From NCBI RefSeq assembly GCF_009674625.1, contig NZ_WKJQ01000001.1, positions 992,001-1,056,000 on the forward strand: a DNA stretch of 64,000 nt. The letters are read 5' to 3'. The notes below the pieces were generated by a model. It saw only the letters and a program-made list of their open reading frames with translations, was not told where the DNA came from and ran no database searches. This document shows, piece by piece, positions 1 to 64,000 of the stretch; the stretch's first letter is position 1, and each line of letters opens with the position of its first letter. The position numbers and the translations under genes are program-made. The stretch is from Haloferax marinum (GTDB taxonomy: Archaea; Halobacteriota; Halobacteria; Halobacteriales; Haloferacaceae).

Positions 1-732
1 GGCGTGCCAGACGATGTACTCGTCGCGGTAGGAGTCGTGCGACGTGAGACAGATGATGGGTTCTTCGCCGTCTTCGGGGAACCCGTTTCGGTCGTTTACC
101 TCGATGTCGAAGGTGTTCACGCGGAGGTTCGCTTCGACCGACGTGGGGGCGACTTCCTGGTGTGGAATCTGAATCGTCCCGTCGTCGAGACGGCGTTCGG
201 GGACGCGGATGCCGTCTTTGATGTCTTTGTCGATGAGGAGACGGTTCGGAAAGAGAATGTCCGCCTCGTAGTGGTCGAACTCGTCACGAATCTGGCCGAC
301 GTCGCGCGGCGTGCGCGTGTAGATTCTCGTCAGTTCCTCCCCACGGATACTCTCGAATCCGGGTTCGGTCTTCGTGATGACGTCTTTGTCGAGGAGTTCG
401 TCGTCGAGGCTCTCGGTCGGTGCGTAGAAGTACGGTTCGAAGCCGAGGATTCGAACGTGTTCCGGGTCGTCGTCGGCCGTCCGGCCGAAGACGTGGAGGA
501 CGGGATATTCGTTCCGGCCGGCCCCCTCGATGGTGTAATCGACCTGCGTGACCGCAAGTTCGACCGTGCCATCTGGGTCGGGAAAGCGTACCTCGTCGGT
601 GTCGATGATATCGGAGATATACTGGTCGGCGTCGCCGGCGACGACTTCTGCGATGGCGGCCTCCTCGTCAGGCCGCTCGTCGCCCCCGCCGTCGGTGGGT
701 CCCCCGAAATCGCTCAAACCCGTCTGCGTCAT
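1..732 (-). CDS. polB: DNA polymerase B, N-terminal part (gene cut by window edge)
   Basis: Family B replicative DNA polymerase. Only the first 244 residues are present; the rest lies beyond the left edge. The protein opens with MTQTGLSDFGG and an acidic stretch. It then has the N-terminal domain (AVTQVDYTIEGAG, GFEPYFYAPTES) and the start of the 3'-5' exonuclease domain with the Exo I motif FDIEV at residues 208-212, which supplies the metal-binding Asp and Glu. The ATG at 732 gives the N-terminus I remember for Haloferax PolB. The gene is divergent from the small gene at 834. The palm and thumb domains cannot be judged here. Confidence 0.9.
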   Translation of the reverse strand, partial: MTQTGLSDFGGPTDGGGDERPDEEAAIAEVVAGDADQYISDIIDTDEVRFPDPDGTVELAVTQVDYTIEGAGRNEYPVLHVFGRTADDDPEHVRILGFEPYFYAPTESLDDELLDKDVITKTEPGFESIRGEELTRIYTRTPRDVGQIRDEFDHYEADILFPNRLLIDKDIKDGIRVPERRLDDGTIQIPHQEVAPTSVEANLRVNTFDIEVNDRNGFPEDGEEPIICLTSHDSYRDEYIVWHA

Positions 733-797
733 GCCACTCGCTTCGGTGGCGCGGCTAAAAACCCCGGCGTTTCTGCACCCCTCCGAACCACGGAAAG

Positions 798-807
798 ACA
801 TATACCA
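798..807 (+). promoter_or_regulatory. TATA-like element for the gene at 834
   Basis: An ACATATACCA stretch sits about 27-36 bases before the ATG at 834 in the 101-base gap between two divergent genes. This spacing fits a leaderless haloarchaeal transcript and decides the start in favour of 834 over an in-frame GTG at 822. Confidence 0.5.
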
Positions 808-833
808 GTGTGTGACATTCAGTGACACACGAT

Positions 834-1019
834 ATGACCGACCACGCAGCACCCGAACGGTGGGACGGCACGATCGACGGCGACGGACCGACTGGTCCGA
901 CTGGAGCCGAGACGATCGAATCCTACGATATCGACGGTGGCGTGGTGTTCTATGACGCGGAGAACCCACTTGCATGGGTCGAGGCGACCAAATCGATGCG
1001 CCTCGACGACTGCGCCTAA
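834..1019 (+). CDS. Small acidic haloarchaeal protein of unknown function
   Basis: A 61-residue soluble protein. Its C-terminal half (IESYDIDGGVVFYDAENPLAWVEA) is a segment I recognise from a small halophile-only family, probably the one called DUF7331, from memory. It has no signal peptide, membrane segment or metal-binding motif. It lies between polB (divergent) and two co-oriented halophile-specific genes, and this cluster next to polB and rad50/mre11 is conserved in Haloferax as I recall. The function is unknown. The start at 834 is preferred because of the TATA-like element upstream. Confidence 0.75.
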   Translation: MTDHAAPERWDGTIDGDGPTGPTGAETIESYDIDGGVVFYDAENPLAWVEATKSMRLDDCA

Positions 1020-1067
1020 CTCGACCGAAACGGTCTCTTTTTCTCGGCACGGTGTCTCGACGCGAGC

Positions 1068-1646
1068 GTGACGGACGACGAGCGACGCGAGGACGACACG
1101 GAGACGACAGAGTCGTCTCCCGAAAGCAGTCACCCTTCGGAGCGTCCCGCGCACGACGTGGCCTCCCGAGTCGACCCCGTGAAGCGATGGGGTGACCCGG
1201 AGACGCGGTGGGGGAATCCCGAGGTGGACCTCCCGAACGTCCCGCGAGTCGACATCCCCGGGCAATCGGGTGACGAGAGTCTAAAAGAGGAGTTCAGCGA
1301 CGACGCACAAGAGTTCACTGCCGACGTCGACCCCGAGCAGTCGCGCCTCTTTTGGGCCAGCGTCATCCTCACCAACATCGGTGTCGCTGCCGTCGCGCTC
1401 GGCCCGATGCTCATCTACTTCCGTGGCCAGACGCTCATCGGTCTCGGCGTGACACTCCTCGGTGTCGCTGCACTGGCTCGTGTCTACAAGACGTATCGGG
1501 AGTACCAGCAACGCGACTGGTCCGACGACGAAAACGACGGTGACGACGCTGAAAGCGGCGACACCAGAACCGACGGCAACGCAGGGAGCGACTCCAATTC
1601 CACCGCTGACTCCGACTCCAATTCCACCGCCGAGCGCAACCGCTAA
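1068..1646 (+). CDS. Haloarchaeal membrane protein with acidic tails
   Basis: 192 residues starting with GTG. The N-terminal about 100 residues are hydrophilic and very acidic, with a repeated pattern WGDPETRWGNPEVDLPNVP. Two membrane helices follow (about residues 97-117 and 121-140: LFWASVILTNIGVAAVALG and TLIGLGVTLLGVAALARVY). The tail is rich in Asp, Ser, Asn and Thr with a short duplicated unit (DSNSTADSDSNSTAE). The family is halophile-specific, probably DUF7322 from memory, and its function is unknown. It lies 48 bases after the preceding gene and 25 bases before the next, so the three are probably one transcription unit. Confidence 0.75.
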   Translation: MTDDERREDDTETTESSPESSHPSERPAHDVASRVDPVKRWGDPETRWGNPEVDLPNVPRVDIPGQSGDESLKEEFSDDAQEFTADVDPEQSRLFWASVILTNIGVAAVALGPMLIYFRGQTLIGLGVTLLGVAALARVYKTYREYQQRDWSDDENDGDDAESGDTRTDGNAGSDSNSTADSDSNSTAERNR

Positions 1647-1671
1647 CAGGCGGCGACGCCTCCGCCCCACC

Positions 1672-2109
1672 ATGCGTACCGTCCGCGGACCCGACGGCCG
1701 AACGTATCTGCTCGTCAAACGCTCCAGCGACAGCAGTCGCGTCCGCGACCCGAAGACCGGCGAGGAACGCTACCTCCCGAACGACGAACTCGAAGACGTC
1801 GGCGGTGAGTCACCACTCGAAACCGCAGCACGTGCCGTCCCCGAACCAGTCCGTCGAATCCTCGTCGCGACACCGACCGAGCGTGGACTCGGTCTGCTCG
1901 TCGATATGGTCGACCGTGGCCCGCTTCCAGTCGTGGACATCATGGGCGCGTACGACCTCTGCGAGAGCGACCTCCACGGCCTGCTGACCGAGTTCAAAAT
2001 CGCCGGCCTCATAGAAGAGACGACAATCTACGGCGAGCGAGGCTACGAGGCGACGACAGTCGCAAAAGAGGGAATCGAGCGATTGCGAGAGACGCAGTCC
2101 GAAACGTAA
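1672..2109 (+). CDS. Haloarchaeal protein with predicted winged-helix C-terminus
   Basis: 145-residue soluble protein. The N-terminus (MRTVRGPDGRTYLLVKRSSD) reads as a small beta domain that ends in RVRDPKTGEERYLPNDELE. The C-terminal half (GLLVDMVDRGPLPVVDIMGAYDLCESDLHGLLTEFK and so on) has the helix pattern of a winged helix-turn-helix and ends in a basic/acidic helix. I recall this as a halophile-only family (possibly DUF7346) conserved beside rad50. It is convergent with rad50, whose stop is 43 bases away. A role in DNA repair is only suggested by position. Confidence 0.7.
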   Translation: MRTVRGPDGRTYLLVKRSSDSSRVRDPKTGEERYLPNDELEDVGGESPLETAARAVPEPVRRILVATPTERGLGLLVDMVDRGPLPVVDIMGAYDLCESDLHGLLTEFKIAGLIEETTIYGERGYEATTVAKEGIERLRETQSET

Positions 2110-2147
2110 GCTCGGTCCGGAACGAAACATAAGCTCGGTCCGGAACG
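2107..2147. repeat. 18-base direct repeat spanning a stop codon
   Basis: TAAGCTCGGTCCGGAACG occurs twice at 2107-2124 and 2130-2147 with a 23-base period. The first copy includes the stop codon of the upstream gene. It fills the short gap between two convergent genes. Confidence 0.7.
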
Positions 2148-2152
2148 GACTC

Positions 2153-4831
2153 TCAGTCGTCCGCGAGGACGCTCGCGAGCTCCGGTGCGTCGGTTCGCTC
2201 GACTGTCGAGCGGTTCGTCGTCGGGTTCTTCTCGACGCGGACCAGGTCGTCTGCCGCGCCGACGAGTTCGTCGTCGTGACTGACGATGAGTATCTGTTTG
2301 ACGCCGCGAGACTCCATGTCTTCGACGAGGTCGACGAGTCGAGAGACGTGGCCGGTGTCGAGGAAGACGGTCGGTTCGTCGAGGATGAGTGGCGGCAGCG
2401 GTGCCGCCCCGTCGATACCTTCTGCGAGCAGTCGGTAGATTGCACACCGGAGACTGAGGTTGAACAGCGCGCGCTCGCCACCGGACAACTGTTCGGGTTC
2501 GAGGGCGGTGCCGTCCTTCTGGAAGACGGTGAGGCCGTACTCGCCGTCGAGACGGATGCGTGAGTAGGCGTCGTTCGCGTAGACGAGGTCGAACGTCTCG
2601 TTGAGCATTCGTTCGAGGACCTCGACGTTCCGCTGCCGGAGGTCTGCCCGAAGGTCGCCGTAGGTCGATTCGAGCGTCGAAACCTCCTCGTGGAGTGAGT
2701 CCAGCGCGTCGACCCGCGTCGCGAGTTCGTCTCGGCGCTCTCGGAGTTCGTCCAACCGTTCGAGGTCCGACTGGACACCACCGATTTGACTCTGGATATC
2801 GTCGCGTTGGTCCCGCAGGTCGGGGAGGACACCGTCTACCTGCTCGATGTACGTTTCGGCCTTCTGTTTGCTGTTCTTCGCCGATTCGACCGCCGATTCG
2901 TCGACGGCCTCGCGGAGTTCGTCCCGTCGATTCCGTCGGTCCACGAGATGTTCGCGTCGCTCACGGTTGACCTCGGCGAGCGTCTCGCGTTTCTCACGCA
3001 ATCGCTCGCGTTCGTCTCGCTTCTCGGCGCGAGTTTCGACCAGTGACTCGACGCGTCCGACACGCTCCCGACGGGTTTCGAGCGATTCGAGGTCCGCTTC
3101 GAGGCTGTCGACCCTCTCGGCCGCCTCGTCGGCACGTCCGGCCTGCGTCTCCGCCGCCTCTCGTTTCGCGGCCGCCTCGTCTTCGAGTTCAGCGGCAGCC
3201 TCGCGCTTCTCTTCGGCGGACTCACGGCGTGACTCGACCGTCGTCTCACGGTCTTCGATGCGTTCGTCGAGGTGAGAGAGCGTCTCCGAGAGCGAGTCAG
3301 CGCGGTTCTCGAACTTCACGAGACGCTCAGCCCTCTCGACCGCCGAATCGAGCGATTCGACCGTCGATTCGAGTTCGTCTCGGTCGGATACCAGCGACTC
3401 GACCTCTGCTTTTCTGTCACCGATAGCGTCGACGTGGGGTGACCCCTCGACGGGTTGGCCACACTCGGGACACTTGCCCGCGTCACGGAGTGTTTCGGCC
3501 TCTTCGAGTCGCTCCCGTGCGTTCTTGAGTTCCGTTTCGGTCTCCGCGAGTGATTCGCGGGCCTCGGAGCGGTCGCGCCGCCGTTCGTCGAGGAGGTCTG
3601 CGGCAGCGCCTCGGTCGACCGGGGCGTCGGCAAACTGTTCGTCGATGTCGGCGAGCGACGACTGGATGTCTCTCCGTTTCTCACGGAACGACTCGAGTTC
3701 CGTCGCCGCCTCCGTTGCAGTCGATTCGTCTGCGTCTGCAGCGTCTCGTTTTTCCTCGGCGCGGCCTTCGAGGTCAGTCGCCCGTTCTCTGAGACGTTCG
3801 GCCTGTGTCTCGAGGGCCTGTGCCTGCTGGCGTGCGTCGGACAACTCCTCTCGAATGGTGGACTCTCGCTCGTCGAACTCCGTCCGCCGTGCAGCGATTG
3901 CCGATTCCGTGGCGTCGTCGAAGTCGGTCTCCGCCAGCGCCGTCTCTATCTCGGTGGCGACGTCGTCGAGTTCGTCTTCGAGTTCGCGGATTCGCTCGGT
4001 GAGTTTGTCACGCTGTGCTTCGTCTTTCGCGACTTTCAACTGGACGTCTTCGATGGCCGATTCGACTTCTGCCAGTCGCTCGCGTTTTTCGGCGTGTTCG
4101 TCGAGCGTCGCCTGTGCGGCGTCGAGCGTCGACTTCGCCTTCTCGCGCTGAGACTCGTAGTTGGCTATCTTCTCGTCTTTTTCGGCGAGTTTGGACTCCA
4201 GTGCGTTGAGTCGCGCGTGGAGGGCTGCGTCTTCTTTCTGTTCGATTTGCGAGACGATGTCGTCGAGGACGCTCCGCTTGCTCGTCAGCACGTCTTCGAC
4301 CCCCAAGCGGGCGTTCCCGGCCCGTTCTCGGTACTCTTCGAGTTTCCCGAGTTGCAGGAGGTCGTCTATCATATCCTGTCGCTGGGACGGCGAGGCGTTG
4401 ATGAGTTTGTTGACCTCGCCTTGCTGGACGTACGCGCAGTTGACGAACGCCTCGGCGTCCATCCGGAGGAGCGAGGCGACGTGTCGGCGAACGTCGCGCG
4501 CGCCTTCGACAGTTCCGTCCGGGCCTTCGAGGACGCACTTCGCGGTGGTCGCGCGGTCACCCGAGATTCGAATCCGCCGTTCTATTCGATAGCTGCCACC
4601 GTCGTGGACGAACTCGAGTTCGATTTCGGCGTCTTCCTCGCCGGTCGTTACGACGTCTTCGAGCGTCCCACTGAGCGCCTTCGACCCGTAGAGCGCGAAG
4701 AAACACGCTTCGAGGAGTGAGGATTTTCCACTCCCGTTGACGCCGTGGATGACCGTCACCCCGTCGCGCAGGTCGAGGTCGGCGTCGTCGTACGGTTTGA
4801 AGTTCTTCAGCGAGACGTGCGTGAATCTCAT
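2153..4831 (-). CDS. rad50: DNA double-strand break repair ATPase Rad50
   Basis: SMC-like ATPase of the Mre11-Rad50 complex that tethers and processes DNA ends. 892 residues. Walker A is [12 protein letters not shown] near residue 35. Two long, acidic coiled coils follow, joined by a zinc hook ([12 protein letters not shown], CxxC) near residue 450. The C-terminal lobe carries the ABC signature [16 protein letters not shown] and Walker [12 protein letters not shown]. The ATG overlaps the mre11 stop by four bases, which implies translational coupling. In haloarchaea Mre11-Rad50 is reported to hold back homologous recombination so that repair can use other routes; this is family knowledge. Confidence 0.97.
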
Positions 4832-6219
4832 GCGAAATCACCCAGTGAGCTGTCTTTGGCCACCTGTGGTTCGGGGTCGTTCGGCGAGTCGTCGGTCGGT
4901 TCGTCATCCGGGTCGTCGGTCGGTTCGTCGTCCGAGTCGTCGGTCGGTTCGTCGTCCGGGTCGTCGGCCGGTTCTGCGGCCGATTCCGCCACCGTCTCCG
5001 ACTCGCTGGGCGAATCGTCACCGTCCCCCGTCTCGCCGTTCGCGGGTTCTGTCGTCGTCTCCGCCTCTCCCGCGACGTCACGCTCGGACTCGACGTCTTC
5101 GGCGGCGACGAACGCGTCCGGGTCGTCGTCGAGGAGCGAGGCGACGCGTTCACGAACCTCGTCGCGGACGTTCGAGTCCGCGACCTTACTCTCGCGAACG
5201 GTCTCGTCGACGTCGAGGGCGGCACCCGACAGGCCCATCTCGCGGACTCTGTCGCGGACCGCGTCGTCCGGGTCCGCGAACGAGACGTCGACACTGAGTT
5301 CCGATTCGGTGTCTATCTCGCGGCGGTCGTTGACGCGGGCGACGAGTGCGCCCTCTTCGACGGCGAACGACTCGACGGCCGCAGGAGTGACAGAGTCGCC
5401 CTCGCCGGTCAGGCCGACGATGACGACGGCGTCTTCGAGGTCGAACTCGCGGACGCGTTGTCGAACGCGCTCGATACCCTCGTCGCCCGAGAGGTCCACT
5501 TCGATGAAGCGGAACGGTCGGGTTTCGAGTGTGCGCCGCCGGATATCCACTTCTGACGAGTCGAACGAGACGATGTTGTACCCGCGTGGGTCGCGTTCAC
5601 TCGCGCTCGCGCGCTCGGTCGACCCACAGTAGGTGACCCACGTCCCGTCGAGGTCCACTTTGTCGGGGACGTGGTTGTCACCGAGGAGCATCGCGTCGAA
5701 CTCGACGTTCGACGCTTCGAGAACGGTCTCAGTCTCCCAGTCGGCGTGTGCGAAGGGCGTAAAGAGCCCGTGACCGACGAGGGCGGCACGCGACTGCTCG
5801 TGGGGAGTGAACTGGTAGTCGAGTTCGTCGCGGCGAGAGCGCGGGACGTGGTCGAGTCCGTAGAAGGCCACGTCGCCGAGGACGTACGGGTCGCTCCCGA
5901 GACGCGTCGCGAGGCCGAGGCGTTCGAAGAGGTCCAACCACTGTCCCCCACGCGTCGATTCGTGGTTCCCGACGATAGCGAGGAACGGAATCTCGGCGTC
6001 GTCGAGGCGGCGGAGCGCAGCGAGCGTCCCGAGGAGGTCTGGAAGTTCGGGGCGACGGTCGTGGTAGAGGTCGCCCGCGTGGACGACGGCGTCCACCTCC
6101 TCTGAAATCGCGTCCTCGACGACCTGTTCGAAGGCGTCGAGGAAGTCTTGACGGCGCTCCGGCGAGTGGTACTGCTGGTACCCGATATGGGTGTCGCCGG
6201 TGTGAATCACCCGTGTCAT
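4828..6219 (-). CDS. mre11: DNA repair exonuclease Mre11
   Basis: 463-residue calcineurin-like nuclease, partner of Rad50. The metallophosphoesterase motifs are in order: [10 protein letters not shown] (residues 8-17), [16 protein letters not shown], and GDNHVPD with a later CGSTERAS. A capping domain follows. The last about 110 residues are low complexity, with an eight-residue acidic unit (DDPDDEPT) repeated about four times, and end in [12 protein letters not shown], which is likely the Rad50-binding tail. The start overlaps the stop of the upstream gene (ATGA), so three genes are coupled in the order 6572, mre11, rad50. Confidence 0.95.
4884..4975. repeat. 24-base tandem repeat inside mre11
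   Basis: About four copies of a 24-base unit read on the minus strand as DDPDDEPT or DDSDDEPT. It codes the acidic linker before the conserved Mre11 C-terminus, and single-base differences separate the copies. Repeats of this kind expand and contract readily. Confidence 0.75.
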
Positions 6220-6572
6220 CTATCCGGTGATTCGCCAGCGCCGCTGAAAACCGTTGTGCGACCGGAGTGAAAGTGGTCCCCGTCTCCGGGAGTCGACGGT
6301 GGCGCGTCAGCTATCGATTCGCGGAGCCGAGAGAGGTCCCGAAGCAGCCGCCGCCCGTCTCGCGCACAGGAGTGGTCGTCTCGAGACGCTGCACCGACTG
6401 CGCGACGGAGGGTCGCCTCACCGTCGTCGTCGAGAAACTGCGCGGCAGTGTCGAGGTCGGAGAAGGCGTCGCGTGCGTCGGCAATCGTCCGTTGGTAGCC
6501 CTGTCGCTCGGGGCCGTCGTCAGGGTAGGCGAGTGCGGTGAGCGCGCGGCCGACGGTTGCGGGGTCGGGCAT
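6216..6572 (-). CDS. Haloarchaeal protein of unknown function, first gene of mre11-rad50 unit
   Basis: 118 residues, all predicted helix: ATVGRALTALAYPDDGPERQ, then GYQRTIADARDAFSDLDTAA, then FLDDDGEATLRRAV, and an arginine-rich stretch LLRDLSRLRESIAD before a loose tail. It has no membrane segment and no recognised enzyme motif. The stop overlaps the mre11 start (ATGA), so the two are almost certainly translated from one message. I recall a halophile-only family here (possibly DUF7854). A helper or regulatory role for Mre11-Rad50 is a guess from coupling alone. Confidence 0.7.
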   Translation of the reverse strand: MPDPATVGRALTALAYPDDGPERQGYQRTIADARDAFSDLDTAAQFLDDDGEATLRRAVGAASRDDHSCARDGRRLLRDLSRLRESIADAPPSTPGDGDHFHSGRTTVFSGAGESPDR

Positions 6573-6597
6573 ACGCCGTCTGGCCGCGTCTTCGGAT

Positions 6598-6867
6598 TTA
6601 AACGTTGAGTGTGTAGAGACGCTTGCGCGCGTCGGAGAAGGAAAACCGAGAGTCGACTGCGCCTTCCTCTTCGAGACGAGAGAGCGCGTACCGGACGGTC
6701 CGTGGCGGGAGAAGCGACTCTTCTGCGATTTGGCTTTGGGTGAGCGTATCCTCGTAGTCGAGGACCTTCGCGACGAGTTTCGCGCTCGGGGGCATGTCAC
6801 GAACCGCTGCCCAACGGTCTTCAGAGGAGGGGTCTGCGTCTCGTTCGATTGCTTCCGTGGTGCTCAT
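6598..6867 (-). CDS. Winged-helix (MarR-like) transcription regulator
   Basis: 89-residue DNA-binding protein. After an acidic N-terminus it has a compact winged helix: SAKLVAKVLDYEDTLTQSQI, then the recognition helix LLPPRTVRYALSRLEEEGAV, then a wing (RFSFSDARKRLYTL). It is much shorter than bacterial MarR proteins and has no ligand domain. It sits at the head of the mre11-rad50 group and is divergent from panA across 172 AT-rich bases, so it could control either side or itself. The ATG at 6867 is the only sensible start. Confidence 0.8.
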   Translation of the reverse strand: MSTTEAIERDADPSSEDRWAAVRDMPPSAKLVAKVLDYEDTLTQSQIAEESLLPPRTVRYALSRLEEEGAVDSRFSFSDARKRLYTLNV

Positions 6868-7039
6868 CGTATCTGTACTCTTGGAATGCTATTAGATAAT
6901 ATTTGCTATCCATTATTATTACTTTCACGAATATGTGTGACGCACGTCAGACTCGTCATCTCGGTACACAGACGCTTCGTAGCCGGCGAATCCCTCAGAC
7001 ACCCGAAGCCTCTTATGAGCCTGCGTCCTATCCCGCCTG
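6868..7039. promoter_or_regulatory. Divergent promoter region between regulator and panA
   Basis: 172 bases. The middle (about 6885-6935) is AT-rich (ATTAGATAATATTTGC, CATTATTATTAC) and can serve the minus-strand regulator. CCTCTTATGAGC at 7007-7018 lies about 27 bases before the panA ATG at 7040, fitting a leaderless panA transcript. No clear palindrome was seen. Confidence 0.55.
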
Positions 7040-8257
7040 ATGACCGACACTGTGGACGACGTCGACCTACCGTACGACAAGGACTCGGCGTCGCAGCAGG
7101 AGAAGATCACCGCCCTTCAAGAGCGGCTCGAAGTTCTCGAAACGCAAAACGAGGAGATGCGCGACAAACTCCTCGACGCGAACGCAGAGAACAACAAGTA
7201 TCAGCAGAAGCTGGAGCGTCTCACCCACGAGAACAAGAAGCTCAAGCAATCGCCGCTCTTCGTTGCGACGGTTCAGGAAATCACCGACGAGGGGGTCATC
7301 ATCAAGCAGCATGGTAACAACCAAGAGGCCCTCACCGAGGTGACAGACGAGATGCGCGAGGAGTTAGAACCCGACGCGCGTGTCGCCGTGAACAACTCGC
7401 TGTCTATCGTCAAGCGACTCGACAAAGAGACTGACGTCCGGGCACGCGTCATGCAAGTCGAGCACAGCCCCGACGTGACGTACGAGGATATCGGCGGACT
7501 CGAAGAACAGATGCAAGAGGTCCGAGAGACCGTCGAGATGCCACTCGACCGTCCGGAGATGTTCGAGAAGGTGGGCATCGACCCGCCGTCGGGCGTCCTC
7601 CTCTACGGACCGCCGGGCACGGGGAAGACGATGCTCGCGAAGGCCGTCGCCAACCAGACGAACGCTTCGTTCATCAAGATGGCCGGGTCCGAACTGGTGC
7701 ACAAGTTCATCGGTGAGGGTGCGAAGCTCGTGCGTGACCTCTTCGAGGTTGCCCGCGAGAACGAACCTGCCGTCATCTTCATCGACGAAATCGACGCCAT
7801 CGCGTCGAAGCGTACTGATTCGAAGACCTCCGGCGACGCCGAGGTCCAGCGGACGATGATGCAACTCCTCGCAGAGATGGACGGCTTCGACGAACGCGGG
7901 AACATCCGCCTCATCGCGGCGACCAACCGCTTCGACATGCTCGACCCCGCGATTCTCCGCCCCGGCCGGTTCGACCGCCTCATCGAGGTGCCCCGGCCGA
8001 ACGAGGATGGCCGTGAGATCATCTTCAAGATCCACACCCGCAAGATGAACGTCTCCGACGACGTCGACTTCGCGGAACTGGCCGAACTCGCCGAAGACGC
8101 CTCTGGTGCCGACATCAAGGCAATCTGTACGGAAGCGGGGATGTTCGCCATCCGCGACGACCGCACGGAGATATTCATGCAGGACTTCGTAGACGCCTGG
8201 GAGAAGATTCAGAAAGAAGCAGAAGACACCACGGATATCTCGCGCGCGTTCGCCTAA
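7040..8257 (+). CDS. panA: Proteasome-activating nucleotidase PanA
   Basis: AAA ATPase that unfolds proteins for the 20S proteasome. 405 residues. The N-terminal coiled coil (about 15-75) pairs subunits. An OB-type domain follows. The AAA module has Walker A GPPGTGKT, Walker B IFIDEIDAI, and the arginine-finger region DPAILRPGRFDRLIEVPRP. The C-terminus ends ISRAFA, so the usual HbYX docking tail has Phe where Tyr is normal. Haloferax has two PAN proteins; this position fits PanA, from memory. Confidence 0.96.
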   Translation: MTDTVDDVDLPYDKDSASQQEKITALQERLEVLETQNEEMRDKLLDANAENNKYQQKLERLTHENKKLKQSPLFVATVQEITDEGVIIKQHGNNQEALTEVTDEMREELEPDARVAVNNSLSIVKRLDKETDVRARVMQVEHSPDVTYEDIGGLEEQMQEVRETVEMPLDRPEMFEKVGIDPPSGVLLYGPPGTGKTMLAKAVANQTNASFIKMAGSELVHKFIGEGAKLVRDLFEVARENEPAVIFIDEIDAIASKRTDSKTSGDAEVQRTMMQLLAEMDGFDERGNIRLIAATNRFDMLDPAILRPGRFDRLIEVPRPNEDGREIIFKIHTRKMNVSDDVDFAELAELAEDASGADIKAICTEAGMFAIRDDRTEIFMQDFVDAWEKIQKEAEDTTDISRAFA

Positions 8258-8320
8258 TTCGGCGACTCTCTCGCGAGTATTCGACCGCCCGTTATTTTCA
8301 GTGACCTGCGCTCGCAGTGG

Positions 8321-8455
8321 TTACGCCGCGAACGCGACGTACGGAAGGACGAAGAGGGCGACGAACATCGCACCGAGAATCAACCCGTAACCGGCGAACG
8401 TCGCTGCCGCAGTCAACCATGCTTCACGCCGTCCGGGGAGTTCGAACGCTGACAT
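8321..8455 (-). CDS. 44-residue single-helix membrane protein
   Basis: Short gene reading MSAFELPGRREAWLTAAATF and then one long hydrophobic helix (about residues 15-43) ending PYVAFAA. The helix, the acidic/basic N-terminus, the ATG at 8455 and the clean stop support a real gene. It is convergent with panA, 63 bases from the panA stop, and upstream of it lies another membrane-protein gene in the same direction. Function unknown. It resembles small one-helix proteins often seen in haloarchaeal genomes. Confidence 0.6.
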   Translation of the reverse strand: MSAFELPGRREAWLTAAATFAGYGLILGAMFVALFVLPYVAFAA

Positions 8456-8551
8456 ACGCTCCCCGTCACGGTCGTCGATGATAAATTGTGGGTCTCTGCG
8501 TGCGCGTCACGATGGGGCAGTTCCCAGAGACACGTCGGGTCACGCGGAGTC

Positions 8552-9232
8552 TCACACCGCGTCAGGCTCTGCGACAGGTGCCATCAGATACCCTCCGAAG
8601 CCGAGTGTCCACAGGAGGACTGGATACGCCACGTATCGCTCGACACCGCCTGCTCCGAGGAACATCAGTGGGTGAGTGACGCCGAGCAACCCGAGGGCGA
8701 TGAGACTCCCGAGCAGTAAGAGGACGAATCCCCCGATTGCGACAGAGAGGTACTTGAACGGTGTCTCTATCACCCGATACGCGACGACCGCCGAGACACC
8801 ACCCGCAAAGAAGGTGAGCAGTGCGGCGATACCGTGCATCGGTGCTTCGCTCCCGTCGAAGATTCCCACACCGAGGATGCCGATACCGAGCGCCCCGAGA
8901 GCGACGGTGACTGCACGGTCACGGAACGCCCTGCGGACGAAGTAGGTCGCTCCCAGAACCAAGAGGCCGGAGAGCGTCATCGTCGTGTTGAAGATCGTCG
9001 CCGATGGTTGGAGGATGATACTGTCCGGTGGTCTCGTCGCACCGAGGTCGCTTATCTCCTGTACGCCGGCGTTGTAGCCGGGGTAAAACGCTTCTGCGGT
9101 GATGATACCCATGAGCGCGACGAGTCCGAAGACGAAGAGTAACGCACCGGCGAGGAATCGGTCGCGGTGATACCCGTAGGCCACCGCCGTCTCGGTCGGT
9201 CGTCGTGTTTGTGTCTGTGTCGTACTTTCCAT
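8552..9232 (-). CDS. DUF998 family membrane protein
   Basis: 226 residues with about six membrane helices. The pattern near the start (AGALLFVFGLVALMGIITAEAFYPGYN) followed by ISDLGATR is typical of DUF998 proteins. Later segments include FNTTMTLSGLLVLGATYFV and HGIAALLTFFAGGVSAVVAYR. The family is widespread in archaea and bacteria and has no proven function; some members are linked to membrane or lipid processes. The ATG at 9232 is preferred over a longer frame because the extra residues look non-coding. It is divergent from nth across 171 bases. Confidence 0.8.
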   Translation of the reverse strand: MESTTQTQTRRPTETAVAYGYHRDRFLAGALLFVFGLVALMGIITAEAFYPGYNAGVQEISDLGATRPPDSIILQPSATIFNTTMTLSGLLVLGATYFVRRAFRDRAVTVALGALGIGILGVGIFDGSEAPMHGIAALLTFFAGGVSAVVAYRVIETPFKYLSVAIGGFVLLLLGSLIALGLLGVTHPLMFLGAGGVERYVAYPVLLWTLGFGGYLMAPVAEPDAV

Positions 9233-9403
9233 CGTTGTCACCAATCGTGAAGACGCACTGAAATGATATATCGACGGATGACGTATCTCGTGAATCGAGA
9301 ATCGAAGACGAGTGTTACACGGCCCGAGAAGCGGCGACACACGGCCCGCGAACGAGTCACCGCAACCCGAACGACTGAAACCGACTGGGTCGCACCCACA
9401 GAT

Positions 9404-10087
9404 ATGGGCACGCCACTCGACACCCGGACGGCACAAGCCGAAGAAGTACTGGAGCGCCTCTACGAGGAGTATCCCGACACCACCATCTCACTGAACTACT
9501 CGAACCGACTCGAACTCCTCATCGCCGTCATGCTCTCTGCGCAGTGTACCGACGAACGCGTCAACAAGGTCACAGCCGACCTGTTCGCAAAGTACGACAC
9601 TGCCGAGGACTACGCCGCCGCAGAGCAAGACGAGTTGGCCGAGGACATCAACTCCATCACGTACTTCAACAACAAGGCGAAGTACATCCGAAGCGCGTGC
9701 GCGGACATCATCGAGAAACACGACGGCGAAGTGCCCGACACGATGTCCGAACTGACCGACCTCGCCGGTGTCGGCCGAAAGACTGCCAACGTCGTCCTCC
9801 AACACGGCCACGACATCGTCGAAGGCATCGTCGTCGATACACACGTCCAGCGACTCTCGCGGCGACTCGGACTGACCGAAGAGGAGTATCCGGAGAAGAT
9901 AGAAGAAGACCTCATGCCGGTCGTCCCCGAGACAGACTGGCAGCAGTTCACTCACTTGTTCATCAGTCACGGTCGCGCCGTCTGTGACGCTCGTAATCCA
10001 GACTGTGACGCCTGCGTGCTCGAAGACCGCTGTCCCTCCTCGAAACTCGACCACGACGTCGACCTCGCCAGTGGCGACGAGTGGTAA
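9404..10087 (+). CDS. nth: Endonuclease III (DNA glycosylase/AP lyase)
   Basis: Base-excision repair enzyme that removes oxidised pyrimidines and cuts at abasic sites. 227 residues. The helix-hairpin-helix LAGVGRKTANVV contains the catalytic lysine, and VDTHVQRLSRRLG contains the catalytic aspartate. The C-terminal iron-sulfur cysteines have the exact C-x6-C-x2-C-x5-C spacing (CDARNPDCDACVLEDRC). The ATG at 9404 gives the normal family length; the longer open frame upstream lies in the divergent promoter region. Confidence 0.95.
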   Translation: MGTPLDTRTAQAEEVLERLYEEYPDTTISLNYSNRLELLIAVMLSAQCTDERVNKVTADLFAKYDTAEDYAAAEQDELAEDINSITYFNNKAKYIRSACADIIEKHDGEVPDTMSELTDLAGVGRKTANVVLQHGHDIVEGIVVDTHVQRLSRRLGLTEEEYPEKIEEDLMPVVPETDWQQFTHLFISHGRAVCDARNPDCDACVLEDRCPSSKLDHDVDLASGDEW

Positions 10088-10134
10088 ACGGGTCGGCGAA
10101 GGTAGTCAGCGTCGCAGAACCGACGTGGCGTTTT

Positions 10135-10617
10135 TTAGACCAACAGATATCCCGTGACGTATCGGTAGATTCCGAGAATCCACGCGAGGAACCAGAAGAC
10201 GACGTATCCGAAGACGCCGACGCGGAGACGCCCACGCCACGCGCTCATGTTCTCGTGTAGGTCGTCGAGTGAGACGTCAGGGTCCGGGTTACGATAGAGG
10301 TCTGCTTCCCACTTCGCCTGGAAGATGCGGACGATTCCGGTGAACGCGAACACGAGCATGGCGTACGCTTGCAACCCCATGATGGCGTGCAACGCGCTCA
10401 GGCCGTTCAACTGGTCGAGTAGTCGCGGGAGCATCCACGTGACGACTGGGACGGTGTTCAAGACGAGTCCTGGGAAGATTATCTTGAGGTGGTAGACGAG
10501 TACCTCCCACGACACTGTCTCGGCGTCTATCATTATCCACGCGCCGTAGAGATAGAACGGAAGACTGGCCGTGACGGTGACCGCTGCGAGTGTGGCGAGG
10601 GTCGTCTCGTCTGCCAT
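10135..10617 (-). CDS. Haloarchaeal membrane protein near the cytochrome b cluster
   Basis: 160 residues with four predicted membrane helices (about 8-28, 42-64, 80-100, 135-157), a hydrophilic loop between the third and fourth (WEADLYRNPDPDVSLDDLHE), and a short tail. HAIMGLQAYAMLVFAFTGI has a histidine in a helix, but there is no clear pair of haem ligands. I recall a halophile-only family (possibly DUF7321) placed beside the halocyanin/cytochrome b genes, which makes a role in respiration possible but unproven. It is convergent with nth. Confidence 0.7.
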   Translation of the reverse strand: MADETTLATLAAVTVTASLPFYLYGAWIMIDAETVSWEVLVYHLKIIFPGLVLNTVPVVTWMLPRLLDQLNGLSALHAIMGLQAYAMLVFAFTGIVRIFQAKWEADLYRNPDPDVSLDDLHENMSAWRGRLRVGVFGYVVFWFLAWILGIYRYVTGYLLV

Positions 10618-10814
10618 CGCCCGGCGTTCGGACGCAGTCGGCGTAAAGGGACCGATACACGGGCGGCCATTCGAGCGCTAGACCACTTTTGGACCGACCT
10701 CACCCCCCCGTAGGAAAGCAACCTCACTATCGTGGGTCGGAGCGGTCGCAGACGGCGTCGAACGCGTGAATCGGGGTCGCAACACGTTTACCGCCCTAGG
10801 TCCTACTCCCGACG

Positions 10815-11645
10815 ATGGCAGATTCGTCTTCCGCACCGGCCGACGACGAAGCGTCGCCGGAGGCGGGTACCGACGGTGCGGTGTCCGAGGACGAACTCGA
10901 AGCCCTCCGCCGAGAAGTCGAAGAGAAGTACGACTTCGACAACTTCGGCCCGGCGGACATGGCGAAGATGAGCGTCGACGAGTGGGACGCGGCGTTCGAC
11001 CCGGACTCGTGGATCGTCGGTGAAGAACTCTTAGACCGGGTCGAAGAAGAACTTCGGTACCGCGTCGCGATTCGCGAAGTGTTCGCCGTCCTCGAACGCG
11101 TCACCGAAGGCGGAGAGCCTCGGATTCTCGCGTACTCCGACGAAGGATACGCCGTCGTCTACCCGGATGGGAGTGTCGAGGGAGAAGGAACCGTCCTCCG
11201 GGACGTGAAACCGACCGTCGCGCTCTGCTCGATGGACGACTTCGAGGTGAACGAGGCACCCGCAACCGTTCGCCTCCCCTCCCCGGACGAAGTGTCACAA
11301 GGCACCGGCGACTTCGGCAACCGGATGCTGCAGGTCGTCGCCTTCGGTCAGTTACTCGGTGGGCTCGCGCTCATCGGGGCGTGGATTATCTCCCCCGACG
11401 TGCAGTCGATTATCGCGCCGGTCGTCGGCGCTGGCTTCGTTCTCATCGGCCTTTTCCTCTTCGTCACCGTCGCAAACGCCCGCCTCTCGGACCGCTTCCG
11501 GTCCGAAGAGTACCGCGACAGACTCCGCGCTATCGGCGTCGAAACCGGCGAACGTCCCGCGTTCGTGCCGGCGTTCGACGGCGACACCGACGTAGAAGCG
11601 CTGGTGGAAGGTCCTGACGGTGAACCCCTCAGTTCTGAGGGGTGA
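10815..11645 (+). CDS. Haloarchaeal membrane protein, first gene of the cytochrome b cluster
   Basis: 276 residues. An acidic N-terminus of about 150 residues includes RREVEEKYDFDNFGPADMAK and DEWDAAFDPDSWIVGEELLD, and then a small beta domain (RILAYSDEGYAVVYPDGSVE). Two membrane helices follow (about 176-196 and 201-222) and an acidic tail. It has no cysteines or histidines that would suggest a cofactor. The next gene, a halocyanin, starts 87 bases downstream with its own TATA-like box. The family is halophile-specific (possibly DUF7319, from memory), and a role in assembling the electron-transfer complex is a guess. Confidence 0.7.
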   Translation: MADSSSAPADDEASPEAGTDGAVSEDELEALRREVEEKYDFDNFGPADMAKMSVDEWDAAFDPDSWIVGEELLDRVEEELRYRVAIREVFAVLERVTEGGEPRILAYSDEGYAVVYPDGSVEGEGTVLRDVKPTVALCSMDDFEVNEAPATVRLPSPDEVSQGTGDFGNRMLQVVAFGQLLGGLALIGAWIISPDVQSIIAPVVGAGFVLIGLFLFVTVANARLSDRFRSEEYRDRLRAIGVETGERPAFVPAFDGDTDVEALVEGPDGEPLSSEG

Positions 11646-11696
11646 CGACACCGCCTCGCTCACCGCGTGAATCCCCGTCCGCGAGGCTATAGTCGG

Positions 11697-11707
11697 TGGG
11701 TTTAAGC
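11697..11707 (+). promoter_or_regulatory. TATA-like element of the halocyanin/cytochrome b operon
   Basis: GGGTTTAAGCG lies about 27-36 bases before the halocyanin ATG at 11733, at normal spacing for a leaderless haloarchaeal message. The downstream genes are tightly packed, so this is the likely promoter for 11733-15051. Confidence 0.5.
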
Positions 11708-11732
11708 GCGTCCCATTCTGACGAACGACCGT

Positions 11733-12389
11733 ATGAAAAGGCGGGAGTTTCTCCGAACGGCCGGCGGTGCCACAGCCGCCGCGACCGCTGCCGCCGGGAC
11801 CGCTGCTGCTGCGCAGGAAGAAGGCGGCGGTGGAGCGCAGGTTCAACCTGACTTCGGCGGTTGGCTCGACGGCATCGACGGAGGTTACGAAGACCTCCGC
11901 GGCCAGAGCGAAGTGACAGTCGAAGTCGGTGCCTCCGGAAACGGTGGTGCCCTTGCGTTCGCCCCGGCAGGCATCTGGGTCGACCCCGGTACGACCGTAA
12001 CGTGGGAATGGACTGGCGAAGGCGGTGGCCACAACGTCAAGATGGAAGAAGGACCAGCAGGTCTCGACTCCGGCGCCCCTGTCGCTGAGGCCGGAACCAC
12101 CTACGAGTACACCTTCGAAGAGGGTGACGCAGGTATCTCGAAATACTTCTGTGCGCCCCACAAGGCACTCGGCATGAAAGGTGCAGTCGCCGTCGGCGGC
12201 GACGTGGCAACCGTCAGCGTCGGTGGTGGCGGCGGCGAGAAAGAACTCGAGGAACTCGGCGTTCCGATTCAGGCGCACTGGGTCGGGTCGGCGACCATCC
12301 TCGGAATCATCGTCACCATCATCTACACGTTCTTCATCTTGAAGTACGGCGAGTCCCCGAATACGGGTAACACTGGAGGTGGCGAATAA
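11733..12389 (+). CDS. Membrane-anchored halocyanin (blue copper protein)
   Basis: 218-residue type 1 copper electron carrier. The N-terminus KRREFLRTAGG is a Tat export signal with an alanine-rich hydrophobic core. The cupredoxin domain runs about 55-160 with ligands His100 (GGGHNVKM), Cys140 (YFCAPH), His143 and Met148 (KALGM). A C-terminal helix (about 178-202) anchors it, so the domain faces outward at both tethered ends or is cleaved at the N-terminus. The stop overlaps the next start by one base (TAATG), with GGAGGTG upstream as a ribosome site. It stands where a Rieske gene might be expected. A near-identical copy starts at 28116. Confidence 0.92.
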   Translation: MKRREFLRTAGGATAAATAAAGTAAAAQEEGGGGAQVQPDFGGWLDGIDGGYEDLRGQSEVTVEVGASGNGGALAFAPAGIWVDPGTTVTWEWTGEGGGHNVKMEEGPAGLDSGAPVAEAGTTYEYTFEEGDAGISKYFCAPHKALGMKGAVAVGGDVATVSVGGGGGEKELEELGVPIQAHWVGSATILGIIVTIIYTFFILKYGESPNTGNTGGGE

Positions 12390-12775
12390 TGTCCTCGACC
12401 GGAAGCACATACGGCGATATTCACCGATACGAACCGGCACGCGAGAGTACTGCGGCGGCCATCGCGATCGTCCTCTTGACGATTATCGAGGTCGTGTTCG
12501 TCTTCCTCTTCACCTTTGGATTCGTCTCCGGGTGGGGCCTGACGGACACGGGTAACATGTTCCTCGGCGGCGTCCTCGCCGTCATCTTCGTGGACCTCGC
12601 GTTCATCCTCGCACTGTACCGCAAGGAGTTCCTCCCAGACGTCATGATCGTCAAGAAACGGCGTCGTAAGTGGGAAGACCTCTACGTCCGCGAGGAGGAC
12701 GTCGACGGTGTCACGCTCGGTGACGGTGCGTGGGACCAGGTCAAGCGCGCGGTGTACCCCTACTACAAGCGATAA
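12389..12775 (+). CDS. Two-helix membrane subunit of the cytochrome b cluster
   Basis: 128 residues. Two membrane helices (about 20-45 and 54-76) are followed by a basic patch VKKRRRKWEDLYVREEDVDG and a conserved end AWDQVKRAVYPYYKR. Residues 1-19 are soluble. The gene is squeezed between halocyanin (one-base overlap) and cytochrome b (two-base gap), which strongly implies that it is a subunit or assembly factor of the same complex. Halophile-specific family (possibly DUF7318). No cofactor ligands seen. Confidence 0.8.
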   Translation: MSSTGSTYGDIHRYEPARESTAAAIAIVLLTIIEVVFVFLFTFGFVSGWGLTDTGNMFLGGVLAVIFVDLAFILALYRKEFLPDVMIVKKRRRKWEDLYVREEDVDGVTLGDGAWDQVKRAVYPYYKR

Positions 12776-12777
12776 CC

Positions 12778-13572
12778 ATGAGTCTCGAACGCAAAGAAGA
12801 ACACGACCACAAAGCCTGGATGAAGAAGAAGGACCTCACACCTATCGAGGCCACCTTCCTCACGACCCTCATCTGGCTGGATAAGCGACTCCGCATCGTC
12901 GACTACCTCGAGCTTCTGGAGACACTCTACTACAAAGTCAACCTCCAGATGCCGAAGAGCCACACCGAGCAATACAACCTCGACAACAAGTTCTGGTACT
13001 GGTACCCCCTGTACACGCTTGGGTTGTTCTCGACGCTCGCATACGTCGTCGCAGCGATTAGTGGTGCCCTCCTCGGGTTCTACTACTCCCCCGCGACGAG
13101 TGGCGACCCGACGACTGCGTACAACAGTATCGAGTTCATCATGCGCGACCTGCAGTTCGGCTTCATGCTTCGCTCCATCCACCGGTGGTCGGCACAGGTG
13201 ATGGTCGCAGCAGTGTTCCTGCACATGCTCCGTGTCTACTTCACGGGGTCGTACAAGGAACCGCGTGAGCTGAACTGGCTTCTCGGAATCGTCCTGATCA
13301 GCCTGACGATGGTGTTCGGGTACACGGGATACCTGCTCCCGTGGGACCAGCTCGCCTTCTGGGCCGGTCAGATCGGCGTCGAGATGTCGCTGTCCGTCCC
13401 GCTCGCTGGTGAGTGGGTCGCACAGCTCCTGTTCGGCGGCTTCACGCTGAGTCAGGCGACGCTCCAGCGCATGTACATCCTGCACGTGTTCCTGCTCCCG
13501 TTCGTCGTGACGACACTCATCGCGATTCACATCGGCATCGTGTGGGTGCAGGGCATCGCGGAGCCGCACTGA
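12778..13572 (+). CDS. petB: Cytochrome b subunit (b6 type)
   Basis: Di-haem cytochrome b that oxidises quinol at the membrane and passes electrons to the copper protein. 264 residues. Haem ligands are His135 and His149 (SIHRWSAQVMVAAVFLH) and His236 and His251 (LHVFLLPFVVTTLIAIH). The spacings of 13 and 14 residues between them are those of cytochrome b6 rather than mitochondrial cytochrome b. Four helices lie after a soluble N-terminus of about 75 residues. FGYTGYLLPWDQLAFWA is also typical. The second half of cytochrome b is encoded by the next gene. Confidence 0.95.
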   Translation: MSLERKEEHDHKAWMKKKDLTPIEATFLTTLIWLDKRLRIVDYLELLETLYYKVNLQMPKSHTEQYNLDNKFWYWYPLYTLGLFSTLAYVVAAISGALLGFYYSPATSGDPTTAYNSIEFIMRDLQFGFMLRSIHRWSAQVMVAAVFLHMLRVYFTGSYKEPRELNWLLGIVLISLTMVFGYTGYLLPWDQLAFWAGQIGVEMSLSVPLAGEWVAQLLFGGFTLSQATLQRMYILHVFLLPFVVTTLIAIHIGIVWVQGIAEPH

Positions 13573-13582
13573 GGTGACAAAC

Positions 13583-14347
13583 ATGAGCGACAACGAATCC
13601 GAAACCAAGGAGATTCGCACCGACGGCACGGGCATCGTTGCCCCGGACAACGAGACGCCCACGTGGAGCGAGCGCAAGGCTCGCAAGACGGGGCTCTCTC
13701 GGCTCACTTACGAGTACTTCGAGCGTGCACGTCGTGAAGACCAAGACCTCCGTACGGAGTCCGACTACGTCGAGCGTGACGTACTCGCGTTCCCGACGTG
13801 GCCCCACGAGACGGTTCGAAACCTCTCTATCGCGTCGTTCTTCGTCGGGATGATTCTGTTCCTCTCGGCGACGATGCCGCCGCACATCGGCGCGCCCGCG
13901 AACCCGAGTCAGACGCCGGCCATCATCCTGCCCGACTGGTATCTCTACTGGTCGTTCGGGCTGCTCAAGCTCAACCCGCTGAACCCCGAACTCGCCATCC
14001 TCGGCGGCCAGAAGATTATGGCCGACCGGACGTATGGCGTGCTCGCGAACGGTGTCGTCGTCGGCTTCATCGCCATCGTCCCCTTCCTCAACAAGGGGTC
14101 CGCGCGTCGTCCCGTCGAGCAACCGTTCTGGGCGGCAGTGGGCGTCGCAGGCGTGGTGTTCGCGATGACCATCTCGCTCTTGGCAGTCAAGAACCTCATG
14201 CCGATGAACGTCGACTTGCTGTTCGACCTGACGTTCCTGCTCCCAATCGTCTTCGGGACGGTCACCTACGCGGTGCTCAAGACGATGCGTGAGGGCTACA
14301 TGTACAACCTCAACCGCCGCTACTACCGACTTCGCCCGCCGAAGTAG
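13583..14347 (+). CDS. petD: Cytochrome b C-terminal subunit (subunit IV type)
   Basis: 254 residues, equivalent to the C-terminal half of cytochrome b. The quinol-site motif is PDWY (117-120) in place of the common PEWY. Helices follow around 82-100, 150-170, 186-208 and 214-236. The N-terminus (about 75 residues) is soluble and basic/acidic. The ATG at 13583 is chosen over a GTG nine bases earlier because GAGGTGA at 13571-13577 is a well-placed ribosome site. A second gene for almost the same protein lies at 50857-51678. Confidence 0.94.
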   Translation: MSDNESETKEIRTDGTGIVAPDNETPTWSERKARKTGLSRLTYEYFERARREDQDLRTESDYVERDVLAFPTWPHETVRNLSIASFFVGMILFLSATMPPHIGAPANPSQTPAIILPDWYLYWSFGLLKLNPLNPELAILGGQKIMADRTYGVLANGVVVGFIAIVPFLNKGSARRPVEQPFWAAVGVAGVVFAMTISLLAVKNLMPMNVDLLFDLTFLLPIVFGTVTYAVLKTMREGYMYNLNRRYYRLRPPK

Positions 14348-14387
14348 AGCGGAACCACTACCAACCATCCCTTCGTAGAGACGCGTA

Positions 14388-14777
14388 ATGACAGATAGCG
14401 ACGCGACTAGCGGGCCCGGTGGCACCGGAAAACCGAGGCGGGAAAGACGTGGTCGCCGCGACATCGTCGTCCCCATGCGACTCTACAAGACGGTCACCGT
14501 CTTCTCGACGCTCATCGCCGTCGTCAGTGTCGTCCTCGGCTTCATCTTTCTCGACGCCGCAACGCTGCAGGTGAGCGCGCTCCGGGCGCTCATCACCAGC
14601 GCACTCGGGTTCGTCGGTGTCGGCGTCGACGCTGGCATCCTGAGCACGGCACTGGCTGTCGTCGGACTGACGATTATCGCATTCGGTGCCGTGGTGTACA
14701 CCCTCGGGACCAGATTCCGCGCCCAAGGAATGGGAAAGTCTCAAGAGGACTCCGGCGAAGATTCGAACAATGGCTGA
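14388..14777 (+). CDS. Two-helix membrane protein of the cytochrome b cluster
   Basis: 129 residues. A basic N-terminus (GKPRRERRGRRDIVVPMRLYK) is followed by two membrane helices (about 33-56 and 81-105) and a short polar tail. The stop overlaps the start of the next gene by eight bases. It has no cofactor motif. Halophile-specific family (possibly DUF7315, from memory). Position in the tight gene row suggests a small subunit or assembly factor of the bc-type complex. Confidence 0.75.
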   Translation: MTDSDATSGPGGTGKPRRERRGRRDIVVPMRLYKTVTVFSTLIAVVSVVLGFIFLDAATLQVSALRALITSALGFVGVGVDAGILSTALAVVGLTIIAFGAVVYTLGTRFRAQGMGKSQEDSGEDSNNG

Positions 14778-15051
14778 CGAATTCATCAAGGGTCTGGGTA
14801 TCCTGACCGGTGCCGGTCTCGCGTGGATGGTGCTCGCATCGTGGTACCGGACGAGCAGTTTCGAGAGCACGAAACAGCTCATCGAACCACTCTCGTCGGG
14901 TGCGACCGAAGGCATCTTCAACATCATCGCCGTCACCCTGATGGACGTATTCCTCTGGTTCGCTATCCTCGGTGCGCTCACGTTCTGGGTGCTCATCCCA
15001 GCGGGCCACCAGGTGATGTCCGCGCTCGAAGAACGGCGTAACGCGCAGTAA
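14770..15051 (+). CDS. Small two-helix membrane protein of the cytochrome b cluster
   Basis: 93 residues with helices at about 7-24 and 52-77 (FNIIAVTLMDVFLWFAILGAL) separated by a polar loop, and a short tail ALEERRNAQ. The ATG at 14770 lies inside the end of the previous gene. There is no metal or haem ligand pair. Halophile-specific (possibly DUF7314). The overlap ties it to the same message and probably the same complex. Confidence 0.75.
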   Translation: MADEFIKGLGILTGAGLAWMVLASWYRTSSFESTKQLIEPLSSGATEGIFNIIAVTLMDVFLWFAILGALTFWVLIPAGHQVMSALEERRNAQ

Positions 15052-15183
15052 CACTCGAGCGCGTTCTTCTCTCGTTTCCACCGAGGAAAGTATAAAAAGC
15101 CCTCAGTATAGCGGTCGCTGTCCACCCCTTCGTGCCGCGTCAGATTGGAAAAACTCTAATGAGTATCCCTCTGACGTTCCTGT

Positions 15184-15624
15184 ATGCAACCACTCCAGTT
15201 CCTCGTCCCACTCGACCAGTTGGCGGCGGTCGAACCCATCGTTCCCATCGCGATACTCGTGATGGTGCTCGCGAACTTCGCGACCCGTCTCCTCGCACAC
15301 CGGTCGCACGTCAACCAAGCTGAAGATGGTGCAGACGAACTCTCGCGCTTCCTGCCACACAGCTTTACGTCCGGCGGACTCGTCTTGTTGTCGTTCGTCT
15401 ACCTGCTCGTCGAACCGCACGGCGGGATGGTCATGACCGTCCTCGTCGTCGGGATGTTCCTGACCGACTTCTTCGAGTTCGAAGCACGCAACGTCGAAGC
15501 GCGCAACGACCGCAAACTCGACCGGCCGAACGGCGCAGTCGTCGCGTCGGTCCTCGTGTTCATGTACGCGGCGTACCAGGCACTCTTCTTCCTCGTCGCG
15601 GACGTCTGGAACGCCGTCATCTGA
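15184..15624 (+). CDS. Membrane protein at the end of the cytochrome b cluster
   Basis: 146 residues with about four helices (about 16-36, 59-75, 79-95, 117-140). A loop HRSHVNQAEDGADELSRFLP and a second LDRPNGAVV are polar. There is a 132-base gap before it containing AGTATAAAAAGC near 15089, so it may have its own promoter. Halophile-specific (possibly DUF7313). It probably belongs to the respiratory cluster but the link is only positional. Confidence 0.7.
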   Translation: MQPLQFLVPLDQLAAVEPIVPIAILVMVLANFATRLLAHRSHVNQAEDGADELSRFLPHSFTSGGLVLLSFVYLLVEPHGGMVMTVLVVGMFLTDFFEFEARNVEARNDRKLDRPNGAVVASVLVFMYAAYQALFFLVADVWNAVI

Positions 15625-15752
15625 GGCAACTTCGACGAATTCGTTTTTGCGACCGACTCCCGAGACGTTTCGGTAGCACGCTGCGAACAGGAGTCTCGAT
15701 GCTGAGCAGTCGCTCTCGGGTCGAATAGCGTCGCGTCCACAGAGCGCTCGCC

Positions 15753-16481
15753 TCAGCGCGAGAGGAGCGTGGCGGTCCCGTCGACCGTGACGTAGACGGG
15801 GTCGGACGGAGAAACGTCGCAGACGACGCCGTCGTCGACGACGAGCGAGACTGGCGTATCGTCGCGTTCGACGGTGAGTCGAAGCGGTGGTTGGAAGACC
15901 CACGTGTCGGTTCGGGTCGCGTAGGGCGAGACGGGAACGACGGCCACGCCAGCGTTCGGGCCGACGACAGACCCGCCTGCCGCACGAGCGTATCCAGTGC
16001 TCCCGAGCGGTGTCGCGACGACCACACCGTCGGCACGGAACTCGTCTACGGACACCCAGTCGTCGTCCGACTCGTCTGTCGGCGTATCGACCGGTGCCTC
16101 CGGGCCAACGTGTGCGACACCGTACTCCGAGATGCGCGCCGGTTCGCTCGTGATGAGCATCGTATCGAACAGTGCGCGTCCAACCTGGTCGCCACCGACA
16201 GTGACAGAGAGAATCGGGTGTTCGAAGAGTCGACCGTCACCCGCGGTGACCGACGAGATGGCGTCGGTGAGTTCACGGCGTGGAACCGACCACGGTGCGC
16301 CACAGTCGACCGGAAAGACCGGGCAGTCAAACGCCGAATCGAAGACGGCGTCGGCGACCGACGACTCTCCGACGGCGACGACGGCGTCAGCGGATGGTTC
16401 CTCGTCGGGTGAGACGACGCTCCCACCGGCCTCGCGAATCGCGGTGCCGACCGACTCGTCACCGACGACTGCGAATCTCAT
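15753..16481 (-). CDS. nadK: NAD kinase-like protein
   Basis: 242 residues related to ATP-NAD kinase, which makes NADP. The second family motif is present as PLGSTGYARAAGG, and the later region RTDTWVFQPPLRLTVERDDT fits the beta domain of the family. The first motif, usually GGDGT and needed for phosphate transfer, is not recognisable: the matching place reads VVAVGESSVADAV (about 34-46). The ATG at 16481 follows a TATA-poor region with tandem repeats. It may be a second, diverged NAD kinase or a regulator with the fold only. The symbol is tentative. Confidence 0.65.
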   Translation of the reverse strand: MRFAVVGDESVGTAIREAGGSVVSPDEEPSADAVVAVGESSVADAVFDSAFDCPVFPVDCGAPWSVPRRELTDAISSVTAGDGRLFEHPILSVTVGGDQVGRALFDTMLITSEPARISEYGVAHVGPEAPVDTPTDESDDDWVSVDEFRADGVVVATPLGSTGYARAAGGSVVGPNAGVAVVPVSPYATRTDTWVFQPPLRLTVERDDTPVSLVVDDGVVCDVSPSDPVYVTVDGTATLLSR

Positions 16482-16741
16482 CGCCGTCTCCCTCCGAGGG
16501 GGAACCAAAGCATCGTCCCGTGCTACGCTTCCCCGAATAAAAGCCCTCGTGGTTCGCCGGCGCGACGGGCCCGGCGGGTGTCGGTTATCGATGGCGACGG
16601 GAATCTGCGATCGATGGCGACGAGTGTCTGCTATCGATGGCGACGAGTGTCTGCTATCGATGGCGACGAGTGTCTGCTACCGATGGTGCCGTGGTATCAC
16701 ACCGACGAAACGGTGTGTTTCCGTCGAGTCGGTGTGCGGTC
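16482..16741. other. Intergenic gap of 260 bases with tandem repeats
   Basis: The gap between the M28 peptidase stop and the NAD kinase-like start, both on the minus strand, has no credible gene. It holds the 23-base tandem repeats and an AT-poor flank. Confidence 0.6.
16585..16700. repeat. Five copies of a 23-base tandem repeat
   Basis: The unit ATCGATGGCGACGAGTGTCT plus three bases starts at 16587, 16610, 16633, 16656 and 16679. Copies 3 and 4 are identical; the outer copies differ at a few bases. There are no spacers. Each unit contains the palindrome ATCGAT. Confidence 0.85.
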
Positions 16742-18049
16742 TCAGAACGGCCAGTCGCCAGTGACCTTCATGCCCGCGGCTTGGTCTTCTGCTTCGAGCG
16801 CCGCCGCGATATCCTCGGGTGGGGCGTGCGGAATCTCGCGGTCGGCACGGGCGAGTTCGACGGTGAGTTCGGTCAGCAGTATCGCTTGCTCGCGGAGCGT
16901 CCGCGATTCGAGTTTCTCGATGGTGTCGGCGTGGGTGTGACCCCACCCGCGGCCTCGACCTTTCTTCTTGCTCCCGACCATGAACGCCGGCACGCCATGG
17001 GCGACGAACGGCCAGTGGTCACTGTGCGGGAGTTGTTCGGGAATCGTCGCGACGTCGTGGTCGAATCGCTCGGAGACAGTCTTGGCCGCTGCTTCGAGTT
17101 CGTCGAATCCGTGGGTGTGGAGCTTGAGCGTTCGCCCGGCGGCCACACCGTCGTTGTTGACGATTGCTTTGACGTTCGCGCGGTCTGCGCCCAGTCGCTC
17201 CGCTTCGTGTTCGGACCCGACGAGACCGACTTCCTCTGCACCGAAGCAGACGAACCGCACGCGCGTCTCCAGTTCGTCTTCGCGGGCGGCGAGTGCGCGG
17301 GCGATTTCGACGACCATCGCCGTCCCCGCTCCGTTGTCCATCGCGCCCTCGGCGATGTCGTGAGCGTCGAGGTGACTCGTCACCAGCAGTTCCTCGTCGG
17401 TGTCGGGGCCGAGTTCGGCGTGGACGTTGCCACTGCTCGCGGCAGGCGTCTCGCAGTGGACTTCGACGGTGACTTCTTCGCCCTCGAACCGGCGGCCGAG
17501 ACGGGCACCGACTTCCTTGCTCACGCCGACGGCCGGGATGTCGCCAATCGGGGCGTCTGCGGTGCCGACACTGCCCGTCGGTGGGAGTTGTCCGGGGACG
17601 TGGTTGGCGAAGATGAACCCCGCGGCGTTGGACTGAACCGCGTAGTAGTACTTCTCGCGGCGGTGGATGAAGCGGTCGTAGTGGTCTGGGACGGTCGACG
17701 AGACGACGACGACCTTCCCAGAGAGGTCACGGTCGAAGTCCTCGGGGAGTCCGTATCCGAGGTCCACGAGTTCACCGGTGGCCTGTCCGGCAGGACTGCG
17801 GGGGAGCGCGATACACTCCTGTGTCGTGTCGTGGGCGACGATCGTGCTGTCACCACGTTCCCACCCCTGAATGTCGAACGAGTCGATGTACGCGTCGCGC
17901 GCACCGACTGCTTCGAGTGCGTCGCGCGTCGCTTCCATCGCCTCGCGTTCGCCCGGCGACCCCGCCATTCTGTTTCCGATGTCGACGAGTCGTTCGAGAT
18001 GCGTCCACCCGACGTCGCTCGTGAAGGTGTCTCCAATCCAGTCGGTCAT
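16742..18049 (-). CDS. M28 family zinc aminopeptidase
   Basis: 435-residue peptidase with a protease-associated insert. Zinc ligands and active residues follow M28 order: SHLDAHD, MDNGAG (bridging Asp), FGAEEVGLVG (catalytic Glu pair), VNNDGV, and HTHADT near the end. No signal peptide, so it should act in the cytoplasm. The ATG at 18049 begins MTDWIGDTF. A GTG at 18103 would add 18 residues that look less conserved. It is divergent from the thiolase gene. Confidence 0.9.
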   Translation of the reverse strand: MTDWIGDTFTSDVGWTHLERLVDIGNRMAGSPGEREAMEATRDALEAVGARDAYIDSFDIQGWERGDSTIVAHDTTQECIALPRSPAGQATGELVDLGYGLPEDFDRDLSGKVVVVSSTVPDHYDRFIHRREKYYYAVQSNAAGFIFANHVPGQLPPTGSVGTADAPIGDIPAVGVSKEVGARLGRRFEGEEVTVEVHCETPAASSGNVHAELGPDTDEELLVTSHLDAHDIAEGAMDNGAGTAMVVEIARALAAREDELETRVRFVCFGAEEVGLVGSEHEAERLGADRANVKAIVNNDGVAAGRTLKLHTHGFDELEAAAKTVSERFDHDVATIPEQLPHSDHWPFVAHGVPAFMVGSKKKGRGRGWGHTHADTIEKLESRTLREQAILLTELTVELARADREIPHAPPEDIAAALEAEDQAAGMKVTGDWPF

Positions 18050-18190
18050 ACTGCTACGGTCACGCGGTTCGATGGTAACGATTCCGGTAGTCGAATCGGC
18101 CACAGAGACACTCGGAATCGAGTGAATCGCTTGGCGACGGTTTACCGATGAACGGCAAGTTCAAGGGGCATCTATCACGTACAATTATCC

Positions 18191-19357
18191 ATGAATGACG
18201 TTCGAATCGCTGGGGTTGGACTGACCAAGTTCGGCAGTCATCCCGAGCGAACGGGCCGCGACCTGTTTGCCGAAGCAGCGCTCGCCGCCCGCGACGAGGC
18301 AGGTATCTCCCGCGAGGAGTACGAGGAGGTCCACTACGGCAACTTCATGGGCGAACTCGCGGAGGGACAAGGCCATCAGGGTCCGGTCGTCGCGGAGGCA
18401 GCAGGCCTCGAATGCCCCGCGACCCGCTACGAGTCGGCGTGCGCGTCCGCCGGTGTCGCCTTCCGACAGGCCGTCCAGACGGTTCGCGGCGGCGGCGCCG
18501 ACGTCGTCCTCGTCGGTGGAATGGAGCGAATGAACAACCTCGGAACCTCCGAGGTGACTCGCTCGCTCGCCATCGCGGCCGACGAGTTGTTCGAAGTCCG
18601 CGCGGGTGTCACGTTCCCCGGCGCGTACGCGCTCATGGCACGAGCGTACTTCTCTGAGTTCGGCGGCGACAACGAGGACCTCGCCCACATCGCCGTGAAG
18701 AACCACGCCAACGCGATGCCCAACGAGTACGCGCAGTTCCACCGCGAGATAACCGTCGAAGACGCCCTCGAGAGTCCCGTCGTCGCCGACCCGTTGACCC
18801 TCTACGACGCCTGCCCCATCACCGACGGTGCGAGCGCTGTCGTCCTCGTCAGCGGCGACTACGCAGACGAACACGGCCTCGACGCACCGGTCCGTGTCGC
18901 TGGGTCCGGCCAGGGCGGCGACAAGGCCGCACTGCAAGACCGCGAGTATCTCGCACAGACGCCGGCAGCGACGAAAGCCGCCGAGATGGCCTACGCGGAC
19001 GCAGACATCACCGCCGCAGACGTCGACGTGGCCGAAGTCCACGACTGCTTTACAATCGCGGAGGTGTTGGCCCTCGAGTCGCTCGGATTCTACGAACCCG
19101 GCGAAGGAATCGGCGCGGCCGCCCGCGGCGAGACGACCCGTGACGGCGACCTGCCGGTGAACCTCTCGGGCGGCCTGAAAGCGAAGGGCCACCCGGTCGG
19201 TGCGACGGGAACCGCACAGGTAGTCGAGATGACGAAACTCCTCCGCGGCGACCACGCCAACAGTGACGCGATTCCAGACGCTCGCGTCGGCGTCACCCAC
19301 AACGCGGGTGGGACCGTCGCGAGTGCGGTCGTCCACGTCCTGGAGGTGATGCACTGA
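18191..19357 (+). CDS. Thiolase family acyl-CoA C-acetyltransferase
   Basis: 388 residues of thiolase fold. The nucleophilic cysteine lies in YESACASAGVAF (about residue 81), and the C-terminal histidine motif is KGHPVGATG. The second half lacks the strict CxG motif of degradative thiolases and resembles archaeal acetyl-CoA acetyltransferases and SCP-2-type thiolases. Its stop overlaps the start of a zinc/OB protein (ATGA). Archaeal thiolases of this type need that partner. The likely role is acetoacetyl-CoA chemistry, for isoprenoid lipids or acyl-CoA turnover; which one cannot be told. Confidence 0.88.
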   Translation: MNDVRIAGVGLTKFGSHPERTGRDLFAEAALAARDEAGISREEYEEVHYGNFMGELAEGQGHQGPVVAEAAGLECPATRYESACASAGVAFRQAVQTVRGGGADVVLVGGMERMNNLGTSEVTRSLAIAADELFEVRAGVTFPGAYALMARAYFSEFGGDNEDLAHIAVKNHANAMPNEYAQFHREITVEDALESPVVADPLTLYDACPITDGASAVVLVSGDYADEHGLDAPVRVAGSGQGGDKAALQDREYLAQTPAATKAAEMAYADADITAADVDVAEVHDCFTIAEVLALESLGFYEPGEGIGAAARGETTRDGDLPVNLSGGLKAKGHPVGATGTAQVVEMTKLLRGDHANSDAIPDARVGVTHNAGGTVASAVVHVLEVMH

Positions 19358-19737
19358 TGACAGACGCTGGCTACGACGAGTGGGTGGCCGCAATCGCCGA
19401 CGGAGAGGGCTACTACATCGCCTGTCCCGACGGCCACGGGTCGCTCCCACCGCGACGGACCTGTCCTCACTGTGGCGACGACGAACTGACCGAAGAACCG
19501 CTCCCAGAGACGGGGACTGTCGTCACCTTCACCGAAGTCCACGTTCCCGCGCCGGACTTCGCCGACGAAGCGCCGTACGTGACGGCAATCGCGTCGTTCG
19601 GCCCCGTCAGACTCACGGGCGTCGTCCGCGACGTGCCGGGGTCCGACGTCGAACTCGGAATGTCGGTCACGCCCGACGTCGGCGTGAATACCACGACTGA
19701 CGAGCAGTTGCTCGTGTTCCGCCCGGCAGACGAGTAA
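19357..19737 (+). CDS. Zn-ribbon/OB-fold partner of thiolase
   Basis: 126 residues. An N-terminal helix is followed by a zinc ribbon, of which the second pair is clear (RRTCPHCGDD); the first pair is reduced to a single Cys in YIACPDGHGS. The OB-fold half (TVVTFTEVHVPAPDFADEAP) is typical of DUF35 proteins. In archaea these bind the thiolase and channel acetoacetyl-CoA. Four-base coupling with the thiolase gene supports that here. Confidence 0.88.
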   Translation: MTDAGYDEWVAAIADGEGYYIACPDGHGSLPPRRTCPHCGDDELTEEPLPETGTVVTFTEVHVPAPDFADEAPYVTAIASFGPVRLTGVVRDVPGSDVELGMSVTPDVGVNTTTDEQLLVFRPADE

Positions 19738-19753
19738 GCGTCGTTTCAGTCTC

Positions 19754-19897
19754 TCACTTCTCGTTTTGGTCTACGACGTCGCCCGGTGAGGTCCATCCGT
19801 AGACGTACGACCCGACGACCCAGACCCAGAACCCCCCTGCGAGAACTGCGATGGCCCCGTAGAGGAACAGCGACATCGAATCGAACAGGCCGAGCAT
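19754..19897 (-). CDS. 47-residue single-helix membrane protein
   Basis: MLGLFDSMSLFLYGAIAVLA, then a continued helix to about residue 34 and a polar tail. Start 19897 is two bases after the stop of the hydrolase gene upstream, so they are probably co-transcribed. Function unknown. The stop is near the convergent OB-fold gene. Confidence 0.6.
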   Translation of the reverse strand: MLGLFDSMSLFLYGAIAVLAGGFWVWVVGSYVYGWTSPGDVVDQNEK

Positions 19898-19899
19898 CC

Positions 19900-20826
19900 T
19901 CAGGCGAGCGCGTCCAGAACCGTCTCGACGAACGCGTTCGGGAACTCCACGTGCGGGAGGAGCATCGCGTCGTCGAAGACGACGAGGGTGCAGTCGGCCG
20001 CCTCTGCCAGTTCGCGGCCATCTTTCAGCGGCGTGATGTCGCTTTCGCGCCCCCAGACGAGCGTCGTCGGCACGTCGAGCTCCGAGAGTGCGGACGCGAG
20101 GTCGATATCCGAGTTGAGATAGCCGGAGATGAACGACGCAGGTGCGAACCGTGCGTTCTCCTGGTGGGCCGTCCGCCACTCGTAGTCTTCCCACTCGTCA
20201 CTCGCCTTCGATTGGTCGTAGTAGCCGTGGTCGTCGTTGAAATACTGGATGGAGGGCCGCGAGGCGACGAGGTTGAACAAGGCTTCGCCGACGACTGGCG
20301 CGCGGACGAGTTCACGAAGCCACTCTTTGGGCTCTGGCCCGCCGCGAGCGGTGGGACAGATGAGGACGAGTCCCGAGAGCGAAACGTCGTCGCGCGAGGC
20401 AGCAGCGACGGTGTACGCCGAGGTGAGAGACGACGCGACGACTGCCGGGTCGTCGTAGGTTGCGAGGAAGTCGCCGACGAAATCCTCGTAGAGCGCCGGC
20501 GAGTAGTACAGCGCCGGACGGTCCGACAGGCCGAATCCGGGGAGGTCGGGGGCGACGACGTGGTAGTCTTCGGCGAGTTCGGAGAACACCTCGCGGAACT
20601 CACCCGACGACCCGGCGGCGTTGATGCCGTGGAAGAAGACGAGCGTGGGTGCGTCTTCGTCACCGGCCTCGACGTACGACACGTCGATTCCACGCCAGCG
20701 ATACGTCTGCTGAGTGCCGGAAAGCGGCGGTTCGAGCGGACCGACACGGTTCGAGAGGGCGGCGTTGGCGGCGGCAGTGAGACCGACACCGGCCGCAGCG
20801 AGACCAATCGCTCGTCGGAGTTTCAT
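19900..20826 (-). CDS. Alpha/beta hydrolase
   Basis: 308 residues. A short hydrophobic N-terminus (RRAIGLAAAGVGLTAAANAAL) could be an uncleaved membrane anchor. The fold shows the oxyanion HG motif (VFFHGINAAG) and DLPGFGLSD. The nucleophile elbow is unusual: where GxSxG is expected the protein reads VVASSLTSAYTVA, so the serine is inside SSLTSA and not in a glycine-framed elbow. The acid may be D in RESDITP and the histidine is in MLLPHVEFP. It may be an esterase or a haloperoxidase-like enzyme; the substrate is unknown. ATG 20826 avoids a long low-quality extension. Confidence 0.8.
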   Translation of the reverse strand: MKLRRAIGLAAAGVGLTAAANAALSNRVGPLEPPLSGTQQTYRWRGIDVSYVEAGDEDAPTLVFFHGINAAGSSGEFREVFSELAEDYHVVAPDLPGFGLSDRPALYYSPALYEDFVGDFLATYDDPAVVASSLTSAYTVAAASRDDVSLSGLVLICPTARGGPEPKEWLRELVRAPVVGEALFNLVASRPSIQYFNDDHGYYDQSKASDEWEDYEWRTAHQENARFAPASFISGYLNSDIDLASALSELDVPTTLVWGRESDITPLKDGRELAEAADCTLVVFDDAMLLPHVEFPNAFVETVLDALA

Positions 20827-20903
20827 GTCAGTGAGATAGTTCGGAGAGACCTTAATTCGCCCGCCCGTGGCGGGGTCGGGTGACGAGTGAGTGTGCGAGT
20901 CGT

Positions 20904-22094
20904 TCAGTCGTCTCCGTCTTCGAGACACTCACGAAGCGGTTCGAGCACGTCTTCGGTGACGGCGTAGGGGTCCGTCTCCTTGTCGACGACGGCCCGCGCG
21001 AACTGTTCGATGCCGCCGCGACGGTCGAGTTCCCGTTCGAGCAGTCGGTTCACGTCGCTGCGGAGCAGTTGTCGAATCTCCTCACCAGCGCGCTGTCTGG
21101 CTTTCACCTCGAGTTCGCCCGACTCGGAGAGATAGGTGTAGTGGTCCCCGAGCGTCTCTGCGAGCGTCTCGATTCCCTCACCCGTCGTGGCGATGGTTTC
21201 GACCACCTGCGGTGTCCACGTCGGCTTTGCCTCGCCCTCGTCGGGTGCATCGGTGTCTTCGTCGTGGGGGGAACCACCGTGTCCGTGACTGTCGTGACCA
21301 CTGTGCCCGCTGTGACCACCGTGCCCGCCGTGTCCGTCCTGCCCGCCGTGCCCGCCGTGTCCGTCCTGCCCGCCGTGCCCCGGTGTCTCCGACATCGCGC
21401 CGGCACCGTGGTGACCCATATTCAGCCCTTTCGTCGGGTCGTCGTCACGGAGGTGAATCATCTCCTGTAACTCGGCGACGGTGCGCGATGCACCCTCCAT
21501 GTCTGCCTTGTTGACGACGAACACGTCGCCGATTTCTAAAATCCCGGCTTTGAGCATCTGCACGTCGTCGCCGCTGCCGGGTTGGACGAGGACGACGACG
21601 GTGTCTGCCGTCTTCACGACGTCCACCTCGTTCTGCCCCGCGCCCACCGTCTCGATGATGATTCGGTCCTTGCCGAAGGCGTCGAGGGCTTTCACGGCGT
21701 CGGCCGTGGCCGTCGAGAGGCCACCGAGTTGGCCGCGGGCGCTCATCGACCGGAAGAACACGTCCATGTCACCGACGTTCGACGCCATGCGAATCCGGTC
21801 GCCGAGGACCGCACCGCCGGTGTACGGTGACGACGGGTCGACGGCGATGACGCCGACAGTCTCGCCCTGGTCGCGATAGTGCTTGGCGAGTTTGTCCACG
21901 AGCGTCGATTTGCCGGCACCGGGACTCCCGGTGATACCGACCACGGAGGCGTGGCCGGTGTGCGCGTGAATCTCGGAGACGATGTCGCGGTAGCCCGGAG
22001 ACTGTGATTCGATTTTCGTGATGACGCGAGCGAGCGCTCGGTGTTCGCCGTCCAGAAGTCGTTCGACGAGGTCGGATTCGACCGCCCGACCCAT
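20904..22094 (-). CDS. meaB: MeaB/ArgK-type G3E GTPase with histidine-rich insert
   Basis: GTPase that loads and protects the cobalamin of methylmalonyl-CoA mutase. Walker A GSPGAGKSTL, switch DPSSPYTGGAVLGDR, ETVGAGQ and the guanine motif NKAD are all present. About 30 residues after NKAD it carries an insert of about 50 residues with 13 histidines in GHGG-type repeats (21264-21413), which ordinary MeaB proteins do not have. Such stretches bind nickel or zinc in HypB and UreG. The start could also be a GTG at 22100 that overlaps the upstream stop; ATG 22094 is chosen. The mutase small subunit gene is immediately upstream. Confidence 0.92.
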   Translation of the reverse strand: MGRAVESDLVERLLDGEHRALARVITKIESQSPGYRDIVSEIHAHTGHASVVGITGSPGAGKSTLVDKLAKHYRDQGETVGVIAVDPSSPYTGGAVLGDRIRMASNVGDMDVFFRSMSARGQLGGLSTATADAVKALDAFGKDRIIIETVGAGQNEVDVVKTADTVVVLVQPGSGDDVQMLKAGILEIGDVFVVNKADMEGASRTVAELQEMIHLRDDDPTKGLNMGHHGAGAMSETPGHGGQDGHGGHGGQDGHGGHGGHSGHSGHDSHGHGGSPHDEDTDAPDEGEAKPTWTPQVVETIATTGEGIETLAETLGDHYTYLSESGELEVKARQRAGEEIRQLLRSDVNRLLERELDRRGGIEQFARAVVDKETDPYAVTEDVLEPLRECLEDGDD

Positions 22095-22096
22095 CG

Positions 22097-22516
22097 TCAC
22101 TTACGCTCGGGCGCGTTTTCCTTCACGAAGTCGATGGTCTCCTGCATCGGAGTTCCGGGTCCAAAGATGGCGTCGACGCCCTCGTCGAGGAGTCCGGGGC
22201 GGTCTTCTTCGGGGATGATGCCGCCGACGATGACGAGCGTGTCGTCGAGTGCGCCGTACTCTTCGAGGCCGGCCATCACCTTCGGCACGAGCGTGTTGTG
22301 GGCACCCGAGAGGATGGAAATCCCGAGTACGTCGACGTCCTCTTGGACCGTCGCCTGGATGATTTCGTCGGGCGCACGGTGGAGACCGGAGTAGATGACT
22401 TCGAATCCCGCGTCACGGAAGGCGCGAGAGATTACGTGTGCACCACGGTCGTGGCCGTCGAGTCCCACCTTCGCGATGAGACACCGGATAGTTCGTTGTT
22501 CGGAGTCCGCGCTCAT
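22097..22516 (-). CDS. Methylmalonyl-CoA mutase, cobalamin-binding subunit
   Basis: 139-residue B12-binding domain. The base-off motif DGHDRG (DxHxxG) is at residues 20-25, SxL is ISILSGAH, and the GG motif is VIVGGIIPEEDR. The mutase converts methylmalonyl-CoA and succinyl-CoA. In haloarchaea the catalytic large subunit is encoded elsewhere, and none is seen here. It overlaps or nearly touches meaB, which supports a functional pair. Confidence 0.93.
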   Translation of the reverse strand: MSADSEQRTIRCLIAKVGLDGHDRGAHVISRAFRDAGFEVIYSGLHRAPDEIIQATVQEDVDVLGISILSGAHNTLVPKVMAGLEEYGALDDTLVIVGGIIPEEDRPGLLDEGVDAIFGPGTPMQETIDFVKENAPERK

Positions 22517-22645
22517 GGACGGAGGTTCGGTGTCACCCGATTTGATTCTAACGGAAGATGGGGAAAGATGTACTGTGCGCAGTAGTCGTGAGTGTCCATC
22601 GCAAAAAAGAGCCCACAGTCACCCAACCCGGTTGTGTCTCGGACG

Positions 22646-23176
22646 CTACGCGTCGATGAGACGAGCGACTCGGCCGGGCCTTCGGAGGCCCGAAATCGTG
22701 ACGAGTTGGCTGTGGTCGACGCTGAACTTGACGTGCCCCTTGTTCGTCAACCGTTCGGAGAGGTTCGCACCCGTCTGGAGTTGCGCGATATCCGCAAGCG
22801 GATACGACGACGTATCGGAACCGATTTTCTCGATTACTCGGTCAGACGTAACGACGTACTTCGGCTGGTTTCTGAGCCGGTACGCGTAGAAACAGAGTGG
22901 GACACCCCAGAAGAACGGAATGAGAAAGAGCCCCACGACGAACAACGGCCGCCACCGCTCTCTATCCGGCGAAGAGACGTAGACGGCCTCTTCGTCACCG
23001 CGGAGGTCGACCGTGAGTCCAGCGGTCTCGCTGTCGCTCCGGTCGAGTCCTTCGTTCGAGAGTGGCCCCACTCCGAGTCGCCCGGCAACGTACACTGCAC
23101 CGTAGAGAAACGGTATCAAGACGACTCCAAGTCCGACGAGAACGATGACTAGTGCGACGATATCTGCAGTACTCAT
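22646..23176 (-). CDS. Membrane protein with bacterial-type PH domain
   Basis: 176 residues. An N-terminal helix (about 5-30), a polar segment, a second helix pair (about 78-97) and a PH-like beta domain from about 105 (PKYVVTSDRVIEKIGSDTSSYPLADIAQLQTG) to the end. Its PH region resembles the protein encoded just upstream (23194-23598), which makes them a paralogous pair 17 bases apart. Function unknown; such domains often sit at membranes. Confidence 0.75.
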   Translation of the reverse strand: MSTADIVALVIVLVGLGVVLIPFLYGAVYVAGRLGVGPLSNEGLDRSDSETAGLTVDLRGDEEAVYVSSPDRERWRPLFVVGLFLIPFFWGVPLCFYAYRLRNQPKYVVTSDRVIEKIGSDTSSYPLADIAQLQTGANLSERLTNKGHVKFSVDHSQLVTISGLRRPGRVARLIDA

Positions 23177-23193
23177 AAAGATAAACGGGGGTG

Positions 23194-23598
23194 TTATTCT
23201 CGCTGGACGTTCCGAATCGTGTTTGCGACACTCTCGTGGTCGTCGAGACCGAAGAACACGATGTTCGAACCAGCAGCGGCAGTCGCAAACTGGAGGTTAC
23301 CGACACCGAGGAGCTTCTCGACGAGGCGCTGTCCAGTCGACAACTGACTGATGTCGTCGATTCGATACTCTTCGGTGCTCGTCCCGAGGAGTCCAGTCTT
23401 CTTCATCACACGCTCGTTCGTCACGACGTACCGCGAACCCTTCACGAACAGGAACGGGAGAATTCCCAGCGAGATAATCGCGAGAAGGATAGATTGCCCG
23501 TCGGTCATGTACGACGCGAACGACGGCTGAATGTTGTGTCGAACCTCTTCACCATCGAGGAGCGTAAAGCCCTCTACATCTGGCACATCTGCACTCAT
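23194..23598 (-). CDS. PH domain-containing membrane protein
   Basis: 134 residues: soluble start (GFTLLDGEEVRHNIQPSFAS), one or two hydrophobic helices (SILLAIISLGILPFLFV), then the PH fold (SRYVVTNERVMKKTGLLG, then EYRIDDISQLSTGQRLVEKL). The phrase RYVVTNERVMKKTG closely matches the paralogue downstream. The pair is probably one operon. Upstream of it is an AT-rich gap. Confidence 0.78.
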   Translation of the reverse strand: MSADVPDVEGFTLLDGEEVRHNIQPSFASYMTDGQSILLAIISLGILPFLFVKGSRYVVTNERVMKKTGLLGTSTEEYRIDDISQLSTGQRLVEKLLGVGNLQFATAAAGSNIVFFGLDDHESVANTIRNVQRE

Positions 23599-23958
23599 AC
23601 ACCCATACTAAACTATGTCTGTAATTTAAAATTTCCTATTATCAATACACTCACTTTTTGAAGAATGTATATATCGAAAACACAACAGTCTTCATTATCG
23701 ACGCTGATTCCCACGAGAAATCAGGCTGGCACACCGACCAATCGTGTGCATGGCTCGACCACACCGAACGGATAGAACTCGAATATGTACGTCGGTTGTG
23801 AACCGTCTTCTCACCACGTACCATCTCTGTACCCTGGTACGCAGTGAATATCAGGTGAGATATCAATCCCGCTCAGAGACAAAATAGTCACGAAGTTGAT
23901 GAGCAATCACACGGTCACTCTCCGATAGACAGCGTTCCGACAAATCTGAGACACTGGC
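23599..23958. other. AT-rich gap of 360 bases, no gene seen
   Basis: Lower GC than its neighbours, especially 23610-23700 (AATTTAAAATTTCC, GTATATATCG). Small open frames exist but have no coding character. It may hold the promoter of the PH-domain pair near 23610-23640 and otherwise looks like decayed DNA. Confidence 0.5.
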
Positions 23959-25761
23959 TCAGACGTACTCGTCGAGGAACTCGGCAATCTGTGTGTAGGC
24001 GTCGATACGGTTCTCCAGTTTGGCAAAGCCGTGGCCCTCGTCTTCGAAGATGAGCTCGCGGACGTGGGCGTGTTTTCGCGCCTCTTCGACTAGCTGGTGA
24101 GCCTCGCTCACGGGGACGCGCGGGTCGTTTTCGCCGTGGAGGACGAACAGTGGTGCGCGAATCTTCTCGACGTTGTTGAGCGGCGAGATAGATTCGAGGA
24201 ACTCTCGGTCGTCTTCGAGCGAGCCGTACTCCGCCTCGCGGAGTTCGCGTCGCCAGTCGCCGGTGTTCTCGAGGAACGTGACGAAGTTGGCGATGCCGAC
24301 GATGTCGATGCCGGCGGCCCACAGGTCGGGATACTCTGTCATCGACGCGAGTACCATGAACCCGCCGTAGGAGCCACCCATCGCGACGATTTTGTCGGGG
24401 TCGACCGCCGGATGGTCGTGTAACCACTCCACCGCCGCTTCGATATCTGCCACCGAATCCATCCGCTTTTCGACGTCGTCGAGGTGGCCGTACGCTTTCC
24501 CGTAGCCAGCAGACCCGCGGACGTTCGGTTCGAAGTAGGCGTACCCACGAGAGAGGAAGTACTGTTTCACGGACGAAAACGAGGGCCTGCGCTGTGATTC
24601 GGGGCCACCGTGGATATCGACGATGACGGGTGTCTCACCTTCGGGTGACTCCTCGGGGAGGGTGAAGAACGCAGGGATGTTTCGGCCGTCGAACGTCGGA
24701 TAGTGGACGAGTTCCGGCGGCACGAACGTGTCCCGTGGAATCCCCGCTGTCGCCGCGAGCGTCCATCGCTCGGCGTGCCCCGTAGTCAACTCGACGACGT
24801 AGACGTTCGCGGTGTCGGCACTGGCAGTGACTGTCAGCGCCGCGCGAGCACCGTCGGGAGCGAACGAGACGCCGCCCGCGACGCCTCTCGGGAGGTCCGG
24901 TTCGGGGAACGTGTCTATCTCGTCGGGTGAGAGGAACTCACCGAACGTGAGTTCGGTGTAGCCCTCGACGTTGCGGGCGTAGACGAGGCGGTTCGACTCG
25001 TGGTCGATGCTGATACCCTCGACTTCGTGGTCACCGCCGGACTCGACGAGCGAGAACTCGCCGGTTTCGAGGTCGTATCTGACGAGTTCGAGCGTGTCGC
25101 TGTCGCGGTCGGTCACCATGTAGATGTTCTCACCGTCGGGACCCCACGAGGCGCTCTGGAACCGGATGGTTCCCTCGTGCGGCGTGATGTGCGTCAGTTC
25201 GTTCGTTATCAGGTCGAGGACGTACACGTCCTGGTCGAAGTTCGAGTACGCCTCTTCGACGATGAGTTTCGAGTCGTCTGGTGACCACCCACCGAGTGTG
25301 AGCCACCCGGTGCCCTCGTGGACGAGTGTGGCGTCCATCCCCGTTCCATCGCGTGACTGGACGTACACGTCGAAGACGGAGTTGTCACGGCGGTTCGAGG
25401 TGAACGCGAACCGACTGCCGTCGTGACTCCAGCCACCCCAACGGTGTTTCGCGTCGGGGTGTTCGGTCAGGTTCTGTACGACGCCCGTGTCCGGTTCGAG
25501 ACGGAACAGTTGTTCGCGCTCGTTGCCGCCTTTGTCCATCCCGAAGACGAGTTCGGGATTCTCAGGCGACCACGACGCGAACGTGACGCGTTCGTCGTAG
25601 AAGGTGTGCTGTTCGGGCCAGACGCCGGGACCGTCGACGGTCCACACCTGCGGGACCCCCGTCGTGTCCATGAGAAACGAGAGGCGGTCTCCATCGGGGG
25701 CAAAGGAAGCACCGTAGGCGCTCCTGATGTGCAGGTAGCGCTCGATGTCGTACGTTCGCAT
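23959..25761 (-). CDS. S9 family prolyl oligopeptidase-type peptidase
   Basis: 600 residues. The first about 350 form a beta propeller with WSPDDSKL- and WGPDGENIY-type repeats. The C-terminal hydrolase has the serine elbow GGSYGGF, Asp in GENDPRVP and His in EGHGF. No signal peptide, so it is cytoplasmic and should cut short peptides (acylaminoacyl- or dipeptidyl-type). ATG 25761 begins MRTYDIERYLHIR; the longer frame upstream is a poor match. Confidence 0.93.
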   Translation of the reverse strand: MRTYDIERYLHIRSAYGASFAPDGDRLSFLMDTTGVPQVWTVDGPGVWPEQHTFYDERVTFASWSPENPELVFGMDKGGNEREQLFRLEPDTGVVQNLTEHPDAKHRWGGWSHDGSRFAFTSNRRDNSVFDVYVQSRDGTGMDATLVHEGTGWLTLGGWSPDDSKLIVEEAYSNFDQDVYVLDLITNELTHITPHEGTIRFQSASWGPDGENIYMVTDRDSDTLELVRYDLETGEFSLVESGGDHEVEGISIDHESNRLVYARNVEGYTELTFGEFLSPDEIDTFPEPDLPRGVAGGVSFAPDGARAALTVTASADTANVYVVELTTGHAERWTLAATAGIPRDTFVPPELVHYPTFDGRNIPAFFTLPEESPEGETPVIVDIHGGPESQRRPSFSSVKQYFLSRGYAYFEPNVRGSAGYGKAYGHLDDVEKRMDSVADIEAAVEWLHDHPAVDPDKIVAMGGSYGGFMVLASMTEYPDLWAAGIDIVGIANFVTFLENTGDWRRELREAEYGSLEDDREFLESISPLNNVEKIRAPLFVLHGENDPRVPVSEAHQLVEEARKHAHVRELIFEDEGHGFAKLENRIDAYTQIAEFLDEYV

Positions 25762-25804
25762 AACTTCGAAATATAGGCGGGGTGACGAGAAATCGGTTTG
25801 GGAG

Positions 25805-26527
25805 TCAGAAGTCGGACAGTCGCGTGTCTTCGCGGTCGGTCCACCCGCGCATCTTCGCGTACGCATCGGGGTTCGTCGGCACGCCTTCTGTGTTGAGCAA
25901 CCGCTCGGGATACAGTTCGAAGGCGATGCCGATGAGCTGGTACTCCAGTTCTTCGAGGTAGGGATACGTGTCGGGGTAGGGGCCTTCTGTGCCGACCTCC
26001 CACGGTTCGACCCAGAAGTACACCGGTTCGCGGAGACGTGGCGGCGCTGTCGAGACGAAGAGGTCTGTCACCCAGCGGTCGTACTTGTTGGTCCCGTCGT
26101 TACTGAAGACTGCCGACGAGAGGTCTCCGAAGTGGTAGTAGTTTCCGTAGCCCCAGCGCGCGAGTTTGCCGTCGTTCGTCTCGACGTTCTTCAGGTTGCT
26201 GTTGAGACTCGTTCCCGACGCACCGAACTTCCCACATTTGCCGAGGTATCGGGGGACGACCTCGTCGCCGTTGAGGGTGTACATCATGTAGACGAGGCCC
26301 TCGTAGCGACCCGCTCTGCGTTCGTAGTCGGTGACGACCTTCTCGCCCGCCTCGCGGAGCCTTCGCTCCATTCGGTGGCCTCGGCGGAGGGTTGAGCGCT
26401 CAGACCTGCCGTACCCGAAGGTTTCGATAGTTCCGTCGCTCGTCGTCTCGAAAAGTGGTATCGGGTCCGTGGTGTCGACGAAGCGGTCGACCCAGCGTTC
26501 CCAGAGTGCGCGTTTCGTATCCGTCAC
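25805..26527 (-). CDS. GIY-YIG-like protein of unknown function
   Basis: 240 residues starting with GTG. VYMMY at 79-83 and YLGKCGKFG at 94-102 look like the two halves of a GIY-YIG nuclease core, followed by an Arg (KLARWGYG, 124) and a later Glu (LEYQLIGIAFELYPERLLN) at plausible places. Flanks do not match a known DNA-binding domain. TGATTTAGACGC lies about 27 bases before the GTG, supporting that start. The family assignment is my own pattern reading and is not certain. Confidence 0.55.
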   Translation of the reverse strand: MTDTKRALWERWVDRFVDTTDPIPLFETTSDGTIETFGYGRSERSTLRRGHRMERRLREAGEKVVTDYERRAGRYEGLVYMMYTLNGDEVVPRYLGKCGKFGASGTSLNSNLKNVETNDGKLARWGYGNYYHFGDLSSAVFSNDGTNKYDRWVTDLFVSTAPPRLREPVYFWVEPWEVGTEGPYPDTYPYLEELEYQLIGIAFELYPERLLNTEGVPTNPDAYAKMRGWTDREDTRLSDF

Positions 26528-26542
26528 GGCGACGTGCCGCGT

Positions 26543-26800
26543 CTAAATCATCCCTTCTTCTTTGAGGCCCGCCATGATGTCGTCGACGAGGCTCTCGGCG
26601 TCTTCGTACGGGAAGTCCTGGTGCTTACCGAGCTTTGCGGCGAGTTCCATCGCCGTGATGGTCACGTCGTCTGCTTCGAACTTCGTGCCAGGGCCGTTCG
26701 GGAGCGCAGGGACGAGCGACATCTGGTTTTTGACAGGGAAACTCGCGTTTGCGAAAGCGTCCATGAACTGGTCCCGGAGTTGAGATTCAACGTCGGACAT
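26543..26800 (-). CDS. MTH865-like protein
   Basis: 85-residue helical protein (VESQLRDQFMDAFANASFPV, ALPNGPGTKFEADDVTITAM, FPYEDAESLVDDIMAGLKEE). It matches the small archaeal EF-hand-like MTH865 family, known only from structure. Its stop is 15 bases before the next gene on the same strand. Function unknown. ATG 26800 is preferred to earlier in-frame codons. Confidence 0.85.
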   Translation of the reverse strand: MSDVESQLRDQFMDAFANASFPVKNQMSLVPALPNGPGTKFEADDVTITAMELAAKLGKHQDFPYEDAESLVDDIMAGLKEEGMI

Positions 26801-26923
26801 ACTCTCTACGTTCGTAGTGAGGTGGAAAAATATTCCGGAACAACCAACAACCCGTGGGCAGTTCCATCTCACGACAAATCCCGTGACTCGGGAGGAGTCG
26901 GCCGCCTCGTCCGGGACTGGTGG

Positions 26924-26931
26924 ACTTATCT
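26924..26931 (+). promoter_or_regulatory. TATA-like element for the M42 peptidase
   Basis: ACTTATCT lies 24-31 bases before the ATG at 26955. It supports a leaderless start there and rejects the longer in-frame extension from 26817. Confidence 0.5.
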
Positions 26932-26954
26932 ACACCCGGACTGCAACCAGAACT

Positions 26955-28007
26955 ATGGCTTTCGACTTCGACTTCGACCGTCTCAAGCAACTCACAGAGA
27001 CCAGCGGTGTGCCGGGCTACGAGGACCGAATCCGTGCGCTCGTCCGTGAAGACCTCGAAGCGACGACCGACAGCGTCAGCGTCGACGCCATGGGCAACGT
27101 CGTCGGCACCATCGAGGGCGAGAGCGACTACGAAGTCGCCGTTGCCGCACACATGGACGAGATAGGCTTCATGGTCCGCCACATCAACGAAGACGGCTTT
27201 CTCCAACTCGACGCACTCGGCGGCTGGGACCCGCGCGTCCTGAAGGCGCAACGCGTCACCGTCCACGCGGATGACAGCGATTTCACCGGTGTCATCGGTT
27301 CTGTCCCGCCGCACACGCTCACTGAAGAACAGAAAAAGAAGGAACCGAAGGTCGAAGACGTGTTCGTCGACCTCGGTCTGCCTGCAGAGACCGTCGAGGA
27401 GGAGGTTTCTGTCGGCGACCTCGTGACGATGGAACAGACGACCGTCAAGATGGGCGACCACGTCACGGGCAAGGCAATCGACGACCGTGTCTGCCTGTTC
27501 GCCATGCTCGAAGCCGCGCGCCGTATCGACAACCCGCAGGTCACCATCCACTTCGCGGCGACCGTGCAGGAAGAAGTCGGACTCCGCGGGGCACAGGCAC
27601 TCGGCGTCGACCTCGACCCGGACCTCGCGCTCGGCCTCGACACCACCGTCGCCAACGACGTCCCTGGGTTCAAGCCCGCAGATTACGTCACCAGACTCGG
27701 CGAAGGCGCGGGTATCAAACTGAAAGACTCCAGCGCCATCGCCAACCCGAAAGTCCACCGTCGCCTGCGCGACGTGGCCGAAGCGAACGAGATTGCCTAC
27801 CAGATGGAACTGCTCCCCGCGGGCGGGACGGACACCGGTGGCTTCCAGAACACCTACGGTGCCAAGCCCGTCGGTGCCATCTCGATGCCGACGCGCTACC
27901 TCCACACCGTGACCGAGAGCGTCCATGCCGACGACGTGACCGCGTACATCGACCTTCTGACCGCCTTCCTGACGAGCGAGACCGGCGAGTTCGACTACAC
28001 GCTCTGA
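26955..28007 (+). CDS. M42 family (TET-type) aminopeptidase
   Basis: 350 residues. Metal ligands are in the expected order: AAHMDEIGFMV (His, Asp), GKAIDDRV (bridging Asp), QEEVGLRGA (catalytic Glu and metal Glu), GLDTT, and PTRYLHT near the end. TET peptidases form large 12-subunit tetrahedra that trim peptides released by the proteasome. A flexible insertion EEQKKKEPKVEDV is typical. No signal peptide. Confidence 0.93.
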   Translation: MAFDFDFDRLKQLTETSGVPGYEDRIRALVREDLEATTDSVSVDAMGNVVGTIEGESDYEVAVAAHMDEIGFMVRHINEDGFLQLDALGGWDPRVLKAQRVTVHADDSDFTGVIGSVPPHTLTEEQKKKEPKVEDVFVDLGLPAETVEEEVSVGDLVTMEQTTVKMGDHVTGKAIDDRVCLFAMLEAARRIDNPQVTIHFAATVQEEVGLRGAQALGVDLDPDLALGLDTTVANDVPGFKPADYVTRLGEGAGIKLKDSSAIANPKVHRRLRDVAEANEIAYQMELLPAGGTDTGGFQNTYGAKPVGAISMPTRYLHTVTESVHADDVTAYIDLLTAFLTSETGEFDYTL

Positions 28008-28115
28008 GGCGGCCGAAAAATGGCGGCCTGGCTCCCGTCAAACTGAGGGGGCCACCCAGTTCGCTGTCGAACGCGAACCAAAGTATTCACTACAGGCCCA
28101 CACCAAGCGGCGGAC

Positions 28116-28745
28116 ATGACCGACGGCAACGTGGATATGTCTCGGCGGGCGTTCCTCGGCGCGGCCGCTGGTGGCGCGGCGGTTGCTGCCACCTCCGGCA
28201 CGGCCGCGGCGCAAACGGAAGAACCCGACTTCGGCGGCTACCTCGACGGAATCGACGGTGGCTACGAAGACCTTCGTGGTCAGAGCGAAGTCACCATCGA
28301 GGTTGGTGCAGAGGGCAACGGCGGCGCCCTCGCGTTCGCGCCCGCGGGTGTCTGGATAGACCCCGGTACGACCGTGACGTGGGAGTGGACCGGCGAAGGC
28401 GGCGGACACAACGTCAAGATGGAAGAAGGACCAGCAGGTCTCGACTCCGGTGCGCCCGTCGCTGAAGCAGGCACGACGTACGAGTACACCTTCGAGGAAG
28501 CTGATGCAGGTATCTCGAAATACTACTGTGCGCCCCACCAGGCGCTCGGCATGCTCGGCGCAGTCGCCGTCGGCGGCGACGTCGAAACCGTCAGCGTCGG
28601 TGGCGAGGGCGGCGGCGCAAGCCTCCCGCAGGTTCCCGACAGCGCGAAGGCCCTCGGCGTGGCGACGACGTTCGCGATGGTCGCGACGCTCGGCCTCGCG
28701 TACTTCTTCATGAAATACGGCGGCGATTACGAGATAAACGAGTAA
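28116..28745 (+). CDS. Membrane-anchored halocyanin, second copy
   Basis: 209-residue blue copper protein. Tat motif SRRAFLG near residue 9, then the cupredoxin domain with ligands in GGGHNVKM, YYCAPH and QALGM, and a C-terminal helix (about 178-200). From PDFGG to SVGG (about 126 residues) it differs from the copy at 11733 at only about ten places by eye, while the signal and the tail differ. It stands alone, without cytochrome b genes. It may serve another oxidase or replace the first copy under other conditions. Confidence 0.92.
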   Translation: MTDGNVDMSRRAFLGAAAGGAAVAATSGTAAAQTEEPDFGGYLDGIDGGYEDLRGQSEVTIEVGAEGNGGALAFAPAGVWIDPGTTVTWEWTGEGGGHNVKMEEGPAGLDSGAPVAEAGTTYEYTFEEADAGISKYYCAPHQALGMLGAVAVGGDVETVSVGGEGGGASLPQVPDSAKALGVATTFAMVATLGLAYFFMKYGGDYEINE

Positions 28746-28770
28746 TCTCCCGTATTTTTCAGTTTTCGCC

Positions 28771-28899
28771 GTTCGTGAGCGACCGCACCGTTGCTCTCAG
28801 CCGTCGTGTTCGTGAGCGACCGCACCGTTGCTCTCAGCCGTCGTGTTCGTGAGCGACCACACCGTTGCTCTCAGCCGTCGTGTTCGTGAGCGACCGCGT
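28771..28899. repeat. 37-base tandem repeat, three and a half copies
   Basis: Units start at 28771, 28808, 28845 and 28882, with a spacing of exactly 37. Each begins GTTCGTGAGCGACC. Copies 1 and 2 are identical, copy 3 differs by one base, and copy 4 is cut after about 17 bases. There is no spacer between copies. Confidence 0.9.
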
Positions 28900-28902
28900 T
28901 CA

Positions 28903-28947
28903 CTCGCGTCCTTCGTCGTGAAATACGGCGGTGACTCCGAGGAGTGA
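28903..28947 (+). pseudogene. Remnant matching the halocyanin C-terminus
   Basis: After the 37-base repeats, the plus strand reads LASFVVKYGGDSEE and a stop. The end of the halocyanin at 28745 reads LAYFFMKYGGDYEINE and a stop. The DNA matches at GAAATACGGCGG and around it. This looks like the last codons of a duplicated or deleted halocyanin gene. It has no start and is not expressed as a protein. Confidence 0.55.
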
Positions 28948-28971
28948 CGCAAACGCGAAACCCGTCGTGCC

Positions 28972-30030
28972 TCAGAAGAAGCCGTAGTCGTCTATCTCTG
29001 CTTCGTACACCGATTCGTACTGGTCGATGACGTGGGTGTAGTCGTAGGTGGCGAACTCGTCGTCGACCGTCTGGTGGTCGAATCCACGCGCGGCGACGAT
29101 TTCGTCTGCGAGTTCCTGCGGACTCGTGACCAGTGACCCGCGTGCACGGCCTTCGACGAGTTCGTGCGCCGCCGAGTGTGCCTGGTACTCGACGATGCTC
29201 ACACACCCGCACGCGAGCGCCCAGAGCAAGTTGGTCGCGAAGGGTTCGACGGTTGCGGTCTGGGCGAAGACGTGCGCGCCTTTCAGAATCGGTACCGCCT
29301 CGTTGGCAGAGAGTTCACCGAGGAACTCGACTCTGTCGTCGATTCGGAGGTCACGCGCGGTCTGTTCTGCGTCCGCCCGTTCGGGGCCGTCGCCGACGAC
29401 GACCGCGTCCCAGTCTTTGTCGCGGAGTTCGGCGAGTGCGAGGAGGAAACTCTCGACGTTGGCGTGTTCGTCCAAGTCGCGGGCGTAGACCACGTCGGCA
29501 CGCGTTTCGACCGCTGCCTCGCGGACGATGTCCATGTTGATGGGTTCGGGGACGACGTGGGTCGAATCCACCGACGCACCGAGTTCGCGAACTTCCGTCC
29601 GAACCATCTCGGAGGGTGCCAAGACGGCGTGTGGCGACTTCGCCGCACGTCGGTACGACCGCGACCCGCCGCGTTCGTCACGCGCCCACCAGTCGGCGAC
29701 GACGGGAACTCTGAGGAATCGCGCGGCAGTCTTGGCGGCCGTCACGTGCGACGGCGGGTAGCTCGTGACCTGAATCACGTCCGGGCCGACTTCGCGGAGG
29801 ACGAAGGGCACGCGCGAGGCGAACCGACCGGACGCTGGCGAGTCGGTGACGCGGTGGTAGGTCACGCCGTTCTGTTCGAACTCGACGACTTCGCCGTCCC
29901 ACCACTTCGCACAGAGAACGACGACGTCGTGTCCGCGTTCGGTGAGCAGTTCTGCGGTTCGCCGCATCCGCATCGTCGCGCCCGTCTCTTCGTGGTGCGG
30001 AGTGAACATCGAGACGAGAGCGACGCGCAT
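28972..30030 (-). CDS. GT4-type glycosyltransferase
   Basis: 352 residues with the GT-B layout. N-terminus MRVALVSMFTPHHEETGATM (nucleotide-free lobe with a glycine), then ADWWARDERGG, the second lobe with VVYARDLDEHANVESFLLAL and VVGDGPERADAEQ, and the E-x7-E-like stretch TVEPFATNLLWALACGCVSI. The donor and target are unknown; N-glycan or surface polysaccharide work is usual for the family. ATG 30030 is 24 bases after a TTTTTAT box. Confidence 0.9.
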   Translation of the reverse strand: MRVALVSMFTPHHEETGATMRMRRTAELLTERGHDVVVLCAKWWDGEVVEFEQNGVTYHRVTDSPASGRFASRVPFVLREVGPDVIQVTSYPPSHVTAAKTAARFLRVPVVADWWARDERGGSRSYRRAAKSPHAVLAPSEMVRTEVRELGASVDSTHVVPEPINMDIVREAAVETRADVVYARDLDEHANVESFLLALAELRDKDWDAVVVGDGPERADAEQTARDLRIDDRVEFLGELSANEAVPILKGAHVFAQTATVEPFATNLLWALACGCVSIVEYQAHSAAHELVEGRARGSLVTSPQELADEIVAARGFDHQTVDDEFATYDYTHVIDQYESVYEAEIDDYGFF

Positions 30031-30053
30031 ATTCGCGGCCACTACGTGCCGCG

Positions 30054-30060
30054 ATAAAAA
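30054..30060 (-). promoter_or_regulatory. TATA-like box of the glycosyltransferase
   Basis: Read on the minus strand as TTTTTAT, 24-30 bases before the ATG at 30030. It rules out the GTG start at 30042 for a leaderless message. Confidence 0.55.
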
Positions 30061-30123
30061 TCCATGTCTTTCGCATTCGAGTCGACGCGGAGCGTCGGGA
30101 AGATAGTCGAAGTGAATCCGCCG

Positions 30124-30756
30124 TCAGAGACCGACGACAGGAGCGACGAGAGCGCCGGCGGCAGAGACCGTGTACTCCCATCCGTAGACGTGGTTGAGGA
30201 GGAAGTAGGTCACGACGCCGAGCGAGAGCGACAGAAGCCACGCAGCGGCCGCGATGCGGCCGATTTTCTTGTGTGGCGTCTGGGTGCGGATTTCGTGTTC
30301 AGAGTGTGTGAGACCGAGGATGAGCGCGTAGAGCACCACCGGCACCGACACGATAGAGAGGATGATGTGAATCGCCAGCATCGCGAGGTACGGATAGTAC
30401 GCGAACGCCGGGCCGACGAACTCCTTGGTTCCACCGCCACCAATCTTCGTGAGGTAGAGGATGAGGAAGACGATGATGAGCGTGAAGGCCATCACCATCG
30501 CGGTGGCGTGTTTTCTGACCTCGTCGCGGCGAATCCAGCGCCAGCCTGCTGCGATGACGAAGACGTTTATCGTGTTCACCAACGCGATCGCGTCCGAGAG
30601 GCGGTTCACCTGCTGGAGGGTCAACTCGGGGAAGACGCTCTTGGGGACGAGTCCAGCGAAGGTTCCGATGACGAGGGCGTAGCCAACCACCGAGAGGATG
30701 GCCGTCGCCGCCGCGGGGTGTTCCTTCAGTGGATTACTGGCGCTCGCAGTTGCCAT
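30124..30756 (-). CDS. DUF420 family membrane protein
   Basis: 210 residues with six helices. Conserved histidines lie in the helices: KHATAMVMAFTLIIVF, HIILSIVSVPVVLYALILGL and HKKIGRIAAAAWLLSL. DUF420 proteins are commonly found near haem-copper oxidase genes and are probably haem- or copper-handling. No oxidase genes lie in this window. ATG 30756 begins MATASASNPLKEHPA. Confidence 0.85.
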   Translation of the reverse strand: MATASASNPLKEHPAAATAILSVVGYALVIGTFAGLVPKSVFPELTLQQVNRLSDAIALVNTINVFVIAAGWRWIRRDEVRKHATAMVMAFTLIIVFLILYLTKIGGGGTKEFVGPAFAYYPYLAMLAIHIILSIVSVPVVLYALILGLTHSEHEIRTQTPHKKIGRIAAAAWLLSLSLGVVTYFLLNHVYGWEYTVSAAGALVAPVVGL

Positions 30757-31084
30757 GAAACGACGTAAGTTTGGAACTGTCTTCCATCTTCGGGTTTGGG
30801 ACAGTGGACGGGGTTGGTCGCGTCGAAATCATCGAACGTGGACAGGATGGGCGTGACATATACAGAGGGTGAGTTCAGCACAGTGCCAATGGTTGTTTCG
30901 GCGAATAATCACGAAATGACAGTGCGAGAACCGCGTATTGACCGCTGAATACTCTACTTGAATGAAATTTGTCTGGGTCGCATATCGTACAATAATTGTG
31001 TGATTTCCGCATCTCGCTAATCCAGACAAAAGTCCACTGACCAATAATAAATAATATTATATAATTTAAAATGGATGTGTGTGT
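30757..31084. other. AT-rich gap of 328 bases before the small zinc protein
   Basis: No gene recognised. From about 30950 the base composition falls well below the window average and ends in AATAATAAATAATATTATAT, the promoter of the next gene. The change in composition suggests acquired DNA. Confidence 0.55.
31056..31064 (+). promoter_or_regulatory. Strong TATA box of the small zinc protein
   Basis: ATTATATAA, 21-29 bases before ATG 31085, within a 30-base A/T run. It is the most AT-rich promoter in the window. Confidence 0.6.
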
Positions 31085-31345
31085 ATGGGAAGAACGCAAC
31101 TCATATGTAAAAAGTGCGATGGGAGGTTTTCACCACATAAACATGAAATGGCAAAAGGAGCAGCCGTCGGCGCTGCAGCAGCCGCGGGTGCGATAAAAGG
31201 GGGCACCTATGGGATAGTCTCGGGGTCACTTCCTGGAGGAGCGACAGGTGCAGGAGTTGGTGCAGCATTAGCGGGAGGGGCGGTGTTCTTAGGTGCTAAA
31301 AGCACGACAATGTGTCCACACTGTGACAAAGTCCAATTTTTCTGA
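31085..31345 (+). CDS. Small zinc-ribbon protein with a glycine-zipper core
   Basis: 86 residues. A CxxC pair at the start (CKKCDGRFSPHKH) and another at the end (CPHCDKVQFF) can bind one zinc together. Between them lies a hydrophobic Gly/Ala-rich stretch (about 25-75) with glycine-zipper repeats (GGATGAGVGAALAGGAVFLG), which would pack in a membrane or as an oligomer. Codon and base use are less GC-rich than its neighbours and it sits in an AT-rich patch next to an IS end, so it was probably acquired. I know no assigned function. Confidence 0.7.
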   Translation: MGRTQLICKKCDGRFSPHKHEMAKGAAVGAAAAAGAIKGGTYGIVSGSLPGGATGAGVGAALAGGAVFLGAKSTTMCPHCDKVQFF

Positions 31346-31460
31346 CGCGATTGTAACTTCTCCCTGAGTTTAGCAGTGTGAATGGCATATTCTGAAGATT
31401 TCTGAAAAACCACATTATCTGTACGTGACACAGATACCGGAACTGTTGCCTGACCGACTT

Positions 31461-31520
31461 GCGCGCTCTATTCAGCACGCCGTCAACGACCTATCAGTTA
31501 ACCATACGTTCAACAAAGCC
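31461..31520. mobile_element. Remnant of an IS-like terminus
   Basis: These 60 bases match the left end of the 549-bp element (45469-45528, opposite strand) at 44 of 60 positions without gaps, counted by eye. The outer tip reads CAACAAAGCC, the inverse of GGCTTTGTTG. No second end or transposase was found near it, so it is a solo remnant. Confidence 0.55.
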
Positions 31521-31550
31521 ACAGAGACGGTACAGAGGCACCCACATTGT

Positions 31551-31733
31551 GAGACTCGACCGCTCTGCACCACGAGCGAGGCCGAAGGCCGAGTCTCGTG
31601 GCTTTTTCCCTCCTGGTTTTTTGACGGGTGGTTCCCGCAGTGTCGCCAGACTGCGTCTGGCGGACCGCCGAGGTCCCCTCGGCGACGTCGCCGAGAGGCG
31701 ACACGAGGAAACCCTCGTCAAAAAAGGTGGATC
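31551..31733. other. Highly structured intergenic sequence (terminators or RNA)
   Basis: Hairpin CCACGAG/CTCGTGG (31570-31576 with 31595-31601) encloses GGCC-GAA-GGCC and is followed by CTTTTTCCC. Next, TTTTTTGACGGG-GGTTCC (from 31617) can pair with GGAAACCCTCGTCAAAAAA (31707-31725), enclosing three small hairpins (GCCAGAC/GTCTGGC, CCGCCGAGG/CCTCGGCG, GTCGCC/GGCGAC). On the minus strand a T-run follows the egsA stop. It could be convergent terminators, or a processed RNA. Confidence 0.5.
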
Positions 31734-32780
31734 TTAGATAACGCCCGTAATCGTCGCCGCTTCGATAGCCGCCGACTTGCTCACGCCGTTCCCGAGAATC
31801 GTGTAGCGGTCACGAATCGTGTGTGCCGTCGTCAGCGCCTCGATAATCGTCTCGTCGTCGATGCCGAGTTCCTTGGCCGTCGTCGGCGCACCCATCGTCG
31901 AGAGCGCGTCGTGGATGTTCCGCCAGTCGCCTTTCTCGCCACTGTGGAAGTACTCGGTCATGATTGCCCCGACGCCGACCTGGTGACCGTGAAGGGCGCG
32001 TCCGGGGGCGAGGCGGTCGAGTTGGTGCGAAAAGAGGTGTTCTGCACCCGATGCCGGGCGTGACGAGTCGGCGATAGACATCGCGACACCGGACGAGACG
32101 AGTGCTTTCGTCACAATCCACGCAGATTCTTCCAGTCCGGGTTTGATGGAGTCCGCACTCTCGACCAGCAGTTCTGCGGTCATCTGCGCCAGCGCACCTG
32201 CGTATTCGGAGTACTCGACGTTCTGGAGGCGGTGGGCGAGTTGCCAGTCTTTCACTGCCGTGTAGTTCGAGATGATGTCTGCACAGCCTGCGGTGGTGAG
32301 TTCCCACGGCGCTTCGGCCAAGAGTTCCGTGTCGGCGACGACTGCCAGCGGCGGGTCTGCAGCGACCGAATGTCGAGTGTCGCCTTCGGGTATCGACGAG
32401 CGACCGGAGACGATACCGTCGTGACTCGCCGCCGTGGGGACCGAGACGAATCCGCATTCGAGACGGTCGGCGGCCATCTTCGCGACGTCGATTGGTTTGC
32501 CGCCGCCGAGGGCGATGAGGTAGCCAGCGTCCATCTCGCGGCCGATTTCGACGACGCGCTCGACCGCTTCGAAACTCGCACGGTCGAGTGAGACCGACGA
32601 GATGCCGTCGAACTGCGCGCGGACTCGGTCGCCCGCGATTCGCTCGGGCGAGGGACTCGTGACGAGGAGCGGTTCCCCAGAGAGGTAGAGCTCTGAGACT
32701 GCGTCAGCGAGTTGGTCGAGGACGCCGTGGCCGACGAGGACGTTCCGAGGCAGCTTGATCCACGTCGATTTGTCGAACAT
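31734..32780 (-). CDS. egsA: sn-glycerol-1-phosphate dehydrogenase
   Basis: Makes the glycerol-1-phosphate backbone of archaeal lipids from dihydroxyacetone phosphate with NAD(P)H. 348 residues. Rossmann-like motif ALGGGKPIDVAKMAA, zinc-site region FVSVPTAASHDGIVSGRSS, then GCADIISNYTAVKDW and SGAEHLFSHQLDR with the metal-binding histidines, and HGHQVGVGAIM. ATG 32780 gives MFDKSTWIKLPRNV; a TTG two codons earlier is rejected. Confidence 0.96.
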   Translation of the reverse strand: MFDKSTWIKLPRNVLVGHGVLDQLADAVSELYLSGEPLLVTSPSPERIAGDRVRAQFDGISSVSLDRASFEAVERVVEIGREMDAGYLIALGGGKPIDVAKMAADRLECGFVSVPTAASHDGIVSGRSSIPEGDTRHSVAADPPLAVVADTELLAEAPWELTTAGCADIISNYTAVKDWQLAHRLQNVEYSEYAGALAQMTAELLVESADSIKPGLEESAWIVTKALVSSGVAMSIADSSRPASGAEHLFSHQLDRLAPGRALHGHQVGVGAIMTEYFHSGEKGDWRNIHDALSTMGAPTTAKELGIDDETIIEALTTAHTIRDRYTILGNGVSKSAAIEAATITGVI

Positions 32781-32881
32781 ACGCAAGCATCGGCCACGGT
32801 GGTTGATAGTGTTTCTCGTCTCGGGGGCGACACGTGTGTCGTATCGTCGATAGCGGACACGACAGAACTGCTCGTCTCGAC

Positions 32882-33562
32882 TCAGACGAGCGTCCGAACT
32901 GCGTCCCAGAGGAACATCACGCCGAACCCACCGAGGACGACGGCACTGAGCGCGGCAACCACGGGAGCGAACGACTCGACGCGCTTTTCTGCCGCGACGA
33001 GTGCCGCGGGGAATCCGGTTACCCAGACGGCGATGCCGCCGAAGAATCCGAGAATGAGCGCGGGACTCCCCGTCTGGACGATGAGCAGGTCAGACAGCGA
33101 CGCACCGAGATACGGCGTGTGCGAGAGCACGTCGACGCTCCCGGTTTCGAGCAACCCGACGCCGATAGTGAGCCAAAACAGAATCTGATACGGGTTCGTC
33201 AACGCGAGGACGAACGCCTTCGTGAAGCCGGCACTGTCGGTCTCGGGGTCGGCGGCCTCGCGGAACGTCGTACTCGTCTCTTTGGCCGCGCCGTAGGCGA
33301 AGTAGAGCATGAGGAGACCCCCTGCACCGACCATGGCGGCCCGAATCGTCGGGAACTGCTCGACGAAGGCAACGAGTCCGAGTGCCGCGAGGACGAAAAA
33401 GAGCGCGTCGGCGCTCATCGCACCGAGGCCGGCACGGGCACCCGACGACCACCCGCGAACGACGCTCTCCTCGGCGATGACGGCGTTCATCGGACCGGGC
33501 GGTGCGGCGAGGGCGAGGCCGAAGACCAACCCGGCGGTGAGCGACGGGAGGACGGTAGACAT
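32882..33562 (-). CDS. LysE family exporter
   Basis: 226 residues, six helices. Signature PPGPMNAVIAEESVVRGWSS near the start and TNPYQILFWLTIGVGLLE in the middle match the LysE/RhtB group, which exports amino acids or small metabolites. The substrate cannot be told. It is 58 bases downstream of the GDT1-type exporter and may be on the same message. Confidence 0.88.
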   Translation of the reverse strand: MSTVLPSLTAGLVFGLALAAPPGPMNAVIAEESVVRGWSSGARAGLGAMSADALFFVLAALGLVAFVEQFPTIRAAMVGAGGLLMLYFAYGAAKETSTTFREAADPETDSAGFTKAFVLALTNPYQILFWLTIGVGLLETGSVDVLSHTPYLGASLSDLLIVQTGSPALILGFFGGIAVWVTGFPAALVAAEKRVESFAPVVAALSAVVLGGFGVMFLWDAVRTLV

Positions 33563-33620
33563 CACCGTCTCTTGGGTGGAATCCCTGAAAAATGACGCGG
33601 AACCGGTGACGACGGCGCGG

Positions 33621-34316
33621 TCAGACGAGCGTGAGAATCGCGTCAGAGACTGTTCCGACGAACGCGTCCCACGCAGAGAATCCGGTGAAGATGGCGACAG
33701 TGGTGTCGAGGGCGAAGAAGCCAAACAGGGCTGCCGCACCGAGATACGCCTTCCGAGCGTCGAAGCGGTCCGAGAATCGGTGGAAGAAGTACGCATTGGC
33801 GATGCTCACCGGAACGATGGCGAGCATCTCGCCGGCCCAGATTGCGGGGTGTGCGCCGTACTGGACGGCGAGGCCAATCGTCACCAGTTGCGTCTTGTCA
33901 CCGAATTCGCCGGCGGCCATCATCGCGAAGATGGGGAAGAACCCGCCGAACCCGGCCCCGGAGAGTTCCCGGCCGAAGACGGTCGGCGTCGCGTCGAAGT
34001 CGGTCAAGCCACCGTCGGTGGCCGCACCCACATGCTGCTTCGTCGGTGCCGAACGAAACAGGAGGATGGCGAAGACCGCGAACAAGACGGCGGTGAAGGC
34101 GTCGAGTGCGACCGGTGGAAGCGCGTTTTTCAGGGCCTGCCCGAGTGTGATTTCGAGGGCGGTCCAGATAGCGAACGCCGACCCGGCGGCGGCGACGACG
34201 ATTCTCGGGTCGTACCGCGTGGAGAGGCCAGCGATGATGAACTGAACTTTCTCGCCCGGAAGCACCGCTAACTGGGCGACTAGCGCGACGACGAGAATCT
34301 CAGCCCACCCAGTCAT
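33621..34316 (-). CDS. GDT1/UPF0016-type cation exporter
   Basis: 231 residues, about six helices in two halves. The second half has the family motif GEFGDKTQL. The matching place in the first half reads AVLPGEKVQF, so the usual ExGDKT is degenerate there. Members move Mn2+ (or Ca2+) out of the cytoplasm by exchange with protons. The start overlaps the DtxR-regulator stop (ATGA), pointing to manganese homeostasis under that regulator. Confidence 0.88.
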   Translation of the reverse strand: MTGWAEILVVALVAQLAVLPGEKVQFIIAGLSTRYDPRIVVAAAGSAFAIWTALEITLGQALKNALPPVALDAFTAVLFAVFAILLFRSAPTKQHVGAATDGGLTDFDATPTVFGRELSGAGFGGFFPIFAMMAAGEFGDKTQLVTIGLAVQYGAHPAIWAGEMLAIVPVSIANAYFFHRFSDRFDARKAYLGAAALFGFFALDTTVAIFTGFSAWDAFVGTVSDAILTLV

Positions 34317-35011
34317 ACAGTCGAGACGCTCTCGTCTTCGCACTCCTCGTCGGGTGCGCGGACGCGAATCGTCTGTGCGACGGACTCGGGGAGACTCTGC
34401 TCTCGCCCGGAGTCGACGACGCGAACTGTGACCATGCCGAACGGGGCGACGTCGGTTATCTCGATGGTCGTTCCAGGCGTGACGCCCGCCTCGGAGAGAT
34501 ACTCCAGTTCTTCGGGGTCGCGGTCACTGACGCGACAGACGACGAGCGTGTCGCCGACACCGTGGTCCGAGAGCGTGGACAGTCCTGCCGACTTCGGCGG
34601 CGTCAGGTCGGCACTCGGAATCGGGTCACCGTGTGGGTCGACTTCGGGGTCCCCCAGTGCGGCGGCGACACGCCGCTCGAACTCCTCGCTGATGTGGTGT
34701 TCGAGTGCGTCGGCCTCTTCGTGGACTTCGCTCCACGAGTAATCGAGATGTTCGGTGAGGTACGCCTCCAGCAGGCGGTGGTGCCGAAGCACTTCGAGTG
34801 CGACAGTCTCGCCTTCCGTGGTTAGCTCGACGCCCTTGTACTTCTCGCGTTCGAGCAGTCCTCGCTCTTCGAGTTTCCCGACCATGCTCGTCACTGTCGG
34901 CGGCGTCTTCCCGAGATACTCCGCGATACTGGACGTCGAAACCGGAGGCCCGTGTTCCATCTGGAGAGAATAGATAGCCTTCAGATAATCTTCCATCACG
35001 TCGCTCAACAT
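34313..35011 (-). CDS. DtxR family metal-dependent regulator
   Basis: 232 residues. N-terminal winged helix (MEDYLKAIYSLQMEHGPPVS, TPPTVTSMVGKLEERGLLER), dimer and metal domain with H-E-H residues (EVHEEADALEHHISEEFE), and a C-terminal SH3-like FeoA domain (AGVTPGTTIEITDVAPFGMV). It senses Mn2+ or Fe2+ and represses transport genes. A perfect palindrome lies nine bases before its ATG, suggesting self-control. Haloarchaeal relatives are SirR, TroR and Idr; which one this equals is not clear. Confidence 0.92.
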   Translation of the reverse strand: MLSDVMEDYLKAIYSLQMEHGPPVSTSSIAEYLGKTPPTVTSMVGKLEERGLLEREKYKGVELTTEGETVALEVLRHHRLLEAYLTEHLDYSWSEVHEEADALEHHISEEFERRVAAALGDPEVDPHGDPIPSADLTPPKSAGLSTLSDHGVGDTLVVCRVSDRDPEELEYLSEAGVTPGTTIEITDVAPFGMVTVRVVDSGREQSLPESVAQTIRVRAPDEECEDESVSTV

Positions 35012-35019
35012 GGGTTGAA

Positions 35020-35033
35020 TTAGACGTGTCTAA
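35020..35033. promoter_or_regulatory. Palindromic operator before the DtxR gene
   Basis: TTAGACGTGTCTAA: two perfect 6-base arms around GT. It lies between ATG 35011 and the TATA-like ATATTTAGTTT (35034-35044 on the minus strand), so a bound dimer would block transcription start. The form resembles reported haloarchaeal DtxR-type sites. Confidence 0.75.
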
Positions 35034-35108
35034 ACTAAATATCCTGCGGGTGAAAATCAGTGTTCGAGCCACGGACTACAACAGACCGAGACGGCCCGTT
35101 CGACTGGG

Positions 35109-36278
35109 TTAGATTCCCTGGCCCATCAGGTGACTTCGAAGGATGTCGGCGTTCTTCGTGCCGGATTCCGTGTTGATTGCGACGACCGTCTCGTCTTCGG
35201 CGAACTCGTCTGCGAGTTCCCACGTCGCCGCGAGTGCGACACCGCCGGCGGCCCCGACTTCGACGCCTGCGGTCTGTGCGGCGGTGACTGCCGATTCGAG
35301 GGCGTCGTCGTCGCTGACGGTGACGGCGAGACCGTTCGTCTCTTCGAGTGCCTGTAGTGCGAGTGCCCCGCCAGCAGGGTCCGGAATCTCCAGTTCGCCG
35401 ACGATGGTGTCGGGGTGGTTCCACGCTTCGGTGAAGTCGTTTCCTGCTTCCCACGCAGTCGCAATCGGGGAACAGCCGACAGATTGGGCCGCGACGAGTC
35501 GCGGCACGTCGTCCACGAGGCCGAGTTCAGACAGGTCGCGGAACCCCTTGGAGACGCCGTAGACGAGTTCGCCCGTCGCAACGGGGACGACGACCCAGTC
35601 GGGAACCGACCAGTCGAGTCGCTCGGCTATCTCGTAGGCGATGGTCTTCGCACCGTCGTGTCGGAACGGGTTGTCGAACTCCTGGAGCGTGTACCAGTCG
35701 CTCTTGAGTTTCTCGTGAAGCGCGGAGAGTGCGGCCGGGTAGCGGCCACCGACGACTTTCATCTGCCCGCCGTGGACGTTCACCATCGCTTTGTTGGGGA
35801 ACGGCGTTCGCGACGGGACGAACCCGTACGAGCGCACGTCGACGAGACCGGCGTAGGACGCTGCCGACTGGGCACTGTTGCCGGCAGAGGCGTGGGCGAC
35901 GACTTCTGCGTCTGCTTCGCGTGCCGCCGTGACGGCGAGCGAGAGTCCACGGTCGTGGAACGTGCCAGTCGGGTTTCGCCCCTCGTCTTTGATGCGCAAC
36001 GACCCAACGCCCGCCTCGTCACCGAGTGCCGACGCCTCGACGAGCGGTGTCGCGCCCTCGTTTGCCGTCACCGGATTCGAAAAGGGAAGCAGTTCGCGGT
36101 ATCGCCACATCGTGTCGAAGGGTCGTTCCGCGAGCGTCTCCGCGTCCCACTCGACCGCGTCGAGGTCGTAGGTGGGGTCCAGCGGTGCGTCGGCCTCGCT
36201 GGTGCCGGTTACGTCGGCGTCGTACTCGTCACCAGTCTCCGTACACACCAGCCCCGAGAACGTGTCGGAAGTCTGCAT
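35109..36278 (-). CDS. thrC: Threonine synthase-like protein lacking the PLP lysine
   Basis: 389 residues of type II PLP fold. N-terminal Asp/Glu-rich segment, then NEGATPLVEASALG, the active-site segment RNPTGTFHDRG and the glycine loop VPVATGELVYGVSKGF. In threonine synthases this segment is NPTGSFKDRG and its Lys holds PLP. Here codon 108 is CAC (His). Other PLP contacts such as ASAGNSAQSAASYAG are kept. It may be a catalytically altered or dead paralogue, with a true ThrC elsewhere. Symbol by similarity only. Confidence 0.8.
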   Translation of the reverse strand: MQTSDTFSGLVCTETGDEYDADVTGTSEADAPLDPTYDLDAVEWDAETLAERPFDTMWRYRELLPFSNPVTANEGATPLVEASALGDEAGVGSLRIKDEGRNPTGTFHDRGLSLAVTAAREADAEVVAHASAGNSAQSAASYAGLVDVRSYGFVPSRTPFPNKAMVNVHGGQMKVVGGRYPAALSALHEKLKSDWYTLQEFDNPFRHDGAKTIAYEIAERLDWSVPDWVVVPVATGELVYGVSKGFRDLSELGLVDDVPRLVAAQSVGCSPIATAWEAGNDFTEAWNHPDTIVGELEIPDPAGGALALQALEETNGLAVTVSDDDALESAVTAAQTAGVEVGAAGGVALAATWELADEFAEDETVVAINTESGTKNADILRSHLMGQGI

Positions 36279-36372
36279 AGGCGGCCCTTACAGGGGGAGG
36301 AACTAAGCCCTTCTCGTCGGGCGATGGTCGACACCCGCAGGGGCTATGTGTCACCCGTCCGAGAGACACTGT

Positions 36373-37659
36373 ATGGACGATAGCCACATCGTTGTCGTCG
36401 GTGCGGGTCTGGCGGGACTCGTCGCCGCACGACACCTCGCCGCCGATGGGGCCGACGTGACCGTCATCGAACGACGGGACGACGTCGGCGGACGAGTTCG
36501 TACCGAGAGGAAAGACGGCTTCACGCTCGACCGCGGCTTTCAGGTGTTGTTCACCGGATATCCCGCGGTCCGGCGCGAACTCGACCTCGACGCCCTCGAC
36601 CTCCGGGCTTTCACCCCCGGTGCGACCATCTGTCGGCCGAGTCGCCGGTCGGTCCTCTCTGACCCCCTCCGCGACGTCACCACTCTGTTCGACTCCCTCC
36701 GCAATCCCGAGGTGACGACGACGGACAAAGTTCGCACGTTGGCGCTTCGGCAGGACGTGAGCACACGGAACGAAGCCGAGATATTCGCGTCGCCCGACCA
36801 GAGCATCCGGTCGTACCTCCGCGACTGGGGCTTCTCGGAAGACTTCATCGAGCACTTCGTCGCGCCGTTCTACGGCGGTATCACCCTCGACCGGTCGCTG
36901 TCGTCGTCGAAGCGGGTGTTCGAGTACACGTTCAAGATGCTCTCCGCAGGCAAGACTGCAGTCCCTGCGGCCGGGATGCAGGCGATTCCGGAACAACTCG
37001 CCGACCGCGCCCGCGACGAGGGAGTGACGATTCGTCTCGGCGAACGCGTCGAAGGCCTCCAAAGCGACGAGGGGAGTGCAATCGTCACCACAGGCCGCGA
37101 TTCGCTCGAAGCAGACGCCATCGTCGTCGCGGCCGACCCGAAAGAAGCACGCCGACTGACCGGCGTCGAGTCGATTCCGACCGACGCACACGGCTGTGTC
37201 ACCCAGTACTACACACTCCCAGAAGGGAGCGGCCTCGACGCGGGCAAGCGCATCATGCTCAACGCCGCTAACCCGGACCCCAACACCATCGCACCGCTTT
37301 CGACTGTCGCTCCGGAGTACGCCCCCGCTGGGAAGGAACTCCTGAGCGCGACGTTCCTCGGAGACGCCGCACAGGACGAAACCGAAGACGACCTCTTCGA
37401 GAAGACGCGCAGGGCACTCGAAGCGTGGTATCCCGAACGCTACTTCGAGAGTCTCGAACTAGTCCACACCGACTACATCTCCTTCGCGCAGTTCGCCCAA
37501 CCACCGGGAATCCACGACTCCTTGCCGGGCCACCGCGACCCGCCGGGACGGACGTACCTCGCCGGCGACTACACCGCGTGGTCGTCGATTCAGGGGGCGA
37601 TGCGAAGTGGGCGAGAGGCGGCGAGTGCCGTTCGCGCAGACCTCGCGGATTCGTCCTGA
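36373..37659 (+). CDS. FAD-dependent oxidoreductase (amine oxidase/phytoene desaturase-like)
   Basis: 428 residues. Dinucleotide fold VVVGAGLAGLVAARHLAADG at residues 7-26, then IERRDDVGGRVRTERKDGFT, typical of amine oxidase and carotenoid desaturase families. The C-terminal FAD motif is RTYLAGDYTAWSSIQGAMRSG. It has no membrane segment. The substrate is unknown; carotenoid or other isoprenoid chemistry is one option. Divergent from thrC across 94 bases. Confidence 0.88.
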   Translation: MDDSHIVVVGAGLAGLVAARHLAADGADVTVIERRDDVGGRVRTERKDGFTLDRGFQVLFTGYPAVRRELDLDALDLRAFTPGATICRPSRRSVLSDPLRDVTTLFDSLRNPEVTTTDKVRTLALRQDVSTRNEAEIFASPDQSIRSYLRDWGFSEDFIEHFVAPFYGGITLDRSLSSSKRVFEYTFKMLSAGKTAVPAAGMQAIPEQLADRARDEGVTIRLGERVEGLQSDEGSAIVTTGRDSLEADAIVVAADPKEARRLTGVESIPTDAHGCVTQYYTLPEGSGLDAGKRIMLNAANPDPNTIAPLSTVAPEYAPAGKELLSATFLGDAAQDETEDDLFEKTRRALEAWYPERYFESLELVHTDYISFAQFAQPPGIHDSLPGHRDPPGRTYLAGDYTAWSSIQGAMRSGREAASAVRADLADSS

Positions 37660-37667
37660 GGTTTATA

Positions 37668-38405
37668 TCAGAGGAGGCGACGAAGTTCCCCCAGCGGCGG
37701 GAAGGTGAGCGTCTCGTCGGCGTCGTCGTCGCGGACGAGTGGACGGAAGACGTTCGCGTCGCGCACGAGTGGAGAGTCGAAGTCCGACCCGCGCATTCGG
37801 TTGATTTCGACACCGGCCGCGAGACGGGTAAAAGACGGGAGCATCAAGACGTCGGACCCGCGGTACGCCTCGGGACCGTAGAGCACACACGGCCGCCGAC
37901 GGCCTTCGATAGTGAGCGTGGGATGGTCGTGGCCGACCACGTAGAGGTGACTCTCACTCTCGGGTTCGCGATGGCCGTGTGAGACGAGCGTCCCGTCTGC
38001 GAGTCGGTACTCGTCGTGGACGTCGCCGGACCACACCTCCGCGAGCATCGTGTCGTGGTTGCCGGCGACGAACACCGGGTCGGCACCGGCAGCGACGCAA
38101 CCGTCTGCAATGGTTTCGAGAGCCGAGACGTGCCGCTCTGAGACGCGGTCGAACTGGTGGAGCACGTCGCCCGCGAAGACGACTTCGCGCGGTTCGAACT
38201 CGGCGCAGAGTGCCGACAGTCGGTCGGAGAGGTCGGTCTGTTCCCCGAGTGGGAAGTCGACGGCGGAGGCGTCGGCGCGGCCGATGTGCAGGTCGGAGAG
38301 AACGAGCGCGTCTGCTTCGGGGAGGGAGACGGCCCGGTCACGGACGGCGACGCGAAGCACGCCCGAGAGGAGGGACGACGGAGACAAATCAGCACCGGTG
38401 TCCAC
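37668..38405 (-). CDS. Metallophosphoesterase
   Basis: 245 residues, GTG start. Motifs: LSDLHIG, FAGDVLHQF, VAGNHD, LVSHGH and VVGHDHP are complete and ordered. It resembles phosphoesterases found near DNA ligase or helicase genes in other genomes, but none lies here. Its target is unknown. It is convergent with the FAD enzyme (8-base gap) and divergent from the regulator at 38487. Confidence 0.88.
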   Translation of the reverse strand: MDTGADLSPSSLLSGVLRVAVRDRAVSLPEADALVLSDLHIGRADASAVDFPLGEQTDLSDRLSALCAEFEPREVVFAGDVLHQFDRVSERHVSALETIADGCVAAGADPVFVAGNHDTMLAEVWSGDVHDEYRLADGTLVSHGHREPESESHLYVVGHDHPTLTIEGRRRPCVLYGPEAYRGSDVLMLPSFTRLAAGVEINRMRGSDFDSPLVRDANVFRPLVRDDDADETLTFPPLGELRRLL

Positions 38406-38486
38406 CCTCGACTCTGTGACTCGCGGTCGTCTGTCGAGGCGGTCGGAGCGAGGGCCTTTTTACACGACGGCCCCCTCACACGTACT

Positions 38487-39266
38487 ATGAGCGGCGCACT
38501 CGAGGACAAGCGGACGGCGACCCGTTTTCGCATCCTCGCGGAGATTGCCGACCGACAACCGGCGGTGAGCCAAGGCGAGATAGCCGAGGCAGTCGGCGTG
38601 ACGAGTCAAGCAGTCTCCGAGTACATACGCGAACTCGTCGACGACGAACTGGTCGAAAAGGAAGGGCGCTCGCGGTATCGAGTGACCAAGGAAGGCGTCG
38701 ATTGGCTCTTTCAAGAGGCCCGCGCGCTCCAGCGGTTCGCCGAACACGTCACCGACGACGTGCTCGAAAGCGTCAACGAAGACGCCGCAATCGTCACCGA
38801 CGACGTCTCGGCCGGCGACACGGTGACGCTCTCGCTCCGTGATGGTCTCCTGTACGCCACCCCAGGGAGCGACGGGCCGGCAATCGGCGTCGCCACGACG
38901 GACGCCACGGCCGGTGAAGACGCCAGCGTCACTGGCTTCGAAGGCGTCATCGAGATGGAACCGGGGTCGGTCCGTGTGCTCCAGATTCCGCCCGCACGAC
39001 TCGGTGGCAGTAGTGACGTCGACCTCCCGGCACTGGCCGACGCCTGTGCGGAGGCAGATATCGTCCTCGCGAGCGGTGTCGAAGCAGTCGTCGCCTGTCG
39101 CCGCGCCGACGCGGAACTCGAAACGTGGTTCTCTCCGGGCGAAGTCGCCGCCGACGCCGCCGCTCGCGGGTTGAACGCCGTCGTCGTCGCCAGCACCGAC
39201 GCCGCCGGACGGGTGACCGACGCGCTCCGCGACGCAGGCGTGTTGTTCGAAGTGACCGAGCCGTAG
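38487..39266 (+). CDS. Winged-helix regulator with a C-terminal sensor-like domain
   Basis: 259 residues. Helix-turn-helix at 1-80 (RFRILAEIADRQPAVSQGEI, VTSQAVSEYIRELVDDELVE). The rest is an alpha/beta domain with repeated Rossmann-like pieces (IVTDDVSAGDTVTLSLRDG, ACAEADIVLASGVEAVVACR, AARGLNAVVVASTDAAGRV). The family is known in haloarchaea; ligand and targets are unknown. ATG 38487 is consistent with the HTH position. Confidence 0.8.
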   Translation: MSGALEDKRTATRFRILAEIADRQPAVSQGEIAEAVGVTSQAVSEYIRELVDDELVEKEGRSRYRVTKEGVDWLFQEARALQRFAEHVTDDVLESVNEDAAIVTDDVSAGDTVTLSLRDGLLYATPGSDGPAIGVATTDATAGEDASVTGFEGVIEMEPGSVRVLQIPPARLGGSSDVDLPALADACAEADIVLASGVEAVVACRRADAELETWFSPGEVAADAAARGLNAVVVASTDAAGRVTDALRDAGVLFEVTEP

Positions 39267-39289
39267 CTCGCCATTCTCGAACCGGACTC

Positions 39290-39889
39290 TCACTCGTCGG
39301 CGTGTTCTCGCGCCGTCGTGTACGCCTCACGGAGCCTGTGGAACCGCTCTTGGTCGCCGCCGTGGTCGGGATGGACGTCCTTCACCTGCGACCGATAGGC
39401 GTCGCGGACGGCGTCTGCCGTCGCGTCCGTCGCCAACCCCAATCTGTCGAACGCTTCCGAGACAGGGTCGTCGACGTCGGCCAGTTCGGGTTCGATTTTG
39501 GGAACCTCGAACGGGAGGCGGCGGCCGAGTTGGTTCCCCGGCATCTCGTGTTCACACAGGACGGCGAAGACACTCGTTCGTTCGAGACGGAAGAACGACT
39601 GTGCGTCGAAGGTGATGGCGACGTGTCGCTCGGGGAGGTAGAACGCCACCGTCTCGCCGTGTATCGACCAGTCTTCGACGAATCGCTCACCGATCGTAGA
39701 GAGATAGTCGCGGATTTCGAGACGGCGACGCCCAGCACCGTCTACTCGTGGACCGCGCGAGACCGACGGGTCCGGGAAGATACGGCCACCGACGACGAAC
39801 ACGCCGGCGACGACGACGGAGGCGACTGCGCCGACCACGAGGCCGACCACCAACCACGTGGGGAGCAGAAATACCCACTCCGGAAGCAC
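39290..39889 (-). CDS. Membrane-tethered J-domain protein
   Basis: About 199 residues. One N-terminal helix (about 6-35, FLLPTWLVVGLVVGAVASVV), a mid domain, and a C-terminal J-domain (FDRLGLATDATADAVRDAYR, then HPDHGGDQERFHRLREAYTT) with the HPD motif that stimulates Hsp70. The start is uncertain; GTG 39889 is used since the frame upstream enters tandem repeats. The partner DnaK is not in the window. Confidence 0.75.
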   Translation of the reverse strand: MLPEWVFLLPTWLVVGLVVGAVASVVVAGVFVVGGRIFPDPSVSRGPRVDGAGRRRLEIRDYLSTIGERFVEDWSIHGETVAFYLPERHVAITFDAQSFFRLERTSVFAVLCEHEMPGNQLGRRLPFEVPKIEPELADVDDPVSEAFDRLGLATDATADAVRDAYRSQVKDVHPDHGGDQERFHRLREAYTTAREHADE

Positions 39890-39958
39890 GCTAGAGGGCA
39901 AGTGACGAACGACTAAGAACCCCTCGCTGGTGGCACCCCACCAGGTGAGGGTCAGTAC

Positions 39959-40062
39959 ACTGCGGTGTTGGTGACGCCGCACGCACTGCGGTGTTGGTGA
40001 CGCTGTACACAGTTCGATGTTGGTGACGCCGCACGCACTGCTATGTCGGTGGAGCGCCACGT
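39959..40062. repeat. Four copies of a 26-base tandem repeat
   Basis: Units start at 39959, 39985, 40011 and 40037; the first reads ACTGCGGTGTTGGTGACG plus eight bases. The copies diverge slightly. They lie between the divergent J-domain gene and the gene at 40069. Confidence 0.85.
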
Positions 40063-40068
40063 TCGTGC

Positions 40069-40317
40069 ATGCAACCGATTCGCTTCGAGGAGGCAGACAG
40101 CACAGTGCGAACACAAATCGGTGAAGGGCTAACCCGAATCGCTGTCACCGCCGAGAGATTAGAGACCGGTCGAACAGAGGGGAGATACTTCCTCAGACAC
40201 GACGATGGCTGTGCAGTCTGTGGCGAGGCAGTCGTCGCAGGCGAACCCTTCTACCTCGACCCGGAAACCGGGGAGATACTCTGTGAAATCCACGGGCAAG
40301 AGCGTCGAGAAGATTGA
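40069..40317 (+). CDS. Small haloarchaeal zinc-site protein
   Basis: 82 residues. The C-terminal half has CAVCGE and LCEIHG, a likely C-x2-C ... C-x2-H zinc site, with a beta-hairpin between (PFYLDPETGEI). The N-terminus is polar with a helix. It precedes ppsA but the gap of 117 bases holds a separate promoter. Function unknown. Confidence 0.7.
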   Translation: MQPIRFEEADSTVRTQIGEGLTRIAVTAERLETGRTEGRYFLRHDDGCAVCGEAVVAGEPFYLDPETGEILCEIHGQERRED

Positions 40318-40401
40318 TACGGGTCGATTTCCGAATTACGAAACAATTTCATACTCACGACCGAGTGAGTTTTTATTCACGCATGTCCCGGTCGCAAACT
40401 T

Positions 40402-40409
40402 CTTTATCG
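40402..40409 (+). promoter_or_regulatory. TATA box of ppsA
   Basis: CTTTATCG, 26-33 bases before ATG 40435. A second T-rich element, GTTTTTATTC near 40370, lies 30 bases upstream and may be an activator or second start. Confidence 0.5.
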
Positions 40410-40434
40410 TACCTCGGGACCATACGAACACCAC

Positions 40435-42702
40435 ATGGCTGTAGTCTGGTTGGACGACGTACGGGCCGACGACCTCGACCTGGTCGGCGGTAAAGGCGCG
40501 TCGCTGGGCGAACTCACGGGTGCAGGGCTTCCTGTGCCTCCGGGGTTCGTCGTGACGGCGGGCACGTACCGAGCCTTCATCGAGGATGCGGGAATCGACG
40601 ACGAACTCTTTTCTGCGGTCGAAGTCGACCACGAGGATTCTGCGGCACTGAAAGAGGCACACGAGGCGGCGCACGACCTCATCATGGGTACGCCGATGCC
40701 CGAAGACGTCCGTGAGGAGATACTCGACGCCTACCGGAGTATCGGCGACGGCGACGCCTACGTCGCAGTCCGCTCGTCCGCGACGGCAGAAGACCTCCCC
40801 GACGCCTCGTTCGCAGGACAGCAAGAGACCTTCCTGAACGTGCAGGAAGAAGCGCTCTTGGAGGACGTCAAGGCGTGTTGGGCCTCGCTGTTCTCCGAGC
40901 GCGCTATCTACTACCGCAACCGGAAGGGGTTCCCACACGACAAAGTCGACATCGCGGTCGTCGTCCAACAGATGGTCGACTCCGAGAAGTCGGGCGTGAT
41001 GTTCACGCGCCACCCATCGACGGGTGAGAAAAAGGTCATCATCGAGGCCGCGTGGGGTCTCGGTGAGGCCGTCGTCTCCGGCACCGTCTCGCCCGACAAC
41101 TACGTCGTCAACCGCGAGACGGGCGACGTCGAGACGGCGACTATCGCGGACAAGAAGACGATGTGTATCCGCGACAAAGAGACCGGACAGACCGTCGACC
41201 GAGAGGTTCCGAGCGAGAAGCGACACGAACGAGTCCTCACCAACGACGAGATTGCTCGACTCCTCGAACTCGGTGAACTGGTCGAAGACCACTACGAAAC
41301 ACCGCAAGACGTGGAGTGGGCCGTCTACGACGGCGAGGTGTACATGCTCCAGTCGCGCCCGATTACGACCATCTCCGAAGGCGGCGAGAACGACGCCGCG
41401 AGCGACGACGGGAAGTCGAAGAACGCCGGCGACGACGTCATCATGCGTGGTCTCGGTGCGAGTCCAGGAATCGCCTCGGGTCGCGCCCGCATCGTGACGA
41501 AACTCGACCACCTCGACCAGGTCGCCGAAGGCGACATCATCGTCACCGAGATGACGATGCCGGACATGGTGCCCGCGATGAAGCGCGCCGCCGGTATCGT
41601 CACCGACGAGGGTGGAATGACCTCTCACGCGGCTATCGTCTCGCGCGAACTCGGCGTTCCGGCAGTCGTCGGCACGGGCGACGCCACCTCGACGCTCACC
41701 GACGGTGACATCGTCACCATCGACGGCGACAAAGGGACCATCCGCGAGGGCGAGATGCCCGAAGAAGAACAGCGCCAACCCGTCGAGGAAGCACGACCCA
41801 AGACGCCCGTCAAACCGATGACGGCGACGGAGGTCAAAGTCAACGTCTCCATCCCCGAGGCGGCCGAACGCGCCGCGGCGACGGGTGCAGACGGTGTCGG
41901 ATTGCTCCGAATCGAGCACATGGTGCTGACGCTCGGCAAGACGCCCGAACGCTACATCGAACAGAACGGCGAGCGCGCCTACGTCGACGAAATCGTCACC
42001 GGTGTCCGCGAGGTTGCAGAAGAGTTCTACCCGCGTCCAGTCCGCGTTCGCACCCTCGACGCGCCGACCGACGAGTTCCGCCAACTCGAAGGCGGCGAGA
42101 ACGAACCACGCGAGCACAACCCGATGCTCGGCTACCGCGGCATCCGACGTGGCCTCGACAATCCGAACATCTTCCGCCTCGAACTGCAGGCGTTCCGCCG
42201 GCTCTTCGACATGGGGTACGACAACATCGAAGTCATGTTGCCCCTCGTCAACGACGCCGAAGACGTCCTCCGGGCCAAAGAGCACATGATAGAGGCCGGA
42301 ATCGACCCCGACAAGCGCGAGTGGGGCGTCATGATAGAGACGCCTGCGGCCGCGCTCTGCATCCGCGACCTCGCAGACGCGGGTATCGACTTCGCCTCCT
42401 TCGGGACGAACGACCTGACGCAGTACACGCTCGCGGTGGACCGCAACAACGAGCACGTCGCCAACATCTACGACGAACTCCACCCGGCCGTGTTGAAACT
42501 CATCGGTGACACCATCGAAGCGTGCCGCGAAGTCGGCGTGAAGACGAGCATCTGTGGACAGGCCGGTTCCAAACCGAAGATGGTCCAGTTCCTCGTCGAC
42601 AAAGGAGTCAGTTCCATCTCGGCCAACATCGACGCCGTCCGCGACGTCCAACACGAAGTCAAGCGGGTCGAACAGCGACTCCTGCTCGATTCGGTTCGCT
42701 GA
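40435..42702 (+). CDS. ppsA: Phosphoenolpyruvate synthase (pyruvate, water dikinase)
   Basis: Makes PEP from pyruvate and ATP for gluconeogenesis. 755 residues. N-terminal ATP-grasp domain (LVGGKGASLGELTGAGLPVP; VRSSATAEDLPDASFAGQQE), swivel domain with catalytic His398 in GGMTSHAAIVSREL, and C-terminal PEP/pyruvate TIM barrel (FASFGTNDLTQYTLAVDRN; TSICGQAGSKP with the conserved Cys). A leaderless start fits the TATA box. Pyruvate kinase is 9 kb away on the same strand. Confidence 0.96.
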   Translation: MAVVWLDDVRADDLDLVGGKGASLGELTGAGLPVPPGFVVTAGTYRAFIEDAGIDDELFSAVEVDHEDSAALKEAHEAAHDLIMGTPMPEDVREEILDAYRSIGDGDAYVAVRSSATAEDLPDASFAGQQETFLNVQEEALLEDVKACWASLFSERAIYYRNRKGFPHDKVDIAVVVQQMVDSEKSGVMFTRHPSTGEKKVIIEAAWGLGEAVVSGTVSPDNYVVNRETGDVETATIADKKTMCIRDKETGQTVDREVPSEKRHERVLTNDEIARLLELGELVEDHYETPQDVEWAVYDGEVYMLQSRPITTISEGGENDAASDDGKSKNAGDDVIMRGLGASPGIASGRARIVTKLDHLDQVAEGDIIVTEMTMPDMVPAMKRAAGIVTDEGGMTSHAAIVSRELGVPAVVGTGDATSTLTDGDIVTIDGDKGTIREGEMPEEEQRQPVEEARPKTPVKPMTATEVKVNVSIPEAAERAAATGADGVGLLRIEHMVLTLGKTPERYIEQNGERAYVDEIVTGVREVAEEFYPRPVRVRTLDAPTDEFRQLEGGENEPREHNPMLGYRGIRRGLDNPNIFRLELQAFRRLFDMGYDNIEVMLPLVNDAEDVLRAKEHMIEAGIDPDKREWGVMIETPAAALCIRDLADAGIDFASFGTNDLTQYTLAVDRNNEHVANIYDELHPAVLKLIGDTIEACREVGVKTSICGQAGSKPKMVQFLVDKGVSSISANIDAVRDVQHEVKRVEQRLLLDSVR

Positions 42703-42825
42703 CGCGCCGGTAGCCAGGCACACGAATCTCTCGATTTTTTCGGTTTCGGCCCAGTGTAGCCACACATCCACCTGTCTTTTTCTCCGCAGACATCGTCTCT
42801 CTAGGTTGAGAGGTTCCGAACTACC

Positions 42826-43569
42826 ATGTCCACCGCTGTCGATTCCCCCTCCACCAGTCAGTCGAACGTAACCGACCGCCTTCGCGCCGTCATCGTCGCT
42901 GTCGCCGTCGTCGCCGCCGCCATCATCCTCGGTGTCGTCCTCACGTTCGCGCTGTTCGTCCCGCTCCTCGTCGGAAACATCGCTATCGACCCGACAGGGT
43001 CGACGTTCCTCATCCTCGCGCTGATACCGTCACAACTCGCCTTCGCACTCGTCGGCATCCTCGTCTCGATCGCCCTCCTCGGCGGTGTCTCGGTGAGTCT
43101 CCCGACGCGGACAGACCTCAGGTGGGTGGCTCTCGGCCTCGTCGGCAGTTTCGCCGCCGTCGCACTGCTCGTCGCCGCATCGACGTTCGTCGACCTCAGT
43201 CCGGTTCAGTCGGTCGTCGGCGAGGCCGCAGGTGTCGACCCGACGATTCTCGTCGCACTCGCGCTCCTCTCTATCTTCGTCATCGCTCCCGCCGAAGAGT
43301 TGCTCTTCCGAGGTGCCGTTCAGGGGCGCTTACGCGAGACGTTCGGCCCACTCGGGGCGATCGTCCTCGCCAGCGCGATCTTCGCGTCGCTCCACGCGTT
43401 CAACTTCATCGGCGGCGGTATCGTGATTCTCGTCCCGCTTTCGGCCCTGTTTCTCGTCGGGTCGGTCTTCGGCTACGTCTACGAGCGAACGGAGAACCTC
43501 GCCGTCCCCATCGCGGTCCACGGACTCTACAACGCGACGCTGTTTCTCTCGTCGTTCGTCCTCGGGTGA
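42826..43569 (+). CDS. CPBP family intramembrane protease
   Basis: 247 residues, seven to eight helices. Motif 1 EELLFRG (about residue 161), motif 2 SLHAFNF, and motif 3 AVHGLYNATLF are complete, so it should be an active Rce1-like metal or glutamate protease. Substrates in haloarchaea are unknown. ATG 42826 begins MSTAVDSPSTS. Confidence 0.88.
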   Translation: MSTAVDSPSTSQSNVTDRLRAVIVAVAVVAAAIILGVVLTFALFVPLLVGNIAIDPTGSTFLILALIPSQLAFALVGILVSIALLGGVSVSLPTRTDLRWVALGLVGSFAAVALLVAASTFVDLSPVQSVVGEAAGVDPTILVALALLSIFVIAPAEELLFRGAVQGRLRETFGPLGAIVLASAIFASLHAFNFIGGGIVILVPLSALFLVGSVFGYVYERTENLAVPIAVHGLYNATLFLSSFVLG

Positions 43570-43655
43570 CGTCGGTCGTCTTCGAGTGAGACAGTTTTCG
43601 CAGGCGTCGGCCGGCCCCAGTGTCGCAGGACGACTCCCCGCACTGGAGCGGAACC

Positions 43656-43663
43656 GATATACT
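43656..43663 (+). promoter_or_regulatory. TATA box of the decarboxylase
   Basis: GATATACT, 23-30 bases before ATG 43686. It shows that the in-frame GTG at 43620 lies upstream of the promoter and is not the start. Confidence 0.55.
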
Positions 43664-43685
43664 GAGCCTGCGGTTACAGAGGGGC

Positions 43686-44759
43686 ATGCAGCGCGCGGCA
43701 CCGCAAGAGTTCGACCGCGTCCTCTCTTCGATGTGTACCCAACCGCACCCTGCCGCCCGCGAGGCCGCAGCGCGGTTCTTGGCGACGAATCCGGGCGACC
43801 CCGCGACCTATCAGGCGGTCGCAGCACTCGAAGACGACGCACTCGCGTCTCTGGGCGAGATTACTGGACTGTCTTCTCCCTATGGATACATCGCCAGCGG
43901 TGGAACCGAGGCCAACATTCAGGCGATTCGTGCCGCGCGCAACCACGCCCGTGACGACGACCCGAACGTCGTCGCCCCCGAGAGCGTCCACTTCAGTTTT
44001 CAGAAAGCCGCCGACGTGCTCGGTGTCGAGTTACGGACCGTCCCCGTCGACGCCGACTATCGGGCGAACGTCGACGCCGTCTCCGAGGCCGTCGACGACC
44101 ACACCATCCTCGTCGCCGGTGTCGCTGGAACCACCGAGTTCGGCCGCGTCGACCCGATTCCAGAACTGACGACCATCGCCCACGACGTTGGGGCCACGAT
44201 GCACGTCGACGCTGCGTGGGGTGGGTTCGTCCTCCCCTTCACCGACCACGAGTGGTCGTTCGCCCACGCGCCCATCGACTCGATGACCATCGACCCGCAC
44301 AAGTTCGGACAGGCAGTCGTTCCCGCCGGCGGCCTCCTCTTTCGCGAGAGAGAACTCTTGGACGCGCTCGCCGTCGATACGCCGTACCTCGAATCCACGT
44401 CGCAGGCGACGCTCACCGGGACGCGAAGTGGAGCGGGCGTCGCCTCTGCGGCCGCCGCGATGCGCGAACTGTGGCCCGATGGCTACCGCGAGGTGTACGA
44501 ACGACAGCAAGCGAACGCCGAGTGGTTGTACGACGAACTCGTCGCCCGTGGCTACGACGGCGTCGAACCCGAACTCCCACTCGTCGCCGCCCCCATCCCG
44601 GACGCGGAGTTCGAATCACTCCGTGACCTCGGGTGGCGTATCTCTCGCACCGCGAGCGACGAACTCCGTGTCGTCTGCATGCCACACGTCTCCCGAGAGT
44701 CGCTTCGAGCGTTCCTCGCGGACCTCGACGACGTCGGCAGCGGTCCGGCACGGAACTAA
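43686..44759 (+). CDS. mfnA: MfnA-type PLP decarboxylase
   Basis: 357 residues. PLP lysine in TIDPHKFGQ, Asp in [26 protein letters not shown]. In archaea this family makes beta-alanine from aspartate (for CoA) or tyramine from tyrosine. Haloarchaea lack methanofuran, so the aspartate reaction for CoA is the likelier role; this is inference. ATG 43686 is chosen from the TATA box. Confidence 0.9.
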
Positions 44760-44868
44760 GTCGCCGAGCCGAACTATTCGTTCACCGTGACCCTCACCGA
44801 GAGAAGACAGTTCTGCGCGCCAAGGGGTCTCTACCGAAACCTGAAGGCTTACATTTGATTGGTTGCGA

Positions 44869-45444
44869 GTGACTGGTGTGACCCTCCCCGTGCTCGTGCC
44901 GCTTTCCGACCTCGCCCTCGGAATCTATCCCGACTTCTCGTGGCTCTCGTCACTCGTCGAGACGGCCACCGGGTGGTTCGGGCTGGCAATCATCTTCGTC
45001 TACTCGTTCCTCATCGCCTTTGCCCTCCCAGGAGTGAGTGAGATCGTCCTCTTGGCCCCCCTCAACCTCGGCCTCTCGGAGACTGCGAAACTGGCGGTCA
45101 TCATCGTCGTCAGCGGTGCCGGAAAATCCGCCGGAAGCGTCTTCGCGTTCTACATCGGCCACGAGACGAAAGAGTCCGGAATCGTCGAGCGGGCGCTCGA
45201 ACGACTCCCCGTAGACGTGATGGGGTGGACCGAGCGACGAGCCATCGAAATCGCCCAGAAGTGGGGCTACGCCGGTCTCGCCGCCGCGCTCTGCGTCCCT
45301 GGGTTTCCCGACACGCTCTCGATTTACGCCTTCGCCGTCCTCGAAGACGACTACCTCAAGTTCGCCGCGGCGACGTTCGTCGGGTCGGCCGGCCGCCTCA
45401 TCGTGACCGTCGTCGGCGTCGAGGCCGCACTCGCGTTCCTCTGA
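44869..45444 (+). CDS. VTT/YqaA-type membrane protein
   Basis: About 191 residues with four or five helices. The middle (SEIVLLAPLNLGLSETAKLA; GAGKSAGSVFAFYIGHETK) and KWGYAGLAAALCVPGFPDTL with a Gly/Pro re-entrant loop match the SNARE-associated/YqaA family of lipid-moving proteins. GTG 44869 is chosen since GGCTTACAT lies about 24-32 bases before; a TTG at 44863 is the alternative. The 549-bp element is inserted 24 bases after its stop. Confidence 0.8.
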   Translation: MTGVTLPVLVPLSDLALGIYPDFSWLSSLVETATGWFGLAIIFVYSFLIAFALPGVSEIVLLAPLNLGLSETAKLAVIIVVSGAGKSAGSVFAFYIGHETKESGIVERALERLPVDVMGWTERRAIEIAQKWGYAGLAAALCVPGFPDTLSIYAFAVLEDDYLKFAAATFVGSAGRLIVTVVGVEAALAFL

Positions 45445-45460
45445 ATCGTCGTCGCGAGTC

Positions 45461-45468
45461 GTTTCTGT
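45461..45468. repeat. Left 8-base direct repeat (target duplication)
   Basis: GTTTCTGT immediately before the left end of the 549-bp element. The same 8 bases follow its right end. Confidence 0.7.
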
Positions 45469-46017
45469 GGCTCTGTTGAAATCATCAGTCGCTGATAGTT
45501 TGTCGAAACCGTGCTGAATACAGCGCGCATATCTAACAATCCACCATTCCCACCGATTAAACCGGTTTACTGTAGCTGCTTGCGTACCTCACTGATGTAC
45601 TCCTGCTTGAGTCGGTGCGAGGCATGTCTAGTACTGCCTTCGATCTCGTCGCTATCGACCCACTTGATAACGACCATTTGTCTAGGATATCTCGAAGTTC
45701 GACGTGTTGCAGCGTTCATTCCATTCTTTGTGAGTTCTACCCCGTAATCCTCTCGAAGCCGACGACGTACCTCAACACCCCAGAGAGCCTTACCTTCAGC
45801 GTCTGCTAGCACTTTCAGTATCGTCTTCTGATTTTTTGTCAAACTGGTCAAGTCCATGGCTCCATTGTTCCCCATCGTTTCTATACGTACAACTGACATT
45901 ATGTTCAATCTTTCTGCAACATGGGGAGCAAAGAAACAAATAGTGAATCCTTCGCTGAACTCACCCTCTGTATGTTGCACGCCACACCTGTCAAACTCAG
46001 AGGGTTTCAATAGAGCT
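45469..46017. mobile_element. 549-bp IS-like non-autonomous element carrying a regulator gene
   Basis: Left tip GGCTCTGTTGAAATC (45469-45483). Right tip GGTTTCAATAGAGCT (46003-46017), whose inverse matches the left at 12 of 15 bases. Both sides carry GTTTCTGT, an 8-base duplication. Tips of this form and 8-base duplications are those of IS6-type elements. Inside there is no transposase, only a PadR-like gene on the minus strand, in DNA less GC-rich than its surroundings. Confidence 0.7.
45567..45875 (-). CDS. PadR-like winged-helix regulator inside the 549-bp element
   Basis: 102 residues from ATG 45875 (alternatives 45899 and 45857). SLTKNQKTILKVLADAEGKA, then LWGVEVRRRLREDYGVELTK, then a stretch rich in Arg and aromatic residues with a final amphipathic helix (HRLKQEYISEVRKQLQ). 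The start and helix pattern match PadR-type HTH proteins, although the wing is short. It is the only gene in the element. The reading frame is open to 46010 inside the right tip, but the TATA-like GAACATAAT suggests the later start. Confidence 0.6.
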   Translation of the reverse strand: MGNNGAMDLTSLTKNQKTILKVLADAEGKALWGVEVRRRLREDYGVELTKNGMNAATRRTSRYPRQMVVIKWVDSDEIEGSTRHASHRLKQEYISEVRKQLQ

Positions 46018-46025
46018 GTTTCTGT
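46018..46025. repeat. Right 8-base direct repeat (target duplication)
   Basis: GTTTCTGT immediately after the right end, identical to 45461-45468. It is five bases before the next stop codon (46030-46032), so the insertion fell in a gap between two convergent genes. Confidence 0.7.
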
Positions 46026-46029
46026 CGTC

Positions 46030-46893
46030 CTACATCGCCTCTTCGAGAGACGGTAACGGACTCACTGGACAGAACATCGGCGTCTTCTCGAGCAGTTCTC
46101 GCAAGATGTGGACGTGACCCGCGCCGACGACGACGAGCACTCGTTCGTCTTCCGACTCGATTGCTCGCCAGAGGTTGTGCACCATCCGGAGATTCCGGTC
46201 GTACCACGTCGCAACCAGCTTCGGCCCCCCGAAGTTATTTTCACGTCCCCAGCGAAGTGACTCCCCGAAGAACCCAGCCGATTGGACTCCGAGGTTTCGC
46301 TCTCGGTTTTGCCACAGGAGGAACTCCTGAATCGACGAGGTGGCAATCTGTTCTGTAACCTCTCGCTCTAACTCGGAGACGTCGAGCTGGTCGAACTGTA
46401 TCTTCTCTTCGGGTTCGAACCCATCTTCTGCGAGTTCTTCGTACGCCTCGTTTGCGAGCGTCATCGGATAGTCGATGGGGAACACTCGTTCGTGGTCCAG
46501 TCGGTCAGCCAATCGAAAACCGAGTTGGACGACCTCACTCCGGCACTCCGTCGTCAGTTCGTTCCGGGACGGGTGTGGAGGCTCGATTTCTTCTTCGGCG
46601 TCGTACGACCGCTTGCCAGACCGATACTCGTCGTAGATGGCGTTCACCTCGTCTGCGCGGTCGTACGGCCGTTCGACGGCAACCCGGTCGGGACGCCACC
46701 CCTCTAACGCGTCCACGGTGGTTCGCAACTGGGCCTGTCGTTCGGGGTGGAGTACGTCGTCTACGTCGAGTTGGGCGACGTCTAATCCAGGATTGTCCAT
46801 GTGATACGTCCCGAGGAGCATCACCTCGACCGGACCCGACTCACATCGAGGCCACCCTTCTGGAGGGGTGTCAGACGACTGTTGCCGACTCAT
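46030..46893 (-). CDS. DUF5694/TraB-like protein
   Basis: 287 residues. The N-terminus VEVMLLGTYHMDNPGLDVAQ and the C-terminal VVVGAGHVHILRELLEKTPM match DUF5694, a relative of TraB/EreA-like GxxH fold enzymes; two GxxH motifs (GTYH, GAGH) are present. It is cytoplasmic with no signal. The substrate is unknown. ATG 46893 is chosen of three close candidates (46911, 46905, 46893). Confidence 0.8.
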   Translation of the reverse strand: MSRQQSSDTPPEGWPRCESGPVEVMLLGTYHMDNPGLDVAQLDVDDVLHPERQAQLRTTVDALEGWRPDRVAVERPYDRADEVNAIYDEYRSGKRSYDAEEEIEPPHPSRNELTTECRSEVVQLGFRLADRLDHERVFPIDYPMTLANEAYEELAEDGFEPEEKIQFDQLDVSELEREVTEQIATSSIQEFLLWQNRERNLGVQSAGFFGESLRWGRENNFGGPKLVATWYDRNLRMVHNLWRAIESEDERVLVVVGAGHVHILRELLEKTPMFCPVSPLPSLEEAM

Positions 46894-47023
46894 ACACACA
46901 CTCATCAGCATTCTGCCATGAATCTACGGGTCGGCCGCCACGGTATCTGCATACGCGTCGCCCGTTTCGACAATCTCGAGAATCAGAATCGCTGGTTATC
47001 TCCTCACATGGCGTATCTCTAGT

Positions 47024-47701
47024 ATGGCATACAGACGCATCTCGAATCAGGTGGTCGTCGGGGGCGCAATCGTCGTCGTCGGCCTCGTACTGCTCGCAAA
47101 CAGCACCGGTCTCTACGACACGAGTGGCCTGTTCCGGTACATCCCGTCGCTGTTCGTACTCGTCGGCCTGTACGCACTCGTCGCCAGTGGCTTCCGAAAC
47201 GTCGGTGGGCCACTCGTCCTCATCGCCATCGCCGGCGCGTGGCAAGCGGTCGCCCTCGACCTCGTGACGGGGTCGCAGGTGTTGTCGCTGTGGCCGCTCC
47301 TCCTCGTCATCCTCGGCCTCTCGGTCGTCCTCGGTCGCGTCCGGTCCTCGGTCGAACCGGTCACCGGTGAACGCGTGGACCTCGTGGCCATCTTCGGCGG
47401 TCGGAACGCGCGCGTGACGACCAGTCGGTTCACCGGCGGGGCCCTCACTGCTCTGTTCGGTGCCGTCGAGGTAGACCTCCGCGACGTAGTCGAACTCGAA
47501 GAGACCGCCCGAATCAACGTCACGGCGTTGTTCGGCGGTGCCGAAATCACGGTCCCGCGCGACTGGAACGTCCAAATCGACGTGATTCCAATCTTCGGCG
47601 GGGCGGAAGACGAACGCCCACGGCGCGAACTCGAACACGAAGCGGTCGACCTCGTCGTCAGTGGGTTCTGTGCGTTCGGCGGCGTCTCGATAAAGGACTG
47701 A
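47024..47701 (+). CDS. LiaF-like membrane protein
   Basis: 225 residues. Four helices (about 8-26, 37-57, 60-80, 83-101) followed by a soluble domain of repeated beta strands with FGG (AIFGGRNARVTT, ALFGAVEVDLRD, ALFGGAEITVPR, PIFGGAEDE). This is the cell-wall-stress LiaF/DUF2154 pattern. In Firmicutes LiaF regulates a two-component system; here its role is unknown. Confidence 0.82.
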   Translation: MAYRRISNQVVVGGAIVVVGLVLLANSTGLYDTSGLFRYIPSLFVLVGLYALVASGFRNVGGPLVLIAIAGAWQAVALDLVTGSQVLSLWPLLLVILGLSVVLGRVRSSVEPVTGERVDLVAIFGGRNARVTTSRFTGGALTALFGAVEVDLRDVVELEETARINVTALFGGAEITVPRDWNVQIDVIPIFGGAEDERPRRELEHEAVDLVVSGFCAFGGVSIKD

Positions 47702-47922
47702 GTCGCTCTTACCCAGATGCGGCGTCTGAGGCGCGTCTTTTTTATCTCTCCTCTGTCTCAGTAGCGGTGTGACCGTCTTGCGTCCGGACAACATGCGTAT
47801 GCGTCCCCTCTTTTAGCCACGGGTGGACCCGTCTTCGGCGTCCGTCTCGGTAACGCGAGGCGGGGGCGAATTCGGTGAACCCCGAGGTTGCATCGCATCG
47901 ACCGACAGACGCACCCGTACCG

Positions 47923-47939
47923 GCGGGCTTTAGGCCCGC
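47923..47939. promoter_or_regulatory. Hairpin around the metG promoter
   Basis: GCGGGC-TTTAG-GCCCGC, a perfect 6-base inverted repeat. Its loop is the TATA-like core about 27-31 bases before ATG 47960. It could be an operator or chance. Confidence 0.4.
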
Positions 47940-47959
47940 ATCCGAGATACACGACACAT

Positions 47960-50032
47960 ATGAGCCACGAGGAATTCCCCACAACGAACCCAGCGGTGGT
48001 GACGTGTGGGTTGCCCTATGCGAACGGCGACCTCCACATCGGCCACCTTCGAACGTACGTCGGCGGCGACATCTACAGTCGCTCGCTGCGAAAGCTCGGC
48101 CAGCAGACGGCCTTCGTCAGCGGGTCGGACATGCACGGCACGCCCGTCGCCGTCAACGCCGAGAAAGAGGGTGTCACGCCCGAGGAGTTCGCACTCCGCC
48201 ACCACGAGAAGTACGAAGCGACGTTCCCCCGATTCAACATCGACTTCGACAACTACGGCCACACGCACGACGAGACGAACACCGAACTCACGCAGGAAAT
48301 CGTCCGAACGCTCGAAGCCGAGGGCTACGTCTACGAGAAAGAGATTCCCGTCGCCTACGACCCCGACGCGGACCAATGGCTTCCCGACCGATTCGTCGAA
48401 GGCGCGTGCCCGTACTGTGGCGAGCACGCCCGCGGCGACGAGTGTGACGAAGGCTGTGGCCGCCACCTCGAACCCGGCGAGATAGAGAACCCGACGTCGA
48501 CGCTCACCGGCAACCCCGCCGAGTACCGCGAGCGCCAGCACAAGTTCTTCGCCGTCTCCGACCTCCAGGAGTACCTTCAGGAGTTCATCAATCGAGTCGA
48601 GGGCACCTCGAACGCCCAGAACCAGCCACGAGAGTGGATAGAAGGCGAACTCCAAGACTGGTGTATCACCCGCGACATGGATTGGGGTATCGACTACCCT
48701 GGAGACGCAGGTGACGATTTGGTCCTCTACGTCTGGGTAGACGCCCCTATCGAGTACATCTCGTCGACCAAGCAGTACACAGAAAAGGTCGGTGCCGACG
48801 TGTTCGACTGGGAGCAAGCGTGGAAAGAATCGGGCGACATCGTCCACATCATCGGCCGCGACATCATCCAGCACCACACCGTCTTCTGGCCGGCGATGCT
48901 CAAGGGTGCGGGGTACATCGAACCACGCGCCGTCATGGCCTCCGGGTTCATCACGCTCAACGGCAAGGGCTTTTCCACCTCGCGGAACCGCGCCGTCTGG
49001 GCCGACGAATACCTCGACGAAGGCTTCCACCCCGACCTGCTTCGGTACTACCTCGCCACGAACGGCGGGTTCCAACAGGACGTCGACTTCTCGTGGTCGA
49101 AGTTCCAAGAGCGCGTCAACAGCGAACTCGTCGGCACCGTCGGCAACTTCCTCTACCGGTCGATGCTCTTCGCCTACCGCAACTTCGAGGGGACGCCCGA
49201 GGCAGACGTCTCCGAGGAAGTCGAAGACCGAATTCGGGAAGCCATCGACGAGTTCGGCGCGGCCATCAACGACTACTCCATCCGCGAGTCCGGCAACGCC
49301 GCCGTCCGCCTCGCCCAGTTCGGCAACGAGTACATCCAGCGGAACGAACCGTGGAAACTCACCGACGAAGACCCCGAAGCGGCCGCACAGGTCATCCGCG
49401 ACTGCGTCCAGATTGCGAAGGCCGTCGCCGTCATCTTCCAGCCCGTCGCGCCCGCGAAGATGCAGGCGCTCTGGGAGCAACTCGGCGAAGCGGGCCTCGT
49501 GGCCGACACGGACATCGACGACGCACTCGCCGCGCCGCCGGCGTCGTTCGACGAACCCGAGGCACTCTTCGAGAAGATAGAAGACGAACGCGTCGAGGCG
49601 CTCAACGAGAAACTCGACGAGCGCGTCGCTGCGACGGAATCCGAAAGTGACGAGTCCGAGGAGGACGGCGACGAGAGTATGGCAGACGACGCTGACCTCG
49701 AACCTATCGCCGACGACCGCATCTCGTTCGACGAGTTCCAGAACCTCGACCTGCGCGTCGGCGAGATTCTCTCCGCCGAAGGCATCGATGGCGCGGACAA
49801 ACTCGCCAAACTGACCGTCGACATCGGCGTCGAAGAGCGCCAAATCGTCGCCGGCATCAAGCAACTCCACGACCTGTCGGAACTCCCCGGCAAGAAGGTC
49901 ATCATCGTGGCCAACCTGGAGAAGGCCGAACTGTTCGGCACGGAGTCCAACGGCATGCTGCTCGCCGCCGGTGACGAAGCAGACCTGCTGACGACCTACG
50001 ACGACGCGACGCCCGGCACGAAGGTCCAGTAA
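47960..50032 (+). CDS. metG: Methionyl-tRNA synthetase
   Basis: Charges tRNA-Met. 690 residues. HIGH motif GDLHIGHLRTY near residue 25, zinc knuckle CPYCGEHARGDECDEGC (about 155), KMSKS counterpart KGFSTSRN, and the C-terminal OB-fold tRNA-binding domain (LDLRVGEILSAEGIDGADKL) after an acidic linker (EDGDESMADDAD). ATG 47960 begins MSHEEFPTTNPAV. Confidence 0.97.
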   Translation: MSHEEFPTTNPAVVTCGLPYANGDLHIGHLRTYVGGDIYSRSLRKLGQQTAFVSGSDMHGTPVAVNAEKEGVTPEEFALRHHEKYEATFPRFNIDFDNYGHTHDETNTELTQEIVRTLEAEGYVYEKEIPVAYDPDADQWLPDRFVEGACPYCGEHARGDECDEGCGRHLEPGEIENPTSTLTGNPAEYRERQHKFFAVSDLQEYLQEFINRVEGTSNAQNQPREWIEGELQDWCITRDMDWGIDYPGDAGDDLVLYVWVDAPIEYISSTKQYTEKVGADVFDWEQAWKESGDIVHIIGRDIIQHHTVFWPAMLKGAGYIEPRAVMASGFITLNGKGFSTSRNRAVWADEYLDEGFHPDLLRYYLATNGGFQQDVDFSWSKFQERVNSELVGTVGNFLYRSMLFAYRNFEGTPEADVSEEVEDRIREAIDEFGAAINDYSIRESGNAAVRLAQFGNEYIQRNEPWKLTDEDPEAAAQVIRDCVQIAKAVAVIFQPVAPAKMQALWEQLGEAGLVADTDIDDALAAPPASFDEPEALFEKIEDERVEALNEKLDERVAATESESDESEEDGDESMADDADLEPIADDRISFDEFQNLDLRVGEILSAEGIDGADKLAKLTVDIGVEERQIVAGIKQLHDLSELPGKKVIIVANLEKAELFGTESNGMLLAAGDEADLLTTYDDATPGTKVQ

Positions 50033-50115
50033 CTGCGACCTGCCGAGTCTCGTTTTCCACCGCCCAACGAACCAGGACCGCAGGGGCTATCAGTGCTGCC
50101 TCCTCAGCGTCGTCT

Positions 50116-50421
50116 ATGGAACTCGGTGGACGAACCGCAGTCGGAATCGTATTCGCGCTCGTCGCAGTCGTCGGTGTCGTCGCCGCCGTCACCAGCGGTG
50201 GGGTCGGCACGCTGACCGTCGAACGCGTCGACGAACTTCCACAGGGCCAAGGCGCTGTCGCCTTCGAGAACCTCGACCCAGACCAGCGAGCGACGTTCGA
50301 AGAAGCGGTCACGACCGACTCGCCCGTCGAGATACCCACCGAGTCAGCACGGAACGAGTTCGTCGACCCCGGATACGTCCGGTACGACGGCGGCATCTAC
50401 CGCACGACTGTCTCTTCGTAA
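50116..50421 (+). CDS. Small membrane-anchored protein, paralogue of the next gene
   Basis: 101 residues. One N-terminal helix (about 7-27), then a domain LTVERVDELPQGQGAVAFEN and a strongly conserved end NEFVDPGYVRYDGGIYRT. The next gene has the same domain behind a lipobox. Function unknown; the outside domain of about 70 residues is small and acidic. Confidence 0.75.
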   Translation: MELGGRTAVGIVFALVAVVGVVAAVTSGGVGTLTVERVDELPQGQGAVAFENLDPDQRATFEEAVTTDSPVEIPTESARNEFVDPGYVRYDGGIYRTTVSS

Positions 50422-50495
50422 CTGCCGAAAACGACCGACGGACGCCCGCGTCCCGAACATCTTCCTTCGAATGTCAGCATCGTATCGGAGTCACT

Positions 50496-50816
50496 ATGAG
50501 TGACGACGTTCGACCCCCATCTATGCGACTGGGCGTCTCACTCGCCGTGCTTCTGTTGGTCGTCACCGCAGGGTGTCTCGGTGGAAGCAACGGAACCGGC
50601 CAACTGACCGTCGAACGCGTCGACGAACTCCCGCAGGGAGAAGGCGCAGTCTCGTACGACAACCTCTCGCCGGAGCAGAAAGACGCCTTCCAGCGAGCAC
50701 TCGGCGAAGGTGGGTCTACGACCATCCACAAAGGGACCGACCGAAACGAGTTCGTCGACCCCGGATACGTCCGGTACGACGGCGGTATCTACCGAACGGC
50801 GGTCGCGGTTCAGTAG
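50496..50816 (+). CDS. Small lipoprotein, paralogue of the preceding gene
   Basis: 106 residues. Lipobox VTAGCLGG after a hydrophobic stretch (SLAVLLLVVTAGC), then LTVERVDELPQGEGAVSYDN and NEFVDPGYVRYDGGIYRT. The domain is about 60% like its neighbour by eye; the membrane anchor changed from helix to lipid. They are 74 bases apart, a tandem duplication. Confidence 0.78.
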   Translation: MSDDVRPPSMRLGVSLAVLLLVVTAGCLGGSNGTGQLTVERVDELPQGEGAVSYDNLSPEQKDAFQRALGEGGSTTIHKGTDRNEFVDPGYVRYDGGIYRTAVAVQ

Positions 50817-50856
50817 GCGGTCGCGGTTCAGTAATCGCAGCTAGCGACTGAGCCGC

Positions 50857-51678
50857 CTATTTTGGCGGACGAAGTCGGTAGTAGCGGCGGTTGAGGTTGT
50901 ACATGTAGCCCTCACGCATCGTCTTGAGCACCGCGTAGGTGATAGTCCCGAAGACGATGGGGAGCAGGAACGTCAAGTCGAACAGCAAGTTGACGTTCAT
51001 CGGCATGAGGTTCTTGACTGCCAAGAGCGAGATGGTCAGCGCGAACACCACGCCGAAGACACCAACTGCGGCCCAGAACGGTTCTTCGACCGGTCTGCGT
51101 GCGGACCCCTTGTTGAGGAAGGGGACGATGGCGATGAAGCCGACGACGACACCGTTCGCGAGGACACCGTAGGTCCGGTCGGCCATAATCTTCTGCCCAC
51201 CGAGGATGGCGAGTTCGGGATTCAACGGGTCGAGTTTGAGCAGCCCGAACGACCAGTAGAGATACCAGTCGGGCAGGATGATGGCCGGCGTCTGACTCGG
51301 GTTCGCGGGTGCGCCGATGTGCGGCGGCATCGTCGCCGAGAGGAACAGAATCATCCCGACGAAGAACGACGCGATAGAGAGGTTTCGAACCGTCTCGTGG
51401 GGCCACGTCGGGAACGCCAGGACGTCTCGTTCGATGTAGTCCGACGACTGGCGAACCGTCTGGTCTTCGTATCGCGAGCGTTCGAAGTACTCGTACGTCA
51501 GGCGGGACAGTCCGGTGGTTCGGGCCTTACGCTCCGCCCACGTCGGCGTCTCGTTGTCAGGTGGGACTGGTCCGGTTGGAAGCCCACCATCCGTCGTTGG
51601 CGACCCAGTTTCCGGTGAGTCGCCACCGTCGTCAGTCCCCCCGTCTGTCCAGAGCGGAGACTCGTCGGTCGGAGACAT
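50857..51678 (-). CDS. petD: Second PetD-type cytochrome b subunit
   Basis: 273 residues. From ERDVLAF to the C-terminus (about 191 residues) it differs from the first PetD (13583-14347) at about six positions by eye, and keeps PDWY. Its N-terminus is different: about 40 residues rich in Asp, Gly, Thr and Pro. It stands alone, without petB, next to pykA (divergent). It may replace PetD in an alternative complex or be a recent copy kept alike by gene conversion. Confidence 0.92.
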   Translation of the reverse strand: MSPTDESPLWTDGGTDDGGDSPETGSPTTDGGLPTGPVPPDNETPTWAERKARTTGLSRLTYEYFERSRYEDQTVRQSSDYIERDVLAFPTWPHETVRNLSIASFFVGMILFLSATMPPHIGAPANPSQTPAIILPDWYLYWSFGLLKLDPLNPELAILGGQKIMADRTYGVLANGVVVGFIAIVPFLNKGSARRPVEEPFWAAVGVFGVVFALTISLLAVKNLMPMNVNLLFDLTFLLPIVFGTITYAVLKTMREGYMYNLNRRYYRLRPPK

Positions 51679-51838
51679 ACTACAGTATTAGCTCGAGCAC
51701 AGAAAAAGTGCGCGACAAGCCCTCAGACTAGTGTTTTCGAGACATTCACCGGTTCAGTCTCGTCGGAGGACGTTCGACTGGTGCACTACATAGACTATAT
51801 GTGTGAATGACTTACTCACAAACGAGTTTTTCATCGGG

Positions 51839-51850
51839 CTTTTTTATTGG
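51839..51850 (+). promoter_or_regulatory. TATA box of pyruvate kinase
   Basis: CTTTTTTATTGG, 19-30 bases before ATG 51869. It places the start at 51869 and not at the in-frame codon at 51803. Confidence 0.6.
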
Positions 51851-51868
51851 TCGGTCGTAGTCAGGGTT

Positions 51869-53626
51869 ATGCGCAACGCAAAAATCGTCTGTACACTCGG
51901 TCCCGCCTCGTTCGACCGAGAGACGATTCGTGGGCTCGCCGACGCTGGGATGAGCGTCGCCCGGATGAACGCGAGTCACGGAACCGTCGAACACCGGTCG
52001 GACGTTATCGATAGCATCCGTGCTGTAGACGATGCGACCGACGAACCGCTCGCGGCCATGCTCGACCTGCAGGGCCCCGAAGTGAGGACGGCCCCAATCG
52101 ACGAAGACATCTATCTCGAAACGGGCTCTGAGGTCCAGTTCTTCGAAGGTGACGACGCGACGCCCGACGCAATCGGCCTCTCGTACTCTATCTCTGCTGC
52201 GGAGTCCGGTGACACCATCCTCCTCGACGACGGCCGTATCGAAGCGACGGTGGACCGAGTGGAAGACGGCACTGTCTTCGCGACCGTCGACTCCGGTGGC
52301 AAACTCGGTGCCCGAAAGGGTGTGAACGTTCCTGGTGTCGACCTCGACATCGACCTCATCACCGACTCCGACTACGAGAACCTCGAACTCGCCGCAAAGA
52401 AGGAAGTCGACTTCGTCGCCGCCTCGTTCATCCGCGACGCAGCAGACGTCTACACCATCAGCGACACGCTCGAATCGCTCGGTGCGGACATCCCTATCAT
52501 CGCGAAGATCGAACGCGCCGGTGCAGTCGAAAACCTCGACGAGATTATCGAGGCCGCCCACGGCGTGATGGTCGCTCGCGGCGACCTCGGTGTCGAATGT
52601 CCGCTCGAAGAGGTCCCGATTATTCAGAAGCGAACCATCCGAAAAGCACAGGCCGCCGGTGTCCCCGTCATCACGGCGACCGAGATGCTCGACTCGATGG
52701 TCCACTCGCGTCGCCCGACCCGCGCCGAGGCGTCCGACGTGGCCAACGCCGTTCTGGACGGCACCGACGCCGTGATGCTCTCCGGTGAGACGGCCGTCGG
52801 TGACCACCCCGTTCGTGTCGTCCAGACGATGTCTCGCATCGTCGAAGAGGTCGAAGCGAGTCCCGAGTACGACGAGAGCCAAGAACAGCGTGTTCCGACC
52901 GCTATCGAGGGGTCGCGGACGGAAGCACTCGCTCGCTCGGCACGCTACCTCGCCCGTGACGTGAACGCGGCGGCTATCGTCGCCGTCTCCGAGTCCGGGT
53001 ACACTGCCCGGAAGACGGCGAAGTTCCGCCCCGGCGTTCCCGTCGTCGCCGTCACGCCGAACGACCGGACGCGACGCCAACTCGCCCTCCTGTGGGGCTC
53101 TTCGGCCGAATACTCGGACTACAGTACGAGCGTCGAATCCGTCATGGACGACGCCGTCACCGCCGCCCTCGACGCTGGCGCCGCAGAATCCGGTGATACC
53201 ATCGTCGTCCTCTCTGGGATGATGACCGAACTCGAAGGGACGAACACGACGAACATGCTCAAAGTGCACGTCGCCGCCGAGTCTATCGCCACCGGCCGCA
53301 AAATCGTCGGCGGGCGCGTCGCAGGGCCGCTCTACCGGACGACAGACGGTGACCTCTCGGACGTTCCCGAAGGTGCGGTTCTCGCCCTCGCCGCCGACTT
53401 CGACGGCGAGTTCGACGGCGACGCGGACAAACTCGCAGGAATCATCGACGCCCGCGCGGGCATGACCGGCTATCCGGCACTCGTCGCACGCGAACTCGAC
53501 ATCCCGATGGTTTCCGGTGCACCGCTCCCGGTCACGGTGACGGAGGGTTCGACCGTCACGCTCCACGCCGAACGCGGCATCGTCTACGAAGGCGACGTCA
53601 TCGGCTTCGAGTACGACGGCCGATAG
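51869..53626 (+). CDS. pykA: Pyruvate kinase with a PEP-utiliser-like tail
   Basis: 585 residues. Barrel motifs CTLGPASFDRETIRGLADAG, MNASHG, MLDLQGPEVRT, IPIIAKIERAGAVEN, GVMVARGDLGVECPLEEVPI and MLSGETAVG are complete. The last about 105 residues form an extra domain (VPEGAVLALAADFDGEF; MTGYPALVARELDIPMV) like the swivel domain of PpsA, with Tyr where PpsA has its catalytic His. Bacillus pyruvate kinases have the same kind of tail. Confidence 0.96.
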   Translation: MRNAKIVCTLGPASFDRETIRGLADAGMSVARMNASHGTVEHRSDVIDSIRAVDDATDEPLAAMLDLQGPEVRTAPIDEDIYLETGSEVQFFEGDDATPDAIGLSYSISAAESGDTILLDDGRIEATVDRVEDGTVFATVDSGGKLGARKGVNVPGVDLDIDLITDSDYENLELAAKKEVDFVAASFIRDAADVYTISDTLESLGADIPIIAKIERAGAVENLDEIIEAAHGVMVARGDLGVECPLEEVPIIQKRTIRKAQAAGVPVITATEMLDSMVHSRRPTRAEASDVANAVLDGTDAVMLSGETAVGDHPVRVVQTMSRIVEEVEASPEYDESQEQRVPTAIEGSRTEALARSARYLARDVNAAAIVAVSESGYTARKTAKFRPGVPVVAVTPNDRTRRQLALLWGSSAEYSDYSTSVESVMDDAVTAALDAGAAESGDTIVVLSGMMTELEGTNTTNMLKVHVAAESIATGRKIVGGRVAGPLYRTTDGDLSDVPEGAVLALAADFDGEFDGDADKLAGIIDARAGMTGYPALVARELDIPMVSGAPLPVTVTEGSTVTLHAERGIVYEGDVIGFEYDGR

Positions 53627-53669
53627 AAGTGCGGTAGCCCTTTCCCGCCGCGTCTCCTATCTGACAGTG

Positions 53670-53891
53670 ATGTCCCGTTCTTCAGAACCGAAGACCGAAG
53701 ACGAAGGCGAGTGGCGGTTCAGTATCGACGACGTTGGCCCCGACGGCATCGTCGACAACTCGCCCGACGGACCGGAGGCGCTCCCCATCGAACCGGAGTC
53801 GCCGAATCCGGAGAACGTCGTCTTCGTCGTCCTCGGCGTCCTGCTCGCAGTCGGTCTCATCGTCATCACAGTGTTCCCCAACGCTATCTGA
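53670..53891 (+). CDS. Small single-helix membrane protein
   Basis: 73 residues. Acidic soluble part (EDEGEWRFSIDDVGPDGIVD, SPDGPEALPIEPESPNPENV) and one C-terminal helix (about 50-70). ATG 53670 is used; a GTG one codon earlier is an option. Halophile-specific (possibly DUF7312). It is 43 bases after pykA and may be co-transcribed. Confidence 0.7.
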   Translation: MSRSSEPKTEDEGEWRFSIDDVGPDGIVDNSPDGPEALPIEPESPNPENVVFVVLGVLLAVGLIVITVFPNAI

Positions 53892-54049
53892 CGGCGTCCG
53901 AACCTCGTCTCGTCGTTCGGTTCCAAACTGCCCCCTGTTGGTCCCCGTCTCGCCCTTGCCGAGAGAGCGAATTTCCGTTTTGATAATCGGGCCTTTTGAT
54001 TTATGTAACCCCGAGCGAAATCGCCGCCAACCCCAACCGGGAACACCAC

Positions 54050-55789
54050 ATGAGTTACGCAGTCCGCGCACCCTCCGCCATGGTCGCCGTGTTGATTCTC
54101 ACCGCGGCGTTGTGGGTTCCGACGCCCACCGCCGCGGCCGACCAGCCAACTGCTTCGTTCGAACAGGACGTGACCACCGTCACGCGTGGTGACATCGTCG
54201 AGATTCGGGTTCGACACTCCGAACCCGGTGTCCTCCACGTCGGCGGCGACGACTACGGCTACCACCTGACCGTCGAACTCACCGGTGCAGGCGTGACGAC
54301 GGTCACCATCGACACCTACAGTTCGACCGGTGGCCCCGAGACGTACGTCTCTGGCGGCGGAAACAAGACGCTCCACACTGCCGAACTTCAGCGACCACTC
54401 GAACCGACGACCTATCTGATGAACGTGACCATCGGCGGCGTCGAACGCGCTATCGGCCAACTCCAAGTCGAACCACGTGGCAACACGTCGGCGTCGACGT
54501 TCGTCGCTCCGGCGAGTCTGACCGACGCCGAGTCGACGCCGTCGGTGAGTGCCATTCGCGCCGCCTCGACGAAGCGAACGGTCGTCGCCAGAGGCGACAT
54601 CGCCGTCTTCCGCCTCGACGAGAGTGGCCTCGAATCGGCGCTCGCGTCCGGAAACGTCTCCGGTGGACCGGACTCCAACGGCGTCGAACTCTCGCTGAAC
54701 CAACTCGAAGTCCGCCCGAACCACGAGCAAGAGACGTTCCTCGCGACGCCCGAGAACGGCGCGACGGTCGTCTCTGACCTCGAAAACGACGCCGTCTACG
54801 TTCTGTGGGACACCTCGGACCTCCCACTCGAAGGCGACCGAGAGAACTACGAACTGGCGGTGACGCTCCAAGGCGAACACAACGAACTCGTCGAAGCGGA
54901 CACCATCACCGCCCGCACACCGGTGCACCTCGTCGAACCGTCGGTGTCGATGGCCGTCGACGACGAGACAATCTACCCGTGGGAGCCGCTCACGGTCAAC
55001 GTCACGGGCGAGACGACGCTGGCACCCGACACCGTGCTCGAACTCCGTGCACGCGCACCCGGCCAACCGTTCTTGCGACTCGTTCCGATGACCGTCACCG
55101 AGAACGGAACGCTCGCCACGAACCTCACGTTCGCACCCGAAGACCGCGGCCTCGTCTTCCCCATGTGGATTCGCGAGTACCGCGACCAGACGAAGACGAC
55201 GATGACGTTCCACGAATCCACCGCCGCGCTGCGATTCGTCGACCAGGAGACGGACGGGACGTTCGTCACCATCAGCGAAGTGAACCTCTCGGTCGGCGGG
55301 TTCATTCAGGTCGAGACACCCGACGAAGAACTGCTGGGAACGAGTGCGTACCTCCCACCGGGGCGACACGAGAACGTCGTCGTGGAGTTCGACCGCCGGC
55401 AACTGACCGACAGCGAACTCCTGGCAGTCGCCTACGCCGACCGGAACAGAGACGGGAACTTCTCGGCCGAAGTCGACCTCCCGTTCCGAGAGAACTCGAG
55501 TGTCAACGGCACAGTCGTCGCGGACGACGCGATGGTCAGACTCGAACCGGACGCGAAGACACCGACGGCAACGCCGACACCGACTCGAACGCCGGAGACC
55601 GACGAATCACCCGCTTCGGAGGCGACGGCGACGACCACACCGTATCCGGTCGTCGAACGGACGCCGCTCGACCCGGCAGTCGCCGGGACGAACACGGGGA
55701 TTCCGTTCTCGCCAGCACTTGCGGTCGTCGCACTCGTCGTCACAGGGTTGCTTGTACGACTGCGAAAGGTGGGAGGTGACCGACGATGA
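54050..55789 (+). CDS. Surface glycoprotein-like exported protein with C-terminal anchor
   Basis: 579 residues. Signal peptide (AVRAPSAMVAVLILTAALWV, ending PTAAAD), long beta-rich outside region with many N-glycosylation sites, a Thr/Pro/Asp linker (TPTATPTPTRTPETDESPAS) and a C-terminal helix (SPALAVVALVVTGLLVRLRK). The tail is like PGF-CTERM signals but without PGF (IPFSPA). BGTF-type domains are likely. The stop overlaps the next start (ATGA). Confidence 0.85.
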   Translation: MSYAVRAPSAMVAVLILTAALWVPTPTAAADQPTASFEQDVTTVTRGDIVEIRVRHSEPGVLHVGGDDYGYHLTVELTGAGVTTVTIDTYSSTGGPETYVSGGGNKTLHTAELQRPLEPTTYLMNVTIGGVERAIGQLQVEPRGNTSASTFVAPASLTDAESTPSVSAIRAASTKRTVVARGDIAVFRLDESGLESALASGNVSGGPDSNGVELSLNQLEVRPNHEQETFLATPENGATVVSDLENDAVYVLWDTSDLPLEGDRENYELAVTLQGEHNELVEADTITARTPVHLVEPSVSMAVDDETIYPWEPLTVNVTGETTLAPDTVLELRARAPGQPFLRLVPMTVTENGTLATNLTFAPEDRGLVFPMWIREYRDQTKTTMTFHESTAALRFVDQETDGTFVTISEVNLSVGGFIQVETPDEELLGTSAYLPPGRHENVVVEFDRRQLTDSELLAVAYADRNRDGNFSAEVDLPFRENSSVNGTVVADDAMVRLEPDAKTPTATPTPTRTPETDESPASEATATTTPYPVVERTPLDPAVAGTNTGIPFSPALAVVALVVTGLLVRLRKVGGDRR

Positions 55790-56916
55790 CGAGACTCGTC
55801 GAACTCGAATCGACGAAGTTCGTCCGGTTCCTCTCTGACCTCTGGACGCAACGGAACTGGCAGACGAACGTACAACCACGAGGCGAAGGGCGCTACCTCG
55901 TTCAGGGACAGCGTGGCGACGGGACGAAGGGCCTGATGCTCGTCCTCCCTGCTGCCGAGGCGACCGTCGAGAAAGACCACGTCAGAGGCTTCGTCGCCCA
56001 CGCGAAAAAGAGACAGATAGACGTCGTCGCCATCGCGACGCAAGGCGAGTTCGCGGACGAAGTTCGAGGCTTTACGACCAAACACGACGTGACGCTCCTC
56101 GATTTGGACACGTTGGGTGAGACGGTCGAAGACGAAGGGCTCGAAGAGACGGTCAAACAGTACACAGACGGCGACGTGTACGAAACCGCAGAAGTCGAGT
56201 TCGGTATTCCGTTCGACGTCCCCGAACCACTCGAGAACGCCATCTCGGCGCTCCCGCTCGACGGCGTCCGTGAACGACTCGAGTCGCTCACGAGTGGTGA
56301 CGATGGTGGTGACGACGACGGTGGGTCCCTCCGTGACCGACTTCCGTCGTCGCTCGACGACCTCAAATCGGGGTCGCCGCCGAGTGTCCGGGTCGTCGTC
56401 GTCGCAGTCTTGCTGTTGGTCCTCGCACTCGGGTCGGTGGCGGCCCTCGGCCCGATGGTCGATGGTCTCGGCGGGCCTGTCGGTCAGAGCGGTGTCGGGG
56501 TGTCGGCCCTCTCGAGTGCGCCTCCCTCGTCGGCAGAGTTGGTCGCGCAGTGGAATGCGAAGACGACCGAGTCTGTCGCGGTCGGAAACGAGTCGTACAC
56601 CGCTCCTGACGGCAAACAGTTCGTGTTGGTCGCGCTCAACGTCTCCGTGACAGGGTCCTCGCCTGGGTCGTTCTCGCAGACCGACCTCGTGTTCGAATCC
56701 GACGGCGTCCGGTACGGCCACCAACCACTCTCGAACACCACTGGGTTCGCGAACGGTGGGTTGTTCGCACCGAACGAGTCAGAGACCGTCTGGACGGTCT
56801 TTACCGTCCCGTCGAACGCGTCGACAGGAACCGTTCTCGTCCGCGACGCTGGTGGCGACACAGTCGCTTTCGTCCACGACGAGTCGCTTCCGGTCGAACC
56901 GGACGAAACTGACTGA
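55786..56916 (+). CDS. Membrane protein with Mrr-like N-terminus and outside beta domain
   Basis: 376 residues. N-terminal about 125 residues (ESTKFVRFLSDLWTQRNWQT; YLVQGQRGDGTKGLMLVLPA; DVVAIATQGEFADEVRGFTT) look like the restriction-endonuclease (Mrr) fold with lost active residues. A middle Asp/Gly linker, one helix (about 202-225) and an outside domain (SAELVAQWNAKTTESVAVGN and so on, DUF4352-like). It joins an inside nucleic-acid-type fold to an outside domain. Coupled by four bases to the surface protein upstream. Confidence 0.7.
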   Translation: MTRLVELESTKFVRFLSDLWTQRNWQTNVQPRGEGRYLVQGQRGDGTKGLMLVLPAAEATVEKDHVRGFVAHAKKRQIDVVAIATQGEFADEVRGFTTKHDVTLLDLDTLGETVEDEGLEETVKQYTDGDVYETAEVEFGIPFDVPEPLENAISALPLDGVRERLESLTSGDDGGDDDGGSLRDRLPSSLDDLKSGSPPSVRVVVVAVLLLVLALGSVAALGPMVDGLGGPVGQSGVGVSALSSAPPSSAELVAQWNAKTTESVAVGNESYTAPDGKQFVLVALNVSVTGSSPGSFSQTDLVFESDGVRYGHQPLSNTTGFANGGLFAPNESETVWTVFTVPSNASTGTVLVRDAGGDTVAFVHDESLPVEPDETD

Positions 56917-57013
56917 CTACAGCTTCGACGTGGGCCGAGTCGACGTCTCCGAATCGCCGAGTTCGACACGACTTACCCTCAACCCTTAATCGGACGACGG
57001 CCCTAGAGCACCT

Positions 57014-57607
57014 ATGGCACACCCGCCGTTTCCGTTACAGACGGGACTCGTCGGTCCCGAGACGTTGCCGCTACTCTTGGTACTCGCCGGTCTCGGACTC
57101 TCTCTTGCCGAAGCGATGGCACCCGGCGCACACTTCGTCGTCCTCGGCGTCGCACTCCTCGCCGCCGGACTCGTCGGGCTAGTCATCGGGCCGTTCGCCA
57201 CGCCACTCGTCCTCGGTCTCCTCGTGTTCGTCTTCGGCGCCCTCGCACTGTACGGCTACCGCGAGTTCGACCTCTACGGTGGCAAAGGAGAAGGTCGGAC
57301 GAGCGACTCGAAGGCACTGAAAGGGAAGATAGGACGGGTGACCGAACGTGTCACCCCGACCGAGGGAGAAGTGAAACTCGACGAAGGCGGGTTCAATCCG
57401 TACTACGCTGCTCGGTCGGTCCACGGTGAACTCTCCGTGGGGAGTGAGGTTGTCGTCGTAGACCCCGGCGGCGGCAACGTCGTGACCGTCGAAGGAATCG
57501 GCCCCGGTGAGGACGAAATCGACCGAGAACTCGCCAGAGAACGTGCCCGAAGAGCACGTGAGCGGGACGAACGTGAGCGAGAACCCGAAGACGTAGAACG
57601 AATCTGA
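57014..57607 (+). CDS. NfeD-like protein
   Basis: 197 residues. Four helices (about 14-70), short loop, then the NfeD OB fold (SKALKGKIGRVTERVTPTEG; YAARSVHGELSVGSEVVVVD) and a charged C-terminal helix (RELARERARRARERDERERE). NfeD works with stomatin-type SPFH proteins; one follows 95 bases downstream. Confidence 0.9.
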   Translation: MAHPPFPLQTGLVGPETLPLLLVLAGLGLSLAEAMAPGAHFVVLGVALLAAGLVGLVIGPFATPLVLGLLVFVFGALALYGYREFDLYGGKGEGRTSDSKALKGKIGRVTERVTPTEGEVKLDEGGFNPYYAARSVHGELSVGSEVVVVDPGGGNVVTVEGIGPGEDEIDRELARERARRARERDEREREPEDVERI

Positions 57608-57702
57608 CCGACGCTCACCTCCACCCCGTCACGGAGAAAACCGTGTGACGTGATTGGTTTGGTACACGAATACTTATCATACGGCCAACCCTAGACGAGG
57701 TT

Positions 57703-58956
57703 ATGGACCTACTTGCTCTCCAGGTGGGACTCGGGTTGGGAAGTGCCGTCGCCGGCCTTCTCGTCCTCGCTCTCGCCGTCGTCACGGTGTACCAGATGGT
57801 GGAGATCGTAGACGCCTACGAGAAGAAGGCGCTCACGGTCTTCGGGGAGTACCGACGCCTCCTCGAACCAGGTATCAACTTCATCCCGCCGTTCGTCTCG
57901 CGTACCTACGCGTTCGACATGCGTACGCAGACGCTCGACGTCCCCCGTCAGGAAGCGATTACGCGCGACAACTCACCGGTGACCGCCGACGCCGTCGTCT
58001 ACATCAAAGTCATGGACGCCAAGAAGGCGTTCCTCGAAGTCGACGACTACAAACGTGCGGTCTCCAACCTCGCCCAGACGACGCTCCGCGCCGTCCTGGG
58101 TGACATGGAACTCGACGACACGCTCAACAAGCGACAGGAAATCAACGCCCGAATCCGCAAGGAACTCGACGAACCGACCGACGAGTGGGGCGTCCGCGTC
58201 GAATCCGTCGAAGTCCGCGAAGTCAATCCGAGTGCGGACGTTCAGCAGGCGATGGAACAGCAGACCTCCGCCGAACGTCGTCGTCGTGCCATGATTCTCG
58301 AAGCGCAGGGTGAACGGCGCTCTGCGGTCGAGAAGGCAGAGGGTGAAAAGCAGTCGAACATCATCCGCGCACAGGGTGAAAAGCAGTCGCAGATTCTCGA
58401 AGCACAGGGTGACGCTATCTCGACGGTTCTCCGAGCGAAATCCGCCGAGTCGATGGGCGAACGCGCCATCATCGACAAGGGGATGGAGACGCTGGCGAAC
58501 ATCGGCCAGAGCGAATCGACGACGTTCGTCCTCCCGCAGGAGCTCACCTCACTCCTCGGCCGGTACGGCAAACAGCTGACCGGGTCCGACGTACAGGACA
58601 TGGAGGGCCTCTCCAGCATGCAGTTCGACGAGGAGACCCGCGAACTAATCGGGCTGGACGACATCGACGACATCCTCGGCCAAATCGACCAGGCCGCCGA
58701 GATGGACGTCGAACAACTCGAACAGGAAGCAGAGGCCATCAAGGCCGGTGCAGAGGTCAACGACATCAAATCGCCCGACGAAGTCATCGCCGAGGTGGAC
58801 GAAGAAGAAGAACCGATCAAATCGTCCGACGAAGTCGTCTCGGAGGCTGACGAGACGGACGAAACATCGAAGACAGAGGCGACGTCCAACGGCCAACAGA
58901 GCGACGACGAAACCGACGACGAGTCTGAGATGGCGTTCGAGAAAGACCTCGAATAG
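57703..58956 (+). CDS. Stomatin-like SPFH protein
   Basis: 417 residues. One N-terminal helix (about 7-33), the SPFH domain (EYRRLLEPGINFIPPFVSRT; LDVPRQEAITRDNSPVTADA; VRVESVEVREVNP), a coiled coil with repeated EGEKQS/AQGEKQSQ units, and a highly acidic tail with S/PDEVI/V units (SPDEVIAEVDEEEEPIKSSD). It should form membrane microdomain oligomers with NfeD. Confidence 0.93.
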   Translation: MDLLALQVGLGLGSAVAGLLVLALAVVTVYQMVEIVDAYEKKALTVFGEYRRLLEPGINFIPPFVSRTYAFDMRTQTLDVPRQEAITRDNSPVTADAVVYIKVMDAKKAFLEVDDYKRAVSNLAQTTLRAVLGDMELDDTLNKRQEINARIRKELDEPTDEWGVRVESVEVREVNPSADVQQAMEQQTSAERRRRAMILEAQGERRSAVEKAEGEKQSNIIRAQGEKQSQILEAQGDAISTVLRAKSAESMGERAIIDKGMETLANIGQSESTTFVLPQELTSLLGRYGKQLTGSDVQDMEGLSSMQFDEETRELIGLDDIDDILGQIDQAAEMDVEQLEQEAEAIKAGAEVNDIKSPDEVIAEVDEEEEPIKSSDEVVSEADETDETSKTEATSNGQQSDDETDDESEMAFEKDLE

Positions 58957-59025
58957 GACGACAGCGTTCGCGACCCGTCGGCCGCACGGTGCGAGACGCG
59001 ACCGAACTGGGCGGAACGCGGCGGG

Positions 59026-59547
59026 TTACTCTTCTGCGTCGACGCGAGTGCGGACGTTCTCGAAGTAGGCTTCTACGTCGCGTTTGACGATGGGACGGAG
59101 CAGTCCCGTGCCGAGCGACGAGACGCCTCCGGAGAACCCGACTTCCGCAGAGTACGAGAGAATCGTCGTTCCGTCGTCTCCCTCCGTCATCTCCATCGCC
59201 GCGAGGATGTCGAAATCGCTCCCGGTCTTGGTGTCGTGTGCGACGCCGCTGGCGACGACCCAGTCCGGTTCGTTCATCTCGACGAGTTCCATTTCTCCCT
59301 CGAGCGAGACCGTGAGGTGGCTCACGCCACGCGTGATGTGGACGTCGTAGACGCGTTCAGAGCGTCGGTCTATCTCCTCGGCACCGGGGACGCACGACGA
59401 GAGGACTTCTGGGTCGGAGATGAGTTCCCACACGCTATCTTTGTCGGTGGGCAGTTCGACGGCGTCGGCGAATTCGAGGCGCTTGTCGCCCGACGGTGAC
59501 TCCGCAGACGACTCTTCTTCGGTTGCTGTAGTATCGGTATTACTCAT
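59026..59547 (-). CDS. CoxG-like SRPBCC protein
   Basis: 173 residues. Polar start, then the steroidogenic-lipid-transfer-like fold (DSVWELISDPEVLSSCVPGA; VSHLTVSLEGEMELVEMN; FDILAAMEMTEGDDGTTILS). CoxG proteins recruit CO dehydrogenase to the membrane, but no cox genes are seen. A general lipid or quinone binding role is possible. Confidence 0.88.
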   Translation of the reverse strand: MSNTDTTATEEESSAESPSGDKRLEFADAVELPTDKDSVWELISDPEVLSSCVPGAEEIDRRSERVYDVHITRGVSHLTVSLEGEMELVEMNEPDWVVASGVAHDTKTGSDFDILAAMEMTEGDDGTTILSYSAEVGFSGGVSSLGTGLLRPIVKRDVEAYFENVRTRVDAEE

Positions 59548-59603
59548 GGTTCGTGGAAAGCCGACGCAGCCGTCGGAGGAGACCGACGGAGGCGACGGGT
59601 CAG

Positions 59604-60614
59604 TTACTCAAGCGTGACGATGCTGAACGTGTTCTCTTCGACGTTGACGTCGCGGTAGTTGTTCTCTTCGTCGGTGATGTTTATCGTGTAGGTGACGTCC
59701 GTCGGTTCGGCGTCCTCCGGAACGTCCCACGAGCCTCCCCAAATCGGTGCGGGGTGTTCTTCGTCGTCACCAGCCCACTGCAGTTCGACGGTGACGCCGT
59801 TGTCCATCTCGACGACCATCTCGTCGATGGTCTCGTTGCTCACCGGTTCGCCAGTCGCGGGGTCGTAGACGCCGACGTCGAAGACGACGGTCATGCCTGG
59901 GACGAACGTCCGGGACGTCCCACAACTGGAGACCAGTCCGCCTTCGGGGACGGCCCCACTGGCGACGAGTTCGTCGGTCACGACGTAGTTCTTCGGGTGG
60001 AAGTCGTCGATGATGGAGAACTCGTCGGCGGCCACCTCGACGTTCTGGTACTCGATGTTTTCGCCGGTGAGTTCTACGGAGTACTTGATGGTACCTGGGT
60101 CGGCGTCTTCGGGAATCGTCCAAGAGCCGTTCCAGTAGGGGTGTGGGTGTTCTTCGTCGTCGCCGGCCCACGTGAGGTCGACGGTGACGCCGTTGTCCAT
60201 CTTGACGGTTACGCCGTCGATGGTGTCGTTACCCACCGATTCGCCGGTTTCGGGGTCGTAGACGCCGACTTTGAAGACCGCATGCATGCCTGGCATGAAC
60301 GTCCGCGTCGGCGCACAAGCCGACACGAGGCCGGCGTCTTTCGGGAGGCCCTCGGACCCGGCGATGAGGTCCTCGCTCAGGACGTAGTTCTTCGTCGGTT
60401 CAGGCGTCTCTGTCGTGGTCGGGGCTTCAGTCGTCTCGTCTTCCTGTTGGCCCTGACTGCTACACCCGGCGACGACCGCGCTCGTCCAGACGGCGGCGTT
60501 CGTCGCGAGGAACTTCCGCCTCGTCGCCGCTGAGCGACTCCGGAGTACGGTACTGGTACCGCCGCCCCCGTCTGTGGGGTCGGCCGTGTCACGGTCGGAA
60601 TTGTCGTTGCTCAT
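59604..60614 (-). CDS. Tat lipoprotein with two conserved-cysteine repeats
   Basis: 336 residues from ATG 60614 (60629 is an alternative). Tat-like RRKFLATNAAVWTSAVVAGC with a lipobox cysteine. The outside part has two copies of a beta-rich module, each beginning S-x-C-x4-RTF-x-PGM (SACAPTRTFMPGM, SSCGTSRTFVPGM) and containing VGVYDPxTGE and WAGDDEEHP. The next lipoprotein upstream has a third copy. Function unknown; Cys and Met suggest a metal or redox role. Confidence 0.75.
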   Translation of the reverse strand: MSNDNSDRDTADPTDGGGGTSTVLRSRSAATRRKFLATNAAVWTSAVVAGCSSQGQQEDETTEAPTTTETPEPTKNYVLSEDLIAGSEGLPKDAGLVSACAPTRTFMPGMHAVFKVGVYDPETGESVGNDTIDGVTVKMDNGVTVDLTWAGDDEEHPHPYWNGSWTIPEDADPGTIKYSVELTGENIEYQNVEVAADEFSIIDDFHPKNYVVTDELVASGAVPEGGLVSSCGTSRTFVPGMTVVFDVGVYDPATGEPVSNETIDEMVVEMDNGVTVELQWAGDDEEHPAPIWGGSWDVPEDAEPTDVTYTINITDEENNYRDVNVEENTFSIVTLE

Positions 60615-60812
60615 CTCCGTTCGTACCATCCAACAATCATTCACTAAAGGTGACTCTGCGATATACAGATATTTTTCAACTACACCGAAGTGCGGCGACG
60701 ACACTACCCAGTCGGAAGCGGGGGGCTAAAACTCAGTTCGGTCGGTGTCTGGTGTTCGGCGACCGCACGCGAAAATCAGTTCGGTCGGTGTCAGACGGTC
60801 GGGTCGCGCTGG

Positions 60813-61466
60813 TTAGCCGTCGACGTCGACGAGAGTGAACTGGCCGGTCTGAACGACCTCCTCGTCCGACCCGGCGTCGACGACGACATCGTAGCTGTAG
60901 TCGCCGGGGGCAAGGTCATCGGTGCTCGGAAGTTTGCCACCCCACTGGTTCTCGATGTGGTCGGCGTGAGGGCCGTCCCACGAGAGTTCTTGCGGCGGTA
61001 CGTCTGCGTTGGGGAACCGCACACTCACTTCTTCGAGGTCACCAGGACCGATGATTTCGCCCGAATCGGTCTCGAAGATGCCGACGAGGAACCCGACGGG
61101 CGACCCAACAGGGAAGAGCGATTCCGACGGGCAGGTCGTCGTCGTCCCCGACCCTCCCGACGACGTGGTGGTCTCGGTCGGAGTCGGCGTCGGCGCCTCC
61201 GTCTCCCCATCCGTGGGACTCGACGTGGTCGTCGGCGAGGTCTGCGTCGTCCGGTTCGTAACCGTGGTGGATGTCGTCTCGTCGTCGCCCCCGTCGTCGC
61301 CCCCGTCGTCGTTGCTGTCGCCGGTACACCCCGCGACGCCGATGGTGAGCCAGGTCGACGCCCCGGCGGCCACGAGTCGACGTCGCGAGAGGCGGCCGGT
61401 TCGCGCGTCGCCACCGTCGTGAGTCGACTCGGTGCTTCCGTCTTCGTTGGTCGGTTCGTTGCGCAT
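60813..61466 (-). CDS. Tat lipoprotein with one conserved-cysteine repeat
   Basis: 217 residues. Tat-type SRRRLVAAGAST and lipobox VAGCTGD, a long Thr/Asp/Pro linker (about 50-110), then one module (TTCPSESLFPVGSPVGFLVG; VRFPNADVPPQELSWDGPHA) like those in the neighbour downstream. It is divergent from the cysteine-rich regulator at 61668. The 198-base gap to the next gene has two copies of CAGTTCGGTCGGTGTC. Confidence 0.72.
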   Translation of the reverse strand: MRNEPTNEDGSTESTHDGGDARTGRLSRRRLVAAGASTWLTIGVAGCTGDSNDDGGDDGGDDETTSTTVTNRTTQTSPTTTSSPTDGETEAPTPTPTETTTSSGGSGTTTTCPSESLFPVGSPVGFLVGIFETDSGEIIGPGDLEEVSVRFPNADVPPQELSWDGPHADHIENQWGGKLPSTDDLAPGDYSYDVVVDAGSDEEVVQTGQFTLVDVDG

Positions 61467-61594
61467 TATGGTGAATGGTCAGCAAACGGGACCGTAAATT
61501 CCGGTTTGGAGAATACAGGGGTTTATCCCCACGGCGCCCCGTGTGTGCGCCCGCGTTTCCGACGGACGCATCCGTTCGGAGAAGACTCAGATGT

Positions 61595-61646
61595 CTGTCG
61601 TAGAATTCGCACTTCCCACACGTCCTGTCGTAGAATTCTCACTTCC
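61595..61646. promoter_or_regulatory. 22-base direct repeat before the regulator gene
   Basis: CTGTCGTAGAATTCKCACTTCC occurs at 61595-61616 and 61625-61646 with one mismatch, 30 bases apart (about three helical turns). It lies in the divergent gap, next to ATG 61668. Confidence 0.65.
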
Positions 61647-61667
61647 TAAGAAGGCCACCCGTCTTTC

Positions 61668-62327
61668 ATGGCGGGGCACTCCGAACGTACGAGTATGTCC
61701 GCTTCTGAGGGTGATTTCTGGACTAAACAGCCGGACGGAAGGGACGCGGAGCCCATCGACGTACGGCTGTCGATTCGGCCCGACGAGACGGTGGAGTGTG
61801 CGCCACCCACACCGGAACCGACGCCGATTCGCCAGTCGTTCTGTCTCGGTACCACCGATACGGCAGGTTGTCAGCAGATTGTTTCCCGTGACGGCGAGTG
61901 CGAGTACCGGGCCTACTCGCCGTGCTCGAAGTGTCCGTGTTACGTCTTCGCGAATCACGACTGTATCGCTACGCTGGAGAAGGGCCGGGACGGCCGGCTG
62001 GTCTACTCGGTGACGCTTCCGGACCGGTCGGGACTGCCCACCCTCGTTGGAGAACTCCGAGAGGCCGGAGCGACAGTGTCCGTCGACCGAATCCTCTCGA
62101 TCGACGAAGAGACGGACGACCCACCTGTATTGACCGACAAACAGCAGTCTGCGCTGACCTGCGCGCTGGAGACTGGCTACTACGAACGCCCCCGCAAAGC
62201 GACGCTCGACGACCTCGCCGCAGAACTCGACATCTCGTCGTCCGCGGTCTCGCAGCGGTTGAACGCCGTCAACAGACGGCTCATCAAAAAGTACTGCAAG
62301 CAGTTCGAACCCGACCGCCTGCAGTGA
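61668..62327 (+). CDS. Cysteine-rich HTH-10 (bacterio-opsin activator-type) regulator
   Basis: 219 residues. The N-terminal half has a cysteine cluster (FCLGTTDTAGC, RDGECEY, YSPCSKCPCYVFANHDC), which may hold iron-sulfur or zinc. The C-terminal HTH-10 (LTDKQQSALTCALETGYYER; ATLDDLAAELDISSSAVSQR) is typical of Bat/DmsR/NarO proteins, which sense oxygen or redox state in haloarchaea. Targets here may include the divergent lipoproteins. Alternative start at 61695. Confidence 0.85.
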   Translation: MAGHSERTSMSASEGDFWTKQPDGRDAEPIDVRLSIRPDETVECAPPTPEPTPIRQSFCLGTTDTAGCQQIVSRDGECEYRAYSPCSKCPCYVFANHDCIATLEKGRDGRLVYSVTLPDRSGLPTLVGELREAGATVSVDRILSIDEETDDPPVLTDKQQSALTCALETGYYERPRKATLDDLAAELDISSSAVSQRLNAVNRRLIKKYCKQFEPDRLQ

Positions 62328-62420
62328 GCGTTCGAGGGATGAACCACCGTTCGAACATTATTATCTAAACATTACAGGCAAACGGATTGCCCCTTCGAGA
62401 ACGATGTGTCATTTGTCACG

Positions 62421-62573
62421 ATGTCACGTCACCAGTTCCATTGTCCGTCCTGTGGGGCCGACGTCGTCGTCGACGACCGAGTTCGGAGGTACGTCCTCGA
62501 CGACGGTTGTCTGCTGTGCCTCGCGCCCGTGACGGACGACGCCTTCGAGATGGTCGCCGAGGCCGAATCGTAG
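62421..62573 (+). CDS. 50-residue zinc-ribbon protein
   Basis: MSRHQFHCPSCGADVVVDDR and then CLLCLAP: two CxxC pairs form a zinc ribbon. It starts with ATG 62421 and stops at 62573. Such very small zinc-ribbon proteins are common in haloarchaea and most have unknown function. It is 93 bases after the regulator gene. Confidence 0.7.
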   Translation: MSRHQFHCPSCGADVVVDDRVRRYVLDDGCLLCLAPVTDDAFEMVAEAES

Positions 62574-62737
62574 TCGCCGGCTTGTACCTCGACGACCTGT
62601 GTCTCGACGACGCGTCCACCTATCCAGACCGACGGCGTAAGCGGGGTGAACTGTCGCCCAACCGACCACTAATATAAAGGACTTCATATTCCCCAAACGA
62701 CCGTAAGTGGTCGTTGACCGAACTCGCATCTATAATT

Positions 62738-64000
62738 ATGGCGCAGGATACCGACATCTCCGCGGAACTCGAAGACAAGCTCAGCCAACATCGGAGACGG
62801 CAGACGCCAGCCTCGGGGACGCTCGTGATGGGTTCACAGGAGGCCTACGTCGGCGACGAGGTGACGCTGCTCGGTCGCAACCTCCCAGAGTCCATCGAGC
62901 TGACGGTCGTCTGGCACTCGGTGAACGGCAGTTGGGGCGTCCTCAAGGCCAACGAGATACTTGGACCGCAGTACCAGTCCAAAGAGAAACGACTCACGAC
63001 GGTCACCACCGACGCCGACGGGAAGTTCGACGAGAGCATCGAGATTCCAGAGGACTACGGTGGGGCCCACACCGTCGAACTCCGCGCGCCCGACGGGACG
63101 AACCTCGGACAGGGCGAAATCGAGGTCACGCCGCATTTCGAGATAGAGAACCGCACGGCACCGCTCGGCGAGGTCTTCACCATCACGGGGTACGGCCTCG
63201 GCCCCAACCCCCTTACGAACAACTATCAGGTGACCTGGGACAACGGGATGGTCGGATTCATGACCGGCGTGATGAACAACGGGAAGGCGACGGCCCAAAT
63301 CCGCGCGGCGGGACCCGTCGGAGAGCACGTCGTGCAGGTCTGGCGGAACTACCGCGGCGTCCCGTTCCTCCAGAACAACACGCAATCACCGTACGGTCCG
63401 GTCGCCGGGGGGCGACAGTCGTCGTGGACCGTCGAGACGACCGAACCCGAGGGCGAACCCGAATCCATGTGGATCGACGCGCAGTTCGACGAGACGCCCC
63501 TCGAAGTCCACTACCCCGACATCGACGAGGATACCGACGCCGAACTCGAAATCACGCCCACGTCGGGCAAGCCGGGGACCACGGCGTTCATCCGTGGCGA
63601 GAACTTCCCGTCGGATGAGGAGGTCGACCTCGTGTGGTACCGCCACCAGGGCCACCGCGTGAAGGGAATCCCCATCACGCCTGTGCCGCAACCGGACGTG
63701 CTTCCGTCGGTGACCACCGACGAGAACGGGTCGTTCCAGGTGGAAGTCGAAATCCCACGGGACGTCGGGTCGACCCGACCGATAACCGCGGAGATAGACG
63801 GGACGTCCGTCGCCATCACCGGCTTCATGATGCAACCCGACGTGGTCGACATCTCGCCGAAGAAAGGACCGGTCGGCACCGAAATCGACATCAAGATAAC
63901 CGGCATCGGGTGGACCGTCTACGAGAACGCGCCGTACTTCGTCTACGACAACAAGCCAATCGGCTACGTCTGCGGCGTCGACGACGAGGAAGAAAACGGT
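62738..64000 (+). CDS. Large Ig-like repeat protein, 5' part (gene cut by window edge)
   Basis: 421 residues to the window end, no stop reached. MAQDTDISAELEDKLSQHRR, a charged start with no signal peptide. Then repeated beta modules with IPT/TIG-like phrases (YVGDEVTLLGRNLPESIELT; LGEVFTITGYGLGPNPL; KPGTTAFIRGENFPSDEEVD; VGTEIDIKITGIGWTVYENA). The gene continues to the right. No enzyme motif is seen. It might be a structural or adhesin-like protein. Confidence 0.65.
   Translation, partial: MAQDTDISAELEDKLSQHRRRQTPASGTLVMGSQEAYVGDEVTLLGRNLPESIELTVVWHSVNGSWGVLKANEILGPQYQSKEKRLTTVTTDADGKFDESIEIPEDYGGAHTVELRAPDGTNLGQGEIEVTPHFEIENRTAPLGEVFTITGYGLGPNPLTNNYQVTWDNGMVGFMTGVMNNGKATAQIRAAGPVGEHVVQVWRNYRGVPFLQNNTQSPYGPVAGGRQSSWTVETTEPEGEPESMWIDAQFDETPLEVHYPDIDEDTDAELEITPTSGKPGTTAFIRGENFPSDEEVDLVWYRHQGHRVKGIPITPVPQPDVLPSVTTDENGSFQVEVEIPRDVGSTRPITAEIDGTSVAITGFMMQPDVVDISPKKGPVGTEIDIKITGIGWTVYENAPYFVYDNKPIGYVCGVDDEEENG

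Follow-up and report, generated by a model that had tools for sequence, protein, structure and literature searches.

A single-gene mobile unit in Haloferax marinum that probably belongs to an integron-like cassette system moved in trans by an IS5-family transposase

Haloarchaea exchange genes freely, and the routes by which their small accessory genes (toxin-antitoxin pairs, regulators, small enzymes and orphan ORFs) move among them are poorly explained. A 549-bp segment of Haloferax marinum, which contains one small gene and lies between two convergent genes, raises this question in a compact form: how was it inserted, and does it belong to a larger family of mobile units? We consider, with a probability of roughly 0.8, that it is a single-cassette unit of an integron-like system that is moved in trans by an IS5-family transposase. 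This larger cassette system is not visible from the window (the whole 64,000-nucleotide stretch of DNA that was analysed) alone.

A 549-bp insertion with target duplication

The insertion occupies positions 45469-46017 of the window and is bordered on both sides by a perfect 8-bp duplication. Its tips are inverted repeats, namely GGCTCTGTTGAAATC starting at 45469 and AGCTCTATTGAAACC, reversed, ending at 46017. The following features were identified:

45461-45468, no strand: left copy of the 8-bp target duplication, GTTTCTGT, read directly; the site is empty in genomes G006 and G007
45469-45537, plus strand: left end, consisting of the IS5-type tip GGCTCTGTTGAAATC and half of a 93-bp site (site positions about 41-91, at 45486-45535)
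45567-45875, minus strand: cassette gene of 102 aa, stop codon included; supported by homologues, an AlphaFold model and Foldseek
45954-46017, plus strand: right end, consisting of half of a 93-bp site (site positions about 3-64, at 45954-46013) and the inverted IS5-type tip
46018-46025, no strand: right copy of the 8-bp target duplication, GTTTCTGT, read directly

Both ends were detected by our model of unit ends (END) and by our model of the 93-bp site (SITE). At the left end, the E-values were 2.6e-17 (END, 45471-45530) and 4.2e-5 (SITE, 45486-45535), and at the right end they were 1.1e-7 (SITE) and 5e-12 (END, minus strand, 46015-45959). The flanking genes (44863-45444, plus strand; 46030-46911, minus strand) converge on the element. 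In the congeneric genomes G006 and G007, the same two genes, which show about 81-86% DNA identity to those of the H. marinum genome, abut each other with neither insert nor duplication. These empty sites identify 45469-46017 as an insertion. An earlier note on this DNA had described a 549-bp insertion with an 8-base duplication, and its coordinates, inverted-repeat tips and flanking GTTTCTGT copies were confirmed; retention of both duplication copies in element-free relatives, which it had named as evidence to the contrary, was not observed. No transposase is present inside 45469-46017, again as claimed, and the 102-aa gene is the only cargo. The G+C content of the element is 47%, compared with 62% for the window. 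The segment is a single-cassette, non-autonomous mobile unit with no transposase of its own.

A search of the H. marinum genome found one copy of the full element, and the 24 further matches cover only the ends, mostly over 40-70 bp. The expectation of a dispersed family carrying the same regulator was therefore not borne out: the cargo occurs once in this genome, and the parts that recur are the ends and an inter-cassette site, associated with other genes. Approximately 25 occurrences of the ~60-bp ends surround different genes in this genome. The ends are also present in all 15 genomes of the genus and on plasmids from many haloarchaeal genera. The window contains another unit of this family at 30816-31520 (minus strand), which is older: its tips have decayed and its flanks show no duplication (4 of 8 bases). 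Its cassette ORF of 88 aa (31079-31345, plus strand) contains CxxC pairs resembling those of a zinc ribbon.

The cargo gene

The start of the 102-aa ORF was set by alignment with its closest homologue. The protein has no significant match in Pfam, PADLOC or NCBIfam. An AlphaFold model, built from an alignment of nine homologues (mean pLDDT, 83), consists of helices and a two-strand wing, as in winged-helix proteins, and a Foldseek search of this model against the PDB gave haloarchaeal RosR as the best match (E 3.7e-4), followed by PadR-family proteins and LmrR. Judging from this predicted fold, the cargo is probably a DNA-binding regulator. The label 'PadR-like' given in the earlier note thus stands at the level of the fold and fails at that of sequence profiles: the protein shares the winged-helix fold of RosR (H. 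salinarum) and PadR-family regulators, but differs from them in having no significant sequence-family match.

Close homologues of the cargo are found in Halorubrum vacuolatum (78-79%) and Halohasta litorea (63%), around which the END and SITE models detected no recognisable unit ends; decayed tips spotted by eye near these genes were not significant by either model. No other unit carrying the focus cargo was found, and the nearest case is a distant homologue (30%) in genome G163, which lies within a unit bearing these tips (L040, 1354-2023).

Tips of the unit and of IS5-family transposons

The sequence GGCTCTGTTGAAATCCT (or a variant with one mismatch) is present at both ends of elements that encode IS5-family transposases (PF01609/NF033579) and are flanked by perfect 8-bp duplications. 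The focus unit shares this tip and the 8-bp duplication with six transposase-bearing elements (L111, L120, L121, L122, L126 and L239). The outer tips are thus those of an IS5-family, 8-bp-duplicating element, so an IS5-family transposase acting in trans most likely inserted the unit. No IS5-family transposase of the matching type was detected in the H. marinum genome with the PF01609 or NF033579 model, and the helper can therefore only be inferred. Judged from its tips, mobilisation in trans by an IS5-family transposase would be the natural reading of the focus unit, which, since it lacks a transposase, is at most a non-autonomous derivative of the IS5 family. The six same-tip elements range from 1195 to 1765 bp in size, and a passenger ORF lies beside the transposase gene in at least L111 and L126.

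Target duplications are not peculiar to the focus unit. Exact duplications (8/8) flank 11 of 56 tip-bounded units and at least 7 of 8 bases are duplicated in 17 of the 56, compared with 5 of 3025 mismatched flank pairs used as a control; the duplications exceed chance.

ISH1 is a member of the IS5 family. It is listed with an 8-bp duplication (PMC10264941). Haloarchaeal ISH1-like IS5 elements (NF033579) have the 15-20-bp tip and 8-bp duplication seen in the focus unit, and cassette half-sites, or an end of the cassette type, are present in some copies. They differ in possessing their own transposase, which the focus unit lacks, and beyond about 20 bp the ends of cassette units are unlike plain IS5 ends. 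Two other candidates were rejected. An IS1595 partner is absent from the H. marinum genome, and no matching tips were found except neighbouring cassette ends. A 1436-bp element guessed to be ISH6 contains a HicAB-like pair and a lipoprotein-like ORF, and no transposase.

A directional 93-bp site

The model of the ends revealed partial copies within many units, and when these were aligned, a site of 93 bp emerged, with the consensus TGCTGAATACACCCTCTGTATCTTGCACGCCGCTTCTGACAGCGTTTGGGGAGGTTTCTGCGGGCGTGCTGAATACAGGGCGCGAGTCGGTCA across 135 sites. At its left end, a unit has the IS5-type tip followed by site positions from about 40 to 93; at its right end, site positions 1 to about 60 precede the tip. 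Between the ends lies at least one gene, with whole 93-bp sites as dividers; many units contain two or more cassettes, and the focus unit represents the one-gene case. Internal sites lack the outer tips and have one conserved centre across genera. Similarity between sites is higher within a genome than from one genome to another (linker, 0.69 versus 0.63; 0 of 200 permutations). RNAalifold analysis of the alignment detected no conserved hairpin, and an attC-like hairpin was rejected for lack of conserved pairing. Inspection of the consensus found no paired RYYYAAC/GTTRRRY core sequences. No Rfam match was found in three arrays or the focus locus.

Cassette arrays and their contents

The fetched loci contain 165 full sites, and the longest runs comprise 12 sites in L217 and in L222 and 9 in L208. 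Neighbouring sites within 3 kb are co-directional in 106 of 106 pairs, one or two of which were counted twice in overlapping loci (p about 2e-32 for a fair coin). The median site-to-site distance is 608 bp, and the longest ORF covers a median of 73% of a cassette, compared with 34% after shuffling. The orientation of the ORF relative to the site is random (50:52). The arrays thus combine co-directional sites with mostly single-gene cassettes, which are shuffled as described in the next section.

The cargo is diverse: 97 cassette ORFs match 56 Pfam families, nearly all of them once, including HicA toxin, NUDIX, SnoaL, cupin, metallo-beta-lactamase fold, PAS/histidine kinase and oxidoreductases. 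Defence-like genes are rare among the cassette ORFs. HicA/HicB-like toxin-antitoxin pairs are a recurrent cargo (L012, 2027-3462; L011, 2059-3819; L212, 5935-6387).

Multi-cassette units are physically linked to the transposons in several ways. Perfect duplications also surround multi-cassette units (L157, L196 and L212), which indicates that a row is transposed in one block. In L126/L235, an IS5 transposon that also carries a passenger gene, an IS5 tip forms one end and a cassette-type end the other; the flanks are CCTAGCCC. L239 is an IS5 element with the duplication CAACAGTC and internal cassette half-sites. In L248, the order is tip, cassette, whole site, broken transposase and tip. At 333-2979 of L111 (G012:C649), an IS5 element with the perfect duplication CCTCACTA is located within a row of three whole sites, indicating that IS5 transposons also jump into arrays.

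Shuffling of cassettes

Near-identical cassettes occur in differing orders or neighbourhoods within species and between genera, and the breaks of identity fall inside the site. Two Haloarcula marina strains (NZ_CP100405 and NZ_CP100408) share a pair of cassettes, at 99.4 and 99.7% identity, that differ in order and neighbours between the strains; the match breaks off at site positions 14 and 84 in one cassette and at 83 and 16 in the other. Another cassette is the second of two in L147 (G003) and stands alone in L195 (G013), and further sets shared across contexts are L148/L153/L196 and L166/L192. A cross-genus pair, L183 of the genus Haloferax and L208 of Haloprofundus, is 92% identical. Among the cross-context pairs that could be resolved (several could not), most downstream breaks fall at positions 9-21. 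Upstream breaks are less well defined (64-83), in part because sites and unit ends resemble each other in that part. The Haloarcula case in particular suggests that a cassette may run from about position 84 of one site to about position 17 of the next, with positions 18-83 as a separate linker. Duplicated cassettes that are 95% alike lie adjacent in one array (L216, 10554 and 11014), and copies that are 92% alike lie in two oppositely oriented arrays on one plasmid (L208, 4426 and 15814).

Distribution and neighbouring genes

At a threshold of E 1e-6, the site model matched 221 of 392 Halobacteria genomes, representing 62 of 84 genera; per-genome counts are lower bounds, with up to ten candidates scored in each genome. 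In a sample of 393 genomes from the phylum, all 48 positives belong to the same order. The site had no match in phage records, and no exact 18-mer match was found in IMG/VR contigs, a narrow test confined to exact 18-mers. No recombinase gene was consistently present beside the arrays in 22 array regions, nor did an IntI integrase recur in the fetched array neighbourhoods. A TnpB-type (IS200/IS605) gene is located beside or inside 7 of the 22 array regions, two of which are the same region, and this recurrence may reflect only shared islands. These genes lie at L210 3217-4467, L213 1040-2278, L215 6084-7481, L221 8369-9619 and L222 11304-12635, with two copies in L226.

Proposed mechanism and alternative explanations

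We propose that an IS5-family transposase, supplied in trans by an element now absent from the H. marinum genome, would have inserted the unit between the two convergent genes. The half-sites at the ends of this unit correspond to sequences that, in other units, are united into one whole site separating consecutive genes. A unit is thus a row of cassettes, mostly with one gene each, whose sites all have the same direction, and the tips move such rows as a whole, as the perfect duplications around multi-cassette units show. Exchange within the site adds, removes and reorders cassettes; the breaks, seen by comparison, are best resolved near positions 17 and 83. Both the trans-acting IS5 transposase and any dedicated recombinase are putative enzymes, and homologous recombination between sites could also be the source of the shuffling. 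A further step is more tentative, and we would place it somewhat short of even odds: the arrays may represent a gene-capture system of the haloarchaea's own, unrelated to IntI/attC, in which a dedicated recombinase would act at defined points of the 93-bp directional site and an IS5-family transposase would spread the arrays.

The strongest alternative, a real possibility if a slightly disfavoured one, is that the unit is an ordinary mobile insertion cassette (MIC), namely an IS5 derivative in which a regulator replaced the transposase, with internal sites that are remnants of fused elements and with homologous recombination acting in place of any dedicated machinery. This explanation accounts for the IS5-type tips and 8-bp duplications, and is consistent with the lack of a conserved recombinase gene beside the arrays and with the greater similarity of linkers within genomes, as gene conversion would give. 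However, the missing outer tips and the single conserved centre of internal sites across genera argue against an origin of these sites by independent decay of abutted ends. Linkers that are on average only about 63-70% alike would also be poor substrates for homologous recombination, and neighbouring sites share a single direction throughout, with as many as 12 in a row.

A true integron array (CALIN) with attC sites and IntI acting in trans would likewise explain the repeated directional sites with inverted arms, the predominance of one gene per cassette and the shuffling. It is nevertheless very improbable, given the absence of attC core sequences and of a conserved hairpin noted above, the random gene orientation and the transposon tips with target duplications that bound the units; moreover, a published survey of archaeal integrons does not mention Halobacteria (PMC9668308). 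Finally, a non-autonomous IS6-family element, as first proposed in the earlier note from an 8-bp duplication and GG...TGTTGAAA tips that resemble the 8-bp repeats, tip G dinucleotide and cTGTt motif described for IS6 (PMC7986276), is scarcely tenable and is refuted as far as tips can show, because no IS6 transposase (PF13610) is present in the H. marinum genome, IS6 elements of related genomes with delimitable ends have the tips GGCACTGTCTAGTTAAG or GGTAGTGTTCAGATAAG and not GGCTCTGTTGAAATCCTCAG, and the exact tip is found on IS5-family elements.

Relation to known systems

Considered alone, the focus unit has IS-type inverted-repeat ends, a target duplication, a passenger gene and no transposase, and its nearest class is the MIC. 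MICs and transporter ISs (tISs), which lack and contain a transposase, respectively, similarly place IS ends and target duplications around passenger genes, and their mobilisation in trans is, as here, a deduction. In the haloarchaeal system, however, many cargoes share one type of end, and rows are divided by the conserved 93-bp directional site. In its working, the nearest system is the integron cassette array, yet the site lacks attC features. Integron arrays and CALINs, including archaeal ones (PMC9668308), also consist of rows of mostly one-gene cassettes with co-directional sites and inverted arms; their cassettes are shuffled, and many arrays likewise have no adjacent recombinase. The present arrays depart from them in having a site unlike attC, genes of both orientations, boundaries formed by IS5-type tips with 8-bp duplications, and half-sites as unit ends.

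The open-access literature that we searched contains no description of this cassette system (most subscription papers and all bioRxiv preprints lay outside the search), and the system, which is widespread in salt-loving archaea, is apparently undescribed so far. As a platform for gene capture, transposon-bounded directional cassette arrays across most genera of this class would parallel the integrons of bacteria. The 93-bp site provides a search model able to list very many cassettes, many of them containing unannotated small genes, and poses a testable question, namely which agent cuts and joins near positions 17 and 83. MITEHsal2 of Halobacterium salinarum is 411-413 bp long with an 8-bp or 6-bp duplication (PMC10264941), and its size and duplication length, compared by description only, would be compatible with those of a unit holding one cassette. 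Ends of cassette units are present on H. salinarum plasmids.
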